Source: Spirochaetaceae bacterium 4572_59
GTDB taxonomy: Bacteria > Spirochaetota > Spirochaetia > DSM-2461
Length of the DNA stretch: 64,000 nucleotides
Reading direction: 5' to 3'
Assembly (NCBI GenBank): GCA_002084805.1
Contig: NBMC01000002.1
Location: forward strand, 62,001 to 126,000
Shown here in pieces: positions 1 through 64,000 of the stretch; the stretch's first letter is position 1; each line of letters opens with the position of its first letter. A program made the translations under genes and the position numbers. The notes under the pieces were generated by a model. That model had not been told where the DNA came from. It was given only the letters and a program-made list of their open reading frames with translations, and did no database searches.

Positions 1-1
1 G

Positions 2-214
2 ACTATCGATCATATTAAAGAACTGACCTACTATGACAAAAAAGCCGTTCACAACCTGAAATACTTCACATGGATCGAACAGCAGGGACGGGAACTGTCC
101 GAATTGAACGAACAGTGGTACGATCATGATAATTATTGGAACAGCACCATGGAACAGGCTGGAGAAATCGATGAAATCATCAGCGAATTCAATGAGATGA
201 TTGATAAAGCATAA
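2..214 (+). CDS. C-terminal end of a gene cut by the window edge (possibly PLP-dependent lyase)
   Basis: An open frame enters from the left edge and stops with TAA at 212-214, giving 70 residues. The piece is hydrophilic and contains FTWIEQQGRELSELNEQW and an acidic helical tail. It lies 21 bases before ygfK in the same direction, so it is probably in the same operon. The tail resembles, from memory, the C-terminus of pyridoxal-phosphate-dependent cysteine-synthase-like proteins found next to ygeW/ygfK clusters. It does not resemble the C-terminus of E. coli YgeX. The catalytic part is outside the window, so the product name is a guess. Confidence 0.4.
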   Translation, partial: TIDHIKELTYYDKKAVHNLKYFTWIEQQGRELSELNEQWYDHDNYWNSTMEQAGEIDEIISEFNEMIDKA

Positions 215-235
215 TTTAATAAGAGGAAGAAATTT

Positions 236-3200
236 ATGAGCGATTTAATGAGGTCAGTCTCCTTTAAGGAACTGGTAAAAAGAATCTTCTCGGAATACAA
301 CAAAGATAAAACAATCTTCAGTTTTTCCCCTTCCCTGAATGGGCCTGTAAAGGTCCCTCACGGGGAGATGAAGCTTTTTGGAGAGAGCGCAGCCTCGCCT
401 GTCGGTCCGGCGGCAGGCCCCCATACACAGCTTGCTCAGAACATTATAAGCTCCTGGCTAGCAGGAGCCAGATTCTTTGAACTGAAAACCGTACAGATAA
501 TGGATACGCTGGAAATTGAAAAACCCTGTATCGACGCTGAAGATGAAGGGTTTAACACAGAGTGGTCCACGGAATATACCCTGGATAAAGCCTATGATGA
601 ATATCTGAAGGGCTGGTTTCTCTGTCATATATTGGAAGTGCTTTTCGAAGATCATACGGAAAAACAGTTTATCTTCAATATGAGTATCGGTTATGATCTG
701 GAGGGGATCAAGAATCCCCGTATGAACGAATTTATAATGCGTCTTGTGGACAGCTCCGGAGAAAAGAACTTTTCTCTCTACCGAGATGAACTACGTAAAT
801 TGGCGGATGATCCGGATTTCCTCAAGGGTACAGGTCTGGAAGACAAAAAGGGGAGACTTACTGCTCTTGCCGATAGAATCTCCCCCAGAATCTGCCGTTC
901 AGTGACTCTGAGTACCATGCACGGCTGTCCTCCTGATGAGATCGAAAAAATTGCCGAATATCTACTGCGTGAAAAAAAGCTTAATACCTTTGTCAAACTG
1001 AATCCCACCCTTTTAACCTTTCAGGGTGTAAGGTCCACACTGGATAAGCTGGGATTCGATTATGTAGGATTAAAACAGGAAAGTTTTGATCACGACCTGC
1101 AGTATCCCGATGCAGTGAGCATGCTTAAAAGATTAAGAAAACTTGCAGCTGGGGAAAACCTGACCTTCGGTGTAAAACTGACCAATACTCTGGGATCGGT
1201 CAATAACAAAGGCAATCTTCCCGGAGAAGAAATGTATATGTCCGGGAGAGCCCTCTTCCCCATATCAGTTCAGCTGGCTCTGAAGCTGAGCAGGGAGTTT
1301 GAAGGCAGCCTGCCTATCTCTTTTTCCGGTGGGGCAAGCAGTCTGAATATGGAAGACCTTCTAAATACGGGAATTAGACCTGTCACAATGGCAACTGATA
1401 TGCTCAAACCTGGTGGCTACGGCCGAATGGCTCGGGCTGTTGAAAAAAGTTATACCGTCAAAACCTGGAACAGGGATGGCATTGATATTAAAGCTCTGGA
1501 GAGACTGGTCGAAAAAGCACTCATTTCTCCCGAGTATACCAAGGATTGGCGTGGGACTGATTCTATCAGCACAGAAGAGCCTCTGCCGCTCTACGACTGT
1601 GCGATAGCGCCCTGTAAAACCGCCTGTGCCATTCATCAGGATATTCCTGAATACATCAGACTTGTAGGGCAGGGCCGCTATGGAGAAGCTCTTGATGTAA
1701 TATACAACAAGAACCCCCTGCCCTTTATCACCGGATGGATTTGTGATCACAAATGTCAGTACAACTGTACCCGTCTAGATTATGATGGCAGCGTTAAGAT
1801 TCGGGATATGAAGAAAATCGCTGCCCGTCAAGGCTGGAGCGAATATATCAAAGCTTTCAAGAAACCTGCCGAAGGTACAGGAGCCAAAGTGGCTGTTATC
1901 GGTGCGGGACCTGCCGGATTGGCAGCAGCATACTTTCTAAGACGGGGCGGAGCTTCCGTTTCTGTTTTTGAAAAAGAAGACAGCCCCGGCGGTGTTATCA
2001 GCCATATTCTTCCTTCCTTCAGAATGCCTATGGAAGAGATTGATAAGGATCTGGAATTTATCAAGGCTCATGGTGTAGATTTCCACTTCAGTCAGAAAAA
2101 TATTACCATTGACGAACTAAAGGCTCAGGGATTTGAAAAGATAATCATCGGTATCGGAGCAGAAAAAGACAATAAACTGAAACTAGATGGTGGTAATGTC
2201 ATAACATCCCTGGACTTTCTGAGCAGTTTCCGCAGTAAAGCGGAAGAAACTGAAATTGGAAAATACGTGGCTGTTGTGGGAGGCGGAAATACCGCTATGG
2301 ACAGTGCCCGCTCCGCCAAAAGGCTCCCCGGAGTTAAGGAAGTACGGGTTTTCTACAGAAGAACCCTGACAGAAATGCCCGCCGACAGAGAAGAATATTA
2401 TGATGCCATGGAAGAGGGAATCAGTTTCCACTTCCTGCGGAATCCTGCGGAATTTACAGCTGACGGAAAGATAAACTGCACTGTTATGACTTTAGGGGAA
2501 GCGGATGCCTCCGGCCGCCGCAGACCTGTTGCCACAGAAGAGATAGAAAGCTTTCCGGTGGATACTCTGATTACCGCGATAGGTGAAACAGTTGATAATG
2601 ACGCCCTGAAGGCCATAGGGCTGCCCGTACCGGGCCGCTATGTGAAAGTAAACAAAAAAACCAACGAAACTGAAATTCCCGGAGTCTACCTTTGTGGTGA
2701 TGCGCTTACAGGACCTCTCTCCATCGTAGGCGCCATGGCCGGTGCCCGAAAATCGGTTGACCATATCCTCAGCCAGAGGGAAGTTGTTCTGACACAGCTG
2801 ATAGCGGAACCCCTCTCTGCCGAAGAGACGGATGATCTGCGTACCCGCAAGAGTGTAATACTGGATTCAGGAGATAATCAGGATAAGGATTTTGCCGCAT
2901 GGGCTGAAAAAGAAGCATCCCGCTGTCTGCAATGTGATGTTATCTGTAATAAGTGTGTAGATGTCTGTCCCAACCGGGCCAATGTATCTATCCGGACAGA
3001 AAAAAAAGAATTCAGCCAGGAAACTCAGATTCTTCATATTGATGCTTATTGTAATGAGTGCGGCAACTGTGCTCAGTTCTGTCCATGGGATGGACGTCCC
3101 TATAAGGATAAACTTACAGTTTTCAGTCTGAAAGAGGATTTTGAAAACAGTAATAACAACGGCTTTTTTGTTGAGGGAGAGTCTGTCAGACTCCGTCTGA

Positions 3201-3343
3201 AAGGAATTATCCTCAATCTGACATGGAGCCACGGAGAACTGACAGGACCGATTCCTGCAGGAACAGAAGGCAGAAAAACTGCAGCTCTTATTCGAACAGT
3301 CTTGAAAGAATACCCCTGGTATACACGCCAGGTGGAAAAGTAG
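236..3343 (+). CDS. ygfK: YgfK-type iron-sulfur flavoprotein oxidoreductase (putative selenate reductase subunit family)
   Basis: This 1035-residue protein has about the length of E. coli YgfK. Residues 1 to about 430 form a barrel-like region with CRSVTLSTMHGCPPDE, reminiscent of dihydropyrimidine dehydrogenase. Two cysteine clusters follow (CAIAPCKTAC near 453 and CDHKCQYNC near 502), as in the Fer4_20 domain. An NAD(P)/FAD module has GAGPAGLAAAYF near 555 and GGGNTAMDSA near 681. The C-terminus has two ferredoxin-like clusters (CLQCDVICNKCVDVCP near 899 and CNECGNCAQFCP near 939). The family is known from the selenium- and molybdenum-linked purine catabolic cluster, recently tied to anaerobic uric acid breakdown. 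It probably passes electrons from NAD(P)H. The start follows AAGAGGAAG. ssnA follows after 13 bases. The exact reaction is unproven. Confidence 0.9.
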   Translation: MSDLMRSVSFKELVKRIFSEYNKDKTIFSFSPSLNGPVKVPHGEMKLFGESAASPVGPAAGPHTQLAQNIISSWLAGARFFELKTVQIMDTLEIEKPCIDAEDEGFNTEWSTEYTLDKAYDEYLKGWFLCHILEVLFEDHTEKQFIFNMSIGYDLEGIKNPRMNEFIMRLVDSSGEKNFSLYRDELRKLADDPDFLKGTGLEDKKGRLTALADRISPRICRSVTLSTMHGCPPDEIEKIAEYLLREKKLNTFVKLNPTLLTFQGVRSTLDKLGFDYVGLKQESFDHDLQYPDAVSMLKRLRKLAAGENLTFGVKLTNTLGSVNNKGNLPGEEMYMSGRALFPISVQLALKLSREFEGSLPISFSGGASSLNMEDLLNTGIRPVTMATDMLKPGGYGRMARAVEKSYTVKTWNRDGIDIKALERLVEKALISPEYTKDWRGTDSISTEEPLPLYDCAIAPCKTACAIHQDIPEYIRLVGQGRYGEALDVIYNKNPLPFITGWICDHKCQYNCTRLDYDGSVKIRDMKKIAARQGWSEYIKAFKKPAEGTGAKVAVIGAGPAGLAAAYFLRRGGASVSVFEKEDSPGGVISHILPSFRMPMEEIDKDLEFIKAHGVDFHFSQKNITIDELKAQGFEKIIIGIGAEKDNKLKLDGGNVITSLDFLSSFRSKAEETEIGKYVAVVGGGNTAMDSARSAKRLPGVKEVRVFYRRTLTEMPADREEYYDAMEEGISFHFLRNPAEFTADGKINCTVMTLGEADASGRRRPVATEEIESFPVDTLITAIGETVDNDALKAIGLPVPGRYVKVNKKTNETEIPGVYLCGDALTGPLSIVGAMAGARKSVDHILSQREVVLTQLIAEPLSAEETDDLRTRKSVILDSGDNQDKDFAAWAEKEASRCLQCDVICNKCVDVCPNRANVSIRTEKKEFSQETQILHIDAYCNECGNCAQFCPWDGRPYKDKLTVFSLKEDFENSNNNGFFVEGESVRLRLKGIILNLTWSHGELTGPIPAGTEGRKTAALIRTVLKEYPWYTRQVEK

Positions 3344-3356
3344 GAAGGAGGAATCC

Positions 3357-4685
3357 ATGCTGATATTAAAGAATGCCACTGTGGTGAACTTTCAGCCCCC
3401 GGAAGTACATTCAGGCTGGGATGTTGTTATAGACAAAAATTTGATTGTAGCTGCCGGTCCAGGTGCTGCAGATGGAATGAACGCTGATGAACTGTGGGAC
3501 TTAAAGGGTGCGATCGTACACCCCGGACTTGTATGCAGTCATAACCACTTCTACTCTGGTCTTTCCAGAGGAGTTCTGGCAAATATCAATCCATCACCGG
3601 ATTTTATCTCTACCTTGAAGAATCTCTGGTGGCGGCTGGACCGTGCGTTGGACAAGGACAGCCTGAAAAGCAGCGGACTGATCTGCTGCCTGGATGCTAT
3701 CCGTAACGGCTCGACCTCAGTGATCGACCATCATGCATCTCCGTCCTTTATTGATGGCTCTCTTTCTGTTTTGAAAGAGACCTTTGAACAAACAGGCCTG
3801 CGCGGGATGACCTGTTTTGAAACAAGCGACAGGAACAGCATTGAAGAGATGGAATCGGGAATTGCAGAAAACATCCGCTTTGCCCGTGAAATAGACGGAG
3901 AAAAGAGCAAGGGAAGCTGGTCAGGCCTGATGGAAGCTCATATTGGCGGTCATGCTCCTTTCACCATACCCGATCGGGGACTGAAACAACTGGCCGAAGC
4001 GGTAGAAAAGACCGGCCGCGGATTGCATATTCATGCAGCAGAAGACAAGTACGATGCCTCATGGTCCCATCATTTTTATGATAAGGACTTGATTGAAAGA
4101 CTGGATGATTTTGGCCTGATGAACAGTAAAACCCTTATTGCCCACGGCCTCTTTCTTTCCGAAAAAGACCGTCAGATTATGAATGAAAGAAACAGCTTTC
4201 TGGTTGTTAACTTCCGTTCCAACATGAACAACAATGTGGGAGTTCAGAATCATCTGACAGATTTGAAAAATGTTGCCCTTGGAACCGACGGTATCGGAAG
4301 CGATATGTGGGAAGAGTTCAAGTTCGCCTTTTTCAAAAACAGAGATGCAGGCGGGTCTCTCTGGCCGGGAGATTTTCTGCAGTTCCTGCACAATGGAAAT
4401 ACCCTTCTAGAACGTAACTTTGATGATAAGTTCGGTCGTATAGAGAAAGGTTACAAAGCGGATCTTGTCGTTTCAGACTATACTGCCCCGACCCCTCTGA
4501 AGGCTGAAAATATTGCCGGCCATATGGCATTCGGTCAGAGTTCAAACTCCGTCCGCTCTGTTGTCATCAATGGAAAGGTTGTTCTGAAAGACAGGGAATT
4601 CACTTTTGACACAACAGATATCTATGAAGAAGCCAGAGAACAGGCCTCCAGAATATGGGAGCGTATGGATAAACTGGACGACTGA
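3357..4685 (+). CDS. ssnA: SsnA-type metal-dependent aminohydrolase
   Basis: This 442-residue member of the amidohydrolase superfamily matches the usual SsnA length. Metal-site motifs are visible: SHNHFYSGL near residue 60, LHIHAAEDKYD near 225, LIAHGLFLS and GTDGIGSDMW. The family is related to guanine and chlorohydrolase deaminases and is genetically linked to ygfK. It probably hydrolyses a purine-derived amine or amidine in the cytoplasm. The ATG follows a strong AGGAAGGAGG box. It sits between ygfK and ygeY in one apparent operon. No damage to the active-site motifs is seen. The substrate is inferred only from the neighbourhood. Confidence 0.9.
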   Translation: MLILKNATVVNFQPPEVHSGWDVVIDKNLIVAAGPGAADGMNADELWDLKGAIVHPGLVCSHNHFYSGLSRGVLANINPSPDFISTLKNLWWRLDRALDKDSLKSSGLICCLDAIRNGSTSVIDHHASPSFIDGSLSVLKETFEQTGLRGMTCFETSDRNSIEEMESGIAENIRFAREIDGEKSKGSWSGLMEAHIGGHAPFTIPDRGLKQLAEAVEKTGRGLHIHAAEDKYDASWSHHFYDKDLIERLDDFGLMNSKTLIAHGLFLSEKDRQIMNERNSFLVVNFRSNMNNNVGVQNHLTDLKNVALGTDGIGSDMWEEFKFAFFKNRDAGGSLWPGDFLQFLHNGNTLLERNFDDKFGRIEKGYKADLVVSDYTAPTPLKAENIAGHMAFGQSSNSVRSVVINGKVVLKDREFTFDTTDIYEEAREQASRIWERMDKLDD

Positions 4686-4762
4686 ATAGAAGAAGTTCAA
4701 TTAGCTTAAAAATTATACAGGCTGACCGCTTAACGGTTTGCCTGATGCAAGGAGTAAACATT

Positions 4763-5968
4763 ATGTCCATAGAGAAACAGGTTATTGAAAAAGCGGCTGA
4801 ATACAAAGAGTATTCAGCAAAAATTTTATCAGAAATGATAAAGATCCCCTCTTTTAGCGGAGAAGAAGAGAATGTCTGCCGGAAAATCGTAGAACTCTGC
4901 GAAGAAGCCGGCTTTGACGAAGTACGCATCGATGGTCTTGGAAGCGTTGTTGCCCGTATAGGTAACGGCCCCAAAAAGATTGCCTTTGATGCCCATATTG
5001 ATACGGTAACCGTCGGAAATCCCGATAACTGGGAAAAAGATCCCTTTTCCGGAGAAATAGACGACACATATGTATGGGGACGGGGGACATCGGATCAGGA
5101 AGGCGGAGCCGCCTCTATGATTACAGCCGGTAGAATCCTGAAAGATCTGGGTTATGATGGAGAATACTCCGTCTATTTCACTTTTACCGTTATGGAAGAA
5201 GACTGTGATGGTATGTGCTGGAAGTACCTGATTGAAGAAGAAAAACTGGTTCCTGATTTTGCCGTTTCCACAGAACCCACCAGCTGTCAGCTTTATAGAG
5301 GACACAGGGGAAGAATGGAAATGGTTGTAAAAATCAAGGGGATTTCCAGCCACGGATCAGCCCCTGAAAGAGGAGAAAGTGCAGCGTATAAAGCTTCCAA
5401 AGCGGCTCTGGCCATGGAAAAACTGAATGCCGATCTGCAGCCTGATGATGATAAATTCCTTGGAAAAGGAACCATTGTCGTTTCAGAAATGAAAGTAAGC
5501 GGTCCTTCCCAGTGTGCTGTTCCCGATGAGGCTATGCTCTATCTTGACCGCCGTCTGACCTGGGGTGAAGATGCCGATCTGGCAATCGGACAGGTAAAAA
5601 AATACATCACTGAAGCTCTTGGTGAAGAACCAGAATCTGTAACCATGCCGGACTATGAAAAAAGAGGCTGGAAAAATACCGATTACTCTCAGGAACTCTA
5701 CTTCCCCACATGGAAAATTGACAGAGATCATAGCCTGGTAGAAAGTGGAGTAGAAGCCTTTAAGGATCTTTTCAACAAAGAACCTGTGGTAGACAAGTGG
5801 ACCTTCTCCACCAATGGTGTTGCTATCTGCGGCCGCCACAAAATCCCCATGATCGGATTCGGTCCCGGAGATGAGAAAGAGGCTCATGCACCCAATGAAA
5901 AGTGCCGGGTGAAAGATCTGGAAATCTGCAGCGCTTTTTATGCCATGCTGCCCTACAAACTGAAATAA
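4763..5968 (+). CDS. ygeY: YgeY family selenium-metabolism-linked M20 hydrolase
   Basis: The protein is 401 residues, a normal YgeY length, and belongs to the M20 peptidase/deacylase family. Zinc-binding motifs are DAHIDTV near residue 76, WGRGTSDQEGGAA, VMEEDCDG and HAPNEKCR near the C-terminus. An in-frame ATG at 4745 lies before the SD sequence AAGGAG (4749-4754), so the ATG at 4763 is the start. The family hydrolyses amide-like carbamoyl or ureido intermediates in the purine pathway; the substrate here is inferred. It is the last gene of the ygfK-ssnA-ygeY group and is followed by a strong terminator. Confidence 0.9.
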   Translation: MSIEKQVIEKAAEYKEYSAKILSEMIKIPSFSGEEENVCRKIVELCEEAGFDEVRIDGLGSVVARIGNGPKKIAFDAHIDTVTVGNPDNWEKDPFSGEIDDTYVWGRGTSDQEGGAASMITAGRILKDLGYDGEYSVYFTFTVMEEDCDGMCWKYLIEEEKLVPDFAVSTEPTSCQLYRGHRGRMEMVVKIKGISSHGSAPERGESAAYKASKAALAMEKLNADLQPDDDKFLGKGTIVVSEMKVSGPSQCAVPDEAMLYLDRRLTWGEDADLAIGQVKKYITEALGEEPESVTMPDYEKRGWKNTDYSQELYFPTWKIDRDHSLVESGVEAFKDLFNKEPVVDKWTFSTNGVAICGRHKIPMIGFGPGDEKEAHAPNEKCRVKDLEICSAFYAMLPYKLK

Positions 5969-5987
5969 TTTTATCTATTAATAAAAG

Positions 5988-6021
5988 AGGCTGCTCCAGA
6001 TATGGAACAGCCTTTTTTTTT
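5988..6021 (+). terminator. intrinsic terminator after ygeY
   Basis: Arms AGGCTGCTCCA and TGGAACAGCCT pair with one G-U around a GATA loop and are followed by eight T. It closes the ygfK-ssnA-ygeY operon. Confidence 0.9.
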
Positions 6022-6075
6022 GACTTTTCAAGCAAGCCCCTTATAATTAAGATTTTATACCCACTGAAGATTAAT

Positions 6076-6109
6076 TTACATACCTGAAGTCACTTATTCA
6101 GGCATGTAA
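6076..6109. repeat. inverted repeat in the ygeY-lacI gap
   Basis: Thirteen-base arms at 6076-6088 and 6097-6109 pair with one mismatch around an 8-base loop. No T-run follows. It could be an operator or an RNA hairpin. The surrounding 6022-6304 stretch is AT-rich and otherwise holds only the lacI control region. Confidence 0.5.
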
Positions 6110-6120
6110 TTACTCTGAAA

Positions 6121-6134
6121 TGAAAGTCCTTTCG
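6121..6134. promoter_or_regulatory. possible secondary LacI-family operator
   Basis: TGAAAGTCCTTTCG shares 12 of 14 bases with the core of the perfect palindrome at 6263-6280, about 144 bp away. Two sites at this distance could allow looping. This is inference. Confidence 0.35.
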
Positions 6135-6227
6135 CTAAAAGTAAAGAAATCTCTGTTTATAATGTCATTGTCTTATAAGTGTAATAATGTGATTATGAAT
6201 TAAATTGATACCTATTAAACATTTTAT

Positions 6228-6257
6228 TTGACATATTTATGAATTCAGGTTTAATAT
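6228..6257 (+). promoter_or_regulatory. sigma-70-like promoter of the lacI gene
   Basis: TTGACA at 6228-6233 is followed after 18 bases by TAATAT at 6252-6257. The expected start of transcription falls at the edge of the palindromic operator at 6263-6280, consistent with autorepression. Confidence 0.6.
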
Positions 6258-6262
6258 ATCTT

Positions 6263-6280
6263 TATGAAAGTACTTTCATA
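6263..6280. promoter_or_regulatory. LacI-family operator, perfect 18-bp palindrome
   Basis: TATGAAAGTACTTTCATA is identical to its reverse complement. It has the TGAAAG-NN-CTTTCA form typical of LacI/GalR operators and lies just downstream of a promoter and 25 bases before the lacI start. Confidence 0.75.
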
Positions 6281-6304
6281 TTACTTTCAATAAGGATAAA
6301 AAAT

Positions 6305-7318
6305 ATGAATAAGCAGCGGGAGATCCGCTCCACCATATATGATGTAGCCTCAAAAGCGGGAGTCAGCATTACCACCGTATCCCGCTATATCAATAATCCG
6401 GATAGTGTAAAAAACAGCACCGGAGAAAAAATCGCAAAGACCATGGATCAACTCGATTACACCCCCCAGGGAAATGCGGGAAGCCGGGCCAACCGTTCCG
6501 TCGGTAGAGTTGGTGTTCTGACCCCTTTTTTCCCGGCTCCCTCCTATGTGGAGCGTCTGGAAGGAATTATTCATCCTCTCCGTCAGAATAATTACGAAGT
6601 CATTATTTATACCATAGAGGGCGTTGATCAGCTGGATGAGTATCTAACCTCGGTTCCTTTTACCAGAAGAATCGACGGCTTGATTCTGATGTCAGTAAAA
6701 CTATCGGATGAACAGCACCGGACACTGAAAGCGTCCGGACTAAGTGTTGTAATGGTAGAATCGGATGATGAAAACTATTCCAGGGTCTTGGCTGACGATT
6801 ACAGAGGCGGTCAGATGGCTGCTGAATTATTTCTGAAAAAGGATTACTTTCCCTGTGCCTACATGGGAGACCTAAACTACGACCTGCCTTATAGCTTTCA
6901 ACCTTCAGAGTCTCGATTCAAAGGATTCCGCGACAAGCTTTTTGGTGGAAAAAAAGAAATTAAAAAAACAATGATTCTAAAGTCAGGTACTGCAGTAGAT
7001 GATGCTTTAACTGTGTTTAGTAATTTTCTGGATAAAAATAAATGTCCCCGGGCAATTTTTGCCATGTCTGACGTTCAGGCAATCGGCATAATAAAAGCTG
7101 CCAGAGAGAGAGAGATCAAGATCCCTGAAGAACTGGCAGTTATAGGTTTTGATGATATTGAAGGTGCGAATTGGATGGAACTATCCACCATCTCTCAGCA
7201 CCTGAAAGATTCAGGAAGAATTGCTGCCGGACTACTGCTGGAACTTATGAATGGCGAAGGAAAGGCCATTCAAAAAACAAACTTGCAGGTAAGCCTTATT
7301 GAAAGGGCTACCACTTAA
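6305..7318 (+). CDS. LacI/GalR family transcriptional regulator of sugar uptake
   Basis: This is a 337-residue repressor. The N-terminal helix-turn-helix is STIYDVASKAGVSITTVSRY, with a hinge helix around residues 50-60. It is followed by a periplasmic-binding-protein-like sugar-sensing domain containing VIGFDDIEGANWMELSTISQ. An upstream ATG at 6239 would put the protein start on top of the promoter and operator. The ATG at 6305 follows AAGGAT and starts just before the HTH, so it is chosen. The next gene, 45 bases on, is a sugar-binding lipoprotein, so regulation of that transporter is likely. The perfect operator upstream suggests autoregulation. The inducer is unknown. Confidence 0.9.
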   Translation: MNKQREIRSTIYDVASKAGVSITTVSRYINNPDSVKNSTGEKIAKTMDQLDYTPQGNAGSRANRSVGRVGVLTPFFPAPSYVERLEGIIHPLRQNNYEVIIYTIEGVDQLDEYLTSVPFTRRIDGLILMSVKLSDEQHRTLKASGLSVVMVESDDENYSRVLADDYRGGQMAAELFLKKDYFPCAYMGDLNYDLPYSFQPSESRFKGFRDKLFGGKKEIKKTMILKSGTAVDDALTVFSNFLDKNKCPRAIFAMSDVQAIGIIKAAREREIKIPEELAVIGFDDIEGANWMELSTISQHLKDSGRIAAGLLLELMNGEGKAIQKTNLQVSLIERATT

Positions 7319-7363
7319 TTTTGGTATCCTCGGTCCTATGACCGTTATGGAAAGGAGTTATAT

Positions 7364-8695
7364 ATGAAGAAATTACTTGTAGTTGCTATTCCTCTACTAC
7401 TGATTGGTACATTTGTATTTACCGGCTGTAGCAAAAAAGAAGAAGCAGTAACAGAAAAAGCCACACCCGCTGCTGATGATCCTTACGCTGAAGTAAGAGG
7501 GACAGTTGTAACAATGGCCGGCCCCTTTGTGGATAGTGATGCCGTCAAATTCGAAGAAGCCGTCAAACACTTCGAAGAGATGACAGGAATTGACATTCAG
7601 TATGAGGGATCCAAAGAATTCGAAGCCTCCATCGGTATCAGCGTAGAAGGTGGAAATCCTCCCGATATTGCAGACTTCCCCCAACCCGGTCTTCTGAACA
7701 ATTTTGTTAAGAAAGGCTATGTGGTGAATCTGAACGATGTTTTGGATATGGAAAAGGTTAATGCCAACTATATTCAGAGCTGGCTTGATATGGCTACAAT
7801 GGACTCTCCCGATGGTGCTATCATGGCTGGAATATGGGGCCGTGTAAACGGAAAATCCCTTGTATGGTACAACAAAAAAGAATTTGATGCGGCCGGTTAT
7901 GAAGTTCCCGAAACATGGGAAGAACTGCTAACTCTGCAGAAAACAATCTTGTCTGATGGTGATAGCCCCTGGGCTGTAGGTATTGAATCCGGTGCCGCAA
8001 CAGGTTGGGCCGCAACAGACTGGGTAGAAGAGATGATGCTTAGAACAACCAGCCTGGAGAACTATGACAGATGGGTTGCGGGTGAACTGAAGTTTGACTC
8101 TCCCGAAGTCAGAGTTGCCATAAAAGCTATGACTGATATCTGGTTCCCTAAAGGAATGGTATATGGTGGAAGAAAAGGTATCGCTACAACCAGCTTTGGA
8201 GATGCTCCCAAGGTTATGTTTGAAAATCCCCCCAAAGCATGGTTACACAAACAGGGAAACTTTATTACAACATTCTTCCCGGATAACCTGAAAGCAGGAA
8301 TCGATTACGATTTCTTTTATCTTCCCAGTGTAGATCCTTCTCTTGGAAAACCTGTTCTGGTTGCAGGAGATATTTATGCCATGTTTAACGACAGGCCAGA
8401 GGTTAGGATGGTCATGCAGTATTTCGCTACAGGCGCTTCCATAGAAGGCTGGGTTAAAGCTGGTGGTGCAATCTCTCCCCATAAAGATTCCCAACTGGAT
8501 TGGTACAGCAATGATGTAGATAAAAAGGTTGCTGAAATCATTCAGAATGCTACAAGTGTACGTTTTGACGGATCAGACCTGATGCCCGGACAAGTAGGAG
8601 CCGGATCATTCTGGAAAGAGATGACCGCTTATGTTTCCGGTGCCAAATCTCTTGATGAGTCACTGAAAGCTATCGATTCATCCTGGCCCCGATAA
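7364..8695 (+). CDS. sugar ABC transporter substrate-binding lipoprotein, AglE-like
   Basis: This 443-residue family 1 solute-binding protein has a lipoprotein signal peptide ending in FTGC, giving a lipidated Cys22. The mature part contains GGNPPDIADFPQPG and ETWEELLTL, typical of the alpha-glucoside-binding AglE group. The protein would be anchored in the periplasm and hand an oligosaccharide or glucoside to the two permeases downstream. The SD is AAGGAG. It follows the LacI gene closely. No ATPase gene is present, so a shared MsmX/UgpC-like ATPase elsewhere must serve it. The sugar specificity is inferred. Confidence 0.85.
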   Translation: MKKLLVVAIPLLLIGTFVFTGCSKKEEAVTEKATPAADDPYAEVRGTVVTMAGPFVDSDAVKFEEAVKHFEEMTGIDIQYEGSKEFEASIGISVEGGNPPDIADFPQPGLLNNFVKKGYVVNLNDVLDMEKVNANYIQSWLDMATMDSPDGAIMAGIWGRVNGKSLVWYNKKEFDAAGYEVPETWEELLTLQKTILSDGDSPWAVGIESGAATGWAATDWVEEMMLRTTSLENYDRWVAGELKFDSPEVRVAIKAMTDIWFPKGMVYGGRKGIATTSFGDAPKVMFENPPKAWLHKQGNFITTFFPDNLKAGIDYDFFYLPSVDPSLGKPVLVAGDIYAMFNDRPEVRMVMQYFATGASIEGWVKAGGAISPHKDSQLDWYSNDVDKKVAEIIQNATSVRFDGSDLMPGQVGAGSFWKEMTAYVSGAKSLDESLKAIDSSWPR

Positions 8696-8718
8696 TCCTT
8701 TTATCGTATAAAAAACAG

Positions 8719-8755
8719 ACCCGGAGGATATGTTAAAAATATCCTTCGGGTTTAT
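8719..8755 (+). terminator. hairpin between binding protein and permeases
   Basis: Arms ACCCGGAGGATAT and ATATCCTTCGGGT (one mismatch) surround a 7-base loop and are followed by a short T-rich stretch. Such hairpins usually give partial termination or stabilise the upstream message, keeping binding protein in excess over the permeases. Confidence 0.7.
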
Positions 8756-8819
8756 TTAAAAAGAAATGATACCACACGGGGCAGTGTCTCTCAGCCTCTA
8801 ATAGCACAGGGAGGTTCCT

Positions 8820-9902
8820 ATGATTCAGGATACCAAAACTAAATTTCAACCGTTATTCCTACTGTTGGAAGTTATTTTTACTGCAGCAATTCTTGCCGGC
8901 GGTTTTATTCTTTTGCAACAGATGCAGGACTCAAAAATCCTTATGACTATTTTTGCTGTCCTATGGGGCTTAGGGTCTGTGGCCCTATTGTTTTTTGTAA
9001 TGAACAGCATTGCCGAGTCAATGCCTCGCAAAATCCGCACCATAGCAGTGGCTATGGTTTTTGCAGGACCAGCGGTCTTTTTACTGATATGGGCTCTTGT
9101 TCTCCCCACGTTCCGCACACTGCGTCTCAGTTTTATGGGGACGAACGGTCGAGAATTTGTTTTTTTTGACAACTATAAATTTGCCTTTACAGACCCGATT
9201 ATGTTGGAAAGTTTCAGAAATAACCTTTTATGGATGATTTTCGGAACATTCTTTTGTGTAAGCCTGGGGATTATCATTGCCGTATTGGCAGATAAGAGTA
9301 AAAGAGAAAAAATTATTAAATCCCTCATTTTCATGCCCATGGCTATCTCCTTTGTAGGAGCAGGTGTTATATGGAAGTTTATTTATGCCTATAAGGGTGA
9401 AGGGATCAATATTAAAGAAATAGGACTACTGAATGCAATAGTTACCGGTCTGGGTGGAGACGCTCAGGCATGGCTATTGATGCCCTTCTGGAATAACTTT
9501 TTCCTGATTGCCATCATGGTATGGCTGCAGACCGGTTACTCCATGGTTATTATCTCATCTGCCATCAAATCCATTCCTGAAGAGATAAATGAAGCGGCCC
9601 GTGTAGACGGAGCCAATGTCTTCAGCATATTTGTCAAAATCACAATTCCAACCATTATGCCCACAATCATAACAGTCACAACCACCATACTTATTTTCAG
9701 CTTAAAACTCTTTGATATTGTCAGGGTTATGACCGGAGGTAATTTCGGAACCAATGTCATTGCCAATGAGTTCTATCTGCGACAGTTTACCTATGGACAT
9801 TCCGGTCAGGCATCGGCCATTGCTGTTGTACTTCTGGTGGTTATCATACCGGTATTGGCCTACAATCTTAAGGAATTCCGGGAAAGGAAGGTATTAAAAT
9901 GA
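8820..9902 (+). CDS. sugar ABC transporter permease, AglF-like
   Basis: This 360-residue inner-membrane protein has two N-terminal hydrophobic segments and then the binding-protein-dependent permease domain. The cytoplasmic EAA loop reads EEINEAARVDGANVFSIF near residue 257 and contacts the ATPase. Good SD GGGAGG. It overlaps the next permease by four bases (ATGA), a sign of translational coupling. The length and extended N-terminus fit AglF-type alpha-glucoside permeases. Confidence 0.85.
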   Translation: MIQDTKTKFQPLFLLLEVIFTAAILAGGFILLQQMQDSKILMTIFAVLWGLGSVALLFFVMNSIAESMPRKIRTIAVAMVFAGPAVFLLIWALVLPTFRTLRLSFMGTNGREFVFFDNYKFAFTDPIMLESFRNNLLWMIFGTFFCVSLGIIIAVLADKSKREKIIKSLIFMPMAISFVGAGVIWKFIYAYKGEGINIKEIGLLNAIVTGLGGDAQAWLLMPFWNNFFLIAIMVWLQTGYSMVIISSAIKSIPEEINEAARVDGANVFSIFVKITIPTIMPTIITVTTTILIFSLKLFDIVRVMTGGNFGTNVIANEFYLRQFTYGHSGQASAIAVVLLVVIIPVLAYNLKEFRERKVLK

Positions 9903-11002
9903 AACAAACAGGAAGTGAAAAAACCTTCAGCCCCGGCAAGATTCTTATTGGATTAGTGCTGCTGTTTATTGTACTGGTATGGACAGTACCTACATTTGGA
10001 ATTTTTGTAACTTCTTTTAGAGATTCCAGAGATATCTATGCCTCAGGCTGGTGGTCTGTACTCCCTCATAAAGACCTGGTAAAGACCGGTGAGTTTGAAA
10101 TTCCCGCTGAAACAGATCCCAATGAACCTATCACAATTGAAGGAAAAACCGCGACATTCGAAGAGTGGCGTCAGGGTATCAATATTTCTGAAAAGAAATC
10201 TTTACGATGGTACGGGAATAAAAGATCTCGAAAGATTGAAATCTATGAAGAGAAATGGATTGGATTCGGAGCCAATATGACCCTGCAGAACTACAGAGAT
10301 GTACTTTCGGCAGGGACTATTGAGTTTACAGATGCCCAGGGAAATACCATTACCCGACAGGGAAACAACTTCTCCGATGCGGTTCTAAACTCTATCGCTG
10401 TTAGTATTCCCGCCACCATTATCCCCATCCTGATTGCAGCCTTTGCGGCCTATGCTTTTGCCTGGATGGAATTTCCGGGACGAAAGCCCCTGTTTATAAT
10501 GGTAGTTGCCCTATTGGTCGTCCCCCTGCAGATTGCCCTTATCCCCATCCTGAGGGACTTTACCCGTTGGGGTATTACGGGAACATTTGTCTGTATGTGG
10601 CTGGCCCATACGGGATTTGGACTGCCTTTGGCTATCTACCTTCTGTACAACTACATCAGCACTCTTCCCAGGGATGTATTTGAATCGGCCTATCTGGATG
10701 GAGCGACTCCCTTTACGACTTTTGTCTGGCTTGTTTTACCCCTGTCTGTTCCGGCGTTAGCCAGTTTTGCCATCTTCCAGTTCCTCTGGGTATGGAATGA
10801 TTATCTGGTTGCACTGGTCTTCCTGGGAGATAAGAACCGCGTAGTCACAAGCGCTCTTGCCGCCATGGTGGGAGAAAAAGGACAGGACTGGCATCTTTTG
10901 ACTTCCGGTGCATTTCTAAGTATGATCCTGCCCTTGGTTGTTTTCTTCAGCCTGCAGAGATTCTTTGTAAAAGGCCTCATGGCCGGCTCTGTAAAGGGGT
11001 AG
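9899..11002 (+). CDS. sugar ABC transporter permease, AglG-like
   Basis: This 367-residue partner permease has one N-terminal membrane helix. A long hydrophilic periplasmic insertion follows (about residues 42-150). The permease core then has the EAA loop RDVFESAYLDGATPFTTF. The large periplasmic insert is a feature of AglG-type permeases. It ends with LMAGSVKG, typical for MalG-like proteins. It is coupled to the upstream permease by an ATGA overlap. An imperfect terminator follows at 11022. Confidence 0.85.
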   Translation: MKQTGSEKTFSPGKILIGLVLLFIVLVWTVPTFGIFVTSFRDSRDIYASGWWSVLPHKDLVKTGEFEIPAETDPNEPITIEGKTATFEEWRQGINISEKKSLRWYGNKRSRKIEIYEEKWIGFGANMTLQNYRDVLSAGTIEFTDAQGNTITRQGNNFSDAVLNSIAVSIPATIIPILIAAFAAYAFAWMEFPGRKPLFIMVVALLVVPLQIALIPILRDFTRWGITGTFVCMWLAHTGFGLPLAIYLLYNYISTLPRDVFESAYLDGATPFTTFVWLVLPLSVPALASFAIFQFLWVWNDYLVALVFLGDKNRVVTSALAAMVGEKGQDWHLLTSGAFLSMILPLVVFFSLQRFFVKGLMAGSVKG

Positions 11003-11021
11003 TTTTTTATAGAATTAATTC

Positions 11022-11060
11022 TTCCCGGAGAAATGGTTTTTCCGGGAAAAAATAATTTTC
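11022..11060 (+). terminator. probable terminator after the sugar transporter operon
   Basis: Arms TTCCCGGA and TCCGGGAA surround an 11-base loop. An AT-rich stretch ending in four T follows, but not a clean T-run. Confidence 0.55.
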
Positions 11061-11139
11061 GGGCCATTAAGACCTGAATTCAATATTGAGAGGATAACGC
11101 GAGTCCTCATATTTACCAAAGTGTTACAAACAGGAAATG

Positions 11140-12960
11140 CTATTCCCTGGGGTTTTTCCGTTTTCTTTTCATCTCATACATTTTATTGTCTGCATTCCTG
11201 CTGAGTTCATCGACACTTTTGCCATTATTGGGATATTCAGACAATCCATAGCTGAAGGGACAGGACAGACTCTCTCCGTTAAAATCAAAACAGGGTTCAT
11301 TCTCCTGCAGTTCTCCCAATTTTTTTATCACTACTTCAATATTAGTGTCATAGAAGAGACCAGCGAACTCATCCCCCCCCAGTCGGCCAAAAAGGTCGGT
11401 ACTGCGGAATTTACTCTTAATAGCATCAGAAAAAGTCTTCAGAAGAATATCCCCGGCTTGATGCCCCCATCTGTCGTTGACTTTTTTCATATTATCCAGA
11501 TCTATTTCGGCTAGAACAAATTTATTATGATTCCGTTTTGACCTCTTAACAGTATTTTCAAGCTGATCATTAAAAAACTGCCTTGAAACAAGACCGGTCA
11601 GTGAATCATAGCGGGATTGGTCCAGTACGGTCTGAAAAAGACTCTGATTGTTTAGCAGAACAAGAAGCTGTTCCTGAAGAAAATGCATAATTTCTAGATC
11701 GGTATCATCAAAGACCTTCTCCTTAGAACTATCCAGTGACAGGAATCCCAGAAGTTTTTCATCCTTGAACAGAGGAGCGCTGATAACAGACTTGATAGCA
11801 ATTCCCTCTATTGTTTCAGGAGTGTCCGGACTCTTCTCCAATACGGATAATTCTCTTATTCCTTCAACAATGACAGGTTTTTCTCCCGGGACGGAACCTG
11901 AATTCCATAAAAATGAGTCAGCATAAGGAAAGGAAAAATCACCATCGATTTTATATCCGAAGGAAACCTTCAAATTAAGATACTCTCTATCATCCAGCAA
12001 TAGTATAGCCCCACAGTCCGCCTTGGGAATAATATTTCGGACCTGGGTCAGTATCAGATCCAGAATGGAATCCAGATCTACAACTTTCAGGATCGCCTGA
12101 TTTATCATAAGAGATAAATCCTGCAGTTTAAGCAGCCGCCTGGCTTTATCAACGGCCTGTCTTGTTTCTGATATATCAATAAAAGCTCCGACTATCCCTT
12201 CCATATAACCTGATTTGGAATAAAGCACATTTTTATGAATGATGACCGTATGAAAAGTACCATCCCCATAATGGATCAGAGATTCATAACTTTGATGTTT
12301 CGGATCATCAAGGAGCTCCCTGTCTGCCTGATCAGAGATCTCTGCCAGTGATGTCGGCTCCAAATCAAAAACGGTTTTCCCGTTAATCTTTTCAGGGGAA
12401 AGATTCATGATAGTATTGAAAGCTTTATTATGATAGCGATACCTTAACTGTGAATCCTTATAGAAAATGGGAACCGGTATAAGATCAATAATGGCCTCGA
12501 AAAAGTCCGAGGGGTCGTCCAGACTCTGTTTCAGGTTTCTGAACTGTGTAACATCCACAATTTGACCGGAAGCAAAGAGTTCCCCCTTGTCGGAGCTGAT
12601 AAACCGACCTCTTAACTGAAACCAGTGTATGACCTCCCGCTTATTCAGATACAGGCGAAAATTGACTGTGCTGAATATCTTCTCTTCCATAGAACGGTTG
12701 AGAGCCTTGATCAACAGCTCCTGATCCTTTTTAAAAATATTCTGATAAATATACTGATACAAATTTAAGGAGTTTCCTGAGGGATAATTTATCCATTCAA
12801 AAGCCCTTTCTGAAAAGAAAACAGTATTTTTTTTAACATCCCAATACCAGGAGTAAATTCCTCCCTCCATCTGGATATCCATATAATCGGGAGTTAAAGA
12901 CTCATTCGGGCTGATTGGAATACGATCAAGCAGTTGTATTTTTGGATATTGATTCAACAT
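11140..12960 (-). CDS. PAS-GAF-GGDEF diguanylate cyclase
   Basis: The protein is about 606 residues. A first PAS-like segment is near the N-terminus. A second PAS region contains IDLIPVPIFYKDSQLRYRYH. A GAF domain and a C-terminal GGDEF domain follow. The catalytic motif GRLGGDEFAGLF is intact and is preceded by RSTD in the right place for a product-inhibition I-site. It should make cyclic di-GMP in response to a small-molecule signal. No membrane segment is obvious, so it is probably cytoplasmic. The start is uncertain: the ATG at 12960 and a TTG at 13005 both lack a good SD sequence. It lies downstream of the DauR-like regulator gene on the same strand. Confidence 0.85.
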   Translation of the reverse strand: MLNQYPKIQLLDRIPISPNESLTPDYMDIQMEGGIYSWYWDVKKNTVFFSERAFEWINYPSGNSLNLYQYIYQNIFKKDQELLIKALNRSMEEKIFSTVNFRLYLNKREVIHWFQLRGRFISSDKGELFASGQIVDVTQFRNLKQSLDDPSDFFEAIIDLIPVPIFYKDSQLRYRYHNKAFNTIMNLSPEKINGKTVFDLEPTSLAEISDQADRELLDDPKHQSYESLIHYGDGTFHTVIIHKNVLYSKSGYMEGIVGAFIDISETRQAVDKARRLLKLQDLSLMINQAILKVVDLDSILDLILTQVRNIIPKADCGAILLLDDREYLNLKVSFGYKIDGDFSFPYADSFLWNSGSVPGEKPVIVEGIRELSVLEKSPDTPETIEGIAIKSVISAPLFKDEKLLGFLSLDSSKEKVFDDTDLEIMHFLQEQLLVLLNNQSLFQTVLDQSRYDSLTGLVSRQFFNDQLENTVKRSKRNHNKFVLAEIDLDNMKKVNDRWGHQAGDILLKTFSDAIKSKFRSTDLFGRLGGDEFAGLFYDTNIEVVIKKLGELQENEPCFDFNGESLSCPFSYGLSEYPNNGKSVDELSRNADNKMYEMKRKRKNPRE

Positions 12961-13026
12961 ATTTTTTAATTGTAATTTAAAATATCTATTTTTCCTAATA
13001 AACAATTAATCATTAATATTGAAACC

Positions 13027-13659
13027 TCAGGACGAGCTTTTTACCTCTTCAAGATAATTATATATTGTATAACGAGATACATTCAATTCACCTGCCAGAG
13101 TATCGGTTGAACCTTTTATGGAAAAGATGTTATTATTATTAAGAAATTTAACAACTTCCAGATTATCCGTTTTATCAAAATAACAAACAGGTTTTCCCTG
13201 ACCGTCAATTCCCTTACGGATCATAATACTGAGAAACTCCTGAGTATTCTGAGGCATTTCATCATATTCACTGACCCTTTCCTTACCAGAAAACTGGTTA
13301 ATAAAGTGCTGAAGCATGCTAATGGAACTCATGTCCACATTGATACAGAGCGCACCCTGGAACTCCCTGTTTTCATTATAAATCAGTACTGTTGTAGACT
13401 TCAGGGGTTTTCCAGACTTAGTAGCACTTTCATAATTAACCCGCATAGTTTCATCCTGATCCTGCATTTCCGATACCATCTCCTGAAGAAGCTGGGTGGC
13501 AGGAGTTCCTAATTTTCGTCCTGTAATCCCCCCCTCTTTGGCAATAATTACCGGAGGATGCTGTGTACAATCATAAAGGATGACCTCACCAACCCCAAGG
13601 GTTTTACCAACGGCTTGAATCAAAGGGATATAGGTTTGCAGATGCCGGGGTATTTCCAT
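13027..13659 (-). CDS. DauR/YheO-like PAS and HTH transcriptional regulator
   Basis: This 210-residue protein begins with a YheO-like PAS domain (GVGEVILYDCTQHPPVI near residue 20). It ends with a helix-turn-helix containing TDTLAGELNVSRYTIYNYLE. The SD AAGGAG precedes the ATG. It is divergent from carbamate kinase and ygeW, and a 7-bp inverted repeat overlaps its own -35 box. It is therefore a good candidate regulator of the carbamate kinase-ygeW operon and of itself. Family members respond to amino-acid-like or nitrogenous ligands; the ligand here is unknown. Confidence 0.85.
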   Translation of the reverse strand: MEIPRHLQTYIPLIQAVGKTLGVGEVILYDCTQHPPVIIAKEGGITGRKLGTPATQLLQEMVSEMQDQDETMRVNYESATKSGKPLKSTTVLIYNENREFQGALCINVDMSSISMLQHFINQFSGKERVSEYDEMPQNTQEFLSIMIRKGIDGQGKPVCYFDKTDNLEVVKFLNNNNIFSIKGSTDTLAGELNVSRYTIYNYLEEVKSSS

Positions 13660-13682
13660 AATTTCTCCTTACTCTCGTAATT

Positions 13683-13711
13683 AGTATATCAGAAAAAGAG
13701 TTTTATGCCAA
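13683..13711 (-). promoter_or_regulatory. promoter of the DauR-like regulator
   Basis: On the minus strand TTGGCA (13711-13706) and TATACT (13688-13683) are separated by exactly 17 bases. Confidence 0.6.
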
Positions 13712-13724
13712 AATACATTGGCAT
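13705..13724. promoter_or_regulatory. candidate operator in the divergent promoter region
   Basis: ATGCCAA and TTGGCAT form a perfect inverted repeat with a 6-base spacer. It overlaps the -35 box of the regulator gene and lies upstream of the carbamate kinase promoter. Confidence 0.5.
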
Positions 13725-13748
13725 TTTCTTACAATTTTTTAATAAAGC

Positions 13749-13778
13749 TTGCAAATAAATTTGAAGAGGGTCTATAAT
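13749..13778 (+). promoter_or_regulatory. promoter of carbamate kinase-ygeW
   Basis: TTGCAA at 13749-13754 and TATAAT at 13773-13778 are separated by 18 bases, 35 bases before the carbamate kinase start. Confidence 0.65.
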
Positions 13779-13812
13779 TAGAAAATACAGGCAGTAGAAA
13801 AGAGGTATATTA

Positions 13813-14763
13813 ATGAAAAAACTGGCATTAATTGCAGTTGGCGGGAATTCCCTTATATCTGACAAAGAACATATGCGGGTTGAAGACCAGTATAGTGCTG
13901 TATGCGAAACATCCAGGCATATTGCGGATCTTGTGGAAGCAGGATGGCAGGTTGTTGTAACCCACGGCAACGGCCCTCAGGTAGGATTTATTTTAAGACG
14001 TTCTGAAATCGCGGCGGAAGTCGCCCATATGCACCCCGTGCCTCTGGTAAGTTGCGGTGCAGATACACAGGGAGCCATCGGTTATCAACTGCAGCAGGCT
14101 CTAGATAATGAATTTCGTCAAAGAAACATTAAAATGACAGCAGCGACTGTGGTTACTCAGGTAAGAGTCGACCAGAAGGACCCAGCTTTTGTCAATCCTG
14201 CCAAACCGATTGGTCAATTTTATACAGAAGAGGAAACACGCCTGCTTCGGGAAGCTCATCCGGAGTGGACCATGATGGAAGATGCTGGAAGAGGATACCG
14301 ACGTATGGTAGCATCCCCTCAGCCCTGTGAAATTATCGAACTTGATGCCGTAAAATCCCTGCTGAAATCTGATTTCTGTGTAATAACAGGAGGCGGCGGT
14401 GGAATTCCCGTTATTGAAAATGATAGGGGACTTTTAAACGGAATCGATGCGGTTATAGATAAGGATAGAGCTTCAAGCCTGATGGCAAACCAGTTAAATG
14501 CTGACACATTTATCATCTCCACCGGAGTAAAAAGCGTTTGTCTGAATTTCGGCAAAGCAGATCAGAAAGAACTGAAGAATATCAGCCTTGCGGAAGCTCA
14601 GCAATATATGGATGAGGGACATTTTGCTCCCGGCAGTATGGCACCTAAAATTGAGGCCGCGTTGAGCTATCTGAACAATGGTGGAAAAGAAGTTATCATT
14701 ACCAATCCCGAAAATATCCGGGATGCTGTTGTAAATGGTAGTGGAACTCATATAATTAATTAA
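13813..14763 (+). CDS. arcC: carbamate kinase
   Basis: This 316-residue amino-acid-kinase-fold enzyme has a normal length. Motifs include AVGGNSL near residue 8, VVVTHGNGPQVG near 52, ITGGGGGIPV and IDAVIDKDRASSLMA. It converts carbamoyl phosphate and ADP to ATP, CO2 and ammonia. The neighbouring ygeW would supply carbamoyl phosphate, so the pair gives substrate-level ATP from purine breakdown. In E. coli the corresponding copy is yqeA. ygeW starts 28 bases downstream, in one operon. The promoter is at 13749-13778. Confidence 0.92.
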   Translation: MKKLALIAVGGNSLISDKEHMRVEDQYSAVCETSRHIADLVEAGWQVVVTHGNGPQVGFILRRSEIAAEVAHMHPVPLVSCGADTQGAIGYQLQQALDNEFRQRNIKMTAATVVTQVRVDQKDPAFVNPAKPIGQFYTEEETRLLREAHPEWTMMEDAGRGYRRMVASPQPCEIIELDAVKSLLKSDFCVITGGGGGIPVIENDRGLLNGIDAVIDKDRASSLMANQLNADTFIISTGVKSVCLNFGKADQKELKNISLAEAQQYMDEGHFAPGSMAPKIEAALSYLNNGGKEVIITNPENIRDAVVNGSGTHIIN

Positions 14764-14791
14764 ATTGAATTTACAATTGAGGAGAATTATC

Positions 14792-15988
14792 ATGGATAGA
14801 ATCGGTATTGAAGAACGAATTAAAGACCTGGCCTGTCTGCGGGCTGAAAATATGTACTTGGATGACTTTTTTCTGACCTGGGATAAAACAGATGATGAAA
14901 TTGCGGCAGTATTTGAAGTTGCAGAAATCTTAAGAGGAATGAGAGAGAACAATATCTCTTCCAAAGTATTTGACAGCGGACTTGGAATCTCCCTTTTCAG
15001 AGATAACTCTACAAGAACCCGTTTCAGCTACGCCAGTGCCTGTAATATGCTGGGCCTGGAAGTTCAAGATCTTGATGAAGGGAAATCCCAGGTAGCTCAT
15101 GGAGAAACCGTACGGGAAACCGCCAATATGATCAGCTTTATGGCTGATGTAATCGGTATCCGTGACGATATGTATATCGGAAAGGGCCATACTTATATGG
15201 AAGAAGTTTCCAAGTCTGTAGAAGAAGGCCATAGAGATGGTGTTTTGGAACAGCGCCCTACCCTTGTTAACCTTCAATGTGATATTGACCACCCCACTCA
15301 GAGCATGGCTGATGCCCTGCACATAATTAACCAGTTAGGCGGTGTGGAAAACCTGAAAGGGAAAAAAGTTGCCATGACATGGGCCTACTCCCCCTCTTAC
15401 GGTAAACCCCTCTCTGTTCCCCAGGGAATCATCGGCCTGTTGAGCCGTTTCGGAATGGATGTAACCCTGGCTCACCCCGAAGGATACGAAGTTATGCCTG
15501 AGGTTGAAGAAGTTGCCAGACGGAACAGCGCATCCAGTGGTGGATCTTTTACCAAGACAAACTCCATGGCAGACGCATTTAAAGATGCTGATATCGTTTA
15601 TCCCAAGAGCTGGGCACCCTTCAGTGCCATGGAAAAACGGACAGACCTCTACGGTAACGGCGATTTCGACGGAATCGACAAGCTGGAAAAAGAGCTCTTG
15701 GCACAGAATGCCAAACATAAAGACTGGGAATGTACAGAAGATCTGATGAAAACCACCAAAAATGGAGAAGCCCTGTACATGCACTGCCTGCCCGCAGATA
15801 TCAGTGGTGTCAGCTGTAAAGAAGGTGAAGTAGCAGCCAGTGTATTCGACCGCTACCGTGTTCCCCTGTATAAAGAAGCCAGTTTCAAACCCTATATCAT
15901 CGCTTCCATGATTTATCTGAGCAAGTTCAAGAATCCTTCTGAAACTCTGATGAATCTTATGAAAAATGACAAAAACAGAATTTTTTAA
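14792..15988 (+). CDS. ygeW: YgeW knotted carbamoyltransferase
   Basis: This 398-residue protein is close to E. coli YgeW in length. Carbamoyl phosphate-binding motifs are FRDNSTRTRFSYASA near residue 70, DHPTQSMADALHI near 166 and YMHCLPADI near 330. It belongs to the ATCase/OTCase superfamily with a C-terminal knot. It probably phosphorolyses a ureido acid from purine catabolism to carbamoyl phosphate for the adjacent kinase. A frame-compatible ATG at 14765 precedes the SD GAGGAG, so the ATG at 14792 is chosen. A strong terminator follows. The substrate is inferred. Confidence 0.92.
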   Translation: MDRIGIEERIKDLACLRAENMYLDDFFLTWDKTDDEIAAVFEVAEILRGMRENNISSKVFDSGLGISLFRDNSTRTRFSYASACNMLGLEVQDLDEGKSQVAHGETVRETANMISFMADVIGIRDDMYIGKGHTYMEEVSKSVEEGHRDGVLEQRPTLVNLQCDIDHPTQSMADALHIINQLGGVENLKGKKVAMTWAYSPSYGKPLSVPQGIIGLLSRFGMDVTLAHPEGYEVMPEVEEVARRNSASSGGSFTKTNSMADAFKDADIVYPKSWAPFSAMEKRTDLYGNGDFDGIDKLEKELLAQNAKHKDWECTEDLMKTTKNGEALYMHCLPADISGVSCKEGEVAASVFDRYRVPLYKEASFKPYIIASMIYLSKFKNPSETLMNLMKNDKNRIF

Positions 15989-16016
15989 TCTGGATTCTGC
16001 TGACTTTTAACTTTCT

Positions 16017-16056
16017 GCCCCCGAAACTATCACTGTTCCGGGGGCTTTTTTTTTTG
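16017..16056. terminator. intrinsic terminator after ygeW
   Basis: GCCCCCGAAAC and GTTCCGGGGGC pair with one A-C mismatch around a 7-base loop and are followed by at least ten T. Confidence 0.92.
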
Positions 16057-16064
16057 CAATATCA

Positions 16065-17210
16065 CTAAGGGGGAGAACTGAAATCCAGTTCGGACAGATA
16101 AAGCCCGGCTTTCCTTATATAGACATCTTTCTCTTTCCGATACTCTTCCTGCATCAGATTCTGAACAATTTGTACTGCCTTAATATGAGGATATCTCTCT
16201 TTAAAGTAGAGTAATTGTTTACTTAGATTTTTATCGGAAAATTTTACTTCTATCATCTCGGTTGGAAGATCATTTTCAGAGATAAGGAAATCCACCTCCC
16301 GTTTATCCTTGGTTCTCAGATAACTGAGTTTCATATTCCGGCCTTCTAAATCCTGCTGATAGTGACAGTGCTTTAAAAGACAGCAGGCAACCGTATTTTC
16401 AAGTCTGGCTCCCTCGTCCCCCTTAATATAGGCCGAATCGAAAAAATATACCTTTGGTTCTTTTAACAGTGAGCGTGCAATATTTCTGTGGTACGGCCTG
16501 ATCAGAAACACCACATAGAGACTTTCCAGGATTTCAAGATATTTACGAACAGTATGAGGTGAAATCTGCAGGTCACCCGCCAGAGAATTCAAAGATAAGG
16601 GAGAACCGGTTCTCTCTCGGAGGAGTTCCACCAGTAATTTTATAGAGCGAACCTCCTGTATCCGACTGAAATCCAGGATATCCTCCCGGATAATATCGGT
16701 AAAATACTGATTCCTCCATCGAGATGCTTCCCGTTCTGAACCTGAAAGAAAAGGTTCGGGAAATCCTCCCAGACGATTGAGCATAATCAATGCTTCATCA
16801 GCAGACATTTGCTCTTTCAGCTCACTTACTGACAAAGGGTGTAGACGATAATGAAAATACCTGCCTGCCAGAGACTCACCTGTCTGTCTGAAAGTATCCA
16901 TTCTGGCACTCCCTGTTACAAGAAGGGACTGCTCTTTTCTTTTTGTATCATACAGTCCTTTAAGGTAGGCTTTCCATTCCGGCATTTTATGCAGCTCATC
17001 CAATACTATATAATCTGATATGGGTAACCAGGAATAATTTCGAATGATCGAAGCATGGTTATAGTTGTCATAGTTCAGATATACCGGATTTATATAATTC
17101 TTCATCAATTGCTGTGACAGATAGGTTTTCCCCACCTGCCTTGGACCTGTCAGGACAATCATTTTTTTATTTAGATCATCAAATATATTTGACTGCAGAT
17201 AACGTTTCAT
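16065..17210 (-). CDS. AAA-type ATPase with DUF4143 domain
   Basis: This 381-residue protein has a Walker A motif GPRQVGKTYL at residues 22-31 and a Walker B-like motif YIVLDELHKMP. A winged-helix-like middle and a C-terminal DUF4143 region with DKREVDFLI follow; the latter resembles PD-(D/E)XK nuclease-like folds. The family is common and poorly understood, often called archaeal-type ATPase, and its role is unknown. It faces ygeW convergently. Its promoter (-10 TATAAT near 17225) lies beside the inverted repeat at 17256-17297. Confidence 0.8.
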   Translation of the reverse strand: MKRYLQSNIFDDLNKKMIVLTGPRQVGKTYLSQQLMKNYINPVYLNYDNYNHASIIRNYSWLPISDYIVLDELHKMPEWKAYLKGLYDTKRKEQSLLVTGSARMDTFRQTGESLAGRYFHYRLHPLSVSELKEQMSADEALIMLNRLGGFPEPFLSGSEREASRWRNQYFTDIIREDILDFSRIQEVRSIKLLVELLRERTGSPLSLNSLAGDLQISPHTVRKYLEILESLYVVFLIRPYHRNIARSLLKEPKVYFFDSAYIKGDEGARLENTVACCLLKHCHYQQDLEGRNMKLSYLRTKDKREVDFLISENDLPTEMIEVKFSDKNLSKQLLYFKERYPHIKAVQIVQNLMQEEYRKEKDVYIRKAGLYLSELDFSSPP

Positions 17211-17245
17211 ATTTTTAATATTATACTATTCTTATCCTCTTTCAA

Positions 17246-17297
17246 GACTTTTTTGCATAAGATTGCAAATATATCGCGACTTTTTTGCAATCTTATG
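17246..17297. repeat. 14-bp perfect inverted repeat plus 12-bp direct repeat in a divergent promoter region
   Basis: CATAAGATTGCAAA (17256-17269) is exactly inverted at 17284-17297 with a 14-base spacer. The 12-mer GACTTTTTTGCA occurs at 17246-17257 and again at 17278-17289. The right arm contains the likely ATG of the rhodanese gene. It could be a regulator-binding site or an RNA hairpin. Confidence 0.65.
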
Positions 17298-17601
17298 GAT
17301 TTTAGTCGCTTTTTAATCCTGTTCCTCTCAAGTTACATTTCTCTGTTCTCCGTTGATAAGACAATAAGCTATGAAGAGCTTGCCCTCATTATTGAAAGTG
17401 GTGAGACCTATACTCTCCTTGATGTCAGAACGGAAGGGGAATTCCATTCAGGCCATATACCAACGGCAAAAGTAATTCCCTATGATGTACTGCCACAGCG
17501 GCAGACGCTCCGGCATAACCTGTCAGATTCTGAAAAAAGAAGGAGATACAAATATTAAGGATTTCGGGGGAATTAACCGCTGGAAGGGTGAACTGGAGTA
17601 G
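17295..17601 (+). pseudogene. exported rhodanese-domain protein, broken by internal deletion and frameshift
   Basis: From the ATG at 17295 a signal-peptide-like segment (FSRFLILFLSSYISLFS) leads into a rhodanese start with LLDVRTEGEFHSGHIPTAK. The frame then derails near 17487 and runs to a stop at 17558. In the +1 frame the rest of the domain continues from 17488 as YCHSGRRSGITCQIL, with the catalytic Cys loop, then IKDFGGINRWKGELE and a stop at 17599. Against a normal rhodanese domain, roughly 15-20 residues before the catalytic loop are missing. This indicates a deletion that is not a multiple of three. The intact gene would have been a periplasmic sulfurtransferase. An upstream in-frame ATG at 17253 is less likely. 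Confidence 0.75.
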
Positions 17602-17649
17602 TCTAGAATGGACTTGATTTAACGGCTGTAAAGCGTCAGAATACGGAAT

Positions 17650-18954
17650 ATGAGCAAGATTATAGAACCAAAAGTTTTAAAAGGATTCCGGGACTTTCTC
17701 CCGGCTACTGAAATAGAGAGAAAACGGGTTATCCGCCTGCTGGAAGATAACTTTGAAAGTTATGGCTTTGTTCCCATCGACACACCCGCCCTGGAGTACT
17801 CGGAAGTGCTCCTGGGTAAGGGTAGCGGTGAGACAGATAAACAAATGTACCGCTTCGAGGACAACGGAAAAAGGGATGTATCCCTGCGTTTTGACCTTAC
17901 CATTCCCTTTGCCCGTTTTATGGCAAAGAACCGGAAAGATCTCTACCTTCCCTTCAAACGCTTTCATATCAGCAAGGTATGGCGTGGTGAAAACACTCAA
18001 AGAGGCCGTTATCGCGAGTTTACCCAGTGCGACTTTGATATTGTCGGAACCGACAGCCCTTCCGCAGACTTTGAAATCCTTATGATCATGCGCAGCTCCC
18101 TGAGAGCCCTGGATGTTCCGAATTGTACCATCCACATGAGCCACAGAGGGATTTTCAACCGTTTCCTCAACCACCTGGGCATACTGGATCAGAATGTGGA
18201 AATTCTAAGAACCGTAGATAAACTGGCCAAGATCGGCCGGGATGAAGTTGTCCGTCTCCTGACAGAACTCTCTGATACGGAAAAAGCGGGAAAGATCCTT
18301 GATTTTATCCAGAAGGAAGAGGGATTTATCCCCACTCTGGAAAAACTGGAAGCTCTGGCCGGAGGTCCTGCGGAAGATACACAGCGCCTGCGTGATATCT
18401 ATGCATATATCTGTGAACTGGGAATTGAAGATGGATTTGTACTGAATCCCTCCATCACCCGGGGACTGGACTACTACACGGGCCTGGTTTATGAAACATT
18501 TCTGGATGATCTGCCTGCCATCGGATCAGTCTGTTCCGGCGGCCGCTATAACAACCTGGCGGAATTGTACAGCAAAGAGTCCCTCCCGGGAGTCGGCTCC
18601 TCTATCGGCCTGGACCGCTTGATGGCGGGACTGGAAGAACTGGGACAATCAGCATCAAAGGCCAGTAAAACACAGCTGATAATACTGAATATGGATACCG
18701 CTCTGATCGGCCACTACCATAGCCTTGCGGATAGCTTCCGTAAAGCAGGCTACTGCTGTGAGGTCTATCACGAAACAAAGAAACTCGGACCTCAGTTCAA
18801 ATTTGCCGAGGCCAAGAGTATCCCCCTGGCCATCATCTGCGGAAGCAATGAAAAAGAAGCGGGAACTGTTAATCTGAAAGATATGACAAAGAGGGAAAAC
18901 TTTGACGCTTTAACCCTCGAGGAAGCCTTAGCAAAGGCAGGAGAACTCCTGTAA
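17650..18954 (+). CDS. hisS: histidyl-tRNA synthetase
   Basis: This 434-residue class II synthetase has a typical length. It opens with VLKGFRDFLP. Motif 2 is WRGENTQRGRYREF, the histidine-specific loop is GLDYYTGLVYE, and motif 3 is GVGSSIGLDRL. A C-terminal anticodon-binding domain follows. It charges tRNA-His. The SD is weak. The stop TAA abuts the GTG start of the helicase gene, suggesting co-transcription. No T-box-like leader is visible in the short space before it. Confidence 0.95.
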   Translation: MSKIIEPKVLKGFRDFLPATEIERKRVIRLLEDNFESYGFVPIDTPALEYSEVLLGKGSGETDKQMYRFEDNGKRDVSLRFDLTIPFARFMAKNRKDLYLPFKRFHISKVWRGENTQRGRYREFTQCDFDIVGTDSPSADFEILMIMRSSLRALDVPNCTIHMSHRGIFNRFLNHLGILDQNVEILRTVDKLAKIGRDEVVRLLTELSDTEKAGKILDFIQKEEGFIPTLEKLEALAGGPAEDTQRLRDIYAYICELGIEDGFVLNPSITRGLDYYTGLVYETFLDDLPAIGSVCSGGRYNNLAELYSKESLPGVGSSIGLDRLMAGLEELGQSASKASKTQLIILNMDTALIGHYHSLADSFRKAGYCCEVYHETKKLGPQFKFAEAKSIPLAIICGSNEKEAGTVNLKDMTKRENFDALTLEEALAKAGELL

Positions 18955-21432
18955 GTGAATCCGAAACAACTCCCTGTATATAAAGAAAAAAAACGTATTC
19001 TCAAGTGCCTGGAAGAAAATCAGGTTGTCATCATTGAGAGCCCCACAGGCTCTGGAAAAACAACCCAGCTGCCCCTGATTCTCCATGAGGCGGGATATAC
19101 CTCCCGCGGGATGGTGGGAGTGACCCAGCCCCGGCGGATCGCTACAATTTCAGTTTGTGATTATATTGCAAAACAAACCGGATCAAAGATTCCAGGCATG
19201 GTTGGATACAAGATGCGCTTTGAGGATAATACGCTCCCCGAAACCCGCATGAAAGTTATGACCGACGGAACACTGCTGCAGGAGATGAAAACAGATCCTC
19301 TGCTCAAACAGTACCAGGTCATTATGGTGGATGAAGCCCATGAACGAAGCCTGAATATCGACTTTATTCTGGGTCTTCTGAAAAAAGTGCTGGCTGAACG
19401 GCCGGACTTCAAGGTTATTATTTCTTCAGCCACTATCAATGCGGCTGTTTTTTCAGAATACTTTGACAGGGCACCCGTGCTTACCATTGAAACACCCGTT
19501 TTCCCTGTTGCCATGGTCTATGATCCCCCCTCAGTTATGGCAAATCCGGACAGACTGGTAGAAAAAATTACCCAGATTGTAGAAAGAGTCGTCAATGACC
19601 GCCGGAGAGGGGATGTTCTGATCTTCCTGCCCGGAGAAAAAGTCATAAAGGAGACAATTGCTTCACTGAACCTGTCTTCCGTTAAGAGAAAACTGCACAT
19701 TCTACCCCTGTATGGACGCTTGAGCAAAGAGGAACAGGAAAGAATCTTTATCAAGACACCCTTTGGCAAAACCAAGGTTGTCGTTTCCACCAATATTGCA
19801 GAAACTTCCGTCACCATTGAAGGGATCACCACGGTTATCGATTCTGGACTGGCCAAACTGAATTTCTACAATCCAAAATCATTTACCTCCTCTCTTATCG
19901 AGACGGAAATATCCCAGGCTTCGGCCAATCAGAGAAGAGGACGGGCGGGACGAACCCAGCCGGGAACCTGCTACCGCCTCTATCCCAAAAACTCTTTCTC
20001 TGGTCGTCCCCTTTTTACAAGAGAGGAGATCTACCGGACAGACCTGGCGGAAGTGGTACTCCGCATGGCCGAATTGGAGATCCGGAATTTCCAGAGCTTC
20101 GATTTTATCTCCCCTCCCGGTAGAAAAGGAATTATCGGTGCGGTGGATACATTGAAACTTCTGGATGCCCTGGATAACAATAACCGTCTGACCTCCATAG
20201 GTAGGATGATGACCCCCTTTCCCCTGATGCCACGGCATGCCAGAATGATTGTGGAAGCCATAATGCAGTATCCGCAGGTTCTCAGAGAGACCCTGATTGC
20301 TGCCTCTTTCCTGTCTACCAACTCCCCCTATCTTCTGCCCCAGGGTGAAGAAATGGAAGCCCGTAAGGCCCACCACAACTTCCGGGACAAACGGGGAGAC
20401 TTTGTAGCCTATATCAAGTTGTTCGATGCCTTTTTGAATAGCCATGACCAGACAGCCTTCTGTAAAAGATACTATCTAGAAGAGAGGTCCATGCTGGAAC
20501 TGGTCAATATACAGGGTCAGTTGCAGGAAATTGTCAGTGAGAAAATGGGCGTTCCCGTACTGGAAGGCGGAGAACTGGATGACTACCTCTGTGCCTGTGC
20601 GCGGGGACTGATTCAGTTTGTCTGCATACGTAGCGGACGGGGTGCCTACAAAAGTCTCACCGCTGACCGCATTCTGATTCATCCCGGTTCCACCATGTTC
20701 CGAGAGAACCCCGCCTATATCGTTGCGGGCGAAGTAGTCCGCACCAGCCAGACCTATGCACGCTCTGTTTCGCCTTTGACCCGGAGTCTTGTAAGTCGTA
20801 CCTCCGAATCTCTTGCCCTACAGCTGGAACCACAGATCAAGGGTTCCAGAGAAAAGAAGCGGGATAGCTCCCAGGAGATAAGCATCGGCAGAACAAGGTT
20901 CCCCGTCATTACCCCTGCTAAGGGTCATAAAAAGATGGCCCTCGTCGACTGGAACAGTGCCTGGAAGGAGCTAAAACAGATGGCTCCCGAACAGTGGCCC
21001 GATTATAAGGGGATGAAAGGGATCCTTCACTGGGAGGGACAGGAGATTCTTCAGGGAATCCCTCTGGGATTGATCTTCAAAATTATTATGAACATCAATC
21101 CTAAAAAGGATATTATTCAGGGAATCCCAAAAAAAACCTATCATTCTGAAAATCCCCAGCATATGAAGGAGCTGGCCGAGAATATTGATATTCTGTTGAA
21201 GATTTCCTCCTCAGGAAAACGGAAGAAACAGGCCTACGGTATTATTGCACTGCAGTGTGATGACGAAGGACACTACTGGTTCCGCTCTGTGGGAAAGTTC
21301 ACCCGTGCGGTGAATGATTCACTGGCAACCCTTGAGATGTTAGCAGATGAAGTGTCTGAGGAGATGCCGGCTGAATCCTGGGATAGGGTTAACTCGGCCT
21401 ACCGCCGTGTCGACTCTTTCATAAGCTATTAG
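18955..21432 (+). CDS. HrpA/HrpB-like DEAH-box ATP-dependent RNA helicase
   Basis: This 825-residue protein has helicase motif I SPTGSGKTTQLP near residue 29, DEAH box VDEAHERSLN near 124, motif III SSATIN and motif VI QRRGRAGRTQPG near 323. Domains after the helicase core resemble the HA2/OB region. The last 160 residues are not assigned. The family unwinds RNA and ribonucleoprotein complexes. Translation starts at GTG immediately after the hisS stop, with AGGAGAA upstream inside hisS. HrpA and HrpB cannot be separated safely here, although the length is closer to HrpB. Confidence 0.85.
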   Translation: MNPKQLPVYKEKKRILKCLEENQVVIIESPTGSGKTTQLPLILHEAGYTSRGMVGVTQPRRIATISVCDYIAKQTGSKIPGMVGYKMRFEDNTLPETRMKVMTDGTLLQEMKTDPLLKQYQVIMVDEAHERSLNIDFILGLLKKVLAERPDFKVIISSATINAAVFSEYFDRAPVLTIETPVFPVAMVYDPPSVMANPDRLVEKITQIVERVVNDRRRGDVLIFLPGEKVIKETIASLNLSSVKRKLHILPLYGRLSKEEQERIFIKTPFGKTKVVVSTNIAETSVTIEGITTVIDSGLAKLNFYNPKSFTSSLIETEISQASANQRRGRAGRTQPGTCYRLYPKNSFSGRPLFTREEIYRTDLAEVVLRMAELEIRNFQSFDFISPPGRKGIIGAVDTLKLLDALDNNNRLTSIGRMMTPFPLMPRHARMIVEAIMQYPQVLRETLIAASFLSTNSPYLLPQGEEMEARKAHHNFRDKRGDFVAYIKLFDAFLNSHDQTAFCKRYYLEERSMLELVNIQGQLQEIVSEKMGVPVLEGGELDDYLCACARGLIQFVCIRSGRGAYKSLTADRILIHPGSTMFRENPAYIVAGEVVRTSQTYARSVSPLTRSLVSRTSESLALQLEPQIKGSREKKRDSSQEISIGRTRFPVITPAKGHKKMALVDWNSAWKELKQMAPEQWPDYKGMKGILHWEGQEILQGIPLGLIFKIIMNINPKKDIIQGIPKKTYHSENPQHMKELAENIDILLKISSSGKRKKQAYGIIALQCDDEGHYWFRSVGKFTRAVNDSLATLEMLADEVSEEMPAESWDRVNSAYRRVDSFISY

Positions 21433-21531
21433 AGAGACCTTTTTGCCAGTTACTGAGTTGCCTGGCGCCTTGTACCTGACAAAAATCTCTTCTCTAATCA
21501 TTCAATTCATATTTTTTTTGTTTTTTGCCAC

Positions 21532-22542
21532 CTACAAGAGAGAACGGATCAGGTCCTCTTCGAGGATTTTGATGCGGACGTCTCCGGGGGAAACAGGCAG
21601 GATGAAACGGAGTTTGCCCCTCATCTTTTTCTTATCCATGCTCATGGCTTTTATAATCTCATCCTTATCGACAAAGGCTTCCAATTGAAAACCGTAGTCA
21701 ATCATCAGATCTTTTATCTTTTTTGACCAGGCGGATTCCGCCAGGCCAATTTTAACCGATGCATCCAGGGCTTTGCCCATTCCCCAGGCAACGGCTGCAC
21801 CGTGGGACCATTCAAAATCCGTTACCGCCTCCAGAGCGTGGCCGAAGGTATGTCCCAGATTCAGCAGAGCACGGCGGCCCTTTTCACGGAGATCCTCTTC
21901 CACCAGAGAGCCTTTTACCAGGAGACAGCGCCGGATCAGTTGTGCCATGATGTCACTATCACGCTTCAGGATATCTTCCTTTTTATCCCTCATAAGTTCC
22001 AGCATATCAGGATCAGCGATGATAGCGGTTTTAAGAACTTCCGCCAGACCATTCAGAAACTCCCGGTCCGATAGTGTCTTCAGAAATTCCGGACAGATCC
22101 GCACTTCCGCCGCTGGGTAGAAAGATCCGATCGTATTTTTATAGGGCCCCGCATCTATACCGGTTTTACCGCCGAAGGAAGCATCCACCATAGCCAAAAG
22201 GGATGTGGGAATAAGAATAAGCCTGCAGCCCCGCATATAGAGGCTGGCAGCAAAAGCTGTCATATCCGTAACCACACCACCACCGACTGCAACCATTAAG
22301 GAGTCTCTTGCAAGCCCCTTCTCCATGGCTAATTTAAGAATGGAATCTACTGCTGGCCACTGCTTCTCCTTTTCTCCGGGAGTCAGAGTGACAGAAATTA
22401 TATCTTCGGGAACTAAAACAAGAGAGGCTGTATTAAGATCCGCCACAAGCAGTTCTGCGTCCAAAGGAAGGATTTCTTCCCTTGGATAAAAGGCGACAGT
22501 ACAGGAAAATCCACCGAATTCAAAAGTTCTGATAATATCCAT
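21532..22542 (-). CDS. aroB: 3-dehydroquinate synthase
   Basis: The protein is about 336 residues, close to family length. NAD-binding motif VGGGVVTDMTAF is near residue 85. DASFGGKTGID and LNLGHTFGHALE (zinc-ligand region) are present, together with the NGLAEVLKTAII segment. It converts DAHP to 3-dehydroquinate in the shikimate pathway. In-frame GTG and TTG codons lie upstream (to 22572), but the ATG at 22542 gives the usual N-terminus. No other aro gene is adjacent. It ends about 100 bases from the convergent helicase gene. Confidence 0.92.
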   Translation of the reverse strand: MDIIRTFEFGGFSCTVAFYPREEILPLDAELLVADLNTASLVLVPEDIISVTLTPGEKEKQWPAVDSILKLAMEKGLARDSLMVAVGGGVVTDMTAFAASLYMRGCRLILIPTSLLAMVDASFGGKTGIDAGPYKNTIGSFYPAAEVRICPEFLKTLSDREFLNGLAEVLKTAIIADPDMLELMRDKKEDILKRDSDIMAQLIRRCLLVKGSLVEEDLREKGRRALLNLGHTFGHALEAVTDFEWSHGAAVAWGMGKALDASVKIGLAESAWSKKIKDLMIDYGFQLEAFVDKDEIIKAMSMDKKKMRGKLRFILPVSPGDVRIKILEEDLIRSLL

Positions 22543-22617
22543 ATATTCCAGTATAGTCACGGGAATCCACAAGGTAAAGGCTTGCTGAAAATCAAAATGC
22601 CATGGTAGGGTAGGTCC

Positions 22618-23928
22618 ATGAAAAAGAATATAATTTTAATCCTATTAATAACGATTGTTATGAGTACCGCTCTTTTTGCAGAAGAGCAACATATGATTGA
22701 ACGCTTCCATATAAGCATAGACGGAGTGACAAGAGAAAAGGCTCTCTTCAAAGAGATGGATATCAAACAAGGTCAGTCATTTGCAACTTATGAAGAACTG
22801 GCATTAGCCGTTAGTGAACAGAAACAGGATCTTATCAATACAAGAGTCTTCAACGAAGTGAAAATGGATTTCGAAAAACTCTCCACTGACGGAGAGATCC
22901 ATAAATATCTTGTAAAAATTGATCTGGAAGATACCTGGACCATCATCCCCTTTCCCTACCCCAAATACGATTCCAATACAGGTTTCAGAGTGGGAATGAA
23001 ATTTTTCTGGGATAATGCCCTTGGTTCTCTCAACAACTTCTACCTGGGAACCAACATGGACCTGAAAATGGAGAACGGAAAGGTAAACCCGGGAAACTGG
23101 ACCTTTAATCCCCAGCTGAACGAAGTAAAAATCGGCAGCAAGGAATACAACTTCGCTCTGATGCAGCAGTACTCTGAAAATACAAAAAAAGATTCTGACG
23201 GGATAGTTCTGGAAGAGCATAAGTACTACAACACCGCCTTCTCTGTGGATACGACCTTTAACCTTGGAAATGATTTTTTCTATACTGTCAGCCCCTCTGT
23301 GGGATTTAACTATGCCGATTCCGGTTCCAACTATGAAGAAGAACCCTTCTATACCACGTTCGGCCATAGCGCTGGATTTAATAACGTAGACTGGATTAAA
23401 AACTTCCGGAAAGGCTATAGTTTATCGGCGGGAAACAGTATCTCTTACGTCATGCGACCCGATGCCTCATCGGATAAAGTGAAATTTTCCATCAGCTTGG
23501 ACGGTCGCTACTATGCTATTCTGCATAAACGACTGAATTATTCCAACAGAGCCTATACGGTTTACAGTTTTAATGATGAAATTGACGGCCTGGGTGATAA
23601 TATACGCGGTGTGGAGGATTCCACCATGTACGGTATTGCCGGAGCCTTTATGAGTCAGGATATGACTATTGGCGTCATTCAGTGGGAAGGCGTGGGAGAA
23701 GCCCAGTTTCAGCCATTCTTCGATATTGGTGTTGTAAAAAGAGACGGCATATCCTTTGATCCCGATAAAGACATCCGCTACGGAAGCGGTGCCGACTTTA
23801 TCCTTTACCTGGACAAGCTCAACAGCCTTCACGCCAGAGGAACCATTGCCGCCGACCTTTCTAGTGACAAAGCCTGGACCGATCTGGATAGATACGAAAT
23901 CATCATAACCAGCTCCCTCTCCTATTAG
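22618..23928 (+). CDS. small BamA/TamA-like outer-membrane beta-barrel protein
   Basis: This 436-residue protein has a signal peptide ending near residue 21 (TALFAEEQ). Residues of about 25-105 look like a single POTRA-like domain (VFNEVKMDFE, YLVKIDLEDTW). The remaining 320 residues alternate polar and aromatic residues as in an outer-membrane barrel and end in the aromatic residue of ITSSLSY. BamA and TamA carry three or more POTRA domains, so this is a shortened relative or a separate family. It could act in outer-membrane protein or polysaccharide assembly. It has its own terminator and weak SD. Confidence 0.65.
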   Translation: MKKNIILILLITIVMSTALFAEEQHMIERFHISIDGVTREKALFKEMDIKQGQSFATYEELALAVSEQKQDLINTRVFNEVKMDFEKLSTDGEIHKYLVKIDLEDTWTIIPFPYPKYDSNTGFRVGMKFFWDNALGSLNNFYLGTNMDLKMENGKVNPGNWTFNPQLNEVKIGSKEYNFALMQQYSENTKKDSDGIVLEEHKYYNTAFSVDTTFNLGNDFFYTVSPSVGFNYADSGSNYEEEPFYTTFGHSAGFNNVDWIKNFRKGYSLSAGNSISYVMRPDASSDKVKFSISLDGRYYAILHKRLNYSNRAYTVYSFNDEIDGLGDNIRGVEDSTMYGIAGAFMSQDMTIGVIQWEGVGEAQFQPFFDIGVVKRDGISFDPDKDIRYGSGADFILYLDKLNSLHARGTIAADLSSDKAWTDLDRYEIIITSSLSY

Positions 23929-23950
23929 GAAGAGGGCCTTATAAAAAGGA

Positions 23951-23987
23951 ATGCCCCGAAAGCCATCCGGCCCCGGGGCATTTTTTA
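23951..23987. terminator. terminator between convergent genes
   Basis: ATGCCCCG and CGGGGCAT pair around a 15-base loop and are followed by seven T. It serves the barrel gene. Confidence 0.85.
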
Positions 23988-24785
23988 TTAATATACCTGC
24001 TTATCGAACCACACCTGCAACGCACTCATCCTATGATCAAAGGACTGATCCAGGCTGATATCTATGCCAAAAGTATTTCCTATCTTAAAAGCAGCCAGTC
24101 CGTAAAAGAGAAGATCATCTTCACGGGGAATGATAATCAGCTCAATATGAAGCCTCCCTTTCCTCAGTACTGGAAACATTTTATAACGCATGGTGGTATT
24201 ATTAATCATGGAAAGCCGGATGGCCGATGGGGTGGTTTCAAGGTCTACATCGTACCAGGTATTCCCGAAAGTGGTATCCCGTTGATAGACCGTAATAGTA
24301 TGAGGCCTGTCAGGAAGGGAATCAAAAAAAGGATCACCCACCTTCTTTTCACTTTTCCTTTTTTCCACGACAGCCGCCTTTTCCAGATAGGGATACATGG
24401 CCTGGCGACTACCGGAATAATACTTGATTCCCTCCATGGTACTGATCCGGCTGACCCTGTTCAGAATATAAAGCATCTGCTCGTCCTCATGCCCCTCCAG
24501 CCTTGGCATGCGGTATAATAGTTCCACACATCCAGAGGGATCAAAATTTCTAATTTCCTTTTGAATATCCCCACTCAGTTCAAAATCAGGCAGAAGGGAG
24601 ATTTCTCCACTTTCTACATAGTTAAGCTGCCTTTCCAGAAAGTTAATCCCGTTCCACTCCTCTGGTTTTTCAGCGGATACAAGGGTAAGCGGCCATATGA
24701 ACAGCCCCCCTGAAATCAATATACTTATACAAATATTTTTTCTGTTCATAGGAAAAAATATATATGATGTGCGTCTTCTGGACAA
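23988..24785 (-). CDS. exported protein of unknown function (possibly DUF6675 family)
   Basis: This 265-residue protein has an N-terminal RRR, a hydrophobic stretch (ISILISGGLFIWPLTLVSA) and a probable signal-peptidase site after VSA. The mature part contains conserved-looking SGCVELLYRMPRLEG, YYSGSRQAMYPYL and DPFFDSLPD. I do not recognise a catalytic motif. It may be the DUF6675 family seen in spirochaetes, recalled and not checked. The start is a TTG at 24785, chosen because AGGAGGT lies five bases upstream; the ATG at 24749 has no SD. It is divergent from the polysaccharide operon. Confidence 0.7.
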   Translation of the reverse strand: MSRRRTSYIFFPMNRKNICISILISGGLFIWPLTLVSAEKPEEWNGINFLERQLNYVESGEISLLPDFELSGDIQKEIRNFDPSGCVELLYRMPRLEGHEDEQMLYILNRVSRISTMEGIKYYSGSRQAMYPYLEKAAVVEKRKSEKKVGDPFFDSLPDRPHTITVYQRDTTFGNTWYDVDLETTPSAIRLSMINNTTMRYKMFPVLRKGRLHIELIIIPREDDLLFYGLAAFKIGNTFGIDISLDQSFDHRMSALQVWFDKQVY

Positions 24786-24848
24786 GCTCCACCTCCTGAT
24801 GTATTATGTTTTTTGACTTATTGACTAATGTGCTTTTCAGGGGATTAA

Positions 24849-25934
24849 ATGGAGACCAACAGCATACTGCTGGCATTTACAGCAACAACAATTGCCTTTT
24901 TAATAAATTTATTTATGATTCCTTTTCTTATATCTCTTTCTAAAAAAAACAACTGGTTTGATGATGCCTCGGATGAGAGAAAGATCCACACCGGCCTTAT
25001 TTCCAGACTAGGCGGAATAGGAATTGTCTTATCTCTTATTGTTTCCACCACTATAACAGCACTTGGAACCTGTCAATGGACCCATTCCTCCCTTAAATTT
25101 TCCTTCGGCAACGATCATAATACCCTACTCCTGCTTGCCGGTTTCCTTCTGATTTTCATGATCGGAATATTGGATGATTTTGCTAATCTGCAAGCCCGCA
25201 TTAAACTGATTGGTCAGATTATAGCATCTCTGCTGGTAATATTTGCTGGAGTGGGAATTCGTTACTTTTCTATTCCCTTTAGCGAAATAACCATAAATCT
25301 GGGATACTTCGGACCAGTTATTACACTGATATGGATTGTAGGGATTAGCAATGCGGTCAATTTGATTGACGGCATGGACGGCCTGTCTTCAAGCATCAGC
25401 GCCATAGCTACTTCTGTTTATGCTATTATATTTTTACTGAACGGTTACTATATATTATCCATTATCTGTTTTACCCTGATGGGATCCGTAATCGGTTATC
25501 TTTTTTACAACTTTCCCCCCGCACGTATCTTTATGGGAGATTCCGGCAGCCTTAGCCTCGGTTTTCTGCTGGCGGTTCTTCCACTGATTGCCTCCCCGCT
25601 CAGCGGAATATCTCTGGTAATGCCGGTCATTATGCTGGCTATTCCGATAGGAGATGTCCTGGCGGCCATAATTCGCCGTAAAAGAAAGGGCCTTCATTTT
25701 TTTATCCCCGACAGGGAACATATGCATCATAAACTTCTGAATATGGGTCTTGATGAACGACAGATTCTCGCCCTGATAAACGGGATTCAGATATTTTCAG
25801 GCTTCAGTATAATTCTATTTTACTCTATCGAAAGTTATCTGCGCTATTTTCCGATTCTTGCAGCGGGACTCCTTGTATTAACAATGTTTATCTATCTTCA
25901 CTACCGTCATCATCACAGTAATGATAACAGGTAA
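24849..25934 (+). CDS. WecA/MraY-family undecaprenyl-phosphate sugar-1-phosphate transferase
   Basis: This 361-residue integral membrane protein has about ten hydrophobic segments. Family motifs are ILDDFANLQARIKL near residue 107, NAVNLIDGMDGLSS near 172, FMGDSGSLSLGF near 230 and the His-rich loop DREHMHHKLLN near 290. It loads a HexNAc-1-phosphate onto undecaprenyl phosphate and starts a lipid-linked surface glycan. wzz and a wza-like gene follow, so it initiates an exported polysaccharide. The lipid carrier could also supply the phosphonate-glycan locus 25-35 kb away. SD AGGGG. Confidence 0.88.
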   Translation: METNSILLAFTATTIAFLINLFMIPFLISLSKKNNWFDDASDERKIHTGLISRLGGIGIVLSLIVSTTITALGTCQWTHSSLKFSFGNDHNTLLLLAGFLLIFMIGILDDFANLQARIKLIGQIIASLLVIFAGVGIRYFSIPFSEITINLGYFGPVITLIWIVGISNAVNLIDGMDGLSSSISAIATSVYAIIFLLNGYYILSIICFTLMGSVIGYLFYNFPPARIFMGDSGSLSLGFLLAVLPLIASPLSGISLVMPVIMLAIPIGDVLAAIIRRKRKGLHFFIPDREHMHHKLLNMGLDERQILALINGIQIFSGFSIILFYSIESYLRYFPILAAGLLVLTMFIYLHYRHHHSNDNR

Positions 25935-25955
25935 AATTAAATATTCTGAGGTATT

Positions 25956-27185
25956 ATGAATCAAGACAATTATCCGCAAACCGTACAGACTCCTGATGAG
26001 GATGAAATAGATCTGCTGGATCTTATTGGAGTACTTTTTAAGCATAAATGGCTGATTATCGGAATGAGCGGCTTTTCTGCTCTCTTTATCATTATCTACT
26101 CCATTGTTTCTCTGAAGCTTCCGGCTGATAAAAGTTATCTGCCTAATACATTCAAACCCTACTCTACTGTTATGATAAATGATAGCAGTTCCGGTGGCGG
26201 GCTGTCCTCCATGCTGGACTCTTCGGGCCTTGGTAGCCTGGCAGCCCTTGCGGGAGTCTCCGGCGGGGGGAGCAGTAACAGCGCACTTGCAGAAAAACTG
26301 GCAGGCAGCAATACTTTTTTGGATATCCTTGCGGGGGAATTTAACCTGGCGGAAGTTTATGATACTTCCGAATCAAAATTCCCGCTTACGGATCTGCGTA
26401 AAATGATTAAGGAAAATCTCAGACTAGAGGCGGATGAAGCCACCGGAACCATGACCATCGGCTATGAGGATATAAACCCTGAGCTAGCTACAAAGATTGC
26501 CAATAAGATGGTGGAACTTCTGGAAAATGAGTTCAGCCGTATAGACAGGGACTCCAACACATCCCAGAAAGCCCTGCTGGAACAGAAGATTCAGGATGTT
26601 AAATGGGAGATTGACAGACTACAGAAAGAGTACCTGGCCTTTCAAAGCCGCTACAATATTGTAGATCTGGAAACTCTGGCAGAGGGCCTTACCACCCAGG
26701 TACTGGAAATTTCATCCCAGATGATTGCTCTTGACGGTGAAATTTCCTCTATGCAGGATAGAATAGGAATGGAGAATCCCCGCATTATTGAAAGCAAGCG
26801 GAAAAAAGAAATGCTTGAATCTCAGTTGAGACTCATACAGGAAGTTGGTAATAAGAGCCAGCCCGCATTGAATGATCTACCCGGCTTTCTCATTCAGGAA
26901 CAAAAACTGAAACAGAATATTGAAATACAACTTACAGTTCTGTCCACCCTGATGCAGCAGTACGAGGTAATCAAATTAACCGACAGGGGAACCGGCCCAA
27001 CCTTCCAGATTCTGGAAAAAGCGGAGGTTCCCGAGATGAAATCCGGACCCAGCCGGGGAAAACTCTGTATAATAGTCACTATGGCCGGATTTTTTATGAG
27101 CCTTTTCGGGGCTTTTCTTCTGGAATTCTGGCAGAACCTGAAACAGGATCCGGAACGCATGAAAAAACTGAGAGGAGAGGTATAA
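25956..27185 (+). CDS. Wzz-type polysaccharide chain-length regulator
   Basis: This 409-residue inner-membrane protein has an N-terminal motif DLIGVLFKHKWLIIGM leading into a first membrane helix. A Gly/Ser-rich loop (SGVSGGGSSNSALA) comes next, then a long helical periplasmic region (about residues 200-340). A second helix near 375-395 ends the protein. There is no C-terminal tyrosine kinase domain. It would set the length of the polymer made by the neighbouring transferase system. It lies 21 bases after the WecA-like gene and 4 bases before the exporter gene. Confidence 0.85.
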   Translation: MNQDNYPQTVQTPDEDEIDLLDLIGVLFKHKWLIIGMSGFSALFIIIYSIVSLKLPADKSYLPNTFKPYSTVMINDSSSGGGLSSMLDSSGLGSLAALAGVSGGGSSNSALAEKLAGSNTFLDILAGEFNLAEVYDTSESKFPLTDLRKMIKENLRLEADEATGTMTIGYEDINPELATKIANKMVELLENEFSRIDRDSNTSQKALLEQKIQDVKWEIDRLQKEYLAFQSRYNIVDLETLAEGLTTQVLEISSQMIALDGEISSMQDRIGMENPRIIESKRKKEMLESQLRLIQEVGNKSQPALNDLPGFLIQEQKLKQNIEIQLTVLSTLMQQYEVIKLTDRGTGPTFQILEKAEVPEMKSGPSRGKLCIIVTMAGFFMSLFGAFLLEFWQNLKQDPERMKKLRGEV

Positions 27186-27189
27186 ACCA

Positions 27190-28647
27190 TTGACAATTAA
27201 AAAAATGTTACCCATATTACTTTTCTGTTTCACCCCTTTTATCTGTTGGGGAATCACCGGTACCTCCAGCGAGAGAGCGGCTGCAGCAGCGGTCAACCCC
27301 AATTACCCGGTCACCCCCGGGGACACCTACAGCATCTCCTACAGCATGGAAGATATAACCAGAACCATCCAGGTTATTGTTGACCGGAATTTCCTGGCTC
27401 AGGTACCGGGATTCCGTGAGTTTGATGTGAAGGATAAGACCTATTACGAGTTTAAGGCAGAAGTGGAAGATCTGTTTAACAGTTTTTATCCGGGAAGCGT
27501 TCCGGTAATGACCATTACAAACCCCGGTGTGTTTGATATTCTGATCAAGGGTGAAGTCCAGTACTCCCGGGAAGCGGCAGCTTGGAGTTTTGAGCGTGTG
27601 AGCACCCTGATAGATTCTGTCAAAACATCCTACACATCCTTCCGTAAAATTGAAATTATCTCCAGAAACGGAGATTCCCGCTTTGTGGATATTTATAAAT
27701 CTCTCCGCACAGGCGACATGAGCCAGAATCCCTATGTTTCATTTGGAGACACCATAATACTCTACCCCTATGAGAAACAGATAAGTCTGGAAGGAGAGGT
27801 CAGAAGACCCGGAACCTACCAGCTGACAGAGGAAGAAACCCTCTCTGATGTGATTACCTATCAGGGTGGTGGATTCACCTCTATCGCTCAGAAACAGGAA
27901 GTTCAGATCAAACGTCCCTATAACAACAGTAATAATGAAGGGAATACCTTCTACCTGAATATGGAAGACCCAGAGACAAACATGGAACTAATGGATATGG
28001 ATATAGTGACCATAGCCCAGAAAACATCCTATCTACCGGTTGTTCATTTTCAGGGAGCCATTGGAACAAGCACTGAGGGTACATCGGTCTCGTCCAAGGT
28101 CAATGTAACCATAACCGAGGGAGAAAGGCTCTCCTCTGTAGCCAGAAAGATGGAGAATCAGTTTACCAAGGTTTCAGATCTGACCAGAGCCTATATTGTA
28201 CGCTCTGACGGCAGCAATATCCCGGTAAATATGGAGGAGCTCCTTTTAAGCGGGCGTTCCAGTGATGATGTTATTCTGATGGACAGAGACATCATTGTTG
28301 TTCCCTTCAGGCAATACTTTATTTATGTAACAGGATCGGTCATGTCACCCGGTGCCTACCCCTACATTATCAACAAGTCATGGGAGTACTATATCAGCCT
28401 GGCTGGTGGATTCAATGTGGATGAGCATACGGGCCGCAAGGTAAAGATCTACGATGTTTACGGAGAGAAGTACAAACAGAAAGAGAGAATCCTGCAGCCG
28501 GAAGATGTTGTCTTTGCCCCCAGAAACCATCCCATGTACTGGATTGGAGAGTACGGTACGGATGTGGCCCTGATCGTATCGACCCTGGCCAGCAGTATTG
28601 TCATGTACAACTTTATGGCGAATACGGATTACAACACCCCCCGCTGA
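27190..28647 (+). CDS. Wza-like polysaccharide export protein with SLBB domains
   Basis: This 485-residue protein has a signal peptide (KKMLPILLFCFTPFICWG). A polysaccharide-biosynthesis/export domain follows (YPVTPGDTYSISYSMED). At least two SLBB-type repeats are present (ISLEGEVRRPGTYQLTEEET near 197 and IYVTGSVMSPGAYPYI near 378). A C-terminal hydrophobic helix is near 460-475. There is no lipobox Cys, unlike classical Wza. It would form an export channel in the envelope. Translation starts at TTG (27190): AGGAGAGG ends nine bases upstream, whereas the ATG at 27205 is too far away. Confidence 0.85.
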   Translation: MTIKKMLPILLFCFTPFICWGITGTSSERAAAAAVNPNYPVTPGDTYSISYSMEDITRTIQVIVDRNFLAQVPGFREFDVKDKTYYEFKAEVEDLFNSFYPGSVPVMTITNPGVFDILIKGEVQYSREAAAWSFERVSTLIDSVKTSYTSFRKIEIISRNGDSRFVDIYKSLRTGDMSQNPYVSFGDTIILYPYEKQISLEGEVRRPGTYQLTEEETLSDVITYQGGGFTSIAQKQEVQIKRPYNNSNNEGNTFYLNMEDPETNMELMDMDIVTIAQKTSYLPVVHFQGAIGTSTEGTSVSSKVNVTITEGERLSSVARKMENQFTKVSDLTRAYIVRSDGSNIPVNMEELLLSGRSSDDVILMDRDIIVVPFRQYFIYVTGSVMSPGAYPYIINKSWEYYISLAGGFNVDEHTGRKVKIYDVYGEKYKQKERILQPEDVVFAPRNHPMYWIGEYGTDVALIVSTLASSIVMYNFMANTDYNTPR

Positions 28648-28670
28648 TAGAAATACAGCTATTAAAAAAA

Positions 28671-28700
28671 ACGCCGGACTTATAAAAGCCGGCGTTTTTT
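28671..28700. terminator. bidirectional terminator
   Basis: ACGCCGG and CCGGCGT pair around an 11-base loop, with A-run before and T-run after. It can stop both the polysaccharide operon and the convergent arsR-type gene. Confidence 0.9.
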
Positions 28701-28717
28701 CAATTTTTCTATAAAAA

Positions 28718-29017
28718 TTATTCCGTTATAACTCCGTCAAAACCCTTCACAATATTCTGCACAAAGGGATCAACAATCCGGTAAATTCTTTTATTCCCTT
28801 CCGTCAGAGATTCTACAATACCCTTATCTTTCAATACTGCCAGGTGCTGAGAAATAACAGGTTGCGGTTGGTCCAGACACTGCCATAATTCAGAAACACA
28901 GCAGTCTTGCCGTTCAATCAGACACAGCATTTTCAGTCTAAGGGGATGACCACAGACCTTAAGTTTCTTTGCGTAGCCTTCTACTAGCTCTTCCGGGCAA
29001 TTACATTTATTTTCCAT
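28718..29017 (-). CDS. ArsR/SmtB-family transcriptional repressor, cysteine-rich
   Basis: This is a protein of about 99 residues with a winged helix-turn-helix (CLDQPQPVISQHLAVLKDKG). Seven cysteines are visible: CNC near the N-terminus, VCGHP, MLCLI, QDCC and WQC. They suggest a thiol- or metal-based sensor. The gene is divergent from cysteine desulfurase and thiI, so control of sulfur transfer is plausible. The ATG at 29017 gives the usual size. A TTG at 29053 would add 12 residues. Neither start has a clear SD. Confidence 0.8.
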   Translation of the reverse strand: MENKCNCPEELVEGYAKKLKVCGHPLRLKMLCLIERQDCCVSELWQCLDQPQPVISQHLAVLKDKGIVESLTEGNKRIYRIVDPFVQNIVKGFDGVITE

Positions 29018-29060
29018 ATATAGTAAAATAGCATTGTCTCTCCATTTAATCAATCAGTTT

Positions 29061-29117
29061 ATGAAATTCCTATCTCCTTGCGAAGAAGAACTGATCTCTG
29101 ATATTCTTAGCTCATGA
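29061..29117 (+). CDS. possible 18-codon leader peptide overlapping the cysteine desulfurase start
   Basis: ATG at 29061 opens the frame MKFLSPCEEELISDILSS. Its TGA (29115-29117) overlaps the ATG of the next gene as ATGA. The next gene lacks its own SD, so translation coupled to this leader is possible. The leader has no clear SD either. It may be chance. Confidence 0.25.
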   Translation: MKFLSPCEEELISDILSS

Positions 29118-30265
29118 TTTACCTCGACTGGGCTTCAACGACAGCCCCTGATACAGAGATTATGAAAGAATCTCTTCATGTTTCTCAAAAATACTATGGA
29201 AACCCCTCCTCCCTTCACCATGATGGGGTTAAAGCCTCCCATAAACTTTCTGAGCTACGAAAAGAGTGCAGCACTCACCTTAGGTGCGGAGCAGAACAGC
29301 TCTATTTTACTTCGGGAGGAACAGAATCCAATAATATTGTTGTATCCTCCCTTCTAAAGCGACGAGATAAAGGCAGGATTATCATCAGCGGCCTGGAACA
29401 CCCCTCTCTCTGGGAGCCCGTACAGGCTTTAAAAAACTCCGGATGGGAGGTAAAAGCTCTCAATCCCGGCAGGAATGGACGGATAAAGGGTTCAAAACTA
29501 TCCCGGCTTTTAACAGACGACAGCAGGATGGTTCTGATTATGGCCGTCCATAACGAAACGGGGGTCATTCAGCCCATGGAAGAACTTATCGCCCTTGTGC
29601 GGGAAAAGGAGAAAGAGACTGGCAGAAACATCCATTTCCATTCAGATCTTGTACAGGCAACGGGCAAGGTTCCCTTCAGCCTTGAGAATTGGGATCTGGA
29701 CTCAGCCTCCTTCAGTGCCCATAAAATTCGTGGACCTCGTGGCATTGGACTACTCTATCTGAAGAAGGCCCTGCAACCCCTCTATACGGGAGGCGGTCAG
29801 GAGAGCGGTATCAGACCGGGGACGGAAAATCTTGCGGGAGCGGCGGGACTTACCATGGCCCTGAAAAAAACGCTATCAACTGATTACAAATCCGCAAAAA
29901 AGAGAATGAGTCGTCTCATAAAGGAAGTTCAGAAAATCAGAGGCTGCCGGATTCTTCCGGAAGATAGGATGACTCATCCCGAATATTATTCTCCCTGGAT
30001 CTTAAGCTGCGCCTTCCCTCCCCTGCCGGGAGAAGTACTTGTTCGTGTGATGGATGAGGCGGGTTATGCCATTTCCACCGGCTCCGCCTGTTCCAGCAAT
30101 AAAAAAAGCAGAACCCGTTCCCTGGAATCCATGGGAATTGAGACAAAGACCGCGTTTTCCTCCCTGCGGATATCCCAGGGACCTTCTACCACCATGGAGG
30201 AGCTAGAAAGCTTTTTAGTCAGCCTGAAAGAGCAGACCGCTATAGTCGGAAGAGCCGTTTTCTGA
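29114..30265 (+). CDS. cysteine desulfurase (NifS/IscS family)
   Basis: This 383-residue class V aminotransferase-fold enzyme opens with MIYLDWASTTAPD. The PLP lysine lies in SFSAHKIRGPRG near residue 202 and the catalytic Cys in STGSACSSNKKSR near 325. It takes sulfur from L-cysteine as a persulfide. thiI starts 13 bases downstream, so the pair probably serves tRNA 4-thiouridine, as in the NifZ-ThiI pairing of Gram-positives. It is longer and more divergent than housekeeping IscS, and no iscU or sufU is adjacent. Confidence 0.9.
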   Translation: MIYLDWASTTAPDTEIMKESLHVSQKYYGNPSSLHHDGVKASHKLSELRKECSTHLRCGAEQLYFTSGGTESNNIVVSSLLKRRDKGRIIISGLEHPSLWEPVQALKNSGWEVKALNPGRNGRIKGSKLSRLLTDDSRMVLIMAVHNETGVIQPMEELIALVREKEKETGRNIHFHSDLVQATGKVPFSLENWDLDSASFSAHKIRGPRGIGLLYLKKALQPLYTGGGQESGIRPGTENLAGAAGLTMALKKTLSTDYKSAKKRMSRLIKEVQKIRGCRILPEDRMTHPEYYSPWILSCAFPPLPGEVLVRVMDEAGYAISTGSACSSNKKSRTRSLESMGIETKTAFSSLRISQGPSTTMEELESFLVSLKEQTAIVGRAVF

Positions 30266-30278
30266 TAGGATTGCTGCC

Positions 30279-31469
30279 ATGAGTGAACTATACCTGATAA
30301 AAATTGGTGAAATTGCCCTCAAGAAAGGCAACAGAGCTCTCTTTGAGAGACAACTGAAAAATAATATAAAGAAAATCCTCCGTCCCTTTACCACTAGAGT
30401 AACCATCCGTTCAGGAAGGTTCTATCTGGAAACAGAGGGTGTTACAGAGAAGCATGTCAGCGCCTGTTTGAGCAAGGTTTTCGGTATTACCGGCTTTACA
30501 CGCTCCTACAGCTGTGCAAAAGAACTGGACGCGCTGACAGAAAAAGCCCTGCTGGTTGCCAGACAGAACATTGAAGCGGGTAATGGAACAAGCTTTAAGG
30601 TGGAAACCCGCCGGATAGATAAAAGCCTGCCCATGGATAACTACGGCTATTCCGCCGAACTTGGCGGCCGTATTCTGGAAGCTTTTCCAGAGCTAACTGT
30701 CAACGTTCATAAACCAGACTGGATCGTCCATGTTGAACTCAGAGAGAAGGGCTATGTCTATGGTTATCTCTACAAGGGCCCGGGAGGACTCCCTGTACAC
30801 AGCGCCGGAAAAGGAATGCTCCTGCTGTCAGGAGGAATAGATTCGCCCATAGCGGGTTATCTCATGGCCAAGAGAGGCATGAGCCTGGAGGCTGTTTATT
30901 TTCATACCCCCCCCTACACCAGCCCCGAATCACTGAATAAAGTGCGTGATCTGGCAAAAATAATTGCCCCCTGGTGCGCTGGGATAAATCTCTATTCTGT
31001 TCCCTTTACGGACGTACAGGTTCAAATCAATAAATCGGTACCTGAGGAGACGACAACCCTCCATTCACGGGCTGCCATGATGAAGATTGCCCAGTCCATA
31101 GCCAACAAAAGGGATGATCTCTGCCTGATTACAGGAGAGGCTCTCAGTCAGGTGGCAAGCCAAACCTTGGAAAGCCTTGCCTATACCAACAGTTCTGTTG
31201 ATCTGCCTGTATTCCGTCCCCTTATCGGTATGGATAAGGAAGAGACCATCCTGATCTCACGAAAAATCGAGGCTTTTGAAACATCCATACAGCCCTTTGA
31301 CGACTGCTGCTCTCTCTTCTCTCCGACCCATCCACAGGTAAGACCTGACCTAAAGGAGACTCAGGACGACTGGGCCGCCATACAGGGGATGGATGAACTG
31401 TTGCAGCAGGCCGAAGAAAAGGCTGAAAGAGAGTTTTTCCCTGGAAAACTGATTCAGGAAGAAGCCTAA
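30279..31469 (+). CDS. thiI: ThiI tRNA 4-thiouridine sulfurtransferase
   Basis: This 396-residue protein has a ferredoxin-like and THUMP region (residues 1-165, with LIKIGEIALKKGNRALFE). A PP-loop ATPase domain follows, with the motif LLLSGGIDSPIAGYLM near residue 186. There is no C-terminal rhodanese domain, so it is the short form that takes persulfide directly from a dedicated cysteine desulfurase, here the gene just upstream. It thiolates U8 of tRNA and may also feed thiamine synthesis. A terminator follows. Confidence 0.93.
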   Translation: MSELYLIKIGEIALKKGNRALFERQLKNNIKKILRPFTTRVTIRSGRFYLETEGVTEKHVSACLSKVFGITGFTRSYSCAKELDALTEKALLVARQNIEAGNGTSFKVETRRIDKSLPMDNYGYSAELGGRILEAFPELTVNVHKPDWIVHVELREKGYVYGYLYKGPGGLPVHSAGKGMLLLSGGIDSPIAGYLMAKRGMSLEAVYFHTPPYTSPESLNKVRDLAKIIAPWCAGINLYSVPFTDVQVQINKSVPEETTTLHSRAAMMKIAQSIANKRDDLCLITGEALSQVASQTLESLAYTNSSVDLPVFRPLIGMDKEETILISRKIEAFETSIQPFDDCCSLFSPTHPQVRPDLKETQDDWAAIQGMDELLQQAEEKAEREFFPGKLIQEEA

Positions 31470-31474
31470 AAAAA

Positions 31475-31500
31475 GGGGAACCGATTGGTTCCCTTTTTTT
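31475..31500 (+). terminator. terminator after thiI
   Basis: GGGGAACC-GATT-GGTTCCC followed by seven or more T. Confidence 0.9.
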
Positions 31501-32237
31501 TAGGCTCTGATTTTAAGAGCTTTAAATCTATCTAAAAGAATAACAACTGCTCTTTTCTTCATAATATCTGGCATAAAACTTCTTTCGATCATAGTCTGCA
31601 TTTCTTTTTCTATAGAAAAGTAGTGCTTAAAAACCGATTGCACAGCGGCTTGTGGAAGACCTGCTCTCTTTCCCAGCAAGGTAAAATCATAAGCTGTATA
31701 GAAACCATATTTTTGATAGCATTCCGTATACTCTGCGTGCTTTTCTTCTTCCAAAAGATCCAGGGCCAGGAATCCAATTACAGAACTGATATCAAAAGAA
31801 GAAGCAAACAACTGGTCATAATTAGGAGTTAGACCATCATAATAGAAAGTTCTATTATCTTCCTTTCTGATGAGACTTATATTTTTTAAATGCATGTCAT
31901 CATTACCTATAAGATAGGAAAATACGATCCTGTTAAAAAGGTCCCGGACTACCGAAAGTTTTCCACCAGACATTTTAGAAACCAGCCGCAATGCTTCTTC
32001 ATAGCTTTTGCTATACTTATCCGAAGCAGTAATATTAAATCCCTGAGCCAAATCCTCCTGATGGATTTTTTTACCATTTTCTCTATCATAGCGGCGTGTT
32101 ATTTAGGCATTCTCCCCGTCTGAGAATTCGACAATAGCCGAAGAGGCTGAATCATAGGTAAAATTATAGCCAATATCCAGTTCCTGAATATAACCAGCAT
32201 ATTCATCTTTATAATAAACATATCCTAACCTACCCAT
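31500..32237 (-). pseudogene. HipA-family kinase remnant with internal deletion
   Basis: Read on the minus strand, the ATG at 32237 starts a HipA N-terminal stretch (GRLGYVYYKDEYAGYIQE) that stops at TAA 32105-32103 after 44 residues. In the same frame, directly after this stop, the C-terminal half of HipA continues. It begins ITRRYDRENGKKIHQEDLAQ and has the catalytic segment GNDDMHLKNISLI. Compared with the intact HipA at 39115, about 200 residues covering the ATP-binding region are missing. The remnant cannot be an active kinase as it stands. Its start overlaps the end of the HipB-like gene. An internal ATG at 32051 could still make a 183-residue fragment. Confidence 0.8.
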
Positions 32238-32506
32238 AGTTTAATCCCTAATGTTTTTGCAACCTGCTTGAGAGTCCTCAGATTTACCCGGTCATCTCCT
32301 GATTCCAGTTTTACAAGAGTACTATATGAAACAACTGATAACTCTGCTAAACCTTTCAGAGTCAAATGCTGTTTTTTTCTCTCTTTACGAAGGATCTCGG
32401 GGAGATCATCAATAATTGAAATGGATTGCAAATCCCTGTACCTGAGGAGCTGTTGTTCCATTTCATAAAATTTAGATTGTATGGATTTCAATTCATTCTC
32501 TACCAT
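32225..32506 (-). CDS. HipB-like antitoxin/HTH regulator (partner of the decayed hipA)
   Basis: This 93-residue protein has an N-terminal coiled segment (NELKSIQSKFYEMEQQLL). A Cro/C1-type helix-turn-helix contains LTLKGLAELSVVSYSTLVKL near residues 50-70. Its end overlaps the start of the degenerate hipA by 13 bases, the usual hipBA layout. It appears intact while the toxin is broken. The operator palindrome seen at the second hipBA locus is not found upstream. It may remain as a solitary DNA-binding protein. Confidence 0.75.
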   Translation of the reverse strand: MVENELKSIQSKFYEMEQQLLRYRDLQSISIIDDLPEILRKERKKQHLTLKGLAELSVVSYSTLVKLESGDDRVNLRTLKQVAKTLGIKLWVG

Positions 32507-32615
32507 AAAACCACCATATATTTAGAATAACACATTATTATCTTTATTTCCAAACTTTTATATTTTAATATTAGTATTTTATAGATAAATTGATATATTT
32601 ATGTAAATCTACAAT

Positions 32616-32646
32616 AAAAAAAAGGAACCATGAGGTCCCTTTTTTC
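32616..32646 (-). terminator. terminator after fmdB
   Basis: On the minus strand GGGACC-TCAT-GGTTCC (one mismatch) lies between an A-run and a long T-run. It is also AT-symmetric, so it could act in both directions. Confidence 0.75.
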
Positions 32647-32670
32647 AAAATTCAGATCAGTATAAAGCTG

Positions 32671-32946
32671 TCAGGCGGACTGACTACTGCCAGAGGAAGC
32701 TGTAACTGCCTCTTTTTTGGGTTTTTCCGTTTTATCTTTGAGAGGCTGAGAGGTACTGGAGCTTTTTTTTGCATCGTTCACGTAAAATCCGCTTCCCTTG
32801 AAAATAACCCCCATTCCCCCGCCTATAAGACGCCGGAGAGATTCAGTCTTACACTCTGGGCATAAAGTAAGCGGATCATCAGCCATGGGCTGAAAGTGTT
32901 CAAAATGGTGTCCGCAGTTTTTACATTCATAATCATATGTTGGCAT
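32671..32946 (-). CDS. FmdB-type zinc-ribbon protein
   Basis: This 91-residue protein opens with MPTYDYECKNCGHHFEHFQ and has a second knuckle CPECKTESLRR, giving a four-cysteine zinc ribbon. The motif GSGFYVND follows, then a low-complexity Ser/Lys/Pro tail. The family (PF09723) is widespread and is named for a regulator of formamidase. Its general function is unknown. SD AAGGAG is five to six bases from the ATG. It is a single gene with its own terminator. Confidence 0.88.
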   Translation of the reverse strand: MPTYDYECKNCGHHFEHFQPMADDPLTLCPECKTESLRRLIGGGMGVIFKGSGFYVNDAKKSSSTSQPLKDKTEKPKKEAVTASSGSSQSA

Positions 32947-33086
32947 ATATTTATAAATCTCCTTCTATGAGAGTTCAATTTTTGACTTTGGATAAAATAT
33001 ACTGATTTTAAGAATAATAGACAAGAGAAAATTCCAGCCTTCAAGGTGATTTTGCAGAGTATTCCCGCCCCGGAGGGGGGGGAGTT

Positions 33087-33851
33087 TTATAGTCTTACAG
33101 GAATATTCCGGCCGTGAAGATACTCTTTGATTCCAGCTACAGTATAATCACCAAAATGCACCATACTGGCTATGAGGGCGGCATCTGCTTTCCCCTCAGT
33201 CAGGACAGAAGCCAGGTGTTCGGGAGTTCCGGCCCCACCGGAAGCCACCACAGGAATTCCCACATTTTCACTGATCAATCTGGTAGCTGTCAGCTCGTAG
33301 CCCTCCCGGGTACCATCGGCATCGATGGAATTGAGAACAATTTCACCGGCTCCTCTGGATTCAGCCTCTTTAGCCCATGCCAGGACATCAAGGCCAGTAG
33401 CTTTTCTCCCACCATTTATAACAACCCTATAACCGGAAGGCATGGAAGGATCAGCCAAAGCATCCATTCCCAGAACAATGCACTGATTGCCGAACTGCCG
33501 GGCACCACCGTCGATAAGACCGGGATTCCGCACAGCAGCAGAGTTAATGCTTATCTTCTCGGCTCCCGCCAGAAGAACAGCCCGCATATCCTCCACAGAG
33601 GAGATACCACCGCCCACACAGAAGGGAATAAAGATGGTCTGGGCCACACGGCGAACCACATCTATCATAATACTCCTCTTTTCAGAGGAGGCTGTAATAT
33701 CATAGAAAACCAGCTCATCCACACCCTGACGGTAGTACTCTGCCGCCATTTCCACAGGATCGCCTATATCTATATTTCCCTTGAATTTGATTCCCTTGGT
33801 AGTTTTTCCGTCTCTCACATCCAGACAGACCACAATTCTTTTCTGCAGCAT
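33087..33851 (-). CDS. hisF: imidazole glycerol phosphate synthase cyclase subunit
   Basis: This 254-residue TIM barrel has the first catalytic Asp in [13 protein letters not shown] near residue 11 and the second in [15 protein letters not shown] near residue 130. Phosphate-binding VGGGISS and ASGGAG are present. With HisH it makes IGP and AICAR from PRFAR in histidine biosynthesis. A long frame extends to 33899, but the ATG at 33851 has a GGAGGT box six bases away and gives the normal N-terminus. hisH ends two bases upstream. No other his genes are adjacent. Confidence 0.94.
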
Positions 33852-33853
33852 CC

Positions 33854-34459
33854 CTAGACCTCCAATTCCATAAAGTTCTTTAAGAGTTTCAGTCCCCACT
33901 CACCACTCTTTTCAGGATGAAACTGGGTGGCCATAACATTCCCTCTGGCTACGGCGCCAGTAAACTCAATGCCATAATCACTACTACCAATGACATCTTC
34001 CTTATGGGATGCTTCCACATAGTAGGAGTGGACGTAGTAGAAGGATTTACCCTGGGGTATGCCTTTAAACAGGGGATGAGCTGTGTGTTTCAGGGTATTC
34101 CAACCCATATGGGGGATTTTCAGTCCCATTTCGGAAGAAAACTGTTTTACCATACCGGGGAGTAATCCCAGACAGGGCGTATCGGACTCCTGGGAATGTT
34201 CAAAAAGAATCTGGCATCCCAGACAGATACCGAAGAGAGCCTTGCCTGTTGCGGCAAAATCACTCAGAGCCTTATCCAAGCCTTTTGATTTCAAAACGCC
34301 CATAGCCTGAGCGGCTTCCCCCACCCCGGGGAAAATCAGTTTGTCCGCAGCGATAAGTTTCTCCGGATCGGAAGATATAAAATAATCTGCGCCCAAATAG
34401 GCCAGAGCGGTTTCCACACTTTTCAGATTACCAGAATCGTAATCTATCACAGCAATCAT
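33854..34459 (-). CDS. hisH: imidazole glycerol phosphate synthase glutaminase subunit
   Basis: This 201-residue class I glutamine amidotransferase has its nucleophile Cys in [13 protein letters not shown] near residue 80 and the His/Glu pair in [14 protein letters not shown] near residue 180. It supplies ammonia to HisF. The ATG at 34459 ([16 protein letters not shown]) follows AAGGTAG. It is coupled to hisF. Confidence 0.94.
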
Positions 34460-34559
34460 AACACTACCTTTTCTATTGAGAGATACAGTCAGGATATAGA
34501 AATGGAGCAGAGCTTGCAAGAGCGTCTAGCTGAGAAACTCGCAGGAAAGCAGCTTGAGC

Positions 34560-35483
34560 TTAGTTTTTCACTGATTGAAGAAAAGATCCCCATGCCCGGG
34601 AACTCATAGTCCAGCCGCTCAGATGCAGGGAGGCTCCCTCAGTTTTAAGATCAAGAGTCTGCAGGGCTGCCTGCTCCTCCGGAGACGGAGAGAGTCCCAG
34701 TCTTCCTGCCAGAAAGAAACGCATTCCCAGGGACCAGAGCCGGGCACTGCGGCTATCGGCAAAGTGGATAAACAGATCCAGGGCATAAGCATCGTCTTCG
34801 GGGAGAAAAGCCATTTCCAGAGCGCTGCCTTCGGGAACGACAGGAAGACCATTGGGCAGAGGAAGTGCTGAAATATCTGGCAGATAAACCAGGAGAGCTG
34901 GCTGTCCGCCTCTCCACCACGCGGCCGTATCTTCGGGAAGGTTTATACCTGCCTGTCCGGCTCTGACATCTTCCTGAAAAGGCTGCAGGCGGGAGGCTTC
35001 ACTAACCAACAGAAGCGTATCTTTATAGGCAGTATCACATAAAAGCCCCTCAGGACCAGCATAGACATAGCGCTTTGCCTTTTCCCAGCCCTTATCGCTC
35101 CTCAGGGAGGAACGAAGAAAAAAGGCGGGGAAATCTCCCTGAACCAGGCCGGAGAGAGGTGGCAGTTTGCTTATACCAGTCTCGCTCTCCGGCGACGCAA
35201 AACGGCCACTGAACAGAGCAGATTCGCAGCGTTCCATAACAGCATTCAGCTTCGTACTGTCGACTTCTACCATGAGACCGAGGAATTCGGCTGTCAGTGC
35301 GGGATGCTGAGCCGGTCGGGCCAGCAGATAGTAGTCCTCGGCAGAGGGGAGCAGGCCGATGGGATCGGCGCTCTCTTCAGGGAGAACAGGACTTGTTGTA
35401 CAGGATGTCAGCAGCAGAGCAGCCGTGGACAGTACAAAAAAACCCCGAAGGAAAATCCTCCGGGTTGAGATATTTGAAATCAA
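34560..35483 (-). CDS. lipoprotein of unknown function downstream of ileS
   Basis: This 307-residue protein has a lipoprotein signal (RRIFLRGFFVLSTAALLLTSC), so Cys28 is the likely lipidation site. The body is rich in Leu, Ala and acidic residues, has no motif I recognise, and ends in WTMSSRAWGSFLQSVKN. No ATG is available; a TTG at 35483 overlaps the ileS stop as TTGA, so translation is probably coupled to ileS. A strong terminator hairpin lies inside the signal-peptide coding region (35436-35465), so many transcripts may end before the gene is completed. The function is unknown. Confidence 0.7.
   Translation of the reverse strand: MISNISTRRIFLRGFFVLSTAALLLTSCTTSPVLPEESADPIGLLPSAEDYYLLARPAQHPALTAEFLGLMVEVDSTKLNAVMERCESALFSGRFASPESETGISKLPPLSGLVQGDFPAFFLRSSLRSDKGWEKAKRYVYAGPEGLLCDTAYKDTLLLVSEASRLQPFQEDVRAGQAGINLPEDTAAWWRGGQPALLVYLPDISALPLPNGLPVVPEGSALEMAFLPEDDAYALDLFIHFADSRSARLWSLGMRFFLAGRLGLSPSPEEQAALQTLDLKTEGASLHLSGWTMSSRAWGSFLQSVKN
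35436..35465 (-). terminator. terminator-like hairpin inside the lipoprotein signal-peptide region
   Basis: On the minus strand CCCGGAGGA and TCCTTCGGG pair (one mismatch) around a short T-rich loop and are followed by a G and seven T. It would terminate ileS transcripts but lies within codons 6-16 of the next gene. Confidence 0.75.
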
Positions 35484-38400
35484 GCTTTTTCCAGAGCCAG
35501 CTTACAGACCTCATCATCACCGCAGACAAGATTCAGAGCATCAGGCTTTTCTTCCCAGAACCACTTATCTCCCAGAGTCTCTTGGAGCATATGGTCTTCG
35601 AAGGCTTCAACAGATTGTTTCAGCTTATCAGAACCGGAAAGGAAGATTCTGATTCTGTCTGTAACTTCCAGTCCGCTCTCTTTCCGCAGGTTCTGGATAC
35701 TCCGGACCACATCCCGGACAACACCCTCTTTATAGAGCTCGTCTGTAATTTCCGGATCAAGAGCCACCGTAAGGGCTCCCTCATTAAGAACCTTAAGGTT
35801 TTCCTTTTCGGAACGGTTGATTACAACACTATCCCGGGTTATCTCAACAGATTTATGCACGGCACCATTAAAGTCAACAGCCAGGGTGTTTCCATCCATC
35901 AGTGAGATAATCTCAGCGGAGGAAAGTTCTGCAATCTTTGCTGCTGCTGCCTTCATATCCTTACCAAGCTGTTTACCTAGCACACGAAAATTAGCTTTAA
36001 GGGAGTATTCTACCAGATCTTCTTCATTATCGCGAAAGATCACATCCTTGACGTTCAATTCCTCTTCGATGATCTCCGCCATCTCCTTGAGGATTTTCTT
36101 CTCTTCCAGATCACGGGTTACCAGGTGAAGAGCCTTCAGGGGTTGACGGGTCTTCAGATTATGCATGCTTCTAAGAGCACGTCCCATACTTACGGCCTGC
36201 TGAGTCAGCTCCATCTTTCTTTCAAGAATTCTGTCCCGCAGCTTCTCATCCGCAACAGGGTAATCACAGAGATGGATAGATTCGGGCATATCATCTGTTT
36301 TCAGATTCATGTAGATTTCTTCAGTAACATAAGGAATAAAAGGAGTTGCAACCTTAACCAGAGTCATAAGAGCAGTCCAGAGGGTTCCATAAGCCTGCAT
36401 TTTATCACCGTCGTTCTCACTCTTCCAGAAACGTCTTCTGGAACGGCGGATATACCAGTTATTAAGCAAATCGATAAAGTTGACAATCGGCTCGATGGCT
36501 TTCTGAATATCATAAACATCCAGCTGGGCGGTCACCTGTTCAATCAAATGACTGCTTTCGGAAAGGATCCAACTGTCCAGAGGATTTTCGGGATTTTCGG
36601 GAGCTTCTTCCGGAGCTACCTTATCGATATTGGCATAGGTGACAAAAAAGCTGTAGGAGTTCCACAGAGGAATGATGATGCTCTTGAGAACATCCTTAAC
36701 ACCCTCATCGGAGTATTTGAGACCTTCACCATGTACAACGGCAGAGTTCATAAGAAAGAGACGCAGGGCATCGGCACCAAAGTGATTGATAACCTCCATG
36801 GGGTTCGTAAAGTTCTGCAGAGATTTGGACATTTTTTTTCCATCTGCCGCCAGAACAAGACCGTTTACCACAACATTCTGAAAGGCAGGTCCGTCAAAAA
36901 GGGCCGCTGCCAGAATTGTCAGAGTATAAAACCAGCCCCTGGTCTGATCCAATCCTTCACAGATAAACTGTGCAGGAAAGTTCTTTTCAAACCATTCTTT
37001 ATTTTCAAAGGGGTAGTGAACCTGGGCGTAGGGCATAGATCCTGATTCGAACCAGCAGTCCAGAACCTCAGGGATCCTCTTCATGGTTCCCCTGCCGCAA
37101 CTGCATTCATAAGTTATATCATCAACAAAATGCTTGTGGAGGTCTTCAACCTCTACACCGGACTTCTCTTTCAGTTCCGCCCGGCTGCCAATACAGTCCT
37201 GCTTGCCGCATTCACTGCACTCCCAGATGGGAATGGGATTTCCCCAGTAACGGTTACGACTGATGGCCCAGTCACGGGCATTCTCAAGCCATTTTCCGAA
37301 GCGGCCCTTCTGCAGATGCTCGGGCACCCAGTTGATCTGACTGTTGGCATTAAGCATCTTCTCTTTTACTTTACTGATATCTACAAACCAGCTGCCTACA
37401 GCCTTGTAGATCAGAGGGCTTGAACAACGCCAGCAGTGGGGATAGGAGTGAAGAATCTGATCACGTTTAACCAGTTTCCCCTCTTCTTTCAGACGGGCAA
37501 TGATATCCTTATCACAGTCTTTTACAAAACGGCCCTGGTAATCAGGAACTTCATTGGTAAATTGTCCTTCATCATCTACGGGACATGCTACGGTGATACC
37601 CGTTCCCTTCAATATCGCATAATCTTCTTCACCGAAACCACTGGCAGTATGAACAATACCCGTACCGTCATCGATGGTGACATGGGAGCCTGTAAAGGTT
37701 TTGAAAGCACCCTCTTCGGCTCTCTCTTTAAAGTAGGGGAACATGGGCTCATAGGAGAGACCTGTCAGGTCAGATCCTTTTTTTGTCCATAGGATTTCAT
37801 AATCCTCTTCAGATTTATAGTATGCGCTCAAACGCTCTTTGGCTAAAATATAGTTCTCATCACCGTCTTTGATCTTAACATAGTCAATCTCATCGCCCAG
37901 GGTCAGGGCCAGATTGGACGTCAGAGTCCAGGGAGTGGTGGTCCACGCCAGAAACCAGGTATTGTCCTCATCCAGCTGTTTGAACTTGATGGTAATGGCC
38001 GGATCGTTTACATCCTTATATCCACCAAGGTTCAGTTCATGGTTTGACAGGGGGGTGGAACAACGGGGACAGGTAGGCAGAATGTAGTGGCCCTTATAGA
38101 TAAGGCCCTTTTCCCAGAGAGATTTTACGACCCACCAGATGGACTCCATATAATCGGAATCCATTGTCTTGTAATCATTATCAAAATCGACCCAACGTCC
38201 CATACGGGTAATGACCTGACGCCACTCACTGGTAAAGCGTAGAACAATGGAGCGGCAGGATTCGTTGAATTTGGCAACGCCGAACTTTTCGATTTCTGTT
38301 TTACCGGAAATTCCCAGTTCTTTTTCCATTTCGTATTCCACAGGAAGACCGTGACAATCCCAACCGAAGCGGCGCTCTACATGCTTGCCCTTCATGGTCT

Positions 38401-38614
38401 GGTAGCGGGGAATAATATCTTTCAGGGTCCCCGGAACAAAGTGACCGAAGTGAGGCAGGCCGGTGGCAAAGGGAGGTCCGTCATAAAAGACGAATTCTTC
38501 TCCACCTTCTCGCTGTTCCATGGACTTTTCAAAAATATTATTATCTTCCCAGGACTTCATTATGGTTTCTTCCATCTTAGGAAAGCTGACTCTGGGATCT
38601 ACCGGTTTATACAA
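35480..38614 (-). CDS. ileS: isoleucyl-tRNA synthetase, eukaryote-like type
   Basis: This 1044-residue class I synthetase has the HIGH-type motif GLPHFGHFVPG near residue 54 and KMSKS motif GKKMSKSLQNF near 598. A CP1 editing domain (TTTPWTLTSNLAL) and an anticodon-binding C-terminus complete it. The N-terminal sequence DPRVSFPKMEETIMKSWED and the long C-terminal part place it in the eukaryote/archaea-like IleRS group, known in spirochaetes and generally insensitive to mupirocin. The start is TTG at 38614 with GAGGAGA six bases upstream. A promoter is at 38686-38714. No T-box is seen. Confidence 0.94.
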   Translation of the reverse strand: MYKPVDPRVSFPKMEETIMKSWEDNNIFEKSMEQREGGEEFVFYDGPPFATGLPHFGHFVPGTLKDIIPRYQTMKGKHVERRFGWDCHGLPVEYEMEKELGISGKTEIEKFGVAKFNESCRSIVLRFTSEWRQVITRMGRWVDFDNDYKTMDSDYMESIWWVVKSLWEKGLIYKGHYILPTCPRCSTPLSNHELNLGGYKDVNDPAITIKFKQLDEDNTWFLAWTTTPWTLTSNLALTLGDEIDYVKIKDGDENYILAKERLSAYYKSEEDYEILWTKKGSDLTGLSYEPMFPYFKERAEEGAFKTFTGSHVTIDDGTGIVHTASGFGEEDYAILKGTGITVACPVDDEGQFTNEVPDYQGRFVKDCDKDIIARLKEEGKLVKRDQILHSYPHCWRCSSPLIYKAVGSWFVDISKVKEKMLNANSQINWVPEHLQKGRFGKWLENARDWAISRNRYWGNPIPIWECSECGKQDCIGSRAELKEKSGVEVEDLHKHFVDDITYECSCGRGTMKRIPEVLDCWFESGSMPYAQVHYPFENKEWFEKNFPAQFICEGLDQTRGWFYTLTILAAALFDGPAFQNVVVNGLVLAADGKKMSKSLQNFTNPMEVINHFGADALRLFLMNSAVVHGEGLKYSDEGVKDVLKSIIIPLWNSYSFFVTYANIDKVAPEEAPENPENPLDSWILSESSHLIEQVTAQLDVYDIQKAIEPIVNFIDLLNNWYIRRSRRRFWKSENDGDKMQAYGTLWTALMTLVKVATPFIPYVTEEIYMNLKTDDMPESIHLCDYPVADEKLRDRILERKMELTQQAVSMGRALRSMHNLKTRQPLKALHLVTRDLEEKKILKEMAEIIEEELNVKDVIFRDNEEDLVEYSLKANFRVLGKQLGKDMKAAAAKIAELSSAEIISLMDGNTLAVDFNGAVHKSVEITRDSVVINRSEKENLKVLNEGALTVALDPEITDELYKEGVVRDVVRSIQNLRKESGLEVTDRIRIFLSGSDKLKQSVEAFEDHMLQETLGDKWFWEEKPDALNLVCGDDEVCKLALEKA

Positions 38615-38685
38615 AACAATTCTCCTCTGTTGAGTAAATTCATACGTTTATTTCACATTTCTTCCACATTTCTTATAATGGCGTA

Positions 38686-38714
38686 ATTTTAGGGCATTTT
38701 GCAGATTTGGACAA
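38686..38714 (-). promoter_or_regulatory. promoter of ileS
   Basis: On the minus strand TTGTCC (38714-38709) and TAAAAT (38691-38686) are 17 bases apart, about 70 bases before the ileS start. Confidence 0.5.
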
Positions 38715-38787
38715 GGCACAGGGGAGCGGCAAATTCAGGATAGGGGAAAGCGGTCGGTATAGGCCTTTTTCTTATAAAAAAACAGAA

Positions 38788-38805
38788 TATACCCTATAGG
38801 GTATA
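38788..38805. promoter_or_regulatory. HipB operator 1, perfect 18-bp palindrome
   Basis: TATACCCTATAGGGTATA equals its own reverse complement. It lies upstream of the -35 box of the intact hipBA operon, and its centre is 27 bp from operator 2. Confidence 0.75.
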
Positions 38806-38806
38806 T

Positions 38807-38834
38807 TTACAAATTAACCCCTATAGGGTATAAT
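38807..38834 (+). promoter_or_regulatory. promoter of hipBA
   Basis: TTACAA (38807-38812) and TATAAT (38829-38834) are 16 bases apart. The promoter lies between and overlaps the two operators, as expected for HipB autorepression. Confidence 0.65.
38815..38832. promoter_or_regulatory. HipB operator 2, near-palindrome
   Basis: TAACCCCTATAGGGTATA is the same site as operator 1 with two changes in one half. It overlaps the -10 box. Confidence 0.7.
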
Positions 38835-38861
38835 TTTATTTTATACCGTCAAGGGGATATT

Positions 38862-39113
38862 ATGGATCATTTTATTGCACTGCCAAGTCAGCTGGCCCAA
38901 ATACTACAGGCTTATAGAAAAAAGACCGGATTAACCCAGAAGGAACTGGCTGAAGAAACGGGCTTACTACCTAAAACAATTTCTCTTTTAGAAAATCATC
39001 CTGAACGAAGCAGTATTGAGAATCTTTTCAGAATGGCATCCTTTCTTAAGCTTGAACTTCACCTGAGTGATAAATCCACTGAGGAAGAGTCCAGACCCGA
39101 ATCAGAGTGGTAG
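38862..39113 (+). CDS. hipB: HipB-type antitoxin and autorepressor
   Basis: This 83-residue Cro/C1-type helix-turn-helix protein has TGLTQKELAEETGLLPKTIS near residues 26-45 and an acidic C-terminal tail. It starts at ATG after AAGGGGATATT. It ends one base before the hipA start. It should bind the two TATACCCTATAGGGTATA-type sites upstream and neutralise HipA. Typical type II antitoxin size and layout. Confidence 0.88.
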   Translation: MDHFIALPSQLAQILQAYRKKTGLTQKELAEETGLLPKTISLLENHPERSSIENLFRMASFLKLELHLSDKSTEEESRPESEW

Positions 39114-39114
39114 T

Positions 39115-40437
39115 ATGGGCAGAATAAAACAGATAAAAAGTCTCAATATCTGGATGAACGGCCTTCTTGTGGGAAAATGGACCGTAGGAAGGGAGCATAG
39201 CTTTCAGTATAATCCTGATTGGATATCAAGCCTTCCAGCCAGACCAATATCACTCTCCATGCCGCTGACTGATGGAAATAAAGTCTATAAAGGGCCTCTG
39301 GTTGAAGCATTTTTTGAAAATCTGCTTCCTGATTCAGAAATTATAAGAAAAAGGATCCAATCCCGTTTTGGAATTCCTTCTGCAACAGCTTTCAATCTCT
39401 TATATGAGATAGGTCGTGACTGTGTGGGTTCCATACAGCTCCTTCCAGAGAATGAGATGCCTCAGGATCTAAAAAGTATTCATGGAGAAACTGTGGGAAC
39501 AGAAGAGATTGCTCAGACTCTGCGCTCCCGCTTTGATCCCCTGCGACTGAATCAGAAAAATCAGGAGTTCCGCATATCCCTGGCAGGAGCACAGGAAAAA
39601 ACAGCTTTTCTCTTTTATAATAATGAATGGATGATTCCCCGGGAAAATACCCCGACGACTCATATATTTAAACAGGCCATGGGAATAATAGCATCGGGCG
39701 AGATTGACCTTTCCACATCAGTAGAGAATGAATGGCTCTGTGAGAGAATTCTCCATCACTTCGGTATGGAGACGGCATTAAGCCGCATTGAGACATTTGA
39801 TACTGAAAAAGTTCTGGTTGTAAAGCGATTTGACCGCCGCCTCTCCATGGATAAGCAATGGCTGATGCGCCTACCCCAAGAGGATTTCTGTCAGGCCCTC
39901 GGGACATCGGCTGCCCTGAAATATGAGAGTGACGGCGGCCCCGGAATAAAAGAGATACTGGCAACCCTCAATGGCTCAGAGAGAGCTGAAGAAGATAGAA
40001 GGGCTTTTTTTAAAACTCAGATACTTTTTTATCTGCTGGCAGCTCCGGATGGACATGCCAAGAATTTCAGTCTGTTTCTGATGCCGGGAGGAAAATTCAG
40101 ATTGACCCCCCTGTATGATGTGCTGTCTCTCTACCCTTCCTTAGGAAAAAAAACAGATCAGATTCATCCTAAAAGAGTCAAAATGGCCATGAGTGTGCAG
40201 AGTAGCTCAGGGAAAATATACAATTGGGATAAGATATCCCGACGACACTGGTTTTATACGGCAAAAGTAAACGGGATATCTGAGAAAAGCTGCGAAAAAA
40301 TTCTGGATGAGCTTATCAACTGCCTGCCAACGGTAGTTGATAAAGTAAAAAATGAAATTCCCGAAGATTTCCCCCAGACTGTAAGCCAATCCATTCTGGA
40401 AGGAATGGAAAAATGTACTGACAGGCTGAAGCCTTAA
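39115..40437 (+). CDS. hipA: HipA-type serine/threonine kinase toxin
   Basis: This 440-residue protein has a typical HipA length. The N-terminal domain (LNIWMNGLLVGKWTV) and the central loop EIGRDCVGSIQLLP are complete. VVKRFDRRLS and LPQEDFCQALG lie near residue 240, the catalytic DGHAKNFSLF near 311, and the metal-binding segment LTPLYDVLS near 332. HipA phosphorylates a tRNA synthetase (GltX in E. coli) and halts growth. An in-frame GTG upstream would overlap hipB, and the ATG at 39115 is the natural start. All key residues are intact, in contrast to the remnant at 31500-32237. Confidence 0.9.
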   Translation: MGRIKQIKSLNIWMNGLLVGKWTVGREHSFQYNPDWISSLPARPISLSMPLTDGNKVYKGPLVEAFFENLLPDSEIIRKRIQSRFGIPSATAFNLLYEIGRDCVGSIQLLPENEMPQDLKSIHGETVGTEEIAQTLRSRFDPLRLNQKNQEFRISLAGAQEKTAFLFYNNEWMIPRENTPTTHIFKQAMGIIASGEIDLSTSVENEWLCERILHHFGMETALSRIETFDTEKVLVVKRFDRRLSMDKQWLMRLPQEDFCQALGTSAALKYESDGGPGIKEILATLNGSERAEEDRRAFFKTQILFYLLAAPDGHAKNFSLFLMPGGKFRLTPLYDVLSLYPSLGKKTDQIHPKRVKMAMSVQSSSGKIYNWDKISRRHWFYTAKVNGISEKSCEKILDELINCLPTVVDKVKNEIPEDFPQTVSQSILEGMEKCTDRLKP

Positions 40438-40438
40438 A

Positions 40439-41248
40439 TCAATTCTCAAAGATCAGTCTGAGCAAATCCTGCAACATGGCATCCTGTTTGGTCTGGATCA
40501 GTTCAAACCTGGCCGGCCCTTTTTGGATCAGAGTCTCGCGGACCTTTTCATTTTCCAGCATAAGGATGCGGTTTTTAAGTTCCGCAATGGAATAGGGATT
40601 GGTATACACAACAGCATCACCGCAGACTTCAGGAACAGAGGAAAAAGCCGAAGCCATTACGGGAGTACCATACTTCATAGCCTGCAGAGGGGGGTATCCG
40701 AAGCCTTCATTCAGGGAGGGGTAGAGAAGCCCTCTCGCTGTCTTAAACAGAACTTCCAGCTCATCATTTTCTACATAGTCCAGAAACAGAAACCTGTATT
40801 GCCCCGGGCTATTTTTTCATATTTGAAAGGAAATAAACGGATAAAGAGAGATTTCAGGATTCGTTTATATTCTTTATTTGAGCGATAGAAAGGAATTTCC
40901 AACTTGTCAGAAGGCATCTCCAGAGAACGGATCCCATGTATTATGACCCTGGTGGACTCATTTGTCCAATCCCGGAACTTTCCATAGGGCATTCCCGTAA
41001 AAAAAGTATCATAGCCTCTTGAGGCCTCGGAAAAGGAACGCCCATCCCTGTCAATCAGGGGGATAGCGAACTCCCGACAGAGAGACTCAATATGAGGATC
41101 AAGGTAGCGGCCCTTATCGTATGAGGGCATCGAAGGGATATCCGGCTTTCACCGCCCCTTCAAAAACCGCTTTGGAATACTCCCCTCCCCCGTGGAATTT
41201 ACTGTTCCCCACAGGCTGGGTGGCAACCAGATCAAAAAGCTGTTTCAT
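40439..41248 (-). pseudogene. GT4-type glycosyltransferase, broken by several frameshifts
   Basis: Starting at ATG 41248, the frame reads MKQLFDLVATQPVGNSKFHG and ends prematurely at 41114. The protein continues in another frame (SYDKGRYLDPHIESLC) to about 40815. It then shifts at an A6 run into NSPGQYRFLFLDYVENDE and LLYPSLNEGFGYPP. It shifts once more at a C6 run into LQAMKYGTPVMASAFSSVPE, to the stop at 40439. Joined together these make a GT-B glycosyltransferase of about 270 residues. Three single-base shifts suggest decay, though two are in homopolymers and sequencing error is possible. The first ATG overlaps the DUF4956 gene stop. Confidence 0.8.
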
Positions 41249-41934
41249 CAGACCTCCCGGGTAATTCTGATCTCCAGGGAGGGATCATCAGAGAAAAAGG
41301 ATTCTATCTCCTTATGAATACCGCGGGCATCCATAACATTTTCCAGAATTTGAGAATATTTGATCTTAACCTGTTTATGGCTTGTTTTGATTTCAAGCAT
41401 TTTGGCTCCCTTACCCAGTATGGATTTCAATCCTGACATGGTATTGGCCTGATAAGATTCTTTTTTTGCTGTAATGGTCACAACACAGCTGATGGAGGAA
41501 GGCGGAGACATTCCGAATTTCAAGCGACTCAGGAGCAGCATAAGAAAGGCCACAAAAAATGTAAGAATAAAAGCATGCATATAAAATGCCAGTCCACAGG
41601 AAATTCCGACTACAATGCTGAGAAAAAGATAGGACATATCGATGGGATTGCGGACCGCCGTTCTGAAACGAACGATAGAGACTGCTCCAAGCAGACCAAA
41701 AGCGACAACCATATTGGCACCGATCATCATCATGGCGCCAGCCATAATCACAGCAATATAGATCATGGTATGCATCATTACATGACAGTCTTCCCTGTTG
41801 GAGTGCAGATAATTATAGGTAAGAGCAAGCACAAAGGTCAGCAGGAAGGAAGATCCCAGACGGAAAATACTGGTAAAAACCGTAAAATCACCATAGACCG
41901 TCGGATTCTTGATTAGTTCAATTAGTTCATTCAT
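41248..41934 (-). CDS. DUF4956 membrane protein
   Basis: This 228-residue protein has about four membrane helices in the first 150 residues, including the conserved segment GLLGAVSIVRFRTAVRNP near residue 80. A soluble C-terminal domain carries KSILGKGAKMLEIKTS. In many bacteria DUF4956 genes occur with CotH and with VTC-domain polyphosphate polymerases. Here CotH is immediately upstream, but no VTC gene is present. The function is unknown; a membrane partner in polyphosphate or surface-anion metabolism is one possibility. It is coupled to the glycosyltransferase pseudogene by overlapping stop and start. Confidence 0.85.
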   Translation of the reverse strand: MNELIELIKNPTVYGDFTVFTSIFRLGSSFLLTFVLALTYNYLHSNREDCHVMMHTMIYIAVIMAGAMMMIGANMVVAFGLLGAVSIVRFRTAVRNPIDMSYLFLSIVVGISCGLAFYMHAFILTFFVAFLMLLLSRLKFGMSPPSSISCVVTITAKKESYQANTMSGLKSILGKGAKMLEIKTSHKQVKIKYSQILENVMDARGIHKEIESFFSDDPSLEIRITREV

Positions 41935-41951
41935 ATTAATTCTTATATCCT

Positions 41952-43079
41952 TTATTCATTGAAAAAGTCAGCCCAGCTGCTGTCAGAGAGAATATTCGCA
42001 GCCCGGACATTCAGGAAGGTATCAATATACTCCATCTCATATGTATAGGAATCATAGTCCATATAAAAGACATCTATCTCAGCGGCGGGCTCCAGAAGGA
42101 CTTCCAGTTCTTCCTTATAGTCACAGAGTTTCTTTATTATATTAGCTTCACCCAGTTCAAGGAAGTATTTATTAAATTGATCCCGGTAGTAGCCCTGAAA
42201 GGCTTTCGATTCAAACATCCTTTTGGTTATAACATTGTTTCCGCCGATGCCCCCATATTCATATAATCGATCATTATCCCAGGGGAGTATACGGTATTTA
42301 TCCCCCGCATAGATATAGAAGTTTGTCATTGAGGTATCTGATATGCCTAAAAAATCCCGCACAACCATGTAGGATGCCACACTTTCAAGATCCACATTCT
42401 CCTCAATCCAGGGAACCCAGTCCTCTGTTGCCAGGTGTTCCGCATAGACCAGAAAAAGATTCAAACTGCTGTAGTCATCATCATTGGGGTACTTCTTTTC
42501 ACAGTCCTCTTCCGCGGGAATACCATTCCCGATATCATGAAAACGGATTTTATACAGTTCCCCTTCTTCACCATAAATATCATCCACATCCTCATCATAG
42601 ATACTGATGATATTGTAATATCCCAGGTACTCATCGTTCATATAGAGGGCCACAGGAAAAAGCTCCGGGGCCGGAAGGCCAACAAGAGAATAGGCCCTCA
42701 TAACAATATTGAAACTGGCCCAGGGATTGCCGGCATCTATGGCGAACTTTTCAGCATCATCTTCATCGTCCTGATCAATGGCCAGGGTAAAGTTTTTCTT
42801 GGGAACAAAGCGGGATGTATAGCCCCGCATCCGTATCTGAGCGCCCCCCCCCTTATCCAATCCGCCATAGGCATCGCCCTTATAGGAACAGGAGGCATAG
42901 CCGCCGACGGTCATACTGTCGTTCAGAATATCTACTTCATCATCTGCCAGGTAGATTTTCAGAACAGAGAGATCTCCCATATGGGGAGTCAGGGTATCAA
43001 AACCGATAAACTCTCCGCAGGAAGCAAGCAACAGCAGAGAGAGAAGGATTAAAGCCGGACCTGAATACTTATACCCCAT
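41952..43079 (-). CDS. CotH-family (spore-coat kinase-like) lipoprotein
   Basis: This 375-residue protein has a lipoprotein signal ending LLLASC (Cys21). The CotH pattern includes IRMRGYTSRFVPKKNFTLAI near residue 88, with the lysine typical of the kinase-like fold. VALYMNDEYLGYYNI lies near 145, and the metal-binding region has TNFYIYAGDKYRILPWDNDR near 255. CotH proteins are secreted or envelope protein kinases related to Fam20C. The gene starts inside the end of the upstream outer-membrane gene (31-base overlap), with GGAGG before the ATG. It probably acts at the cell surface with the barrel protein and DUF4956. Confidence 0.85.
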   Translation of the reverse strand: MGYKYSGPALILLSLLLLASCGEFIGFDTLTPHMGDLSVLKIYLADDEVDILNDSMTVGGYASCSYKGDAYGGLDKGGGAQIRMRGYTSRFVPKKNFTLAIDQDDEDDAEKFAIDAGNPWASFNIVMRAYSLVGLPAPELFPVALYMNDEYLGYYNIISIYDEDVDDIYGEEGELYKIRFHDIGNGIPAEEDCEKKYPNDDDYSSLNLFLVYAEHLATEDWVPWIEENVDLESVASYMVVRDFLGISDTSMTNFYIYAGDKYRILPWDNDRLYEYGGIGGNNVITKRMFESKAFQGYYRDQFNKYFLELGEANIIKKLCDYKEELEVLLEPAAEIDVFYMDYDSYTYEMEYIDTFLNVRAANILSDSSWADFFNE

Positions 43080-44092
43080 AGGGCCTCCAGACTGGTCACC
43101 AGGGTGGGATTAGCATGTTCATATGTGTCGTAGACCGTATCTATCTCCACTCCTCCCTCCAGGCGGATATAGAATGTTTCATCCCAGGCCAGCTGATGGC
43201 CCATACGGACATAAGATGCCCAGGCTTTATGATACTCCAGATCCTGCAGAATAATGGATGTATTAAAAGCGGGAGTCCAGAGAAAATCCTTATCTCCCAG
43301 GGGATAGCCTATCATAAAATCCGATCCCAGGAACCAGCTGGTATCGCCCTCACTGGGATAGTGGAGAAATCCGATAGGATCAATCAGGTTATTTCCCAAT
43401 GTGATATCCAGTTTATAGAAAAAGGGTAGATTTCCCGAAAGGTCTGCAATGGCGGCAGAGACCAGAAAGTTATGGTCATTGGTAAAACCCTCGTCGTCCA
43501 CCCACAGCCTATGAACAGTATGATTGTAATAAACGGTTGAAAGGCCAAGATAGCTATCTTTTCCGGCAAAGGGATAGTACCATCCCAGATCGACCTGAAC
43601 TTCCCGGCCGGTAGGCTGAAAAAGGAGGCGGGCAGAATTACAATCATCATAGATTTCAAATCCCTGAGAAGAAGAAGAGTACCAACCGTTAAGATCCATC
43701 CTGCTATGAATCAGGTTGTCGTCAACAAAACTGTCAAATTCATGGGAAAACTTATCTTCCAGGAGAATCTCATTTTTATACATACCGATTTTTACTTTAT
43801 AATTATCGCTTTTATACTTTGCCCAGATGTCATCTGTTTCGACCTTGTCGATAGCTACATCCAACTGAATCTGATAAGACCACTTATCGCCACTATCAAA
43901 ATCCAGCTCAATTTTGGATCCGATACTCTGATAACGTTCCACAAACAGATCCTGATCCATCTTGAAATAGAGCTTAGCCCCTATATCCAGATCCTCTTTC
44001 TTTTTTTCTTTTACCTCTGCTTCTTGTGCACTTATAGCGGTAAAGCAGAATCCTATCAGCAAACAGAACAGTACTGTTTTATATGCTCTCAC
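43049..44092 (-). CDS. outer-membrane beta-barrel protein of the CotH operon
   Basis: This 347-residue protein has a signal peptide (VLFCLLIGFCFTAISAQ), a Lys/Glu-rich linker and then alternating amphipathic strands ending in SIQVRL, as in porin-like barrels. The start is GTG at 44092 with AGGAGA seven bases upstream. Residues such as WYYPFAGKDSYLGLSTVYY show the strand pattern. It begins a three-gene run (barrel, CotH lipoprotein, DUF4956) with overlapping reading frames. The specific function is not recognised. Confidence 0.65.
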   Translation of the reverse strand: MRAYKTVLFCLLIGFCFTAISAQEAEVKEKKKEDLDIGAKLYFKMDQDLFVERYQSIGSKIELDFDSGDKWSYQIQLDVAIDKVETDDIWAKYKSDNYKVKIGMYKNEILLEDKFSHEFDSFVDDNLIHSRMDLNGWYSSSSQGFEIYDDCNSARLLFQPTGREVQVDLGWYYPFAGKDSYLGLSTVYYNHTVHRLWVDDEGFTNDHNFLVSAAIADLSGNLPFFYKLDITLGNNLIDPIGFLHYPSEGDTSWFLGSDFMIGYPLGDKDFLWTPAFNTSIILQDLEYHKAWASYVRMGHQLAWDETFYIRLEGGVEIDTVYDTYEHANPTLVTSLEALWGISIQVRL

Positions 44093-44175
44093 AAATTATC
44101 TCCTGTTGAATAATTATTGGCATCATAGAAAATATCAGCTTTATCCACAATATCACTAAGGGTAAAAAAACTATA

Positions 44176-44202
44176 TAAAAGATCCCCGAGGATCCGGGGA
44201 TT
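44176..44202 (-). terminator. terminator after pntC
   Basis: On the minus strand AATCCCC and GGGGATC pair around GGATCCTC and are followed by TTTTATAT. It separates the pntC operon from the CotH operon. Confidence 0.75.
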
Positions 44203-44226
44203 GTAATATTAATATGCGTGAAACTC

Positions 44227-46035
44227 TTAACCTTCATACCTCTTTAAAATCTCAATAAGACGCTTATTATCTTTTTTGGAACGAACGGCAATACGGATGC
44301 AGTTTTTTTCCTCAAATCCTGATTTTCCATGCAGGTCTTTCAGCAGAATATTATGCTCTTTCAATATAGAGGCAACCAGTTTTGTACTATCCTTATCCTT
44401 AACACGGCATAAAAAGTAGTTCGCCTGAGAGTAATAGGGCTGCAGGTAGTTAATGTTCTCCAGTTTTTTAAAGAAACGGTCCCGCTCAGCGGCAATCTTT
44501 TGACAAGCCAGTAAATAACTCTTCTCATACTTGCCATAGATCTGCAGAAAGAACTCACCGAAGGAGTTGATATTCCAGATTGAGATCTTAGAACGGACCT
44601 GAGTCATGATATCCTTATTGCTAGAGGCCAGGACTCCCAGACGAATACCGGGAACACCGTAACTCTTGCTGATACTCTTCATAATCAGCAGATTGGGATA
44701 ATCCCGCAGGATCTTGTTTGAAATCAGAGTATTCTCAGGTCCTTCTGTCGAAAAATCCACAAAGGACTCATCCAGAACCAGGATTTTATCCCGCTTTTTA
44801 AAGCTTTCAAGAATAACAAAAAGATCCTGTTTAGAGATAAAATTCCCCGAAGGATTATCCGGATTTATCAGAACCAGAGCATCCGCCTTATCGCTCCAGC
44901 GGATAACATCCTCTTTGGAATAGCTGAAATCATCCTTCTCCACAGAAAAGAAAACCCTGTTTTTCTCTATGACCCGTTCGGCATACTCGTTAAAAGTAGG
45001 AAGGATAAAACCAACCCTGCGATCAGAGAGAACTGTCATCAGAGCATTAATCAGCTCAGCAGCCCCATTCCCTGTAAGAATGTACTCCTCATTCACATTA
45101 AACATCCTGGAACAGAGAAGATTCTGTGTGGCCAAGCCCGAAGGGTAATCCCGCAGGAGTGGATCAAAGCTGTGTTTCATCTCTTTGATCATGGTTTTAC
45201 CCGGAAAATAGGGATTTACGAGATAACAAAAATCCAGGAGATTGGGAAAACGCCAGTAACCGCCGAAGCGCTGCTGATACAATTTCAGCTTGTTATCATC
45301 AGAAAAGAGGAGTTCAGCATTACTCAGATCCTGTTTATCATCAATTTCATACCAGAGGCTCTCATCATCCAGAATACAGGCTTTCAGGTTTCTCTTATTG
45401 AAGAAATTAATAACAGAGAGGACCTGCTCATAGTACTCGTTCACCCCTTCAGAACTGATATAAGCCTTCAAAAAGGGGATATAACTCTTATGAATAAACT
45501 CTTTTGAAAGCTTATAGATATTTACAGTTTTATAGTACTTTTCAGATTCTTTATATTTGAAATCGGATTTGCCGACAAAACGAAGGATCTCCCTGTCCTT
45601 ACCGATCTCAACAACAGTTCCATCCATCCAGGGTCGGTGCTGGTCCACCAACACGGCATTTTCGTCGGGAGAATTTATGATACAGTCCAATACTTTTTTT
45701 TCAAAAATCAGATCACTTTCCAGGAGGATTGTCTCATCCTCCCAAAAGGAATCCTTTGCCATATAGAGAGAGTAGATATTGTTGGTTGTGGCATAATCAT
45801 GATTATAAACATACTCAACAGGAACCCCCTTGTATTCCGGGCCAATAAGATTCTCAACATCCTTCCCTTTATAACCGACCACTAATATTATCCGTGTCAG
45901 GGGATATTGAACCAGTATATCCAGGTTCCGTTCAATCAGGGTTTTATCCAGAACCTTGACCATACATTTTGTCTTATCTTCCGTATATTCCGCCAGGCGT
46001 CGGCCCATTCCGGCTGCCAGTATCAGTGCCTGCAT
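44227..46035 (-). CDS. pntC: bifunctional AEP cytidylyltransferase/AEP aminotransferase, PntC-like
   Basis: This 602-residue fusion has residues 1-240 as a MobA/GT-A-fold nucleotidyltransferase (LILAAGMGRRLAEYTEDKTK at the start; LLESDLIFEK near 105). Residues of about 245-602 are a class I aminotransferase of the histidinol-phosphate type. The PLP lysine is in KSISKSYGVPGIRLG near 455, with NPDNPSGNFI near 385. The same fusion is known from Treponema PntC, which makes CMP-2-aminoethylphosphonate. The aminotransferase would form AEP from phosphonoacetaldehyde, which the genes at 56800-59237 can supply. SD GGAAGG lies at the end of the upstream YidC-AP gene, so the genes are co-transcribed. 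Confidence 0.8.
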   Translation of the reverse strand: MQALILAAGMGRRLAEYTEDKTKCMVKVLDKTLIERNLDILVQYPLTRIILVVGYKGKDVENLIGPEYKGVPVEYVYNHDYATTNNIYSLYMAKDSFWEDETILLESDLIFEKKVLDCIINSPDENAVLVDQHRPWMDGTVVEIGKDREILRFVGKSDFKYKESEKYYKTVNIYKLSKEFIHKSYIPFLKAYISSEGVNEYYEQVLSVINFFNKRNLKACILDDESLWYEIDDKQDLSNAELLFSDDNKLKLYQQRFGGYWRFPNLLDFCYLVNPYFPGKTMIKEMKHSFDPLLRDYPSGLATQNLLCSRMFNVNEEYILTGNGAAELINALMTVLSDRRVGFILPTFNEYAERVIEKNRVFFSVEKDDFSYSKEDVIRWSDKADALVLINPDNPSGNFISKQDLFVILESFKKRDKILVLDESFVDFSTEGPENTLISNKILRDYPNLLIMKSISKSYGVPGIRLGVLASSNKDIMTQVRSKISIWNINSFGEFFLQIYGKYEKSYLLACQKIAAERDRFFKKLENINYLQPYYSQANYFLCRVKDKDSTKLVASILKEHNILLKDLHGKSGFEEKNCIRIAVRSKKDNKRLIEILKRYEG

Positions 46036-46038
46036 ATT

Positions 46039-48963
46039 CTACCTTCCTATGTAATCTGATTCGGGAACTCTGTTCCAGGAGGCAGGATCAAGTGCTTTTT
46101 CCGAAACAGTAAACTGCCTGTCCATCATAAAGGTTACTCCTTTATGAAGTTCATATTTATGATTTCCGATTCCCAGAATCTGAGGATCAAATTTTGCTTT
46201 ACTATCCAGAGAATGGCCCGTATAGGGATTTTTAAACTCTCCAAAGGGAGCCAGAAGAAGAGGTGCAGTATCAGCATTGCTCATAAAATCATCACTGATC
46301 TTAAGATCCCCCTCCCCCTGAAAGGGTTTATAGAGAAGAAGCGGGAAAAAAGCATTAAAGGGGATGCCATCCCCTTTCTGATCTGCCAGAGGAATAAGAG
46401 AACTATAGACTCCTTCCCGCCCATGATCCGCCACTATCACAATCTGCGTATTATCGTACACATCATTATCTTTCATCCACTGAAGCCATTCACCCACCTT
46501 TTTCATAACCGCAGTATCAGTATAGGCATAGGAAGCGGTCCCTTCAGAACCGAAATGCTCAATATCTTCTGAAGAATAATTAATTTTTTTCGGGGACAGC
46601 TGATAATTGCCATCAATCCCTCCCGGTTCATGGGTTGCCATATTATAGATAAAACTGAAGGAGGACTGTTCCTGAAAATAACTTAGTTCGGGCAGATACT
46701 CCAGGGTGCTCCATGGCTTCAGAGTCTCCATAAAATTCGGCCAGTTAGAAGTCTTTTCCCTTATGGCCTTATCAGGGTTCCCACTGAACCAGACACCATT
46801 ATCGTAAAGAATTTCCCTGAGGAAACTGGGAGCCATCCGAAAAATAGAAAACATGAAGAAAGACTTTCCCCTCTGAAGCAGATTATGAGGATCGGAGAGT
46901 TCCGGCAGATGTTCATGGAGCCAGTAATTCGTATATTTGCCGTGAAGAGAGGAAACAGTCACATCCATATCCCTCAGGCGGGGGCCTTTATAGCGGGAAT
47001 CTATCGCACTGTTAGAGGGATCGGAGATATAGACAGTGCTACCCATCTCCAAAAAGAGTTTGGGTAGAACAGTCCATGCCTCCATTACCTTATGATTCAC
47101 AGGCAAGTCCGGCCGTTTTAACATGGCCAAGGGGGTATAATCATAGCCTCCCAACAGAGCGGGAAGCCCAATAATAGTACAGTTCCCGTAGGAGATGGTA
47201 TTTTTATACCAGGTAAATCCACTATATACCTGCTCCAGTTCCGGAGCAGCCTCCAAAACGGCCTGGAAGGATCCGCCGAGAGCCCTGTCCAACATAAGAA
47301 CCACCGTATTGGGTTCTGTTCTGGAAAAAGCAATTTCCGGCATCACCTTATCATTCTGATACACAGGAGTGGCACTGGCAGAATTCCTTTTCAACTCCAC
47401 ATAGGAATATAAAGACAGCGAAATAAGGAGCAACAGTATAAGATTACTGCCGTTGACAATCCATTTTATCTTTTTAAAAATAATGAGAACACAAACAAAA
47501 AGAGTCACGAGCCCCATAACAAAAAGGTTCAATAAACGCTGTAATTTCGTATTATCTATCTCTTCTGAAAACTGCAGGGAATCATTGATAAAACCGTAAT
47601 GTCCCGTAAAAATAAGAAAGTTTACAAGGGAACAGATCAAAAGGATAAATACAATGATAGAAAAGGGCTTTCTGTATTCAGAGGAGTTTGCATTGTAGAG
47701 AAACAGGGGGATTAGAAAAAGATAAAGAACTCCCCACACCAGCATATTAAAATAATCGGAACGGTGCAGCAGAATCTCTCCGGGAACATTATTCAGAAGC
47801 AGCAGAGGAATGACACAAAGGGCCAGGATCATAAGAGAAGAGAGAGACTTTTTCATAAGAGAATTTGATTGACCATCCGAAAGAAGTTTCCGCGTTTCCA
47901 ACTGTCCGTTCACCCAGCCCAGGAAGGGGAGAAAAATCGCTGCCATAAGCAAAACCGTGAAAGTCAGATAGAAGTAGGGAAAAAAACGGTTATCCAGAGG
48001 GTTGGTCAGATCCTTTCCGATAATAAACCAGATCCCCATCAGGACAAGGGCATTAATCTGAAAGGAAAAATTGTTTTTATACCGGCTCAGAAAGTAAAGA
48101 GACCCGCTTAAACCCATATACAGAAAAGAGAGTTTTAAGAGAGTTCTGAGTATGGCCGTTTTATCCAGAAGGAAAGTACTTGTAACAAACAGAAATGCCA
48201 GGAGACCAAAGGAAACAACAAACAGGGCAGCCATCCAGAGAGGTCTCAGGATAATTTTACCTTTTATACGGTTTATCCTGCCGGGAAGCCGACTCATCCG
48301 GGACATAACAGAGCTGTCTTTCAGAAAGATCCGTACCATGGAAAAGATATTATTACAGGTCCAGTAAAGCAGGAGCCCGGAAGCAGAATTATAGAGAAGC
48401 ACCAGAAACAGACCGGCCATACCAAAAAGCTGTATACGGCTTCTGAGAGTCTGCCCCTTGGTAAAGCGCAGGGAGGCAATGATATTGATACCGGTCATCA
48501 CAAAGGGCATGATATTGATCGGCCCCAGTAGATGGTCGGCCTGAGAGAGGTCTGTAAAAATAAGAAAACTACTCCCCTCCAGAGGAGTAAAATGGGAGAG
48601 GAAGTTATAGGCCGCCATAAAGAAGGGAATTTGAATAAGAAGCCCGAAACTGGAGCGGATAGACATAAAGGGGGAGTAGCCGTTATGACGGTACAGGGTC
48701 CTCAAATAGAAGTGACGTTCATCTCCCTTGAAAACCGCCTTAATCTCTTCGCTTCTCTTCTTCATCCTTTTCAGGATATCCTGCTCCTCTCTCTGCCAGA
48801 GATCGGCCAGGGAGTAGAAAGGAGAAATTATTGTATTGACAGCTATACTCAGAAGGATGATAGAGAGCCCGTAACTACCGAGGGCAGAGTGAAAAACAGT
48901 GAGGATTGTCTCCATCAGAGACATAAGGGGACGAATTAAGGCATTAAACAGTGTGTGCATCAT
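46039..48963 (-). CDS. YidC/Oxa1-like membrane domain fused to an alkaline-phosphatase/sulfatase-superfamily transferase domain (copy 1)
   Basis: This is a 974-residue protein. Residues 1-220 match the YidC core: YGLSIILLSIAVNTIISPFY, a charged cytoplasmic loop (EEQDILKRMKKRSEEIKAVF), LLIQIPFFMAAYNF and SGLLLYWTCNNIFS. About eight further helices follow to residue 535. The periplasmic domain (545-974) has NTVVLMLDRALGGSF near 548 and YGNCTIIGLPALLGGYD near 592, likely holding the Thr nucleophile. THEPGGIDGN near 778 and the metal motif IVIVADHGREG near 842 complete the active-site pattern. This is the LtaS/EptA/MdoB-like phosphotransferase fold. The ATG overlaps the stop of the upstream glycerophosphotransferase-like gene. 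The role in phosphonate-glycan assembly is inferred. Confidence 0.8.
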   Translation of the reverse strand: MMHTLFNALIRPLMSLMETILTVFHSALGSYGLSIILLSIAVNTIISPFYSLADLWQREEQDILKRMKKRSEEIKAVFKGDERHFYLRTLYRHNGYSPFMSIRSSFGLLIQIPFFMAAYNFLSHFTPLEGSSFLIFTDLSQADHLLGPINIMPFVMTGINIIASLRFTKGQTLRSRIQLFGMAGLFLVLLYNSASGLLLYWTCNNIFSMVRIFLKDSSVMSRMSRLPGRINRIKGKIILRPLWMAALFVVSFGLLAFLFVTSTFLLDKTAILRTLLKLSFLYMGLSGSLYFLSRYKNNFSFQINALVLMGIWFIIGKDLTNPLDNRFFPYFYLTFTVLLMAAIFLPFLGWVNGQLETRKLLSDGQSNSLMKKSLSSLMILALCVIPLLLLNNVPGEILLHRSDYFNMLVWGVLYLFLIPLFLYNANSSEYRKPFSIIVFILLICSLVNFLIFTGHYGFINDSLQFSEEIDNTKLQRLLNLFVMGLVTLFVCVLIIFKKIKWIVNGSNLILLLLISLSLYSYVELKRNSASATPVYQNDKVMPEIAFSRTEPNTVVLMLDRALGGSFQAVLEAAPELEQVYSGFTWYKNTISYGNCTIIGLPALLGGYDYTPLAMLKRPDLPVNHKVMEAWTVLPKLFLEMGSTVYISDPSNSAIDSRYKGPRLRDMDVTVSSLHGKYTNYWLHEHLPELSDPHNLLQRGKSFFMFSIFRMAPSFLREILYDNGVWFSGNPDKAIREKTSNWPNFMETLKPWSTLEYLPELSYFQEQSSFSFIYNMATHEPGGIDGNYQLSPKKINYSSEDIEHFGSEGTASYAYTDTAVMKKVGEWLQWMKDNDVYDNTQIVIVADHGREGVYSSLIPLADQKGDGIPFNAFFPLLLYKPFQGEGDLKISDDFMSNADTAPLLLAPFGEFKNPYTGHSLDSKAKFDPQILGIGNHKYELHKGVTFMMDRQFTVSEKALDPASWNRVPESDYIGR

Positions 48964-50234
48964 TGAGTAAGCTCCTTGCGGATTGAAAGGAGGGCCTTAA
49001 CAGCTTCCTGACCGGAACGCCCTTTGTGCTTCCATGCGACTTCACTCAAATCGGCTATTTTTCTATCCAGTTCCTTATCATGAGAGAGAGATCTGATCAT
49101 TCCGGGCACCTCATCCATACCGGGAGCATCCAGATTGATAATAGCCCCGCTTTCCTTAACCATATAGTAGGGATTTTCTTTTGTAATATCGCTCAGCTCG
49201 AATCCTCGGGGATCCAGCTCAAAATTAAATGTGATAACAGGCCGGGAGAAGAGGAAGATAAAGTCATACATGACCGATGAGAAGTCGGAAATCATCACAT
49301 CCGCCCTGTTCATGGCCAGGATGTTATCCTTTTCGAAGTCCCATTCGATATTGTCATAGCCGTCAAGCTCCTTTTTAAGATCCTCCAGCATGGGGATTTC
49401 GGAGATGGAACTCTGAGGATGGGGACGAAGAATCAGATTAAGACCGCTTTCCGCCAGAGGTTTCAGCATGGCAAGGCCATATTTTGTCAGAAGACCGTTA
49501 GGTCCCCAGGAGGGAGAAACCAGAACGGTAAAATCCCTGTTTTCACGGGGTGGGAGGCTCTTCTTTCGCTCGGCAAGGACATCCAGATAGGTACAGCCTA
49601 CGATACGAAGATCCTTTTCCTTTGTATTCCGAAGCTCTTCGAGTTCCCTGATAATAGCAGCCTGATGATCTCCGTTCATCAGAACTGAATCGTAAAAATC
49701 CAGGCTGTAAAGCCTGTAGGTGGCGGTATTATCAGTGGCGTGAAAGATATGACTGTAGTGTTTTACCCGCTTGGACCGTTTAAACTGCAGCACATCCAGA
49801 CCGGGGGTTGTGGTCACACAGATATCGGCTTCCAGCATATTCAGATGCAGGTAGGCTTTATTTCCCTGGCCGATAAAGCGGGTTTCAATAAAGGGGGAAT
49901 TATACTTTAGACCCGGATCGTCCGGATCCGCGCTGAAGTAGGAACAGCTTTCCTCCCGGGCGGCAAACTCCTCCACCAGGGGCTTAAACACATTCCAGTA
50001 CTGTTTGCCTTCGGAAAACAGAACAATGGAGTAAGAACTCCCCTTCTCTCTTGCTCCGGGAGAGAAGAATTTGAGTTTCATGATAACCTGTTTTACAAAG
50101 AAATAGGCGGATATGACGATTCCCGCCATGGCGGAAAACAGGAGACTCCCCGTGGCCGGGTCAATATAGGAGTAGGCCGGGGCGGTCATGAGAATCAGGA
50201 ACAGAAAAACAAAGAGTTTCTTTGGGTTTATCAT
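48960..50234 (-). CDS. membrane-anchored CDP-glycerol glycerophosphotransferase-like protein (copy 1)
   Basis: This is a 424-residue protein. Two hydrophobic segments at the N-terminus flank the motif YIDPATGSLL (residues 22-31), probably a short periplasmic loop. The cytoplasmic domain is of the TagB/TagF type. It has VLVSPSWGPNGLL near 231, LILRPHPQSS near 268 and MISDFSSVMYDFIF near 314. The family transfers glycerol or ribitol phosphate from a CDP donor. Here CMP-activated phosphonates are the likelier donors, since pntC is in the same operon. A -10 TATAAT lies at 50274-50269. It overlaps the next gene as ATGA. Confidence 0.8.
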   Translation of the reverse strand: MINPKKLFVFLFLILMTAPAYSYIDPATGSLLFSAMAGIVISAYFFVKQVIMKLKFFSPGAREKGSSYSIVLFSEGKQYWNVFKPLVEEFAAREESCSYFSADPDDPGLKYNSPFIETRFIGQGNKAYLHLNMLEADICVTTTPGLDVLQFKRSKRVKHYSHIFHATDNTATYRLYSLDFYDSVLMNGDHQAAIIRELEELRNTKEKDLRIVGCTYLDVLAERKKSLPPRENRDFTVLVSPSWGPNGLLTKYGLAMLKPLAESGLNLILRPHPQSSISEIPMLEDLKKELDGYDNIEWDFEKDNILAMNRADVMISDFSSVMYDFIFLFSRPVITFNFELDPRGFELSDITKENPYYMVKESGAIINLDAPGMDEVPGMIRSLSHDKELDRKIADLSEVAWKHKGRSGQEAVKALLSIRKELTQ

Positions 50235-50330
50235 TGAAAAAGGTCATCCTTTATAGTTTTCAAATAGTATTATAACAATATACAAGGCTGAGTAAAATGT
50301 CCAGATAATGATGAGAACCGTGATATTGCA

Positions 50331-51814
50331 ATGCTAGGCAAATCCCTCATGATATCCTATGCTAAACAGATCGAGAGGATTTACAGATTGAATAAGAAAA
50401 AACTCTTTTCCGATTACCTTTTCAACCTAAGCCGGATGATTTTGAATATCGGACTGCCCATAATAACCCTGCCCTTTGTTCTGAACAGAATCGGACCTGA
50501 AAATTACGGTATTTTTTCTTTCAGCAATTCCATTATCTCCTACTTTACACTGGCTGCCATCCTGGGTATTCCCGATTATGCCTCCCGTGCCATCGCCAGA
50601 CTGGAGGATAGAGAATCCATCAAACAGACGGCCTCCGAGATATTTGCAATTCAGTTTATTTCGGTTTCAATCGCTCTGATTCTTTTCTTTGCCGTTTTTT
50701 ATCCTCTGGCCCCCCTCGAATACAAAGCTGTCTTCCAGATTTTATCCATTATGATCGGGGCCTGCTACTTTAATACGGAGTGGTTTTTTATAGGCCGACA
50801 GAAGTTCAAATATATAGCTCTCCGGTCTATGATAGTAAAGCTTCTGAATGTTGCAGCTATTCTGCTGATTATACGGGATGGAGATAATTCCTATAAGTAT
50901 GCTCTGATTGTCGCCCTGACAAATCTGGGAAACGGGATTGTCAATATTGCAGGAACCCTCCCCTATCTGCGTTTTAAAAACCTGGAACTGAAACAGCACC
51001 TCCGGCCGATAATGATTCTGTTCGGCTTAAGTATTACGGGATTAATAAATACGAATATAGACAAGACCCTGACGGGAGCTCTGGTAGGGCCGCTTTATGT
51101 CGGTTATTATGCGGTGGGATTCCGTCTGACCAGGATTATACAGCAGTTGTTTTCGGCGTATTTCCGCGGGTAACGGCCTCTCTGGCTCACAATGATGAAA
51201 AAGAATCGGATAAACTGATCCGTTTCAGCATGGATTATATTTTTCTTTTTTCCATGCCCATAATCCTCGGATTGATCCTTTATGGAGATGATCTCATCAG
51301 AATTCTTTTTAAACCGGAGCTGCTCCCTGCGGTACCCGGATTGATCATACTGACAGGGACCGTCCCCGTCATAGCTATTTTAAATGTCATCAGAAGACAT
51401 GTTCTCCTGTCCAGGGATAAGGATAAGGTAATTTTTATTCTCGCATTGATTACAACGGGTACTAATATCGTTGCAAATCTGCTCCTGGTTCCGCCGTATA
51501 AACATATTGGAGCATCCATCGCGACCTTATTAGCAGAAACAGCAGGAATGGGGTATGGGATGTGGTATATCCGGAAGAAGTTCCATATAAAACTTTTTTA
51601 TCCCGGCCAGCTTAAATATCTATTGGCTACTCCGGTACTGATTGTTCCATGGAAGATGGAAGGCCTTTTTCCCGCAGGATTCTCATCACTGACCGTACTT
51701 TTGCTACAGATTCTGTTCAGTATGACCCTTTACTTTTTAATTCTCTTCATAATCAGAGATGACGTATTTTACAAATATACGAAGCGCTACGGGAAAAGCT
51801 TTATAAAGCGCTGA
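50331..51814 (+). pseudogene. Wzx-type polysaccharide flippase, frameshifted
   Basis: The first part (50331-51173) encodes about 280 residues of a MATE/RfbX flippase (PLPIITLPFVLNRIGPENYG-like N-terminus, many membrane helices) and ends early with QQLFSAYFRG. From 51158 the other frame continues with VFPRVTASLAHNDEKESD and then four or five further helices to the stop at 51814. Together they make about 494 residues, a normal Wzx length. A single missing base near 51157 explains the break. It is either a recent inactivating mutation or a sequencing error. The gene would flip a lipid-linked repeat unit for the surrounding locus. The start may instead be the ATG at 50349. Confidence 0.8.
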
Positions 51815-52756
51815 TTAGACTCTCTTTTTAATTCTGTCTGAGAGAATAAGTCCCAGTCCCAGAGGCAGTATCAGGCAGAAAATTAATTTATAGTGTTTCT
51901 TCTGAATCCTTCGGAACATCTCTCCCACACCGAGCCCCATGTGACTGGAATATCTAATATAGGAGACAAAGGTCAGGAATTTAAAGAGAAAAACATAGGA
52001 TTTATTATCTACCGTTGGTATACAGGGAAGATACTTATTAATTCTTCTTTCCGCATAGAACTGACGTCCCTTGATAAAACGAAGTTTATGGGTTCTCTCA
52101 GAGAGAGAAACCTTGTCCTTTTCATGTACATACCAGGTATAAAGAACTTCATTAAAACAGTAAATTTTATAGAATTCCGAAATATCAAAATAGGTAGCCG
52201 AATGTATAACATGGCGGTCAACCTTGTCATAATAGGGAAAACGACGGGTAACTTCTGTTTTGAAAAGCTGAAGCTTCTCCCCCTTAATACGGTATTTGAA
52301 TTTCCGTTCATAAAAATCACAGATCAGAGGATCCTGTGGAAACTCAGTTCCCACAAACTCACCGTACTGGTTTTCGCTACAGGCGATCAGCGCAGCAATT
52401 TCAGGTTTGACATCTTCATCGATCTCATCCCAGCGGGCCATAAAACGTTCCAGCGCATTGGGCTTCAGGGCATCATCACCACCAAAATCCAGAAAAAACT
52501 CACCTTCCGCCATGATGGCACCGTGATTGGTAGCAGACATTTTACCGCGATTTTCAGGAAATCTATGGTAGCGAATGGTGAAAAAATCCTTATTGGCAAT
52601 CCATTCCTTCACCAGAGATTCCGTATCATCTTCCGAACCGTCATCTACTATGATCCATTCAAAATCCTTAAAAGTCTGGAGTTGAAGACTTTCATAAACT
52701 CTATGCAGATAGGGCCTGAAATTATAGCTGGCGGTACAAACGCTTATCCTCGGCAT
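51815..52756 (-). CDS. family 2 glycosyltransferase
   Basis: This 313-residue protein has a GT-A fold. It opens with PRISVCTASYNFRPYLHRV. FEWIIVDDGSEDDTESL lies near residue 33 and the metal-binding LDFGGDDALKP near residue 88. A hydrophobic C-terminal tail (IFCLILPLGLGLIL) may attach it to the membrane. It probably adds a sugar of the surface glycan, perhaps the diacetamido-uronic acid made by the three genes upstream. Its start overlaps wbpE by 13 bases. The acceptor is unknown. Confidence 0.85.
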   Translation of the reverse strand: MPRISVCTASYNFRPYLHRVYESLQLQTFKDFEWIIVDDGSEDDTESLVKEWIANKDFFTIRYHRFPENRGKMSATNHGAIMAEGEFFLDFGGDDALKPNALERFMARWDEIDEDVKPEIAALIACSENQYGEFVGTEFPQDPLICDFYERKFKYRIKGEKLQLFKTEVTRRFPYYDKVDRHVIHSATYFDISEFYKIYCFNEVLYTWYVHEKDKVSLSERTHKLRFIKGRQFYAERRINKYLPCIPTVDNKSYVFLFKFLTFVSYIRYSSHMGLGVGEMFRRIQKKHYKLIFCLILPLGLGLILSDRIKKRV

Positions 52757-53865
52757 AACTCACTCACTTTCGCAATCACATAATCCTGCTGTTCTTTTGT
52801 CATTTCAGGCCAGAGAGGCAGTGTCAGACAGTGGGCGGCATTGTACTCTGCCACAGGAAAGGATCCGACCGCATAGTTTTTATAGGCATAGGCGGGCTGC
52901 TGATGCAGAGGAATAGGATAATGAATCCCTGTCGATATCCCGGCCTCTGCCAGGTTCTTTTTCAGGTTTTCCCGGTCTTTGTGATGAATTACATAGAGGT
53001 GAAAAACCTGCTTGTCTTTTTTCAGGGAAGCAGGCAGCTTCAGTTCTGAGACCGCCGAAAGCTTTTCCGTATAGCGTTCTGTCAGGGCAATCCTTTTATC
53101 CGTTGCTACGGCCAGATGACGCAGCTTGATCCGCAGAATCGCGGCCTGAAGAGTATCGATCCGGAGGTTGGCGCCTTCAAAACCATGCTCGTACTTCTGC
53201 CCGGGCAGACGTCCGTGATTGGCATAGGCCTTGGCTCTTTCCGCCAGTTCTGTATTATTGGTAACAAGAGCCCCGGCATCACCGAAGGCTCCCAGGTTCT
53301 TGCCGGGATAGAAAGAAAAAGTGGCCATATCACCCCAGTGACCGGGTCCTTTTCCATCCAGCAGGGCACCATGAGCCTGAGCGGAGTCTTCCACTACCTT
53401 CAGCTTATACTTTTCAGCCACAGCCATAATGGCAGGCATATCAGCCATACGCCCATAGATATGGACCGGAATAACAGCCTTAACGTCTTTATCTGTCTGA
53501 TTCAAAAACTCTTCCAGTTTGACAGGATCCATTGTCCAGCTGTCTTCACAGACATCCACAAATTCTACGTTGGCACCCACAAAGGTGACTGCTTCAGAGG
53601 TGGCGATAAAGGTATTAGCCGGCACAACGACAGTGTCTCCCGGACCGATGTTAAGGATCTTAAGAGCCAGAATCAGGGCATCCGTACCATTAGCACAGCC
53701 CACACTGTATTTTGTTCCGCAGAATGATGCGAATTCCTCTTCAAAAAGAGTAATATCTTCACCCCCGACAAAGCGGGTATGATCAATCAGATCTCCAATC
53801 TTTGCCAGGATTTCTTCTTTGATGGGTTCCAGTCCATCGGACAGGTTCATAAAAGGAACTTTCAT
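52744..53865 (-). CDS. wbpE: DegT/DnrJ/EryC1 sugar aminotransferase, WbpE-like
   Basis: This 373-residue PLP enzyme has its lysine in SFYPGKNLGAFGDAG near residue 185. Other family motifs are GCANGTDALILALK near 57, EDSAQAHGA near 160 and NLRIDTLQAAILR. With the WbpB- and WbpD-like genes directly upstream it fits the UDP-GlcNAc(3NAc)A branch, where WbpE aminates the 3-keto sugar. All three genes are coupled by overlapping start and stop codons (TAATG with wbpD). A WbpA-type dehydrogenase is not in the window. Other 3- or 4-keto sugar substrates remain possible. Confidence 0.8.
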   Translation of the reverse strand: MKVPFMNLSDGLEPIKEEILAKIGDLIDHTRFVGGEDITLFEEEFASFCGTKYSVGCANGTDALILALKILNIGPGDTVVVPANTFIATSEAVTFVGANVEFVDVCEDSWTMDPVKLEEFLNQTDKDVKAVIPVHIYGRMADMPAIMAVAEKYKLKVVEDSAQAHGALLDGKGPGHWGDMATFSFYPGKNLGAFGDAGALVTNNTELAERAKAYANHGRLPGQKYEHGFEGANLRIDTLQAAILRIKLRHLAVATDKRIALTERYTEKLSAVSELKLPASLKKDKQVFHLYVIHHKDRENLKKNLAEAGISTGIHYPIPLHQQPAYAYKNYAVGSFPVAEYNAAHCLTLPLWPEMTKEQQDYVIAKVSELCRG

Positions 53866-54479
53866 TAGTTATACTCCTCAATATCATCCAGAACCGCAAT
53901 TTTCCGGGCGGGATTGCCCACCATAACGGATTTGGGTTCGGTATCTTTCGTTACAACACTTCCCGAACCGATAAGGGAGAACTCTCCCAGTTCTTTTCCG
54001 GGAAGAACAGTGGCGTTGGCACCGATTTTAACTTGTTTTCTAACAGTGACGCCCGCAAGTTGCTCTTTCACATTTTTGCTTCGGGGATATCTGGCATTGG
54101 TTAAAACCACATTGGGCCCTATCCATGCCTCTTCTTCCAGAACACAAAATTCCGGAATAAACGCCTGAGAGTGGATTCTCACTCCGTCAGCAATCTTCAC
54201 ATGGTGTTCAACACAGCTGAGAGAACCGACACTGACATTGTCGCCAATTTCATTCTCTTCCCGTATAACTGCATGATGGCCCGTCTGAAATCCACTACCG
54301 ATCCGGTTACCCCGGTAGATAACGGTATGGCTACGGATATTTGCACCGTCTCCGATAAAGGTATCGGGAGTGTCGGATCCGCCCTCTCCTCCTCCCTCTC
54401 CGATAATACAGAAGGCTCCGATACTTATATTTTCACCTAAGTCCACATTCGGGTAGATGATAGCTGTCGGGTGAATCAT
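53865..54479 (-). CDS. wbpD: left-handed beta-helix sugar N-acetyltransferase, WbpD-like
   Basis: This 204-residue protein has hexapeptide repeats throughout (IHPTAIIYPNVDLGENISIG, IGDGANIRSHTVIYRG, IGDNVSVGSLSC, IGPNVVLTNARYPRS). It ends with VMVGNPARKIAV, typical of acetyl-CoA-dependent sugar acetyltransferases. A Gly-rich insertion (GEGGGEGGSDTPD) follows the second repeat. It should acetylate the 3-amino group introduced by WbpE. Start and stop overlap the neighbours by one base each. Confidence 0.78.
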   Translation of the reverse strand: MIHPTAIIYPNVDLGENISIGAFCIIGEGGGEGGSDTPDTFIGDGANIRSHTVIYRGNRIGSGFQTGHHAVIREENEIGDNVSVGSLSCVEHHVKIADGVRIHSQAFIPEFCVLEEEAWIGPNVVLTNARYPRSKNVKEQLAGVTVRKQVKIGANATVLPGKELGEFSLIGSGSVVTKDTEPKSVMVGNPARKIAVLDDIEEYN

Positions 54480-55540
54480 CAGGACTTCTTTCCCAACTTA
54501 CTGCGCTTCGGCTCAAAGTGAAGGAATACTTCCTTACCGGTTTCAGCCGATTCGTAGATGGCGTTGATCAGCTCTATGGATTTTCTACCCTCCAAGCCGC
54601 CAACTAAAGCTTTTTTATTGTTTTCCACACAGTCTATAACATGTTCGATATACCTCTGATGACCGAATCCGTAGACATTGGGGGGCATTTCGGCAAACTC
54701 TTCCAGAACGGCCTGATTCTCCTCTTCGGAAGAGTCGATAAAGTTCCAGGTCTGCATCTTGTTTACAGCAAATCCGCCGATAACCACACTTCCCTTCTCT
54801 CCCAGTATGGAAAGAGATCCTTCCAGGTCTTTGGGACGTGTAGCAGTTGTGGCTTCTATCACACCAAGGGCTCCATTGCGAAATTTAATGATAGCTACGC
54901 CGGTATCTTCCACTTCCACATCGGTCAGGAAGGTTTCAGTTTTAGCCATAACGGATACGGGATCTCCCATCATCCATTCCAGAAGGTCTATATGATGGGA
55001 AGCCTGATTGGTCAAGGCACCGCCGTCCATTTCCCAGGTTCCTCTCCAGGCATCCTGATCGTAATAGGCCTGAGGACGGCACCAGCGAACACGGACAGTC
55101 CCCATAACCATCTTGCCGAAGCGATTGGCTTCCACGGCTTCCCTCAGTTTGGATACGGGCAGGTTGTAGCGGTTCTGTTTAACCACAAAGAGACGTACAC
55201 CGTATTCATCACAGGTACGGATCATGGCATCCGAGTCTTCCAGGCGCAGGGCCATGGGCTTTTCAACGATAATATGTTTTTTATATTTTTTGACTACATC
55301 AATGGTATGTTCGGGGTGCATGCCGCTTGGTGTCAGGATATTAACAATATCCACATTTTCATTGCTAAGCATTTCATCGTAGCTGGTATAGGCTTTAACG
55401 CCTCCGGCATACTGAGCCTGTTTTTCGGCCTTTTCAGCTTCAAGGTCGCATAGGGCTACCAGATTAGCTCCGTCTATGGCGTTAATGGCATCTATATGTT
55501 TTTTGGAGATTCTTCCACATCCGATTAAAGCAAAATTCAT
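54479..55540 (-). CDS. wbpB: Gfo/Idh/MocA-type sugar oxidoreductase, WbpB-like
   Basis: This 353-residue protein has a Rossmann start FALIGCGRISKKHIDAI, the catalytic EKP motif in HIIVEKPMALR near residue 95, and VVKQNRYNLPVSKL near 123. NQASHHIDLLEWMMGDP near 180 holds the active-site His. WbpB oxidises UDP-GlcNAcA at C3 with NAD+. SD AGGAGA is well placed. It is first of the wbpB-wbpD-wbpE-GT2 run. The 126-base gap upstream separates it from the phosphonate genes; a small inverted repeat TCCTG-ATA-CAGGA lies there near 55626. Confidence 0.8.
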   Translation of the reverse strand: MNFALIGCGRISKKHIDAINAIDGANLVALCDLEAEKAEKQAQYAGGVKAYTSYDEMLSNENVDIVNILTPSGMHPEHTIDVVKKYKKHIIVEKPMALRLEDSDAMIRTCDEYGVRLFVVKQNRYNLPVSKLREAVEANRFGKMVMGTVRVRWCRPQAYYDQDAWRGTWEMDGGALTNQASHHIDLLEWMMGDPVSVMAKTETFLTDVEVEDTGVAIIKFRNGALGVIEATTATRPKDLEGSLSILGEKGSVVIGGFAVNKMQTWNFIDSSEEENQAVLEEFAEMPPNVYGFGHQRYIEHVIDCVENNKKALVGGLEGRKSIELINAIYESAETGKEVFLHFEPKRSKLGKKS

Positions 55541-55666
55541 TTGTTTTTCTCCTGTTATTTTTATTTAATTCTTTATTCAGCGGTAGTTATAGTAGTCTTT
55601 TTAGGTGTAATCATCAAGTTAGTATCTCCTGATACAGGATCTTAATCCATAGAATCACTTATCATA

Positions 55667-56794
55667 TTAAGCTTTCAGTAAATTCAAAAGTTCGTCCTGA
55701 TCTTCTACTTTCCGGGGATTATTCCCCAGCCTCTGCACATTCACACTGGAGAAAAAATCATCAAATTCCTGATCAATATCCATGATTTTACCTATATCAC
55801 TTTCCAGCCCGCACTCCCTGAGCAGCTTATTTAGAAAAGTATCGGCCTCCAGGGCTGAAGAAGCACCCAATAAGTGACATAATTCAAGAATCCTTTCCTG
55901 TACTGCTTTCACCGTGGTTGAAGCATCTGAGCGACTCTCTACAGATATTCGGCTGTTAAAAACAAAGAACTTTCCCAGCAGAAGACCAACCGCATGGCCA
56001 TGGGGAACGCCATAATGGGATGTCAGATAATAGCAGAAAGCATGGGCTGCCGTGGTTTTAGTCAGATTGATCGCCCGTCCCGCCAGATTGGCAGCCTTCT
56101 GCATGGCAAGCCTATCCGCATTATCAGGAGCGTTTACCGCACTTAATAGATGCTTTGTTATCAGACCGATTGCTTCCCGGGAATAGCCCCGGGATTCATC
56201 ACTACCATTGACCGACCAGTAGGACTCCACAGCCTGAGCCAGGGCATCAAAGCCGGTACAGGCTGTCTGATAGGGAGACATCGTTTTCGTAAGGGTATAA
56301 TCCAGAACAACAGATTCCGGCAGCAGATCCTGATAAGCCAGGGAGTATTTCATCTTCTCCATATAGACAACCGCAAAGTGGGTAGACTCGCTCCCTGATC
56401 CGGATGTGGTCGGTATGGCAATCAGATTGATATGCTCATTGGAGACCAGCTTTCGGCTGCCCCGGATATAATCTGCGGGATCATGTTTCTGACAGGACAG
56501 AGCCTTAATAAGCTTGGCCACATCCATGGGACTGCCCCCGCCCACGGCAATGATCGTAAAAGGTTTATCCCTATCCATCAGGTTCATACCCTTTACAACA
56601 TCCTCCAGCTGCGGATTAGACTTAAAATCAAAAAATTGGATAACATCTTTTCCCTGCAGTTTTTCAGAAAGAACGGAAGCCGCACCGCTGTCAATATAGG
56701 ATTTTCTCCCTGTTACCAGCAGAACACGGTCCTTAATTTTCAACTGTTTAAAATCAAGATCAGCTAAAGTACATTCCAGTATATTTTGCATCAT
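55667..56794 (-). CDS. iron-containing alcohol dehydrogenase, probable phosphonoacetaldehyde reductase
   Basis: This 375-residue group III alcohol dehydrogenase has the nucleotide motif AVGGGSPMDVAKL near residue 84, IPTTSGSGSEST near 127, the metal-binding region TGFDALAQAVES near 181 and AHAFCYYLTSHYGVPHGHA near 255. It lies five bases after phosphonopyruvate decarboxylase. Phosphonate clusters often place such an enzyme here to reduce phosphonoacetaldehyde to 2-hydroxyethylphosphonate. The same aldehyde can be transaminated by the PntC fusion, so this would be a branch point. The activity is inferred from context. Confidence 0.75.
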   Translation of the reverse strand: MMQNILECTLADLDFKQLKIKDRVLLVTGRKSYIDSGAASVLSEKLQGKDVIQFFDFKSNPQLEDVVKGMNLMDRDKPFTIIAVGGGSPMDVAKLIKALSCQKHDPADYIRGSRKLVSNEHINLIAIPTTSGSGSESTHFAVVYMEKMKYSLAYQDLLPESVVLDYTLTKTMSPYQTACTGFDALAQAVESYWSVNGSDESRGYSREAIGLITKHLLSAVNAPDNADRLAMQKAANLAGRAINLTKTTAAHAFCYYLTSHYGVPHGHAVGLLLGKFFVFNSRISVESRSDASTTVKAVQERILELCHLLGASSALEADTFLNKLLRECGLESDIGKIMDIDQEFDDFFSSVNVQRLGNNPRKVEDQDELLNLLKA

Positions 56795-56799
56795 AATCC

Positions 56800-57921
56800 C
56801 TAATTCCGGTCTAGTTCCGCCATAAAGGCTTTTTTACATTCCACTGGCGAGACAGTGGGGCGTCCCAGGTCCTTACGTGAACCCTTTTTTACACGTACTT
56901 CAATCAGAGAAAGAACTTTATTCTCAGCAACTTCCTGAAGAGCTTTTTTCAGCTCCCCGGGATTTGAGCAGGAGAAACAATTTTTATAACCGCATGAGGA
57001 TGCAATTTTATCCAGACTCAAATCAGAAGCGACCGTCGGCTGGCCACCCACAGAGTCATGGGCACCGTTATTCAGAACAAAATGCACCAAATTATCAGGG
57101 GATACACTGGCATTCACCGCCAAAGATCCCATATGCATCAGTACAGACCCATCTCCGTCCACACAGTAAACCCGCTTCTCCTTCCGGCTCAATGCAACTC
57201 CCGCTGCGATTTGAGAAGTATGCCCCATGGAACCGACAATAAGGAAGTCCCTGTTATGTCCCTGTTCCCGTTTTCCCCTCAGTTCAAACAGTTCACGGGA
57301 AATCGTTCCAGTGGTGGAAACAAAAAAACCGGAATCATCCGTATGTTCCAGAATCACATCCAAAGCCTCTTCCCGGGAAAAGTCTGACAGATCAGCCTTT
57401 TTATGCTGTAGTTGGTAGGGCTCAAAACAACCCTTTTTCACAACAATGGCAAAGGGTAATTCCTGATCTAGATAGCTACGGGCCTTAAGCAGGACTCCCT
57501 TAATATCACTGTTTTCATCTATCACAGCATAATCGATGCCCAGGCACTCCAGAAGAGACGTAGTAATTTTTCCCTGTTTAACATGCTGGGGTTCATCTTT
57601 TTTGCCCGGTTCTCCCCGCCAGCCCACAAGTAGAAGGAGCGGGATACGGTAAACATCCCGGTCGGTAAGAGAAACAAGGGGATTTACCGTATTTCCCAGA
57701 CCGGAATTCTGCATATAGACCAGAGAAGGCTTGCCTGTTCCAAGGTAATGTCCTGCGGCCAATGCGACGGAATTCCCCTCATTAGCGGCGATAATATGCT
57801 GATGATCGCTTTTGCTGTCACTCAGGAGGGCACAAAAATCCTTTAAAAGCGAATCGGGTACACCCGTATAAAAATCTATGAACTGATCCAGCTCGGAAAT
57901 AAATTCTGAAGGTTTAATCAT
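56800..57921 (-). CDS. ppd: phosphonopyruvate decarboxylase
   Basis: This 373-residue thiamine-diphosphate enzyme has the N-terminal YTGVPDSLLKDFC near residue 17, the conserved Glu region AANEGNSVALAAG near 44, and the ThDP/Mg motif from CVDGDGSVLMHMG (near 256) to HFVLNNGAHDSVGGQP. The length is typical. It decarboxylates phosphonopyruvate to phosphonoacetaldehyde, the step that makes the PEP mutase reaction irreversible. SD GGGAG. It lies 17 bases after pepM. Confidence 0.93.
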   Translation of the reverse strand: MIKPSEFISELDQFIDFYTGVPDSLLKDFCALLSDSKSDHQHIIAANEGNSVALAAGHYLGTGKPSLVYMQNSGLGNTVNPLVSLTDRDVYRIPLLLLVGWRGEPGKKDEPQHVKQGKITTSLLECLGIDYAVIDENSDIKGVLLKARSYLDQELPFAIVVKKGCFEPYQLQHKKADLSDFSREEALDVILEHTDDSGFFVSTTGTISRELFELRGKREQGHNRDFLIVGSMGHTSQIAAGVALSRKEKRVYCVDGDGSVLMHMGSLAVNASVSPDNLVHFVLNNGAHDSVGGQPTVASDLSLDKIASSCGYKNCFSCSNPGELKKALQEVAENKVLSLIEVRVKKGSRKDLGRPTVSPVECKKAFMAELDRN

Positions 57922-57938
57922 ATCTTAACTCCCGAAAA

Positions 57939-59237
57939 TTATTGGATAAGAGAGATAATCTCTTTAATGGGCATACAGTTTGCATCCGCCTCTTCGGCCC
58001 TTTCATTCAACAGAATAGATTCCGCCGTTTTTGTCATCATAGGATAGGCACTTCTGAGTAGATGATTCGCATAAATGACAATAGAGATCCCTCTCTTCTG
58101 AAGTTCTTCTTCTTTTATATGTGAATACATGCTGGGAACTGCCACCAGAGGGACCTTTTTGGAAAAACTTTGATATTTATCACAGAAGGCAAAGAGGTTT
58201 ACCGGATCCTTCTCTTTGGAATGAATCATAATACCGTCGGCACCGGCATCAATATAGGCCTCAGCCCGCAACAGGGCATCATCCACACCCTTTCCAAGGT
58301 TCAGGCTTTCAATCCGGGCGATAATCATAAAATCGTCTGTAACCTGGGCGTCCTTCCCCACTTTGATTTTATGGCAGATATTCTCAATGGAATCCTGCTT
58401 CTGAAGATCATCACTCTCAAAGAGTGAGTTCTTCTTCAATCCTGTTTTATCTTCGATAATTATAGCGGACACACCAAGGCGTTCCAGAGACTTAACGGTA
58501 TAGACAAAGTGTTCGGGGATTCCCCCGCTGTCTCCATCGTAGATAATGGGTTTGGTAGTCACTTCCAGGATATCATTGACTGTATGCTGACGGGAGGTCA
58601 GGTCCACACACTCTATATCCGGTTTGCCCTTATTGGTGGAGTCGGTCAGACTGCTGAGCCACATGGCATCGAATTCACAGTTTTTGCCGTCTTTCACGAC
58701 TTTGGTCTTTTCAACAATCAGACCGGTCAGACCGCTGTGGGCTTCCATAACGCGGACAATGGGTTTGGCATGGAGCAGACGCCGCAGTTTTTTCAGGCGG
58801 ATATCCGGGGTGGTTCCGATCTCTTTTAAGGCATTATTCAGCTTGGTGGAAGAGATTCCCGGAGTATAGTGGGGTTCTATCAATTCACCGCCCCACTCTG
58901 CCAGGGCATCGATAACCTTCTGACGGGTTTCCCTCTGAACCCCCTCTTTCCAGTCATCCCCATGAACAACATAATCGGGTTTCAGCATTCTCAAATTGGG
59001 AACATAGTCAAGGGTTTCCTGAGGAATAACTTCATGAACACCTTTCAGGTTCTCTACAATGACCTTTCTCTGCTCGAAATCCATATAGGGCAGGCGTTTA
59101 TAGCTGGCAATGGCTGTATCGGTCAGAACACCGACGACTACTTCACCGTACTGTTCTGCCGTATGGATTATATTCAGATGACCCGGGTGGATCAGATCGG
59201 CGCTCATGGCCACATAAACTGTTTTATTTTTGTTCAT
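57939..59237 (-). CDS. pepM: PEP mutase fused to an N-terminal TagD/RibF-like cytidylyltransferase
   Basis: This is a 432-residue fusion. Residues 1-140 are a HxGH-type nucleotidyltransferase: [18 protein letters not shown] near 12 and [15 protein letters not shown] near 124. Residues of about 150-432 are PEP mutase with the diagnostic [10 protein letters not shown] motif near 259, [12 protein letters not shown] near 232 and [15 protein letters not shown] mutase makes the C-P bond from PEP. Fused nucleotidyltransferases are known in phosphonate loci and activate the head group as a CMP derivative. Since PntC also carries a cytidylyltransferase of another fold, this one may act on hydroxyethylphosphonate; that is inference. 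Confidence 0.92.
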
Positions 59238-59283
59238 AGCTTTTTTATCCCTGATATCATGAAAAATTAACTGAAATCTAACA

Positions 59284-61836
59284 CTATTTCATAATTTGTG
59301 AAACCGGAGTTCCTTTGTCTTTCCCTAATCCGATGTTTCCTGCTTCAATCATTTTTGCCGGCAGGGAGTCGTATTTATCCGTACAGCTTCCTCTTAAATT
59401 ATACTTCAGCAGAGACTCATCCCTGGAGATGTAGGCCATGACGGGAATGAAAGCCTCTTGCAGTACGGCAACATCATAATCGTTGTATTTATTATTTTCC
59501 GGCCATTTTATGGCCAAAAACATACCAAAGCGATCCCGAATCAAGTCTCCTGATATTTCATCTGCTTTATAATTCCGAAGAGACGTACAGTCACCCTTTA
59601 AATAGGGACCATGATCTCCTGCAATAATTATTATTGAATTCGGGTTATGCTCCAGAATAGTTTCAATATCCTCTGTCATTTCCTTATTGGCGACATCGAG
59701 ACGTTCATAGTAATCATCAATTTCCGTTGAAAGACACTTACCGGAATTCTGACTATGTCCGGGACCGGTATGTGTATACAGAAATGTGGGGGCATTAGTT
59801 GATGCCATGATTTCCCGTTTCTTGGCAATCCACTCTTCCTTTGTAAAATTGCCCAGTTTTACTTCATCATCAAACTTGAATTCTCCCAGAACAATGCTTT
59901 TGGCGATAGAAAACATCCTGTTCTGGTAATTTTCTGTATCAACCCTCTCCGGAAAGATGTAGTTCCCATCAAAACTGCTGGTTCCAAGCACGTAGTATTC
60001 TTTTAAAACATAATTCGTTTCATAACCGACACTCTGCAGATAATCATCCACAAGGCTTTTCCCGGAGATTACTTCCCGGCTTTCCCTGTCTGTATAGAAT
60101 TGATCCGTCATATTCAGGGCTTTGGCAATACTCCCCAATGATGCTGGAAAAAGGGTATATACATCCGTATAAAACCTGAAATCCAGAGACTTCAGATAAT
60201 CAAACTGTTTATCATTATCAACCCCGTAATGGTTCATCATATCAGGATCGGCATAAGCATCGTATATGAGAAAATACACACTGGGTCGCTCATCGGGCAG
60301 GCTCTTATCCACAGCGGATAAACTCTGTCCGATGGGAGAAACCTCCTCCGAAGCCGTCTCCGTACTGATACGACCCTTATCCAACAGACTGGCTCCCATA
60401 TTGATAAGAATAACCAGAGAGAGGAAGATCACAATATAATCAATTCTGATTTTCCGGCTGATATATATGGAAAAACAAATTGTAATAAGAAGGATAACAA
60501 TAAGATTAAGGAAGCTCTCTTCCGCCCGGACACCCACCAACTGGTTAATCAGAGGCATAAGATAAAAAACCACAGGAGTCAGAACACAAAGGATAATACT
60601 GGTCTCCCTTTTAAGCTTCTCTCCCAGAAATATTTGAAAAGCCAGATACAGGACGATGGGAACCACAGTCAGGAGAATAATAAAAGCAATGGAAGAAGAA
60701 AGATCAAAATACCCGGGGTTTAATAAGACATAATACAGGGGTACAAGTATAACAGGAATAACATGCTTGATATCCAATCCGGCAATAAACTTTTTGTTCA
60801 GACGGGGCAGGCGAATCTGTTCCATCAGATAGGTAAAAAGCAGAAGCGCATAAACAAAGAAGAAGAGGGCCTCCTTCTTTTTAGCGGAAAGCTTACAAAA
60901 GTCAAAAAAACAACGATGCTGAATCTGAATAAAAATCAGGATCAAAGCTACAAAAACAGTAAATCCTACGATTCTTTTTATTTTAGGAGCTTTATCTGTT
61001 CCTCTGTTCATCAGGTAAAGAATGGCCAGAGCATTCAGAATGGCTAGCCAGTTGGCCAGATTGACACTCAGGGAAACACTGAAGGATCCCGAAAGCACTC
61101 TTCTAGCAAGAAACCAGTAGATAATGGAAATCAGCAGGATTATATTGGACCCGGCCAGCAGGGCCAGACTGTTCCACTGAATAGTCAGCCTGGGAAGTTT
61201 GTTGTTTTTACAGAATTTCCGCAGATTCAGGCCGAGAGAGATCATATTACTCATGGTCCAGTACAGCAGTATGGATGAAGGCTTATCGTAGAGAAAGAAC
61301 AGGAAGATCAGAGGAACAATAACAAACTGAATACTCTTTCTATTCTCGTTGCTGGAATAGACCATTCCGGAAAACAAATTTACAATCGTCATAAAGATGG
61401 GTAAAAGGTTAATATTAAAATACATCTGGTCCTGAAGACTCAAATCTCTGAGGAACAGAAAAGCCTCTCCGTTCATAGAAGCATTTTCCACCAGATAGAC
61501 ATAGGCAGCTATAAAAAAGGGTATCTGAATCAGAACAGGAAGGATATCCAGCAGTTTATAGTAATTTTTGTAGCTGTGAATTTTATATAACTCTTTAATA
61601 TAAAAATGCTTTTCCACATTGTTATGAATATGCTCCATTTCATTCATGGAATCAAAGAGATCCGTATATTTGGAGTTAAAGCCGTTCAGGCCTCTGTTTA
61701 CGACACTCTGAAGAAGGTTTAATAGAATGGAGATAACAATACTCAGCCCTATTATGGCCAGGCCATAACTTGAGAAAACAGAATGGAGGAAATTAAATAT
61801 CACATCGAATAGCGATAAGAATATTTTTGCTAACAT
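59284..61836 (-). CDS. YidC/Oxa1-like membrane domain fused to an alkaline-phosphatase/sulfatase-superfamily transferase domain (copy 2)
   Basis: This 850-residue protein has the same architecture as the protein at 46039-48963. The YidC core (1-225) has [52 protein letters not shown] and [14 protein letters not shown]. Six to eight more helices reach residue 500. The periplasmic catalytic domain has [14 protein letters not shown] near 518 and [14 protein letters not shown] near 560 with the probable Ser/Thr nucleophile. [12 protein letters not shown] near 687 and the metal motif [15 protein letters not shown] near 738 follow. Its catalytic motifs differ clearly from copy 1, implying another substrate. 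It follows its partner gene by one base and precedes pepM by 46 bases. Confidence 0.8.
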
Positions 61837-61837
61837 A

Positions 61838-63073
61838 TTAAATCCTTTCGTTTAATTCCAGTAACTGTCTGGCCGCCACGGGACCTGCATTCTGAAAATT
61901 GAACAGGTACTTTTCTCTGATTGCACTAAAGGCACTTTTATCCGTTTTGACAGTATTGATGATCTCATCAATACTGCCCACATCTTTTTCATCTACTATT
62001 TTTCCGATTTCATTGATAATTTCATAAATACTGTTTCGCGTACTGATATCATAGCCTTCATAACCATACATTTTCTGATCTGAGTCTATAACAATGGGCA
62101 TCCTCTGATACAGAAAGCAGTAGTCCCACACGATACCGGAAAAGTCCGCGATCATTACCCGGGATTTTCCCAGAGAGGACTGGTTGGAGATCTCCTTATC
62201 GAATATAAAGTTCTTATGATTCTCAAATTCATTCTCAATATCCCGCATCTTGTCATTCTCTGAAATATAGGACTGTGGATGAGGCCTGAAAATAACCTTA
62301 AAATCGGCAGATAACAGGGTATTCATAATGTCTTTTGAGTGTTTTAGAAGCGCTGATTTATCACCCCAGGTAGGAGCCACCAAAACATAATCATCACAGA
62401 ACTCTTCGCTTATATTGAAATCATCATAGTAGGTACAACCAGTTTCCAGCAGGAGCTTTGGCTCTCTGTTTCTGAGGGATTCCAGATAGCGCAGGTTATC
62501 GACCTGAAACTGTGAAGTACACATTACTGAATCAAAATAGTCAAAGGCGAATTTCTTATAGGTGTGAATATCCACAGGGGCATGGAGCAGATGACAGTAG
62601 TGTTTTACATATCTTGACTTTCGAAGTTTCAGAATCTCCAGCTGTGGGGTTGTCATCACAACTATTTTAGCCTTGATATGGTTCAGCATGATAATAGATT
62701 TATTGATATCTCCCAGATAAAGGAAGTTACAATACTCTGAGTCGATCTCTCTACAGTGATCGTCTTTGTCAGAACTGAGATAGTTGAAGTGAACCCCGGC
62801 CTTGCACAGCGCTTCTACAAGAGGTTTAAAAACATGCCAGTAGTTGTTCCCTTCATTATAAATAACAATCTGGTCTGTAAAATCAAGATTATTGGATTTT
62901 TTTGAAGAGCTGAAAAAACCCATGGACCTGTAAAAGATACTCTTCAGATAATAGATGATTGTAATTACAATACTTATGAGAAAGCTTATTAAAATGCTGC
63001 CTGTGCCGGGATCTATATAGGCATGTGCATCCTGCACAAAAGCAAATAATAGGATAAGAGTGATTAATGGCAT
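61838..63073 (-). CDS. membrane-anchored CDP-glycerol glycerophosphotransferase-like protein (copy 2)
   Basis: This 411-residue paralogue of the protein at 48960-50234 has N-terminal hydrophobic segments around AYIDPGTGSILISF (residues 18-31). Its TagB/TagF-like domain has YVLVAPTWGDKSALLKH near 226, IFRPHPQSYISEN near 260 and MIADFSGIVWDYCF near 306. It probably transfers a CMP-linked phospho- or phosphono-group in the cytoplasm. The gene directly precedes the second YidC-AP fusion and then pepM. Serine of the usual DFSS/DYSS motif is followed by Gly here. SD AAGGAA. Confidence 0.78.
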   Translation of the reverse strand: MPLITLILLFAFVQDAHAYIDPGTGSILISFLISIVITIIYYLKSIFYRSMGFFSSSKKSNNLDFTDQIVIYNEGNNYWHVFKPLVEALCKAGVHFNYLSSDKDDHCREIDSEYCNFLYLGDINKSIIMLNHIKAKIVVMTTPQLEILKLRKSRYVKHYCHLLHAPVDIHTYKKFAFDYFDSVMCTSQFQVDNLRYLESLRNREPKLLLETGCTYYDDFNISEEFCDDYVLVAPTWGDKSALLKHSKDIMNTLLSADFKVIFRPHPQSYISENDKMRDIENEFENHKNFIFDKEISNQSSLGKSRVMIADFSGIVWDYCFLYQRMPIVIDSDQKMYGYEGYDISTRNSIYEIINEIGKIVDEKDVGSIDEIINTVKTDKSAFSAIREKYLFNFQNAGPVAARQLLELNERI

Positions 63074-63119
63074 ATTTTTTCCTTAAATCAAGTGAATCTT
63101 TTTCTGTTAAAATGAAAAC

Positions 63120-63944
63120 TTACTCTTCAAGAGACCGTTTACCGGGACCATCATAATACTCAGGAGACTGAAGGGAAAGGTCCAAAGGCTGAGTTATTTC
63201 CGAATTTCCTGAACCTCTCCAGGCTTTCTCCCTATCCTGCTCTTCCAGGCTATGAGCAACCAGAGAAACGGTTCTGGACAAAATAGCCAGACCTTTTATC
63301 TGTCCAGGAGTAAAATCCATATCAGATAGAATGGCGGCCATAATGCCAGGGGCATTCAGATAAAGGGTTCGGCTGTAATATCTACCTGTCGCATCCTGAA
63401 TGGCATGGGCCAATTGCTGATGCGGACCTTGGATTCCATATTCGGCGGCCAGTTCACACAATCTGTCTACCCGGGGATCTCTTATATGCTGAGGATGATG
63501 ATAGCCGTTAAGGATTTTCTTTTCAGCTCGATACTCCCGGACCATCTTTTCGGCCATTTCATTAAGGGAGAGACCCTTTTTATCAGCCTGCAGCACAGCA
63601 GCCTGAAACATCTGAGCGGGAATATCGGCCGAAGCATGACGCTCTCCCATAGTCAGCATACCGCCAGCAACAGCCGTATTCAGAGGAACACCTCCAGAAG
63701 CAACAAAACGGGATGAAACAGAGGAGGGAGAAAAGGCATGTTCGCAGAAGGATACCATAATGGCATTAATCATCTTTACACAGGGATCATCCGGTAATTC
63801 ACCTTTTAATACCAGGTGCACCATGGAGGCAAAATCCAGATTTCCCGTCAGTTCATTCAGATCATATCCCCGGACATTTATCTCATCTCTTGTTTTATAG
63901 GATATGGCAGTTCGCCAGTGAAAAGGTTCTTTCTGGTTTTTCAA
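63120..63944 (-). CDS. short citrate synthase-family protein (citryl-CoA lyase-like)
   Basis: The protein is about 274 residues, much shorter than citrate synthase (about 370-430) but near the size of citryl-CoA lyases. Family features are VPLNTAVAGGMLTMGERHAS near residue 85, KILNGYHHPQHIRDPRVDRL near 150 and GIMAAILSDMDFTPGQ. The usual GFGHPxHK loop is altered to GYHHPQH. The likely start is TTG at 63944, ten bases after AGGAG; a TTG at 63962 is possible. It lies 46 bases before the phosphonate-locus genes on the same strand. Whether it belongs to phosphonate metabolism or an unrelated operon running off the window is not clear. Confidence 0.7.
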   Translation of the reverse strand: MKNQKEPFHWRTAISYKTRDEINVRGYDLNELTGNLDFASMVHLVLKGELPDDPCVKMINAIMVSFCEHAFSPSSVSSRFVASGGVPLNTAVAGGMLTMGERHASADIPAQMFQAAVLQADKKGLSLNEMAEKMVREYRAEKKILNGYHHPQHIRDPRVDRLCELAAEYGIQGPHQQLAHAIQDATGRYYSRTLYLNAPGIMAAILSDMDFTPGQIKGLAILSRTVSLVAHSLEEQDREKAWRGSGNSEITQPLDLSLQSPEYYDGPGKRSLEE

Positions 63945-64000
63945 AATTCCAATACTCCTCAAGTCAAAAGGCTAGTCTTTAGTTGTAGAATCTTCAAGTT

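Follow-up and report, generated by a model that had tools for sequence, protein, structure and literature searches.

Introduction

Alkaline-phosphatase-superfamily transferases of the EptA/LtaS kind obtain their head groups at the outer face of the membrane, where phospholipids serve as donors. In most bacterial phosphonate (Pnt) pathways, the steps that follow CMP-activation have been called enigmatic; LicD-like enzymes are named near pnt genes there, and YidC, insertases, sulfatases and glycerophosphotransferases are not mentioned (PMC6697681). In a survey of phosphocholine decoration, the CDP (Lic) route and PptA were never found to coexist (PMC10434233). Within YidC/Oxa1-type insertases, the basic residue of the groove has been described as strictly conserved across all homologues, and E. 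coli YidC tolerates the exchange R366N provided that position 517 carries an aromatic side chain (PMC8920935). Lipid scrambling by E. coli YidC, Oxa1 and Get1 has also been observed, both in vitro and in simulations (PMC10491306).

Here we describe a spirochaete locus in which a YidC-like domain and a transferase-type domain are joined in one chain. A sequence-only reading of this locus knew of no function described for such an architecture; in agreement with it, no description of a PF02096 and PF00884 fusion (YidC with a sulfatase-type domain) was found in the open-access literature, to which the search was confined.

A YidC-like domain fused to a transferase-type domain

The analyzed stretch of 64,000 nucleotides from Spirochaetaceae bacterium 4572_59 (the window) encodes FUS1 (copy 1), which appears in the ORF listing of the window as a 974 aa frame with an ATG start at 46039-48963. 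The sequence-only reading had these coordinates right, and the strand is minus; the motifs that it quoted (LLIQIPFFMAAYNF, SGLLLYWTCNNIFS, DHG and THEP) are all found in FUS1. Three regions can be distinguished. Residues 1-220 (48304..48963, minus strand) form a YidC/Oxa1-like domain with Asn43 as the groove residue, as delimited by PF02096, the Foldseek match to 6al2 and alignment; residues 31-212 match PF02096 (60KD_IMP) with E 1.5e-21 and 77.5 bits against a Pfam cutoff of 35, and the TIGR03592 (yidC_oxa1_cterm) score is 84.7 against a cutoff of 84.3. Residues 221-540 (47344..48303, minus strand) comprise a basic linker and extra membrane helices according to AlphaFold secondary structure, with the helices modelled at 241-530 and the linker at 220-340 in poor confidence. 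Residues 541-974 (46042..47343, minus strand) form a domain of the alkaline phosphatase/sulfatase superfamily, assigned by PF00884, Foldseek and conservation; the PF00884 sulfatase match spans residues 551-905 with 26.1 bits, barely over the cutoff of 25.

The AlphaFold model of FUS1, for which an alignment of 75 rows was the input, has a mean pLDDT of 85.3 and a pTM of 0.80, with values mostly between 80 and 96 in the YidC part and mostly between 90 and 98 in the catalytic domain. The YidC part matches E. coli YidC (6al2) over 203 columns with an rmsd of 3.6 in Foldseek, and the five-helix core with its cytoplasmic hairpin is present. The catalytic part matches PbgA, MCR-1, LtaS and phosphonate monoester hydrolases. 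In a comparison of the family profile with structures, the YidC match reached 2e-14; weaker matches were obtained for sulfatases, phosphonate monoester hydrolases, LtaS and MCR-1. The structure prediction that the sequence-only reading had proposed as a check, comparing the whole protein with YidC and LtaS/EptA, thus recovered both the YidC fold and the transferase fold, and bears out its assignment of a YidC-type core, extra helices and an attached superfamily domain.

The Thr nucleophile that had been suspected is Thr596; this position is Thr in 74 of 75 aligned fusions and Ser in copy 2. The residues D559, D846 and H847, assigned as metal ligands by conservation, are invariant in all 75 aligned fusions, as are H778 and K879. 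The Cys-x-Pro-x-Arg sulfatase motif is absent from this domain of the fusion. Given the invariance of its catalytic residues, the domain should be active as a phospho-form enzyme.

A second copy, homologues and split forms

FUS2 (copy 2), a paralogue of 850 aa, is located 10 kb from copy 1 at 59284-61836 on the minus strand. Its YidC/Oxa1-like domain, with Ser as groove residue, covers residues 1-212 (61201..61836, minus strand) and was assigned by alignment and PF02096 (2.7e-17, 63.7 bits, cutoff 35). Residues 506-850 (59287..60321, minus strand) align as a divergent alkaline-phosphatase-superfamily domain with Ser566 at the nucleophile position; it scores 16.1 bits for PF00884, below the cutoff of 25, and most resembles the separately encoded transferases at the split loci described below. 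The AlphaFold model of FUS2 has a pLDDT of 64.9 and reaches good confidence only for the YidC part and portions of the catalytic core, and FUS2 sits on a long branch with uncertain placement within the family.

A scan of genome contigs with copy 1 yielded 80 loci with more than 100 related ORFs, mostly full fusions of about 850-1035 aa. The hosts are Treponema, Brachyspira, Clostridia, Desulfovibrionaceae, an Anaerolineaceae bacterium, Duodenibacillus and a Tannerellaceae bacterium, and the ORFs also occur in tandem arrays of up to five (L051). At the split loci L050 and L065, a YidC-like protein of 238-286 aa is followed by TagF and then by a transferase of 594-607 aa, and genes for PepM, Ppd and an NTPT-AEPT fusion adjoin them; L119 appears to represent the same contig as L065. 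L185 has another split pair of 221 and 664 aa. The presence of both domains in one chain is therefore well supported, and a sequencing or assembly joining error, which the sequence-only reading had named as the condition against its proposal, is ruled out as the origin of the fusion by the more than 100 related ORFs together with the split forms.

Broken and multiplied copies were also observed. L185, from a treponeme-like genome (G159), is an array in which TagF, fusion and split genes are densely packed; some of the copies seem to be disrupted (367 + 578 aa, and other short pieces), which suggests rapid turnover or on/off variation. At L067 (8001-10695, the same genes as in L166), a fusion copy is broken up into frames of 147, 597 and 142 aa and adjoins intact genes for TagF, NTPT-CobD and a fusion. 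Single Clostridia genomes of 1.9-2.7 Mb (G303, G264, G284) have up to 11-12 fusion hits.

The TagF-like partner

Mapping of the genomic neighbourhood, also proposed in the sequence-only reading, revealed the key partner that the reading itself had missed: a TagF-like gene beside each copy. TagF1 (48960..50234, minus strand), a TagF-like transferase (PF04464) with the N-terminal membrane motif YIDPATGS, overlaps FUS1 by 4 nt, and TagF2 (61838..63073, minus strand), with the motif YIDPGTGS, lies 1 nt upstream of FUS2. The two proteins match PF04464 with 38.2 and 27.9 bits at a cutoff of 22.1. The N-terminal motif Y.DP..G (consensus YIDPGTGS) is invariant in the TagF-like proteins, and so are the histidines H162, H165 and H272 in TagF1 numbering. 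A Wzx-like polysaccharide flippase at 50331-51814 on the plus strand of the window is found in two frames (280 + 194 aa), as either a pseudogene or a sequencing error.

Across the scanned loci, a TagF-like gene is the commonest neighbour of the fusion, being found at 40 loci with a median distance of 4 nt and sharing the strand of the fusion in 41 of 42 cases. Free of the bias that comes with starting from fusion loci, a survey of 198 spirochaete genomes shows the TagF clade in 44 and at least two PF02096 genes in 48 of them, with both in 43; in other words, the extra YidC-like gene accompanies TagF in 43/44 genomes, and TagF is absent from 149/150 genomes without the extra gene. In the sole spirochaete genome with TagF and no extra YidC-like gene (G033), TagF is at a contig end (L122); the five genomes with an extra YidC and no TagF all bear one genus label (g35). 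In the Bacillota order of the genome with the Saccharofermentans locus (G198), the fusion occurs in 70 of 143 genomes, including all 68 genomes with TagF, and TagF in 68 of the 70 fusion genomes, when the TagF clade is delimited at E < 1e-90; six genomes with weaker TagF matches only, near 1e-60 and without the N-terminal motif region, were left out. The Fisher values for the two data sets, 1e-36 for spirochaetes and 4e-39 for the order of G198, overstate independence since the genomes are related, and the pattern recurs in two phyla. TagF was further found in 10/10 checked fusion genomes from other lineages. That the TagF-like protein is an almost obligate partner of the fusion is thus well supported. 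Fusions outnumber it, with about 350 hits versus about 140 for TagF when summed over the tables of the order of G198, and up to 12 fusion hits per genome.

Head-group supply genes

The gene 3 nt downstream of FUS1 (44227..46035, minus strand) encodes a bifunctional protein with an NTP transferase (LicC/PntC-like) and a CobD/6oux-like PLP decarboxylase. It scores 178 bits for TIGR01140, below the cutoff; its C-terminal half best matches PDB 6oux, a threonine-phosphate-decarboxylase-like enzyme (158 bits), followed by CobD (98 bits), and the match to PntC-AEPT 6pd1 is confined to the N-terminal half. From these matches, its product would more likely be CDP-ethanolamine or CDP-aminopropanol than CMP-AEP. 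An AEP transaminase function was excluded for this protein, which belongs to class I/II and is closest to 6oux and CobD; a PhnW-type (class V) AEP transaminase is not found in the window cluster either, where an iron-type alcohol dehydrogenase is present instead. A stand-alone CobD-like decarboxylase related to the C-terminal half is encoded elsewhere in the same genome (G000:C15:89723-90826).

Downstream of FUS2, the first gene (57939..59237, minus strand) encodes a PEP mutase with an N-terminal cytidylyltransferase domain in a Fom1-like arrangement (TIGR02320, 386.5 bits; PF01467), followed by phosphonopyruvate decarboxylase (Ppd; 56800..57921, minus strand; TIGR03297, 492.8 bits) and an iron-type alcohol dehydrogenase (55667..56794, minus strand; PF00465; TIGR03405 160 bits, below cutoff). 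The latter recurs beside PepM at other loci and is a probable phosphonoacetaldehyde reductase yielding 2-hydroxyethylphosphonate (HEP). The Fom1 arrangement makes CMP-HEP (PMC6697681), and the copy 2 cluster would likewise make CMP-HEP, with the alcohol dehydrogenase supplying HEP.

Different supply genes stand beside TagF and the fusion at different loci. The HEP-branch set (PepM with cytidylyltransferase, Ppd and alcohol dehydrogenase) is found at window copy 2, L118, L081, L075 and L110; an AEP module (PepM, Ppd and NTPT-AEPT) at L037, L065 and L117; NTPT fused to the CobD-like decarboxylase at window copy 1, L022, L062 and others; NTPT fused to a HisC-like transaminase, perhaps for a CDP-activated amino alcohol such as serinol, at L168 (9795-11765) and L171 (7846-9837); and NTPT fused to a choline/ethanolamine kinase at L176 and L180. 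A lone cytidylyltransferase is a further type. The predicted head-group modules, as these neighbourhoods show, are interchangeable while TagF and the fusion stay constant. NTPT-CobD was ruled out as a fixed partner, being present in 13 of 198 genomes, nine of them TagF-positive.

The sequence-only reading had suggested that the YidC-like groove holds or flips a lipid-linked phosphonate donor. The phosphonate neighbourhood stands, with its genes adjoining copy 2; the proposal fits copy 1 less well, which adjoins the NTPT-decarboxylase fusion and more likely handles a phosphoethanolamine-like group. Of the 48 spirochaete genomes in which an additional YidC-like gene is present, only 16 also have PepM, versus 10 of the 150 others, so that a general tie of the architecture to phosphonates is not upheld and a strictly phosphonate function is ruled out. 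Two loci in genus g3 (L104 in G159 and L105 in G151) have PepM, Ppd and NTPT-AEPT with TagF or the fusion absent within about 10 kb; other phosphonate transferases therefore probably exist.

A proposed relay and its alternatives

Both folds, the intact catalytic residues, the near-obligate TagF partnership and the interchangeable modules, as models and alignments show them, are the basis on which we propose, with a probability of roughly 45%, that TagF and the fusion form a two-enzyme relay decorating cell-surface glycans with phosphorus head groups. In the cytosol, the head-group module would produce a CMP- or CDP-activated group (CMP-HEP for pair 2 and probably CDP-ethanolamine for pair 1). 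At the inner face, the TagF-like protein would take the phospho- or phosphono-group off the nucleotide and attach it to a membrane lipid, either diacylglycerol or a polyprenyl lipid. The hydrophilic groove of the YidC-like domain would then pass the lipid-linked group across the bilayer, or hold it there, and at the outer face the alkaline-phosphatase-superfamily domain would load the group on Thr596 and hand it over to a glycan, much as EptA, MCR-1 and LtaS use phospholipids as donors. The lipid acceptor, the bilayer crossing and the glycan target are parts that we infer.

The reasoning for the relay is as follows. Since outer-face enzymes of this type need lipid donors, a CMP/CDP pathway would be useless to them unless a cytosolic enzyme first loads a lipid, and TagF, as the only constant candidate, is proposed for this step. 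A lipid loaded at the inner face must cross the membrane; movement through a YidC-type groove, as the sequence-only reading had it, is chemically reasonable given the lipid scrambling shown in vitro for E. coli YidC (PMC10491306), though this may be a side property. The split forms at L050 and L065 keep the YidC-like protein, TagF and transferase together in one phosphonate operon or neighbourhood, which argues for a joint function of the YidC part and the enzyme, and against a stray anchor. Several fusions per TagF would fit one shared donor used by several acceptor-specific transferases. PS decarboxylase was not found in the own genome (E 1e-10) and is present in 10/44 TagF-positive versus 73/154 other spirochaete genomes, counts that are confounded by phylogeny; ordinary PE would thus often be no obvious donor.

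Known TagF/LicD-type enzymes place CDP-activated groups straight on glycans or teichoic chains, which weighs against a lipid intermediate. In the cytosol, TagF might accordingly use a lipid-linked glycan as the direct acceptor of the activated group, with the fusion acting later and separately, either by adding a second group from bulk phospholipid or by trimming outside, and with the YidC-like part as a membrane anchor or TagF dock. PF04464 enzymes are known to transfer directly from CDP-glycerol, the invariant N-terminal membrane motif of TagF could serve for docking, and direct transfer by LicD is the accepted CDP-choline route (PMC10434233). However, this explanation accounts neither for the near absence of TagF without the fusion in two phyla nor for a YidC fold retained even when split off, and the missing PS decarboxylase of the own genome also speaks against it; we consider it unlikely.

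The YidC-like domains form a branch of their own. In a tree of 20 canonical spirochaete YidC with 75 fusions and two split forms, the separating branch has a support of 100/99, and the own genome encodes, besides FUS1 and FUS2, a canonical YidC on a different contig (590-aa frame). The position equivalent to E. coli R366 carries K or R in all 20 canonical proteins, and is non-basic in all 75 fusions (N, S, T, G or Q) and in both split forms (N). The groove positions P48, W201 and N205 are conserved in the fusions, and W201 of FUS1 corresponds to E. coli residue 517, a position that is Trp in 75/75 fusions. Given that R366N is tolerated with an aromatic residue 517 (PMC8920935), the groove is probably still hydrated, insertase activity would be compatible with the missing basic residue, and its loss marks divergence but does not prove that insertion has been given up. 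The YidC-like part could hence still be an insertase or chaperone, the fusion modifying nascent secreted or membrane proteins much as PptA modifies pilin and TagF providing the donor; the five-helix core is conserved, and W201 could offset the missing charge (PMC8920935). The basic residue is nevertheless lost throughout the fusions and split forms while retained in all 20 canonical YidC compared from the same phylum, a canonical YidC already exists in the genome, and glycosyltransferases and other glycan genes are among the neighbours, where no pilin-type target was noticed. Altogether this function is improbable.

Very improbable is an LtaS-like polymerase extending a TagF-made lipid into a teichoic-acid-like polymer: LtaS is among the Foldseek matches and many hosts are Clostridia, but the head groups AEP and ethanolamine, which offer no hydroxyl to esterify further, would form a cap rather than a chain (HEP could chain), and several different fusions occur per cluster.

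Returning to the relay, we advance with still more reserve its evolutionary counterpart, in which a branch of the Oxa1/YidC superfamily would have abandoned the insertion of proteins to serve solely as a lipid scramblase, or as a module that holds lipids, and would couple a cytosolic TagF-like enzyme to an extracytoplasmic transferase, served by interchangeable phosphonate, phosphoethanolamine and phosphocholine modules.

Comparison with known systems

TagF and the fusion offer a concrete candidate gene pair for the enigmatic post-CMP steps in many spirochaetes and gut Clostridia (PMC6697681). If true, the relay would provide a physiological setting for the lipid scrambling by YidC in vitro (PMC10491306), and would unite the CDP-donor and lipid-donor logics of decoration that were found only apart in the phosphocholine survey (PMC10434233).

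The fusions share with YidC/Oxa1/Alb3 insertases (PF02096, TIGR03592) the fold, the five-helix core, an above-cutoff Pfam match and the groove positions P48, W201 and N205, but lack the basic groove residue and the large P1 domain, form their own clade and are fused or operon-linked to an enzyme. With EptA/MCR-1, LtaS and PbgA they share the fold, the Thr nucleophile, the metal ligands and N-terminal membrane helices; in contrast to these, with a Foldseek identity of 10-14%, they have a YidC-like domain in front, a dedicated TagF partner and apparently several head groups. The partner TagFs belong to the same Pfam family as TagF/TarF glycerophosphotransferases (PF04464) and have the conserved histidines, but are about 410-450 aa long with the invariant N-terminal Y.DP membrane motif, and TarF/TarL models barely match them (17 bits). 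We know of no YidC domain in PptA, the pilin phosphocholine/phosphoethanolamine transferase. PptA otherwise resembles the fusion as a periplasmic enzyme of the alkaline phosphatase superfamily that is thought to use lipid donors (PMC10434233). The Lic (LicA/C/D) phosphocholine and Pnt (PepM/Ppd/AEPT/PntC) phosphonate pathways likewise activate head groups with CMP or CDP for surface decoration (PMC6697681, PMC10434233), whereas here the LicD step is apparently replaced by TagF and the fusion. Both domains are thus of known kinds, and their combination and tie to TagF look new.
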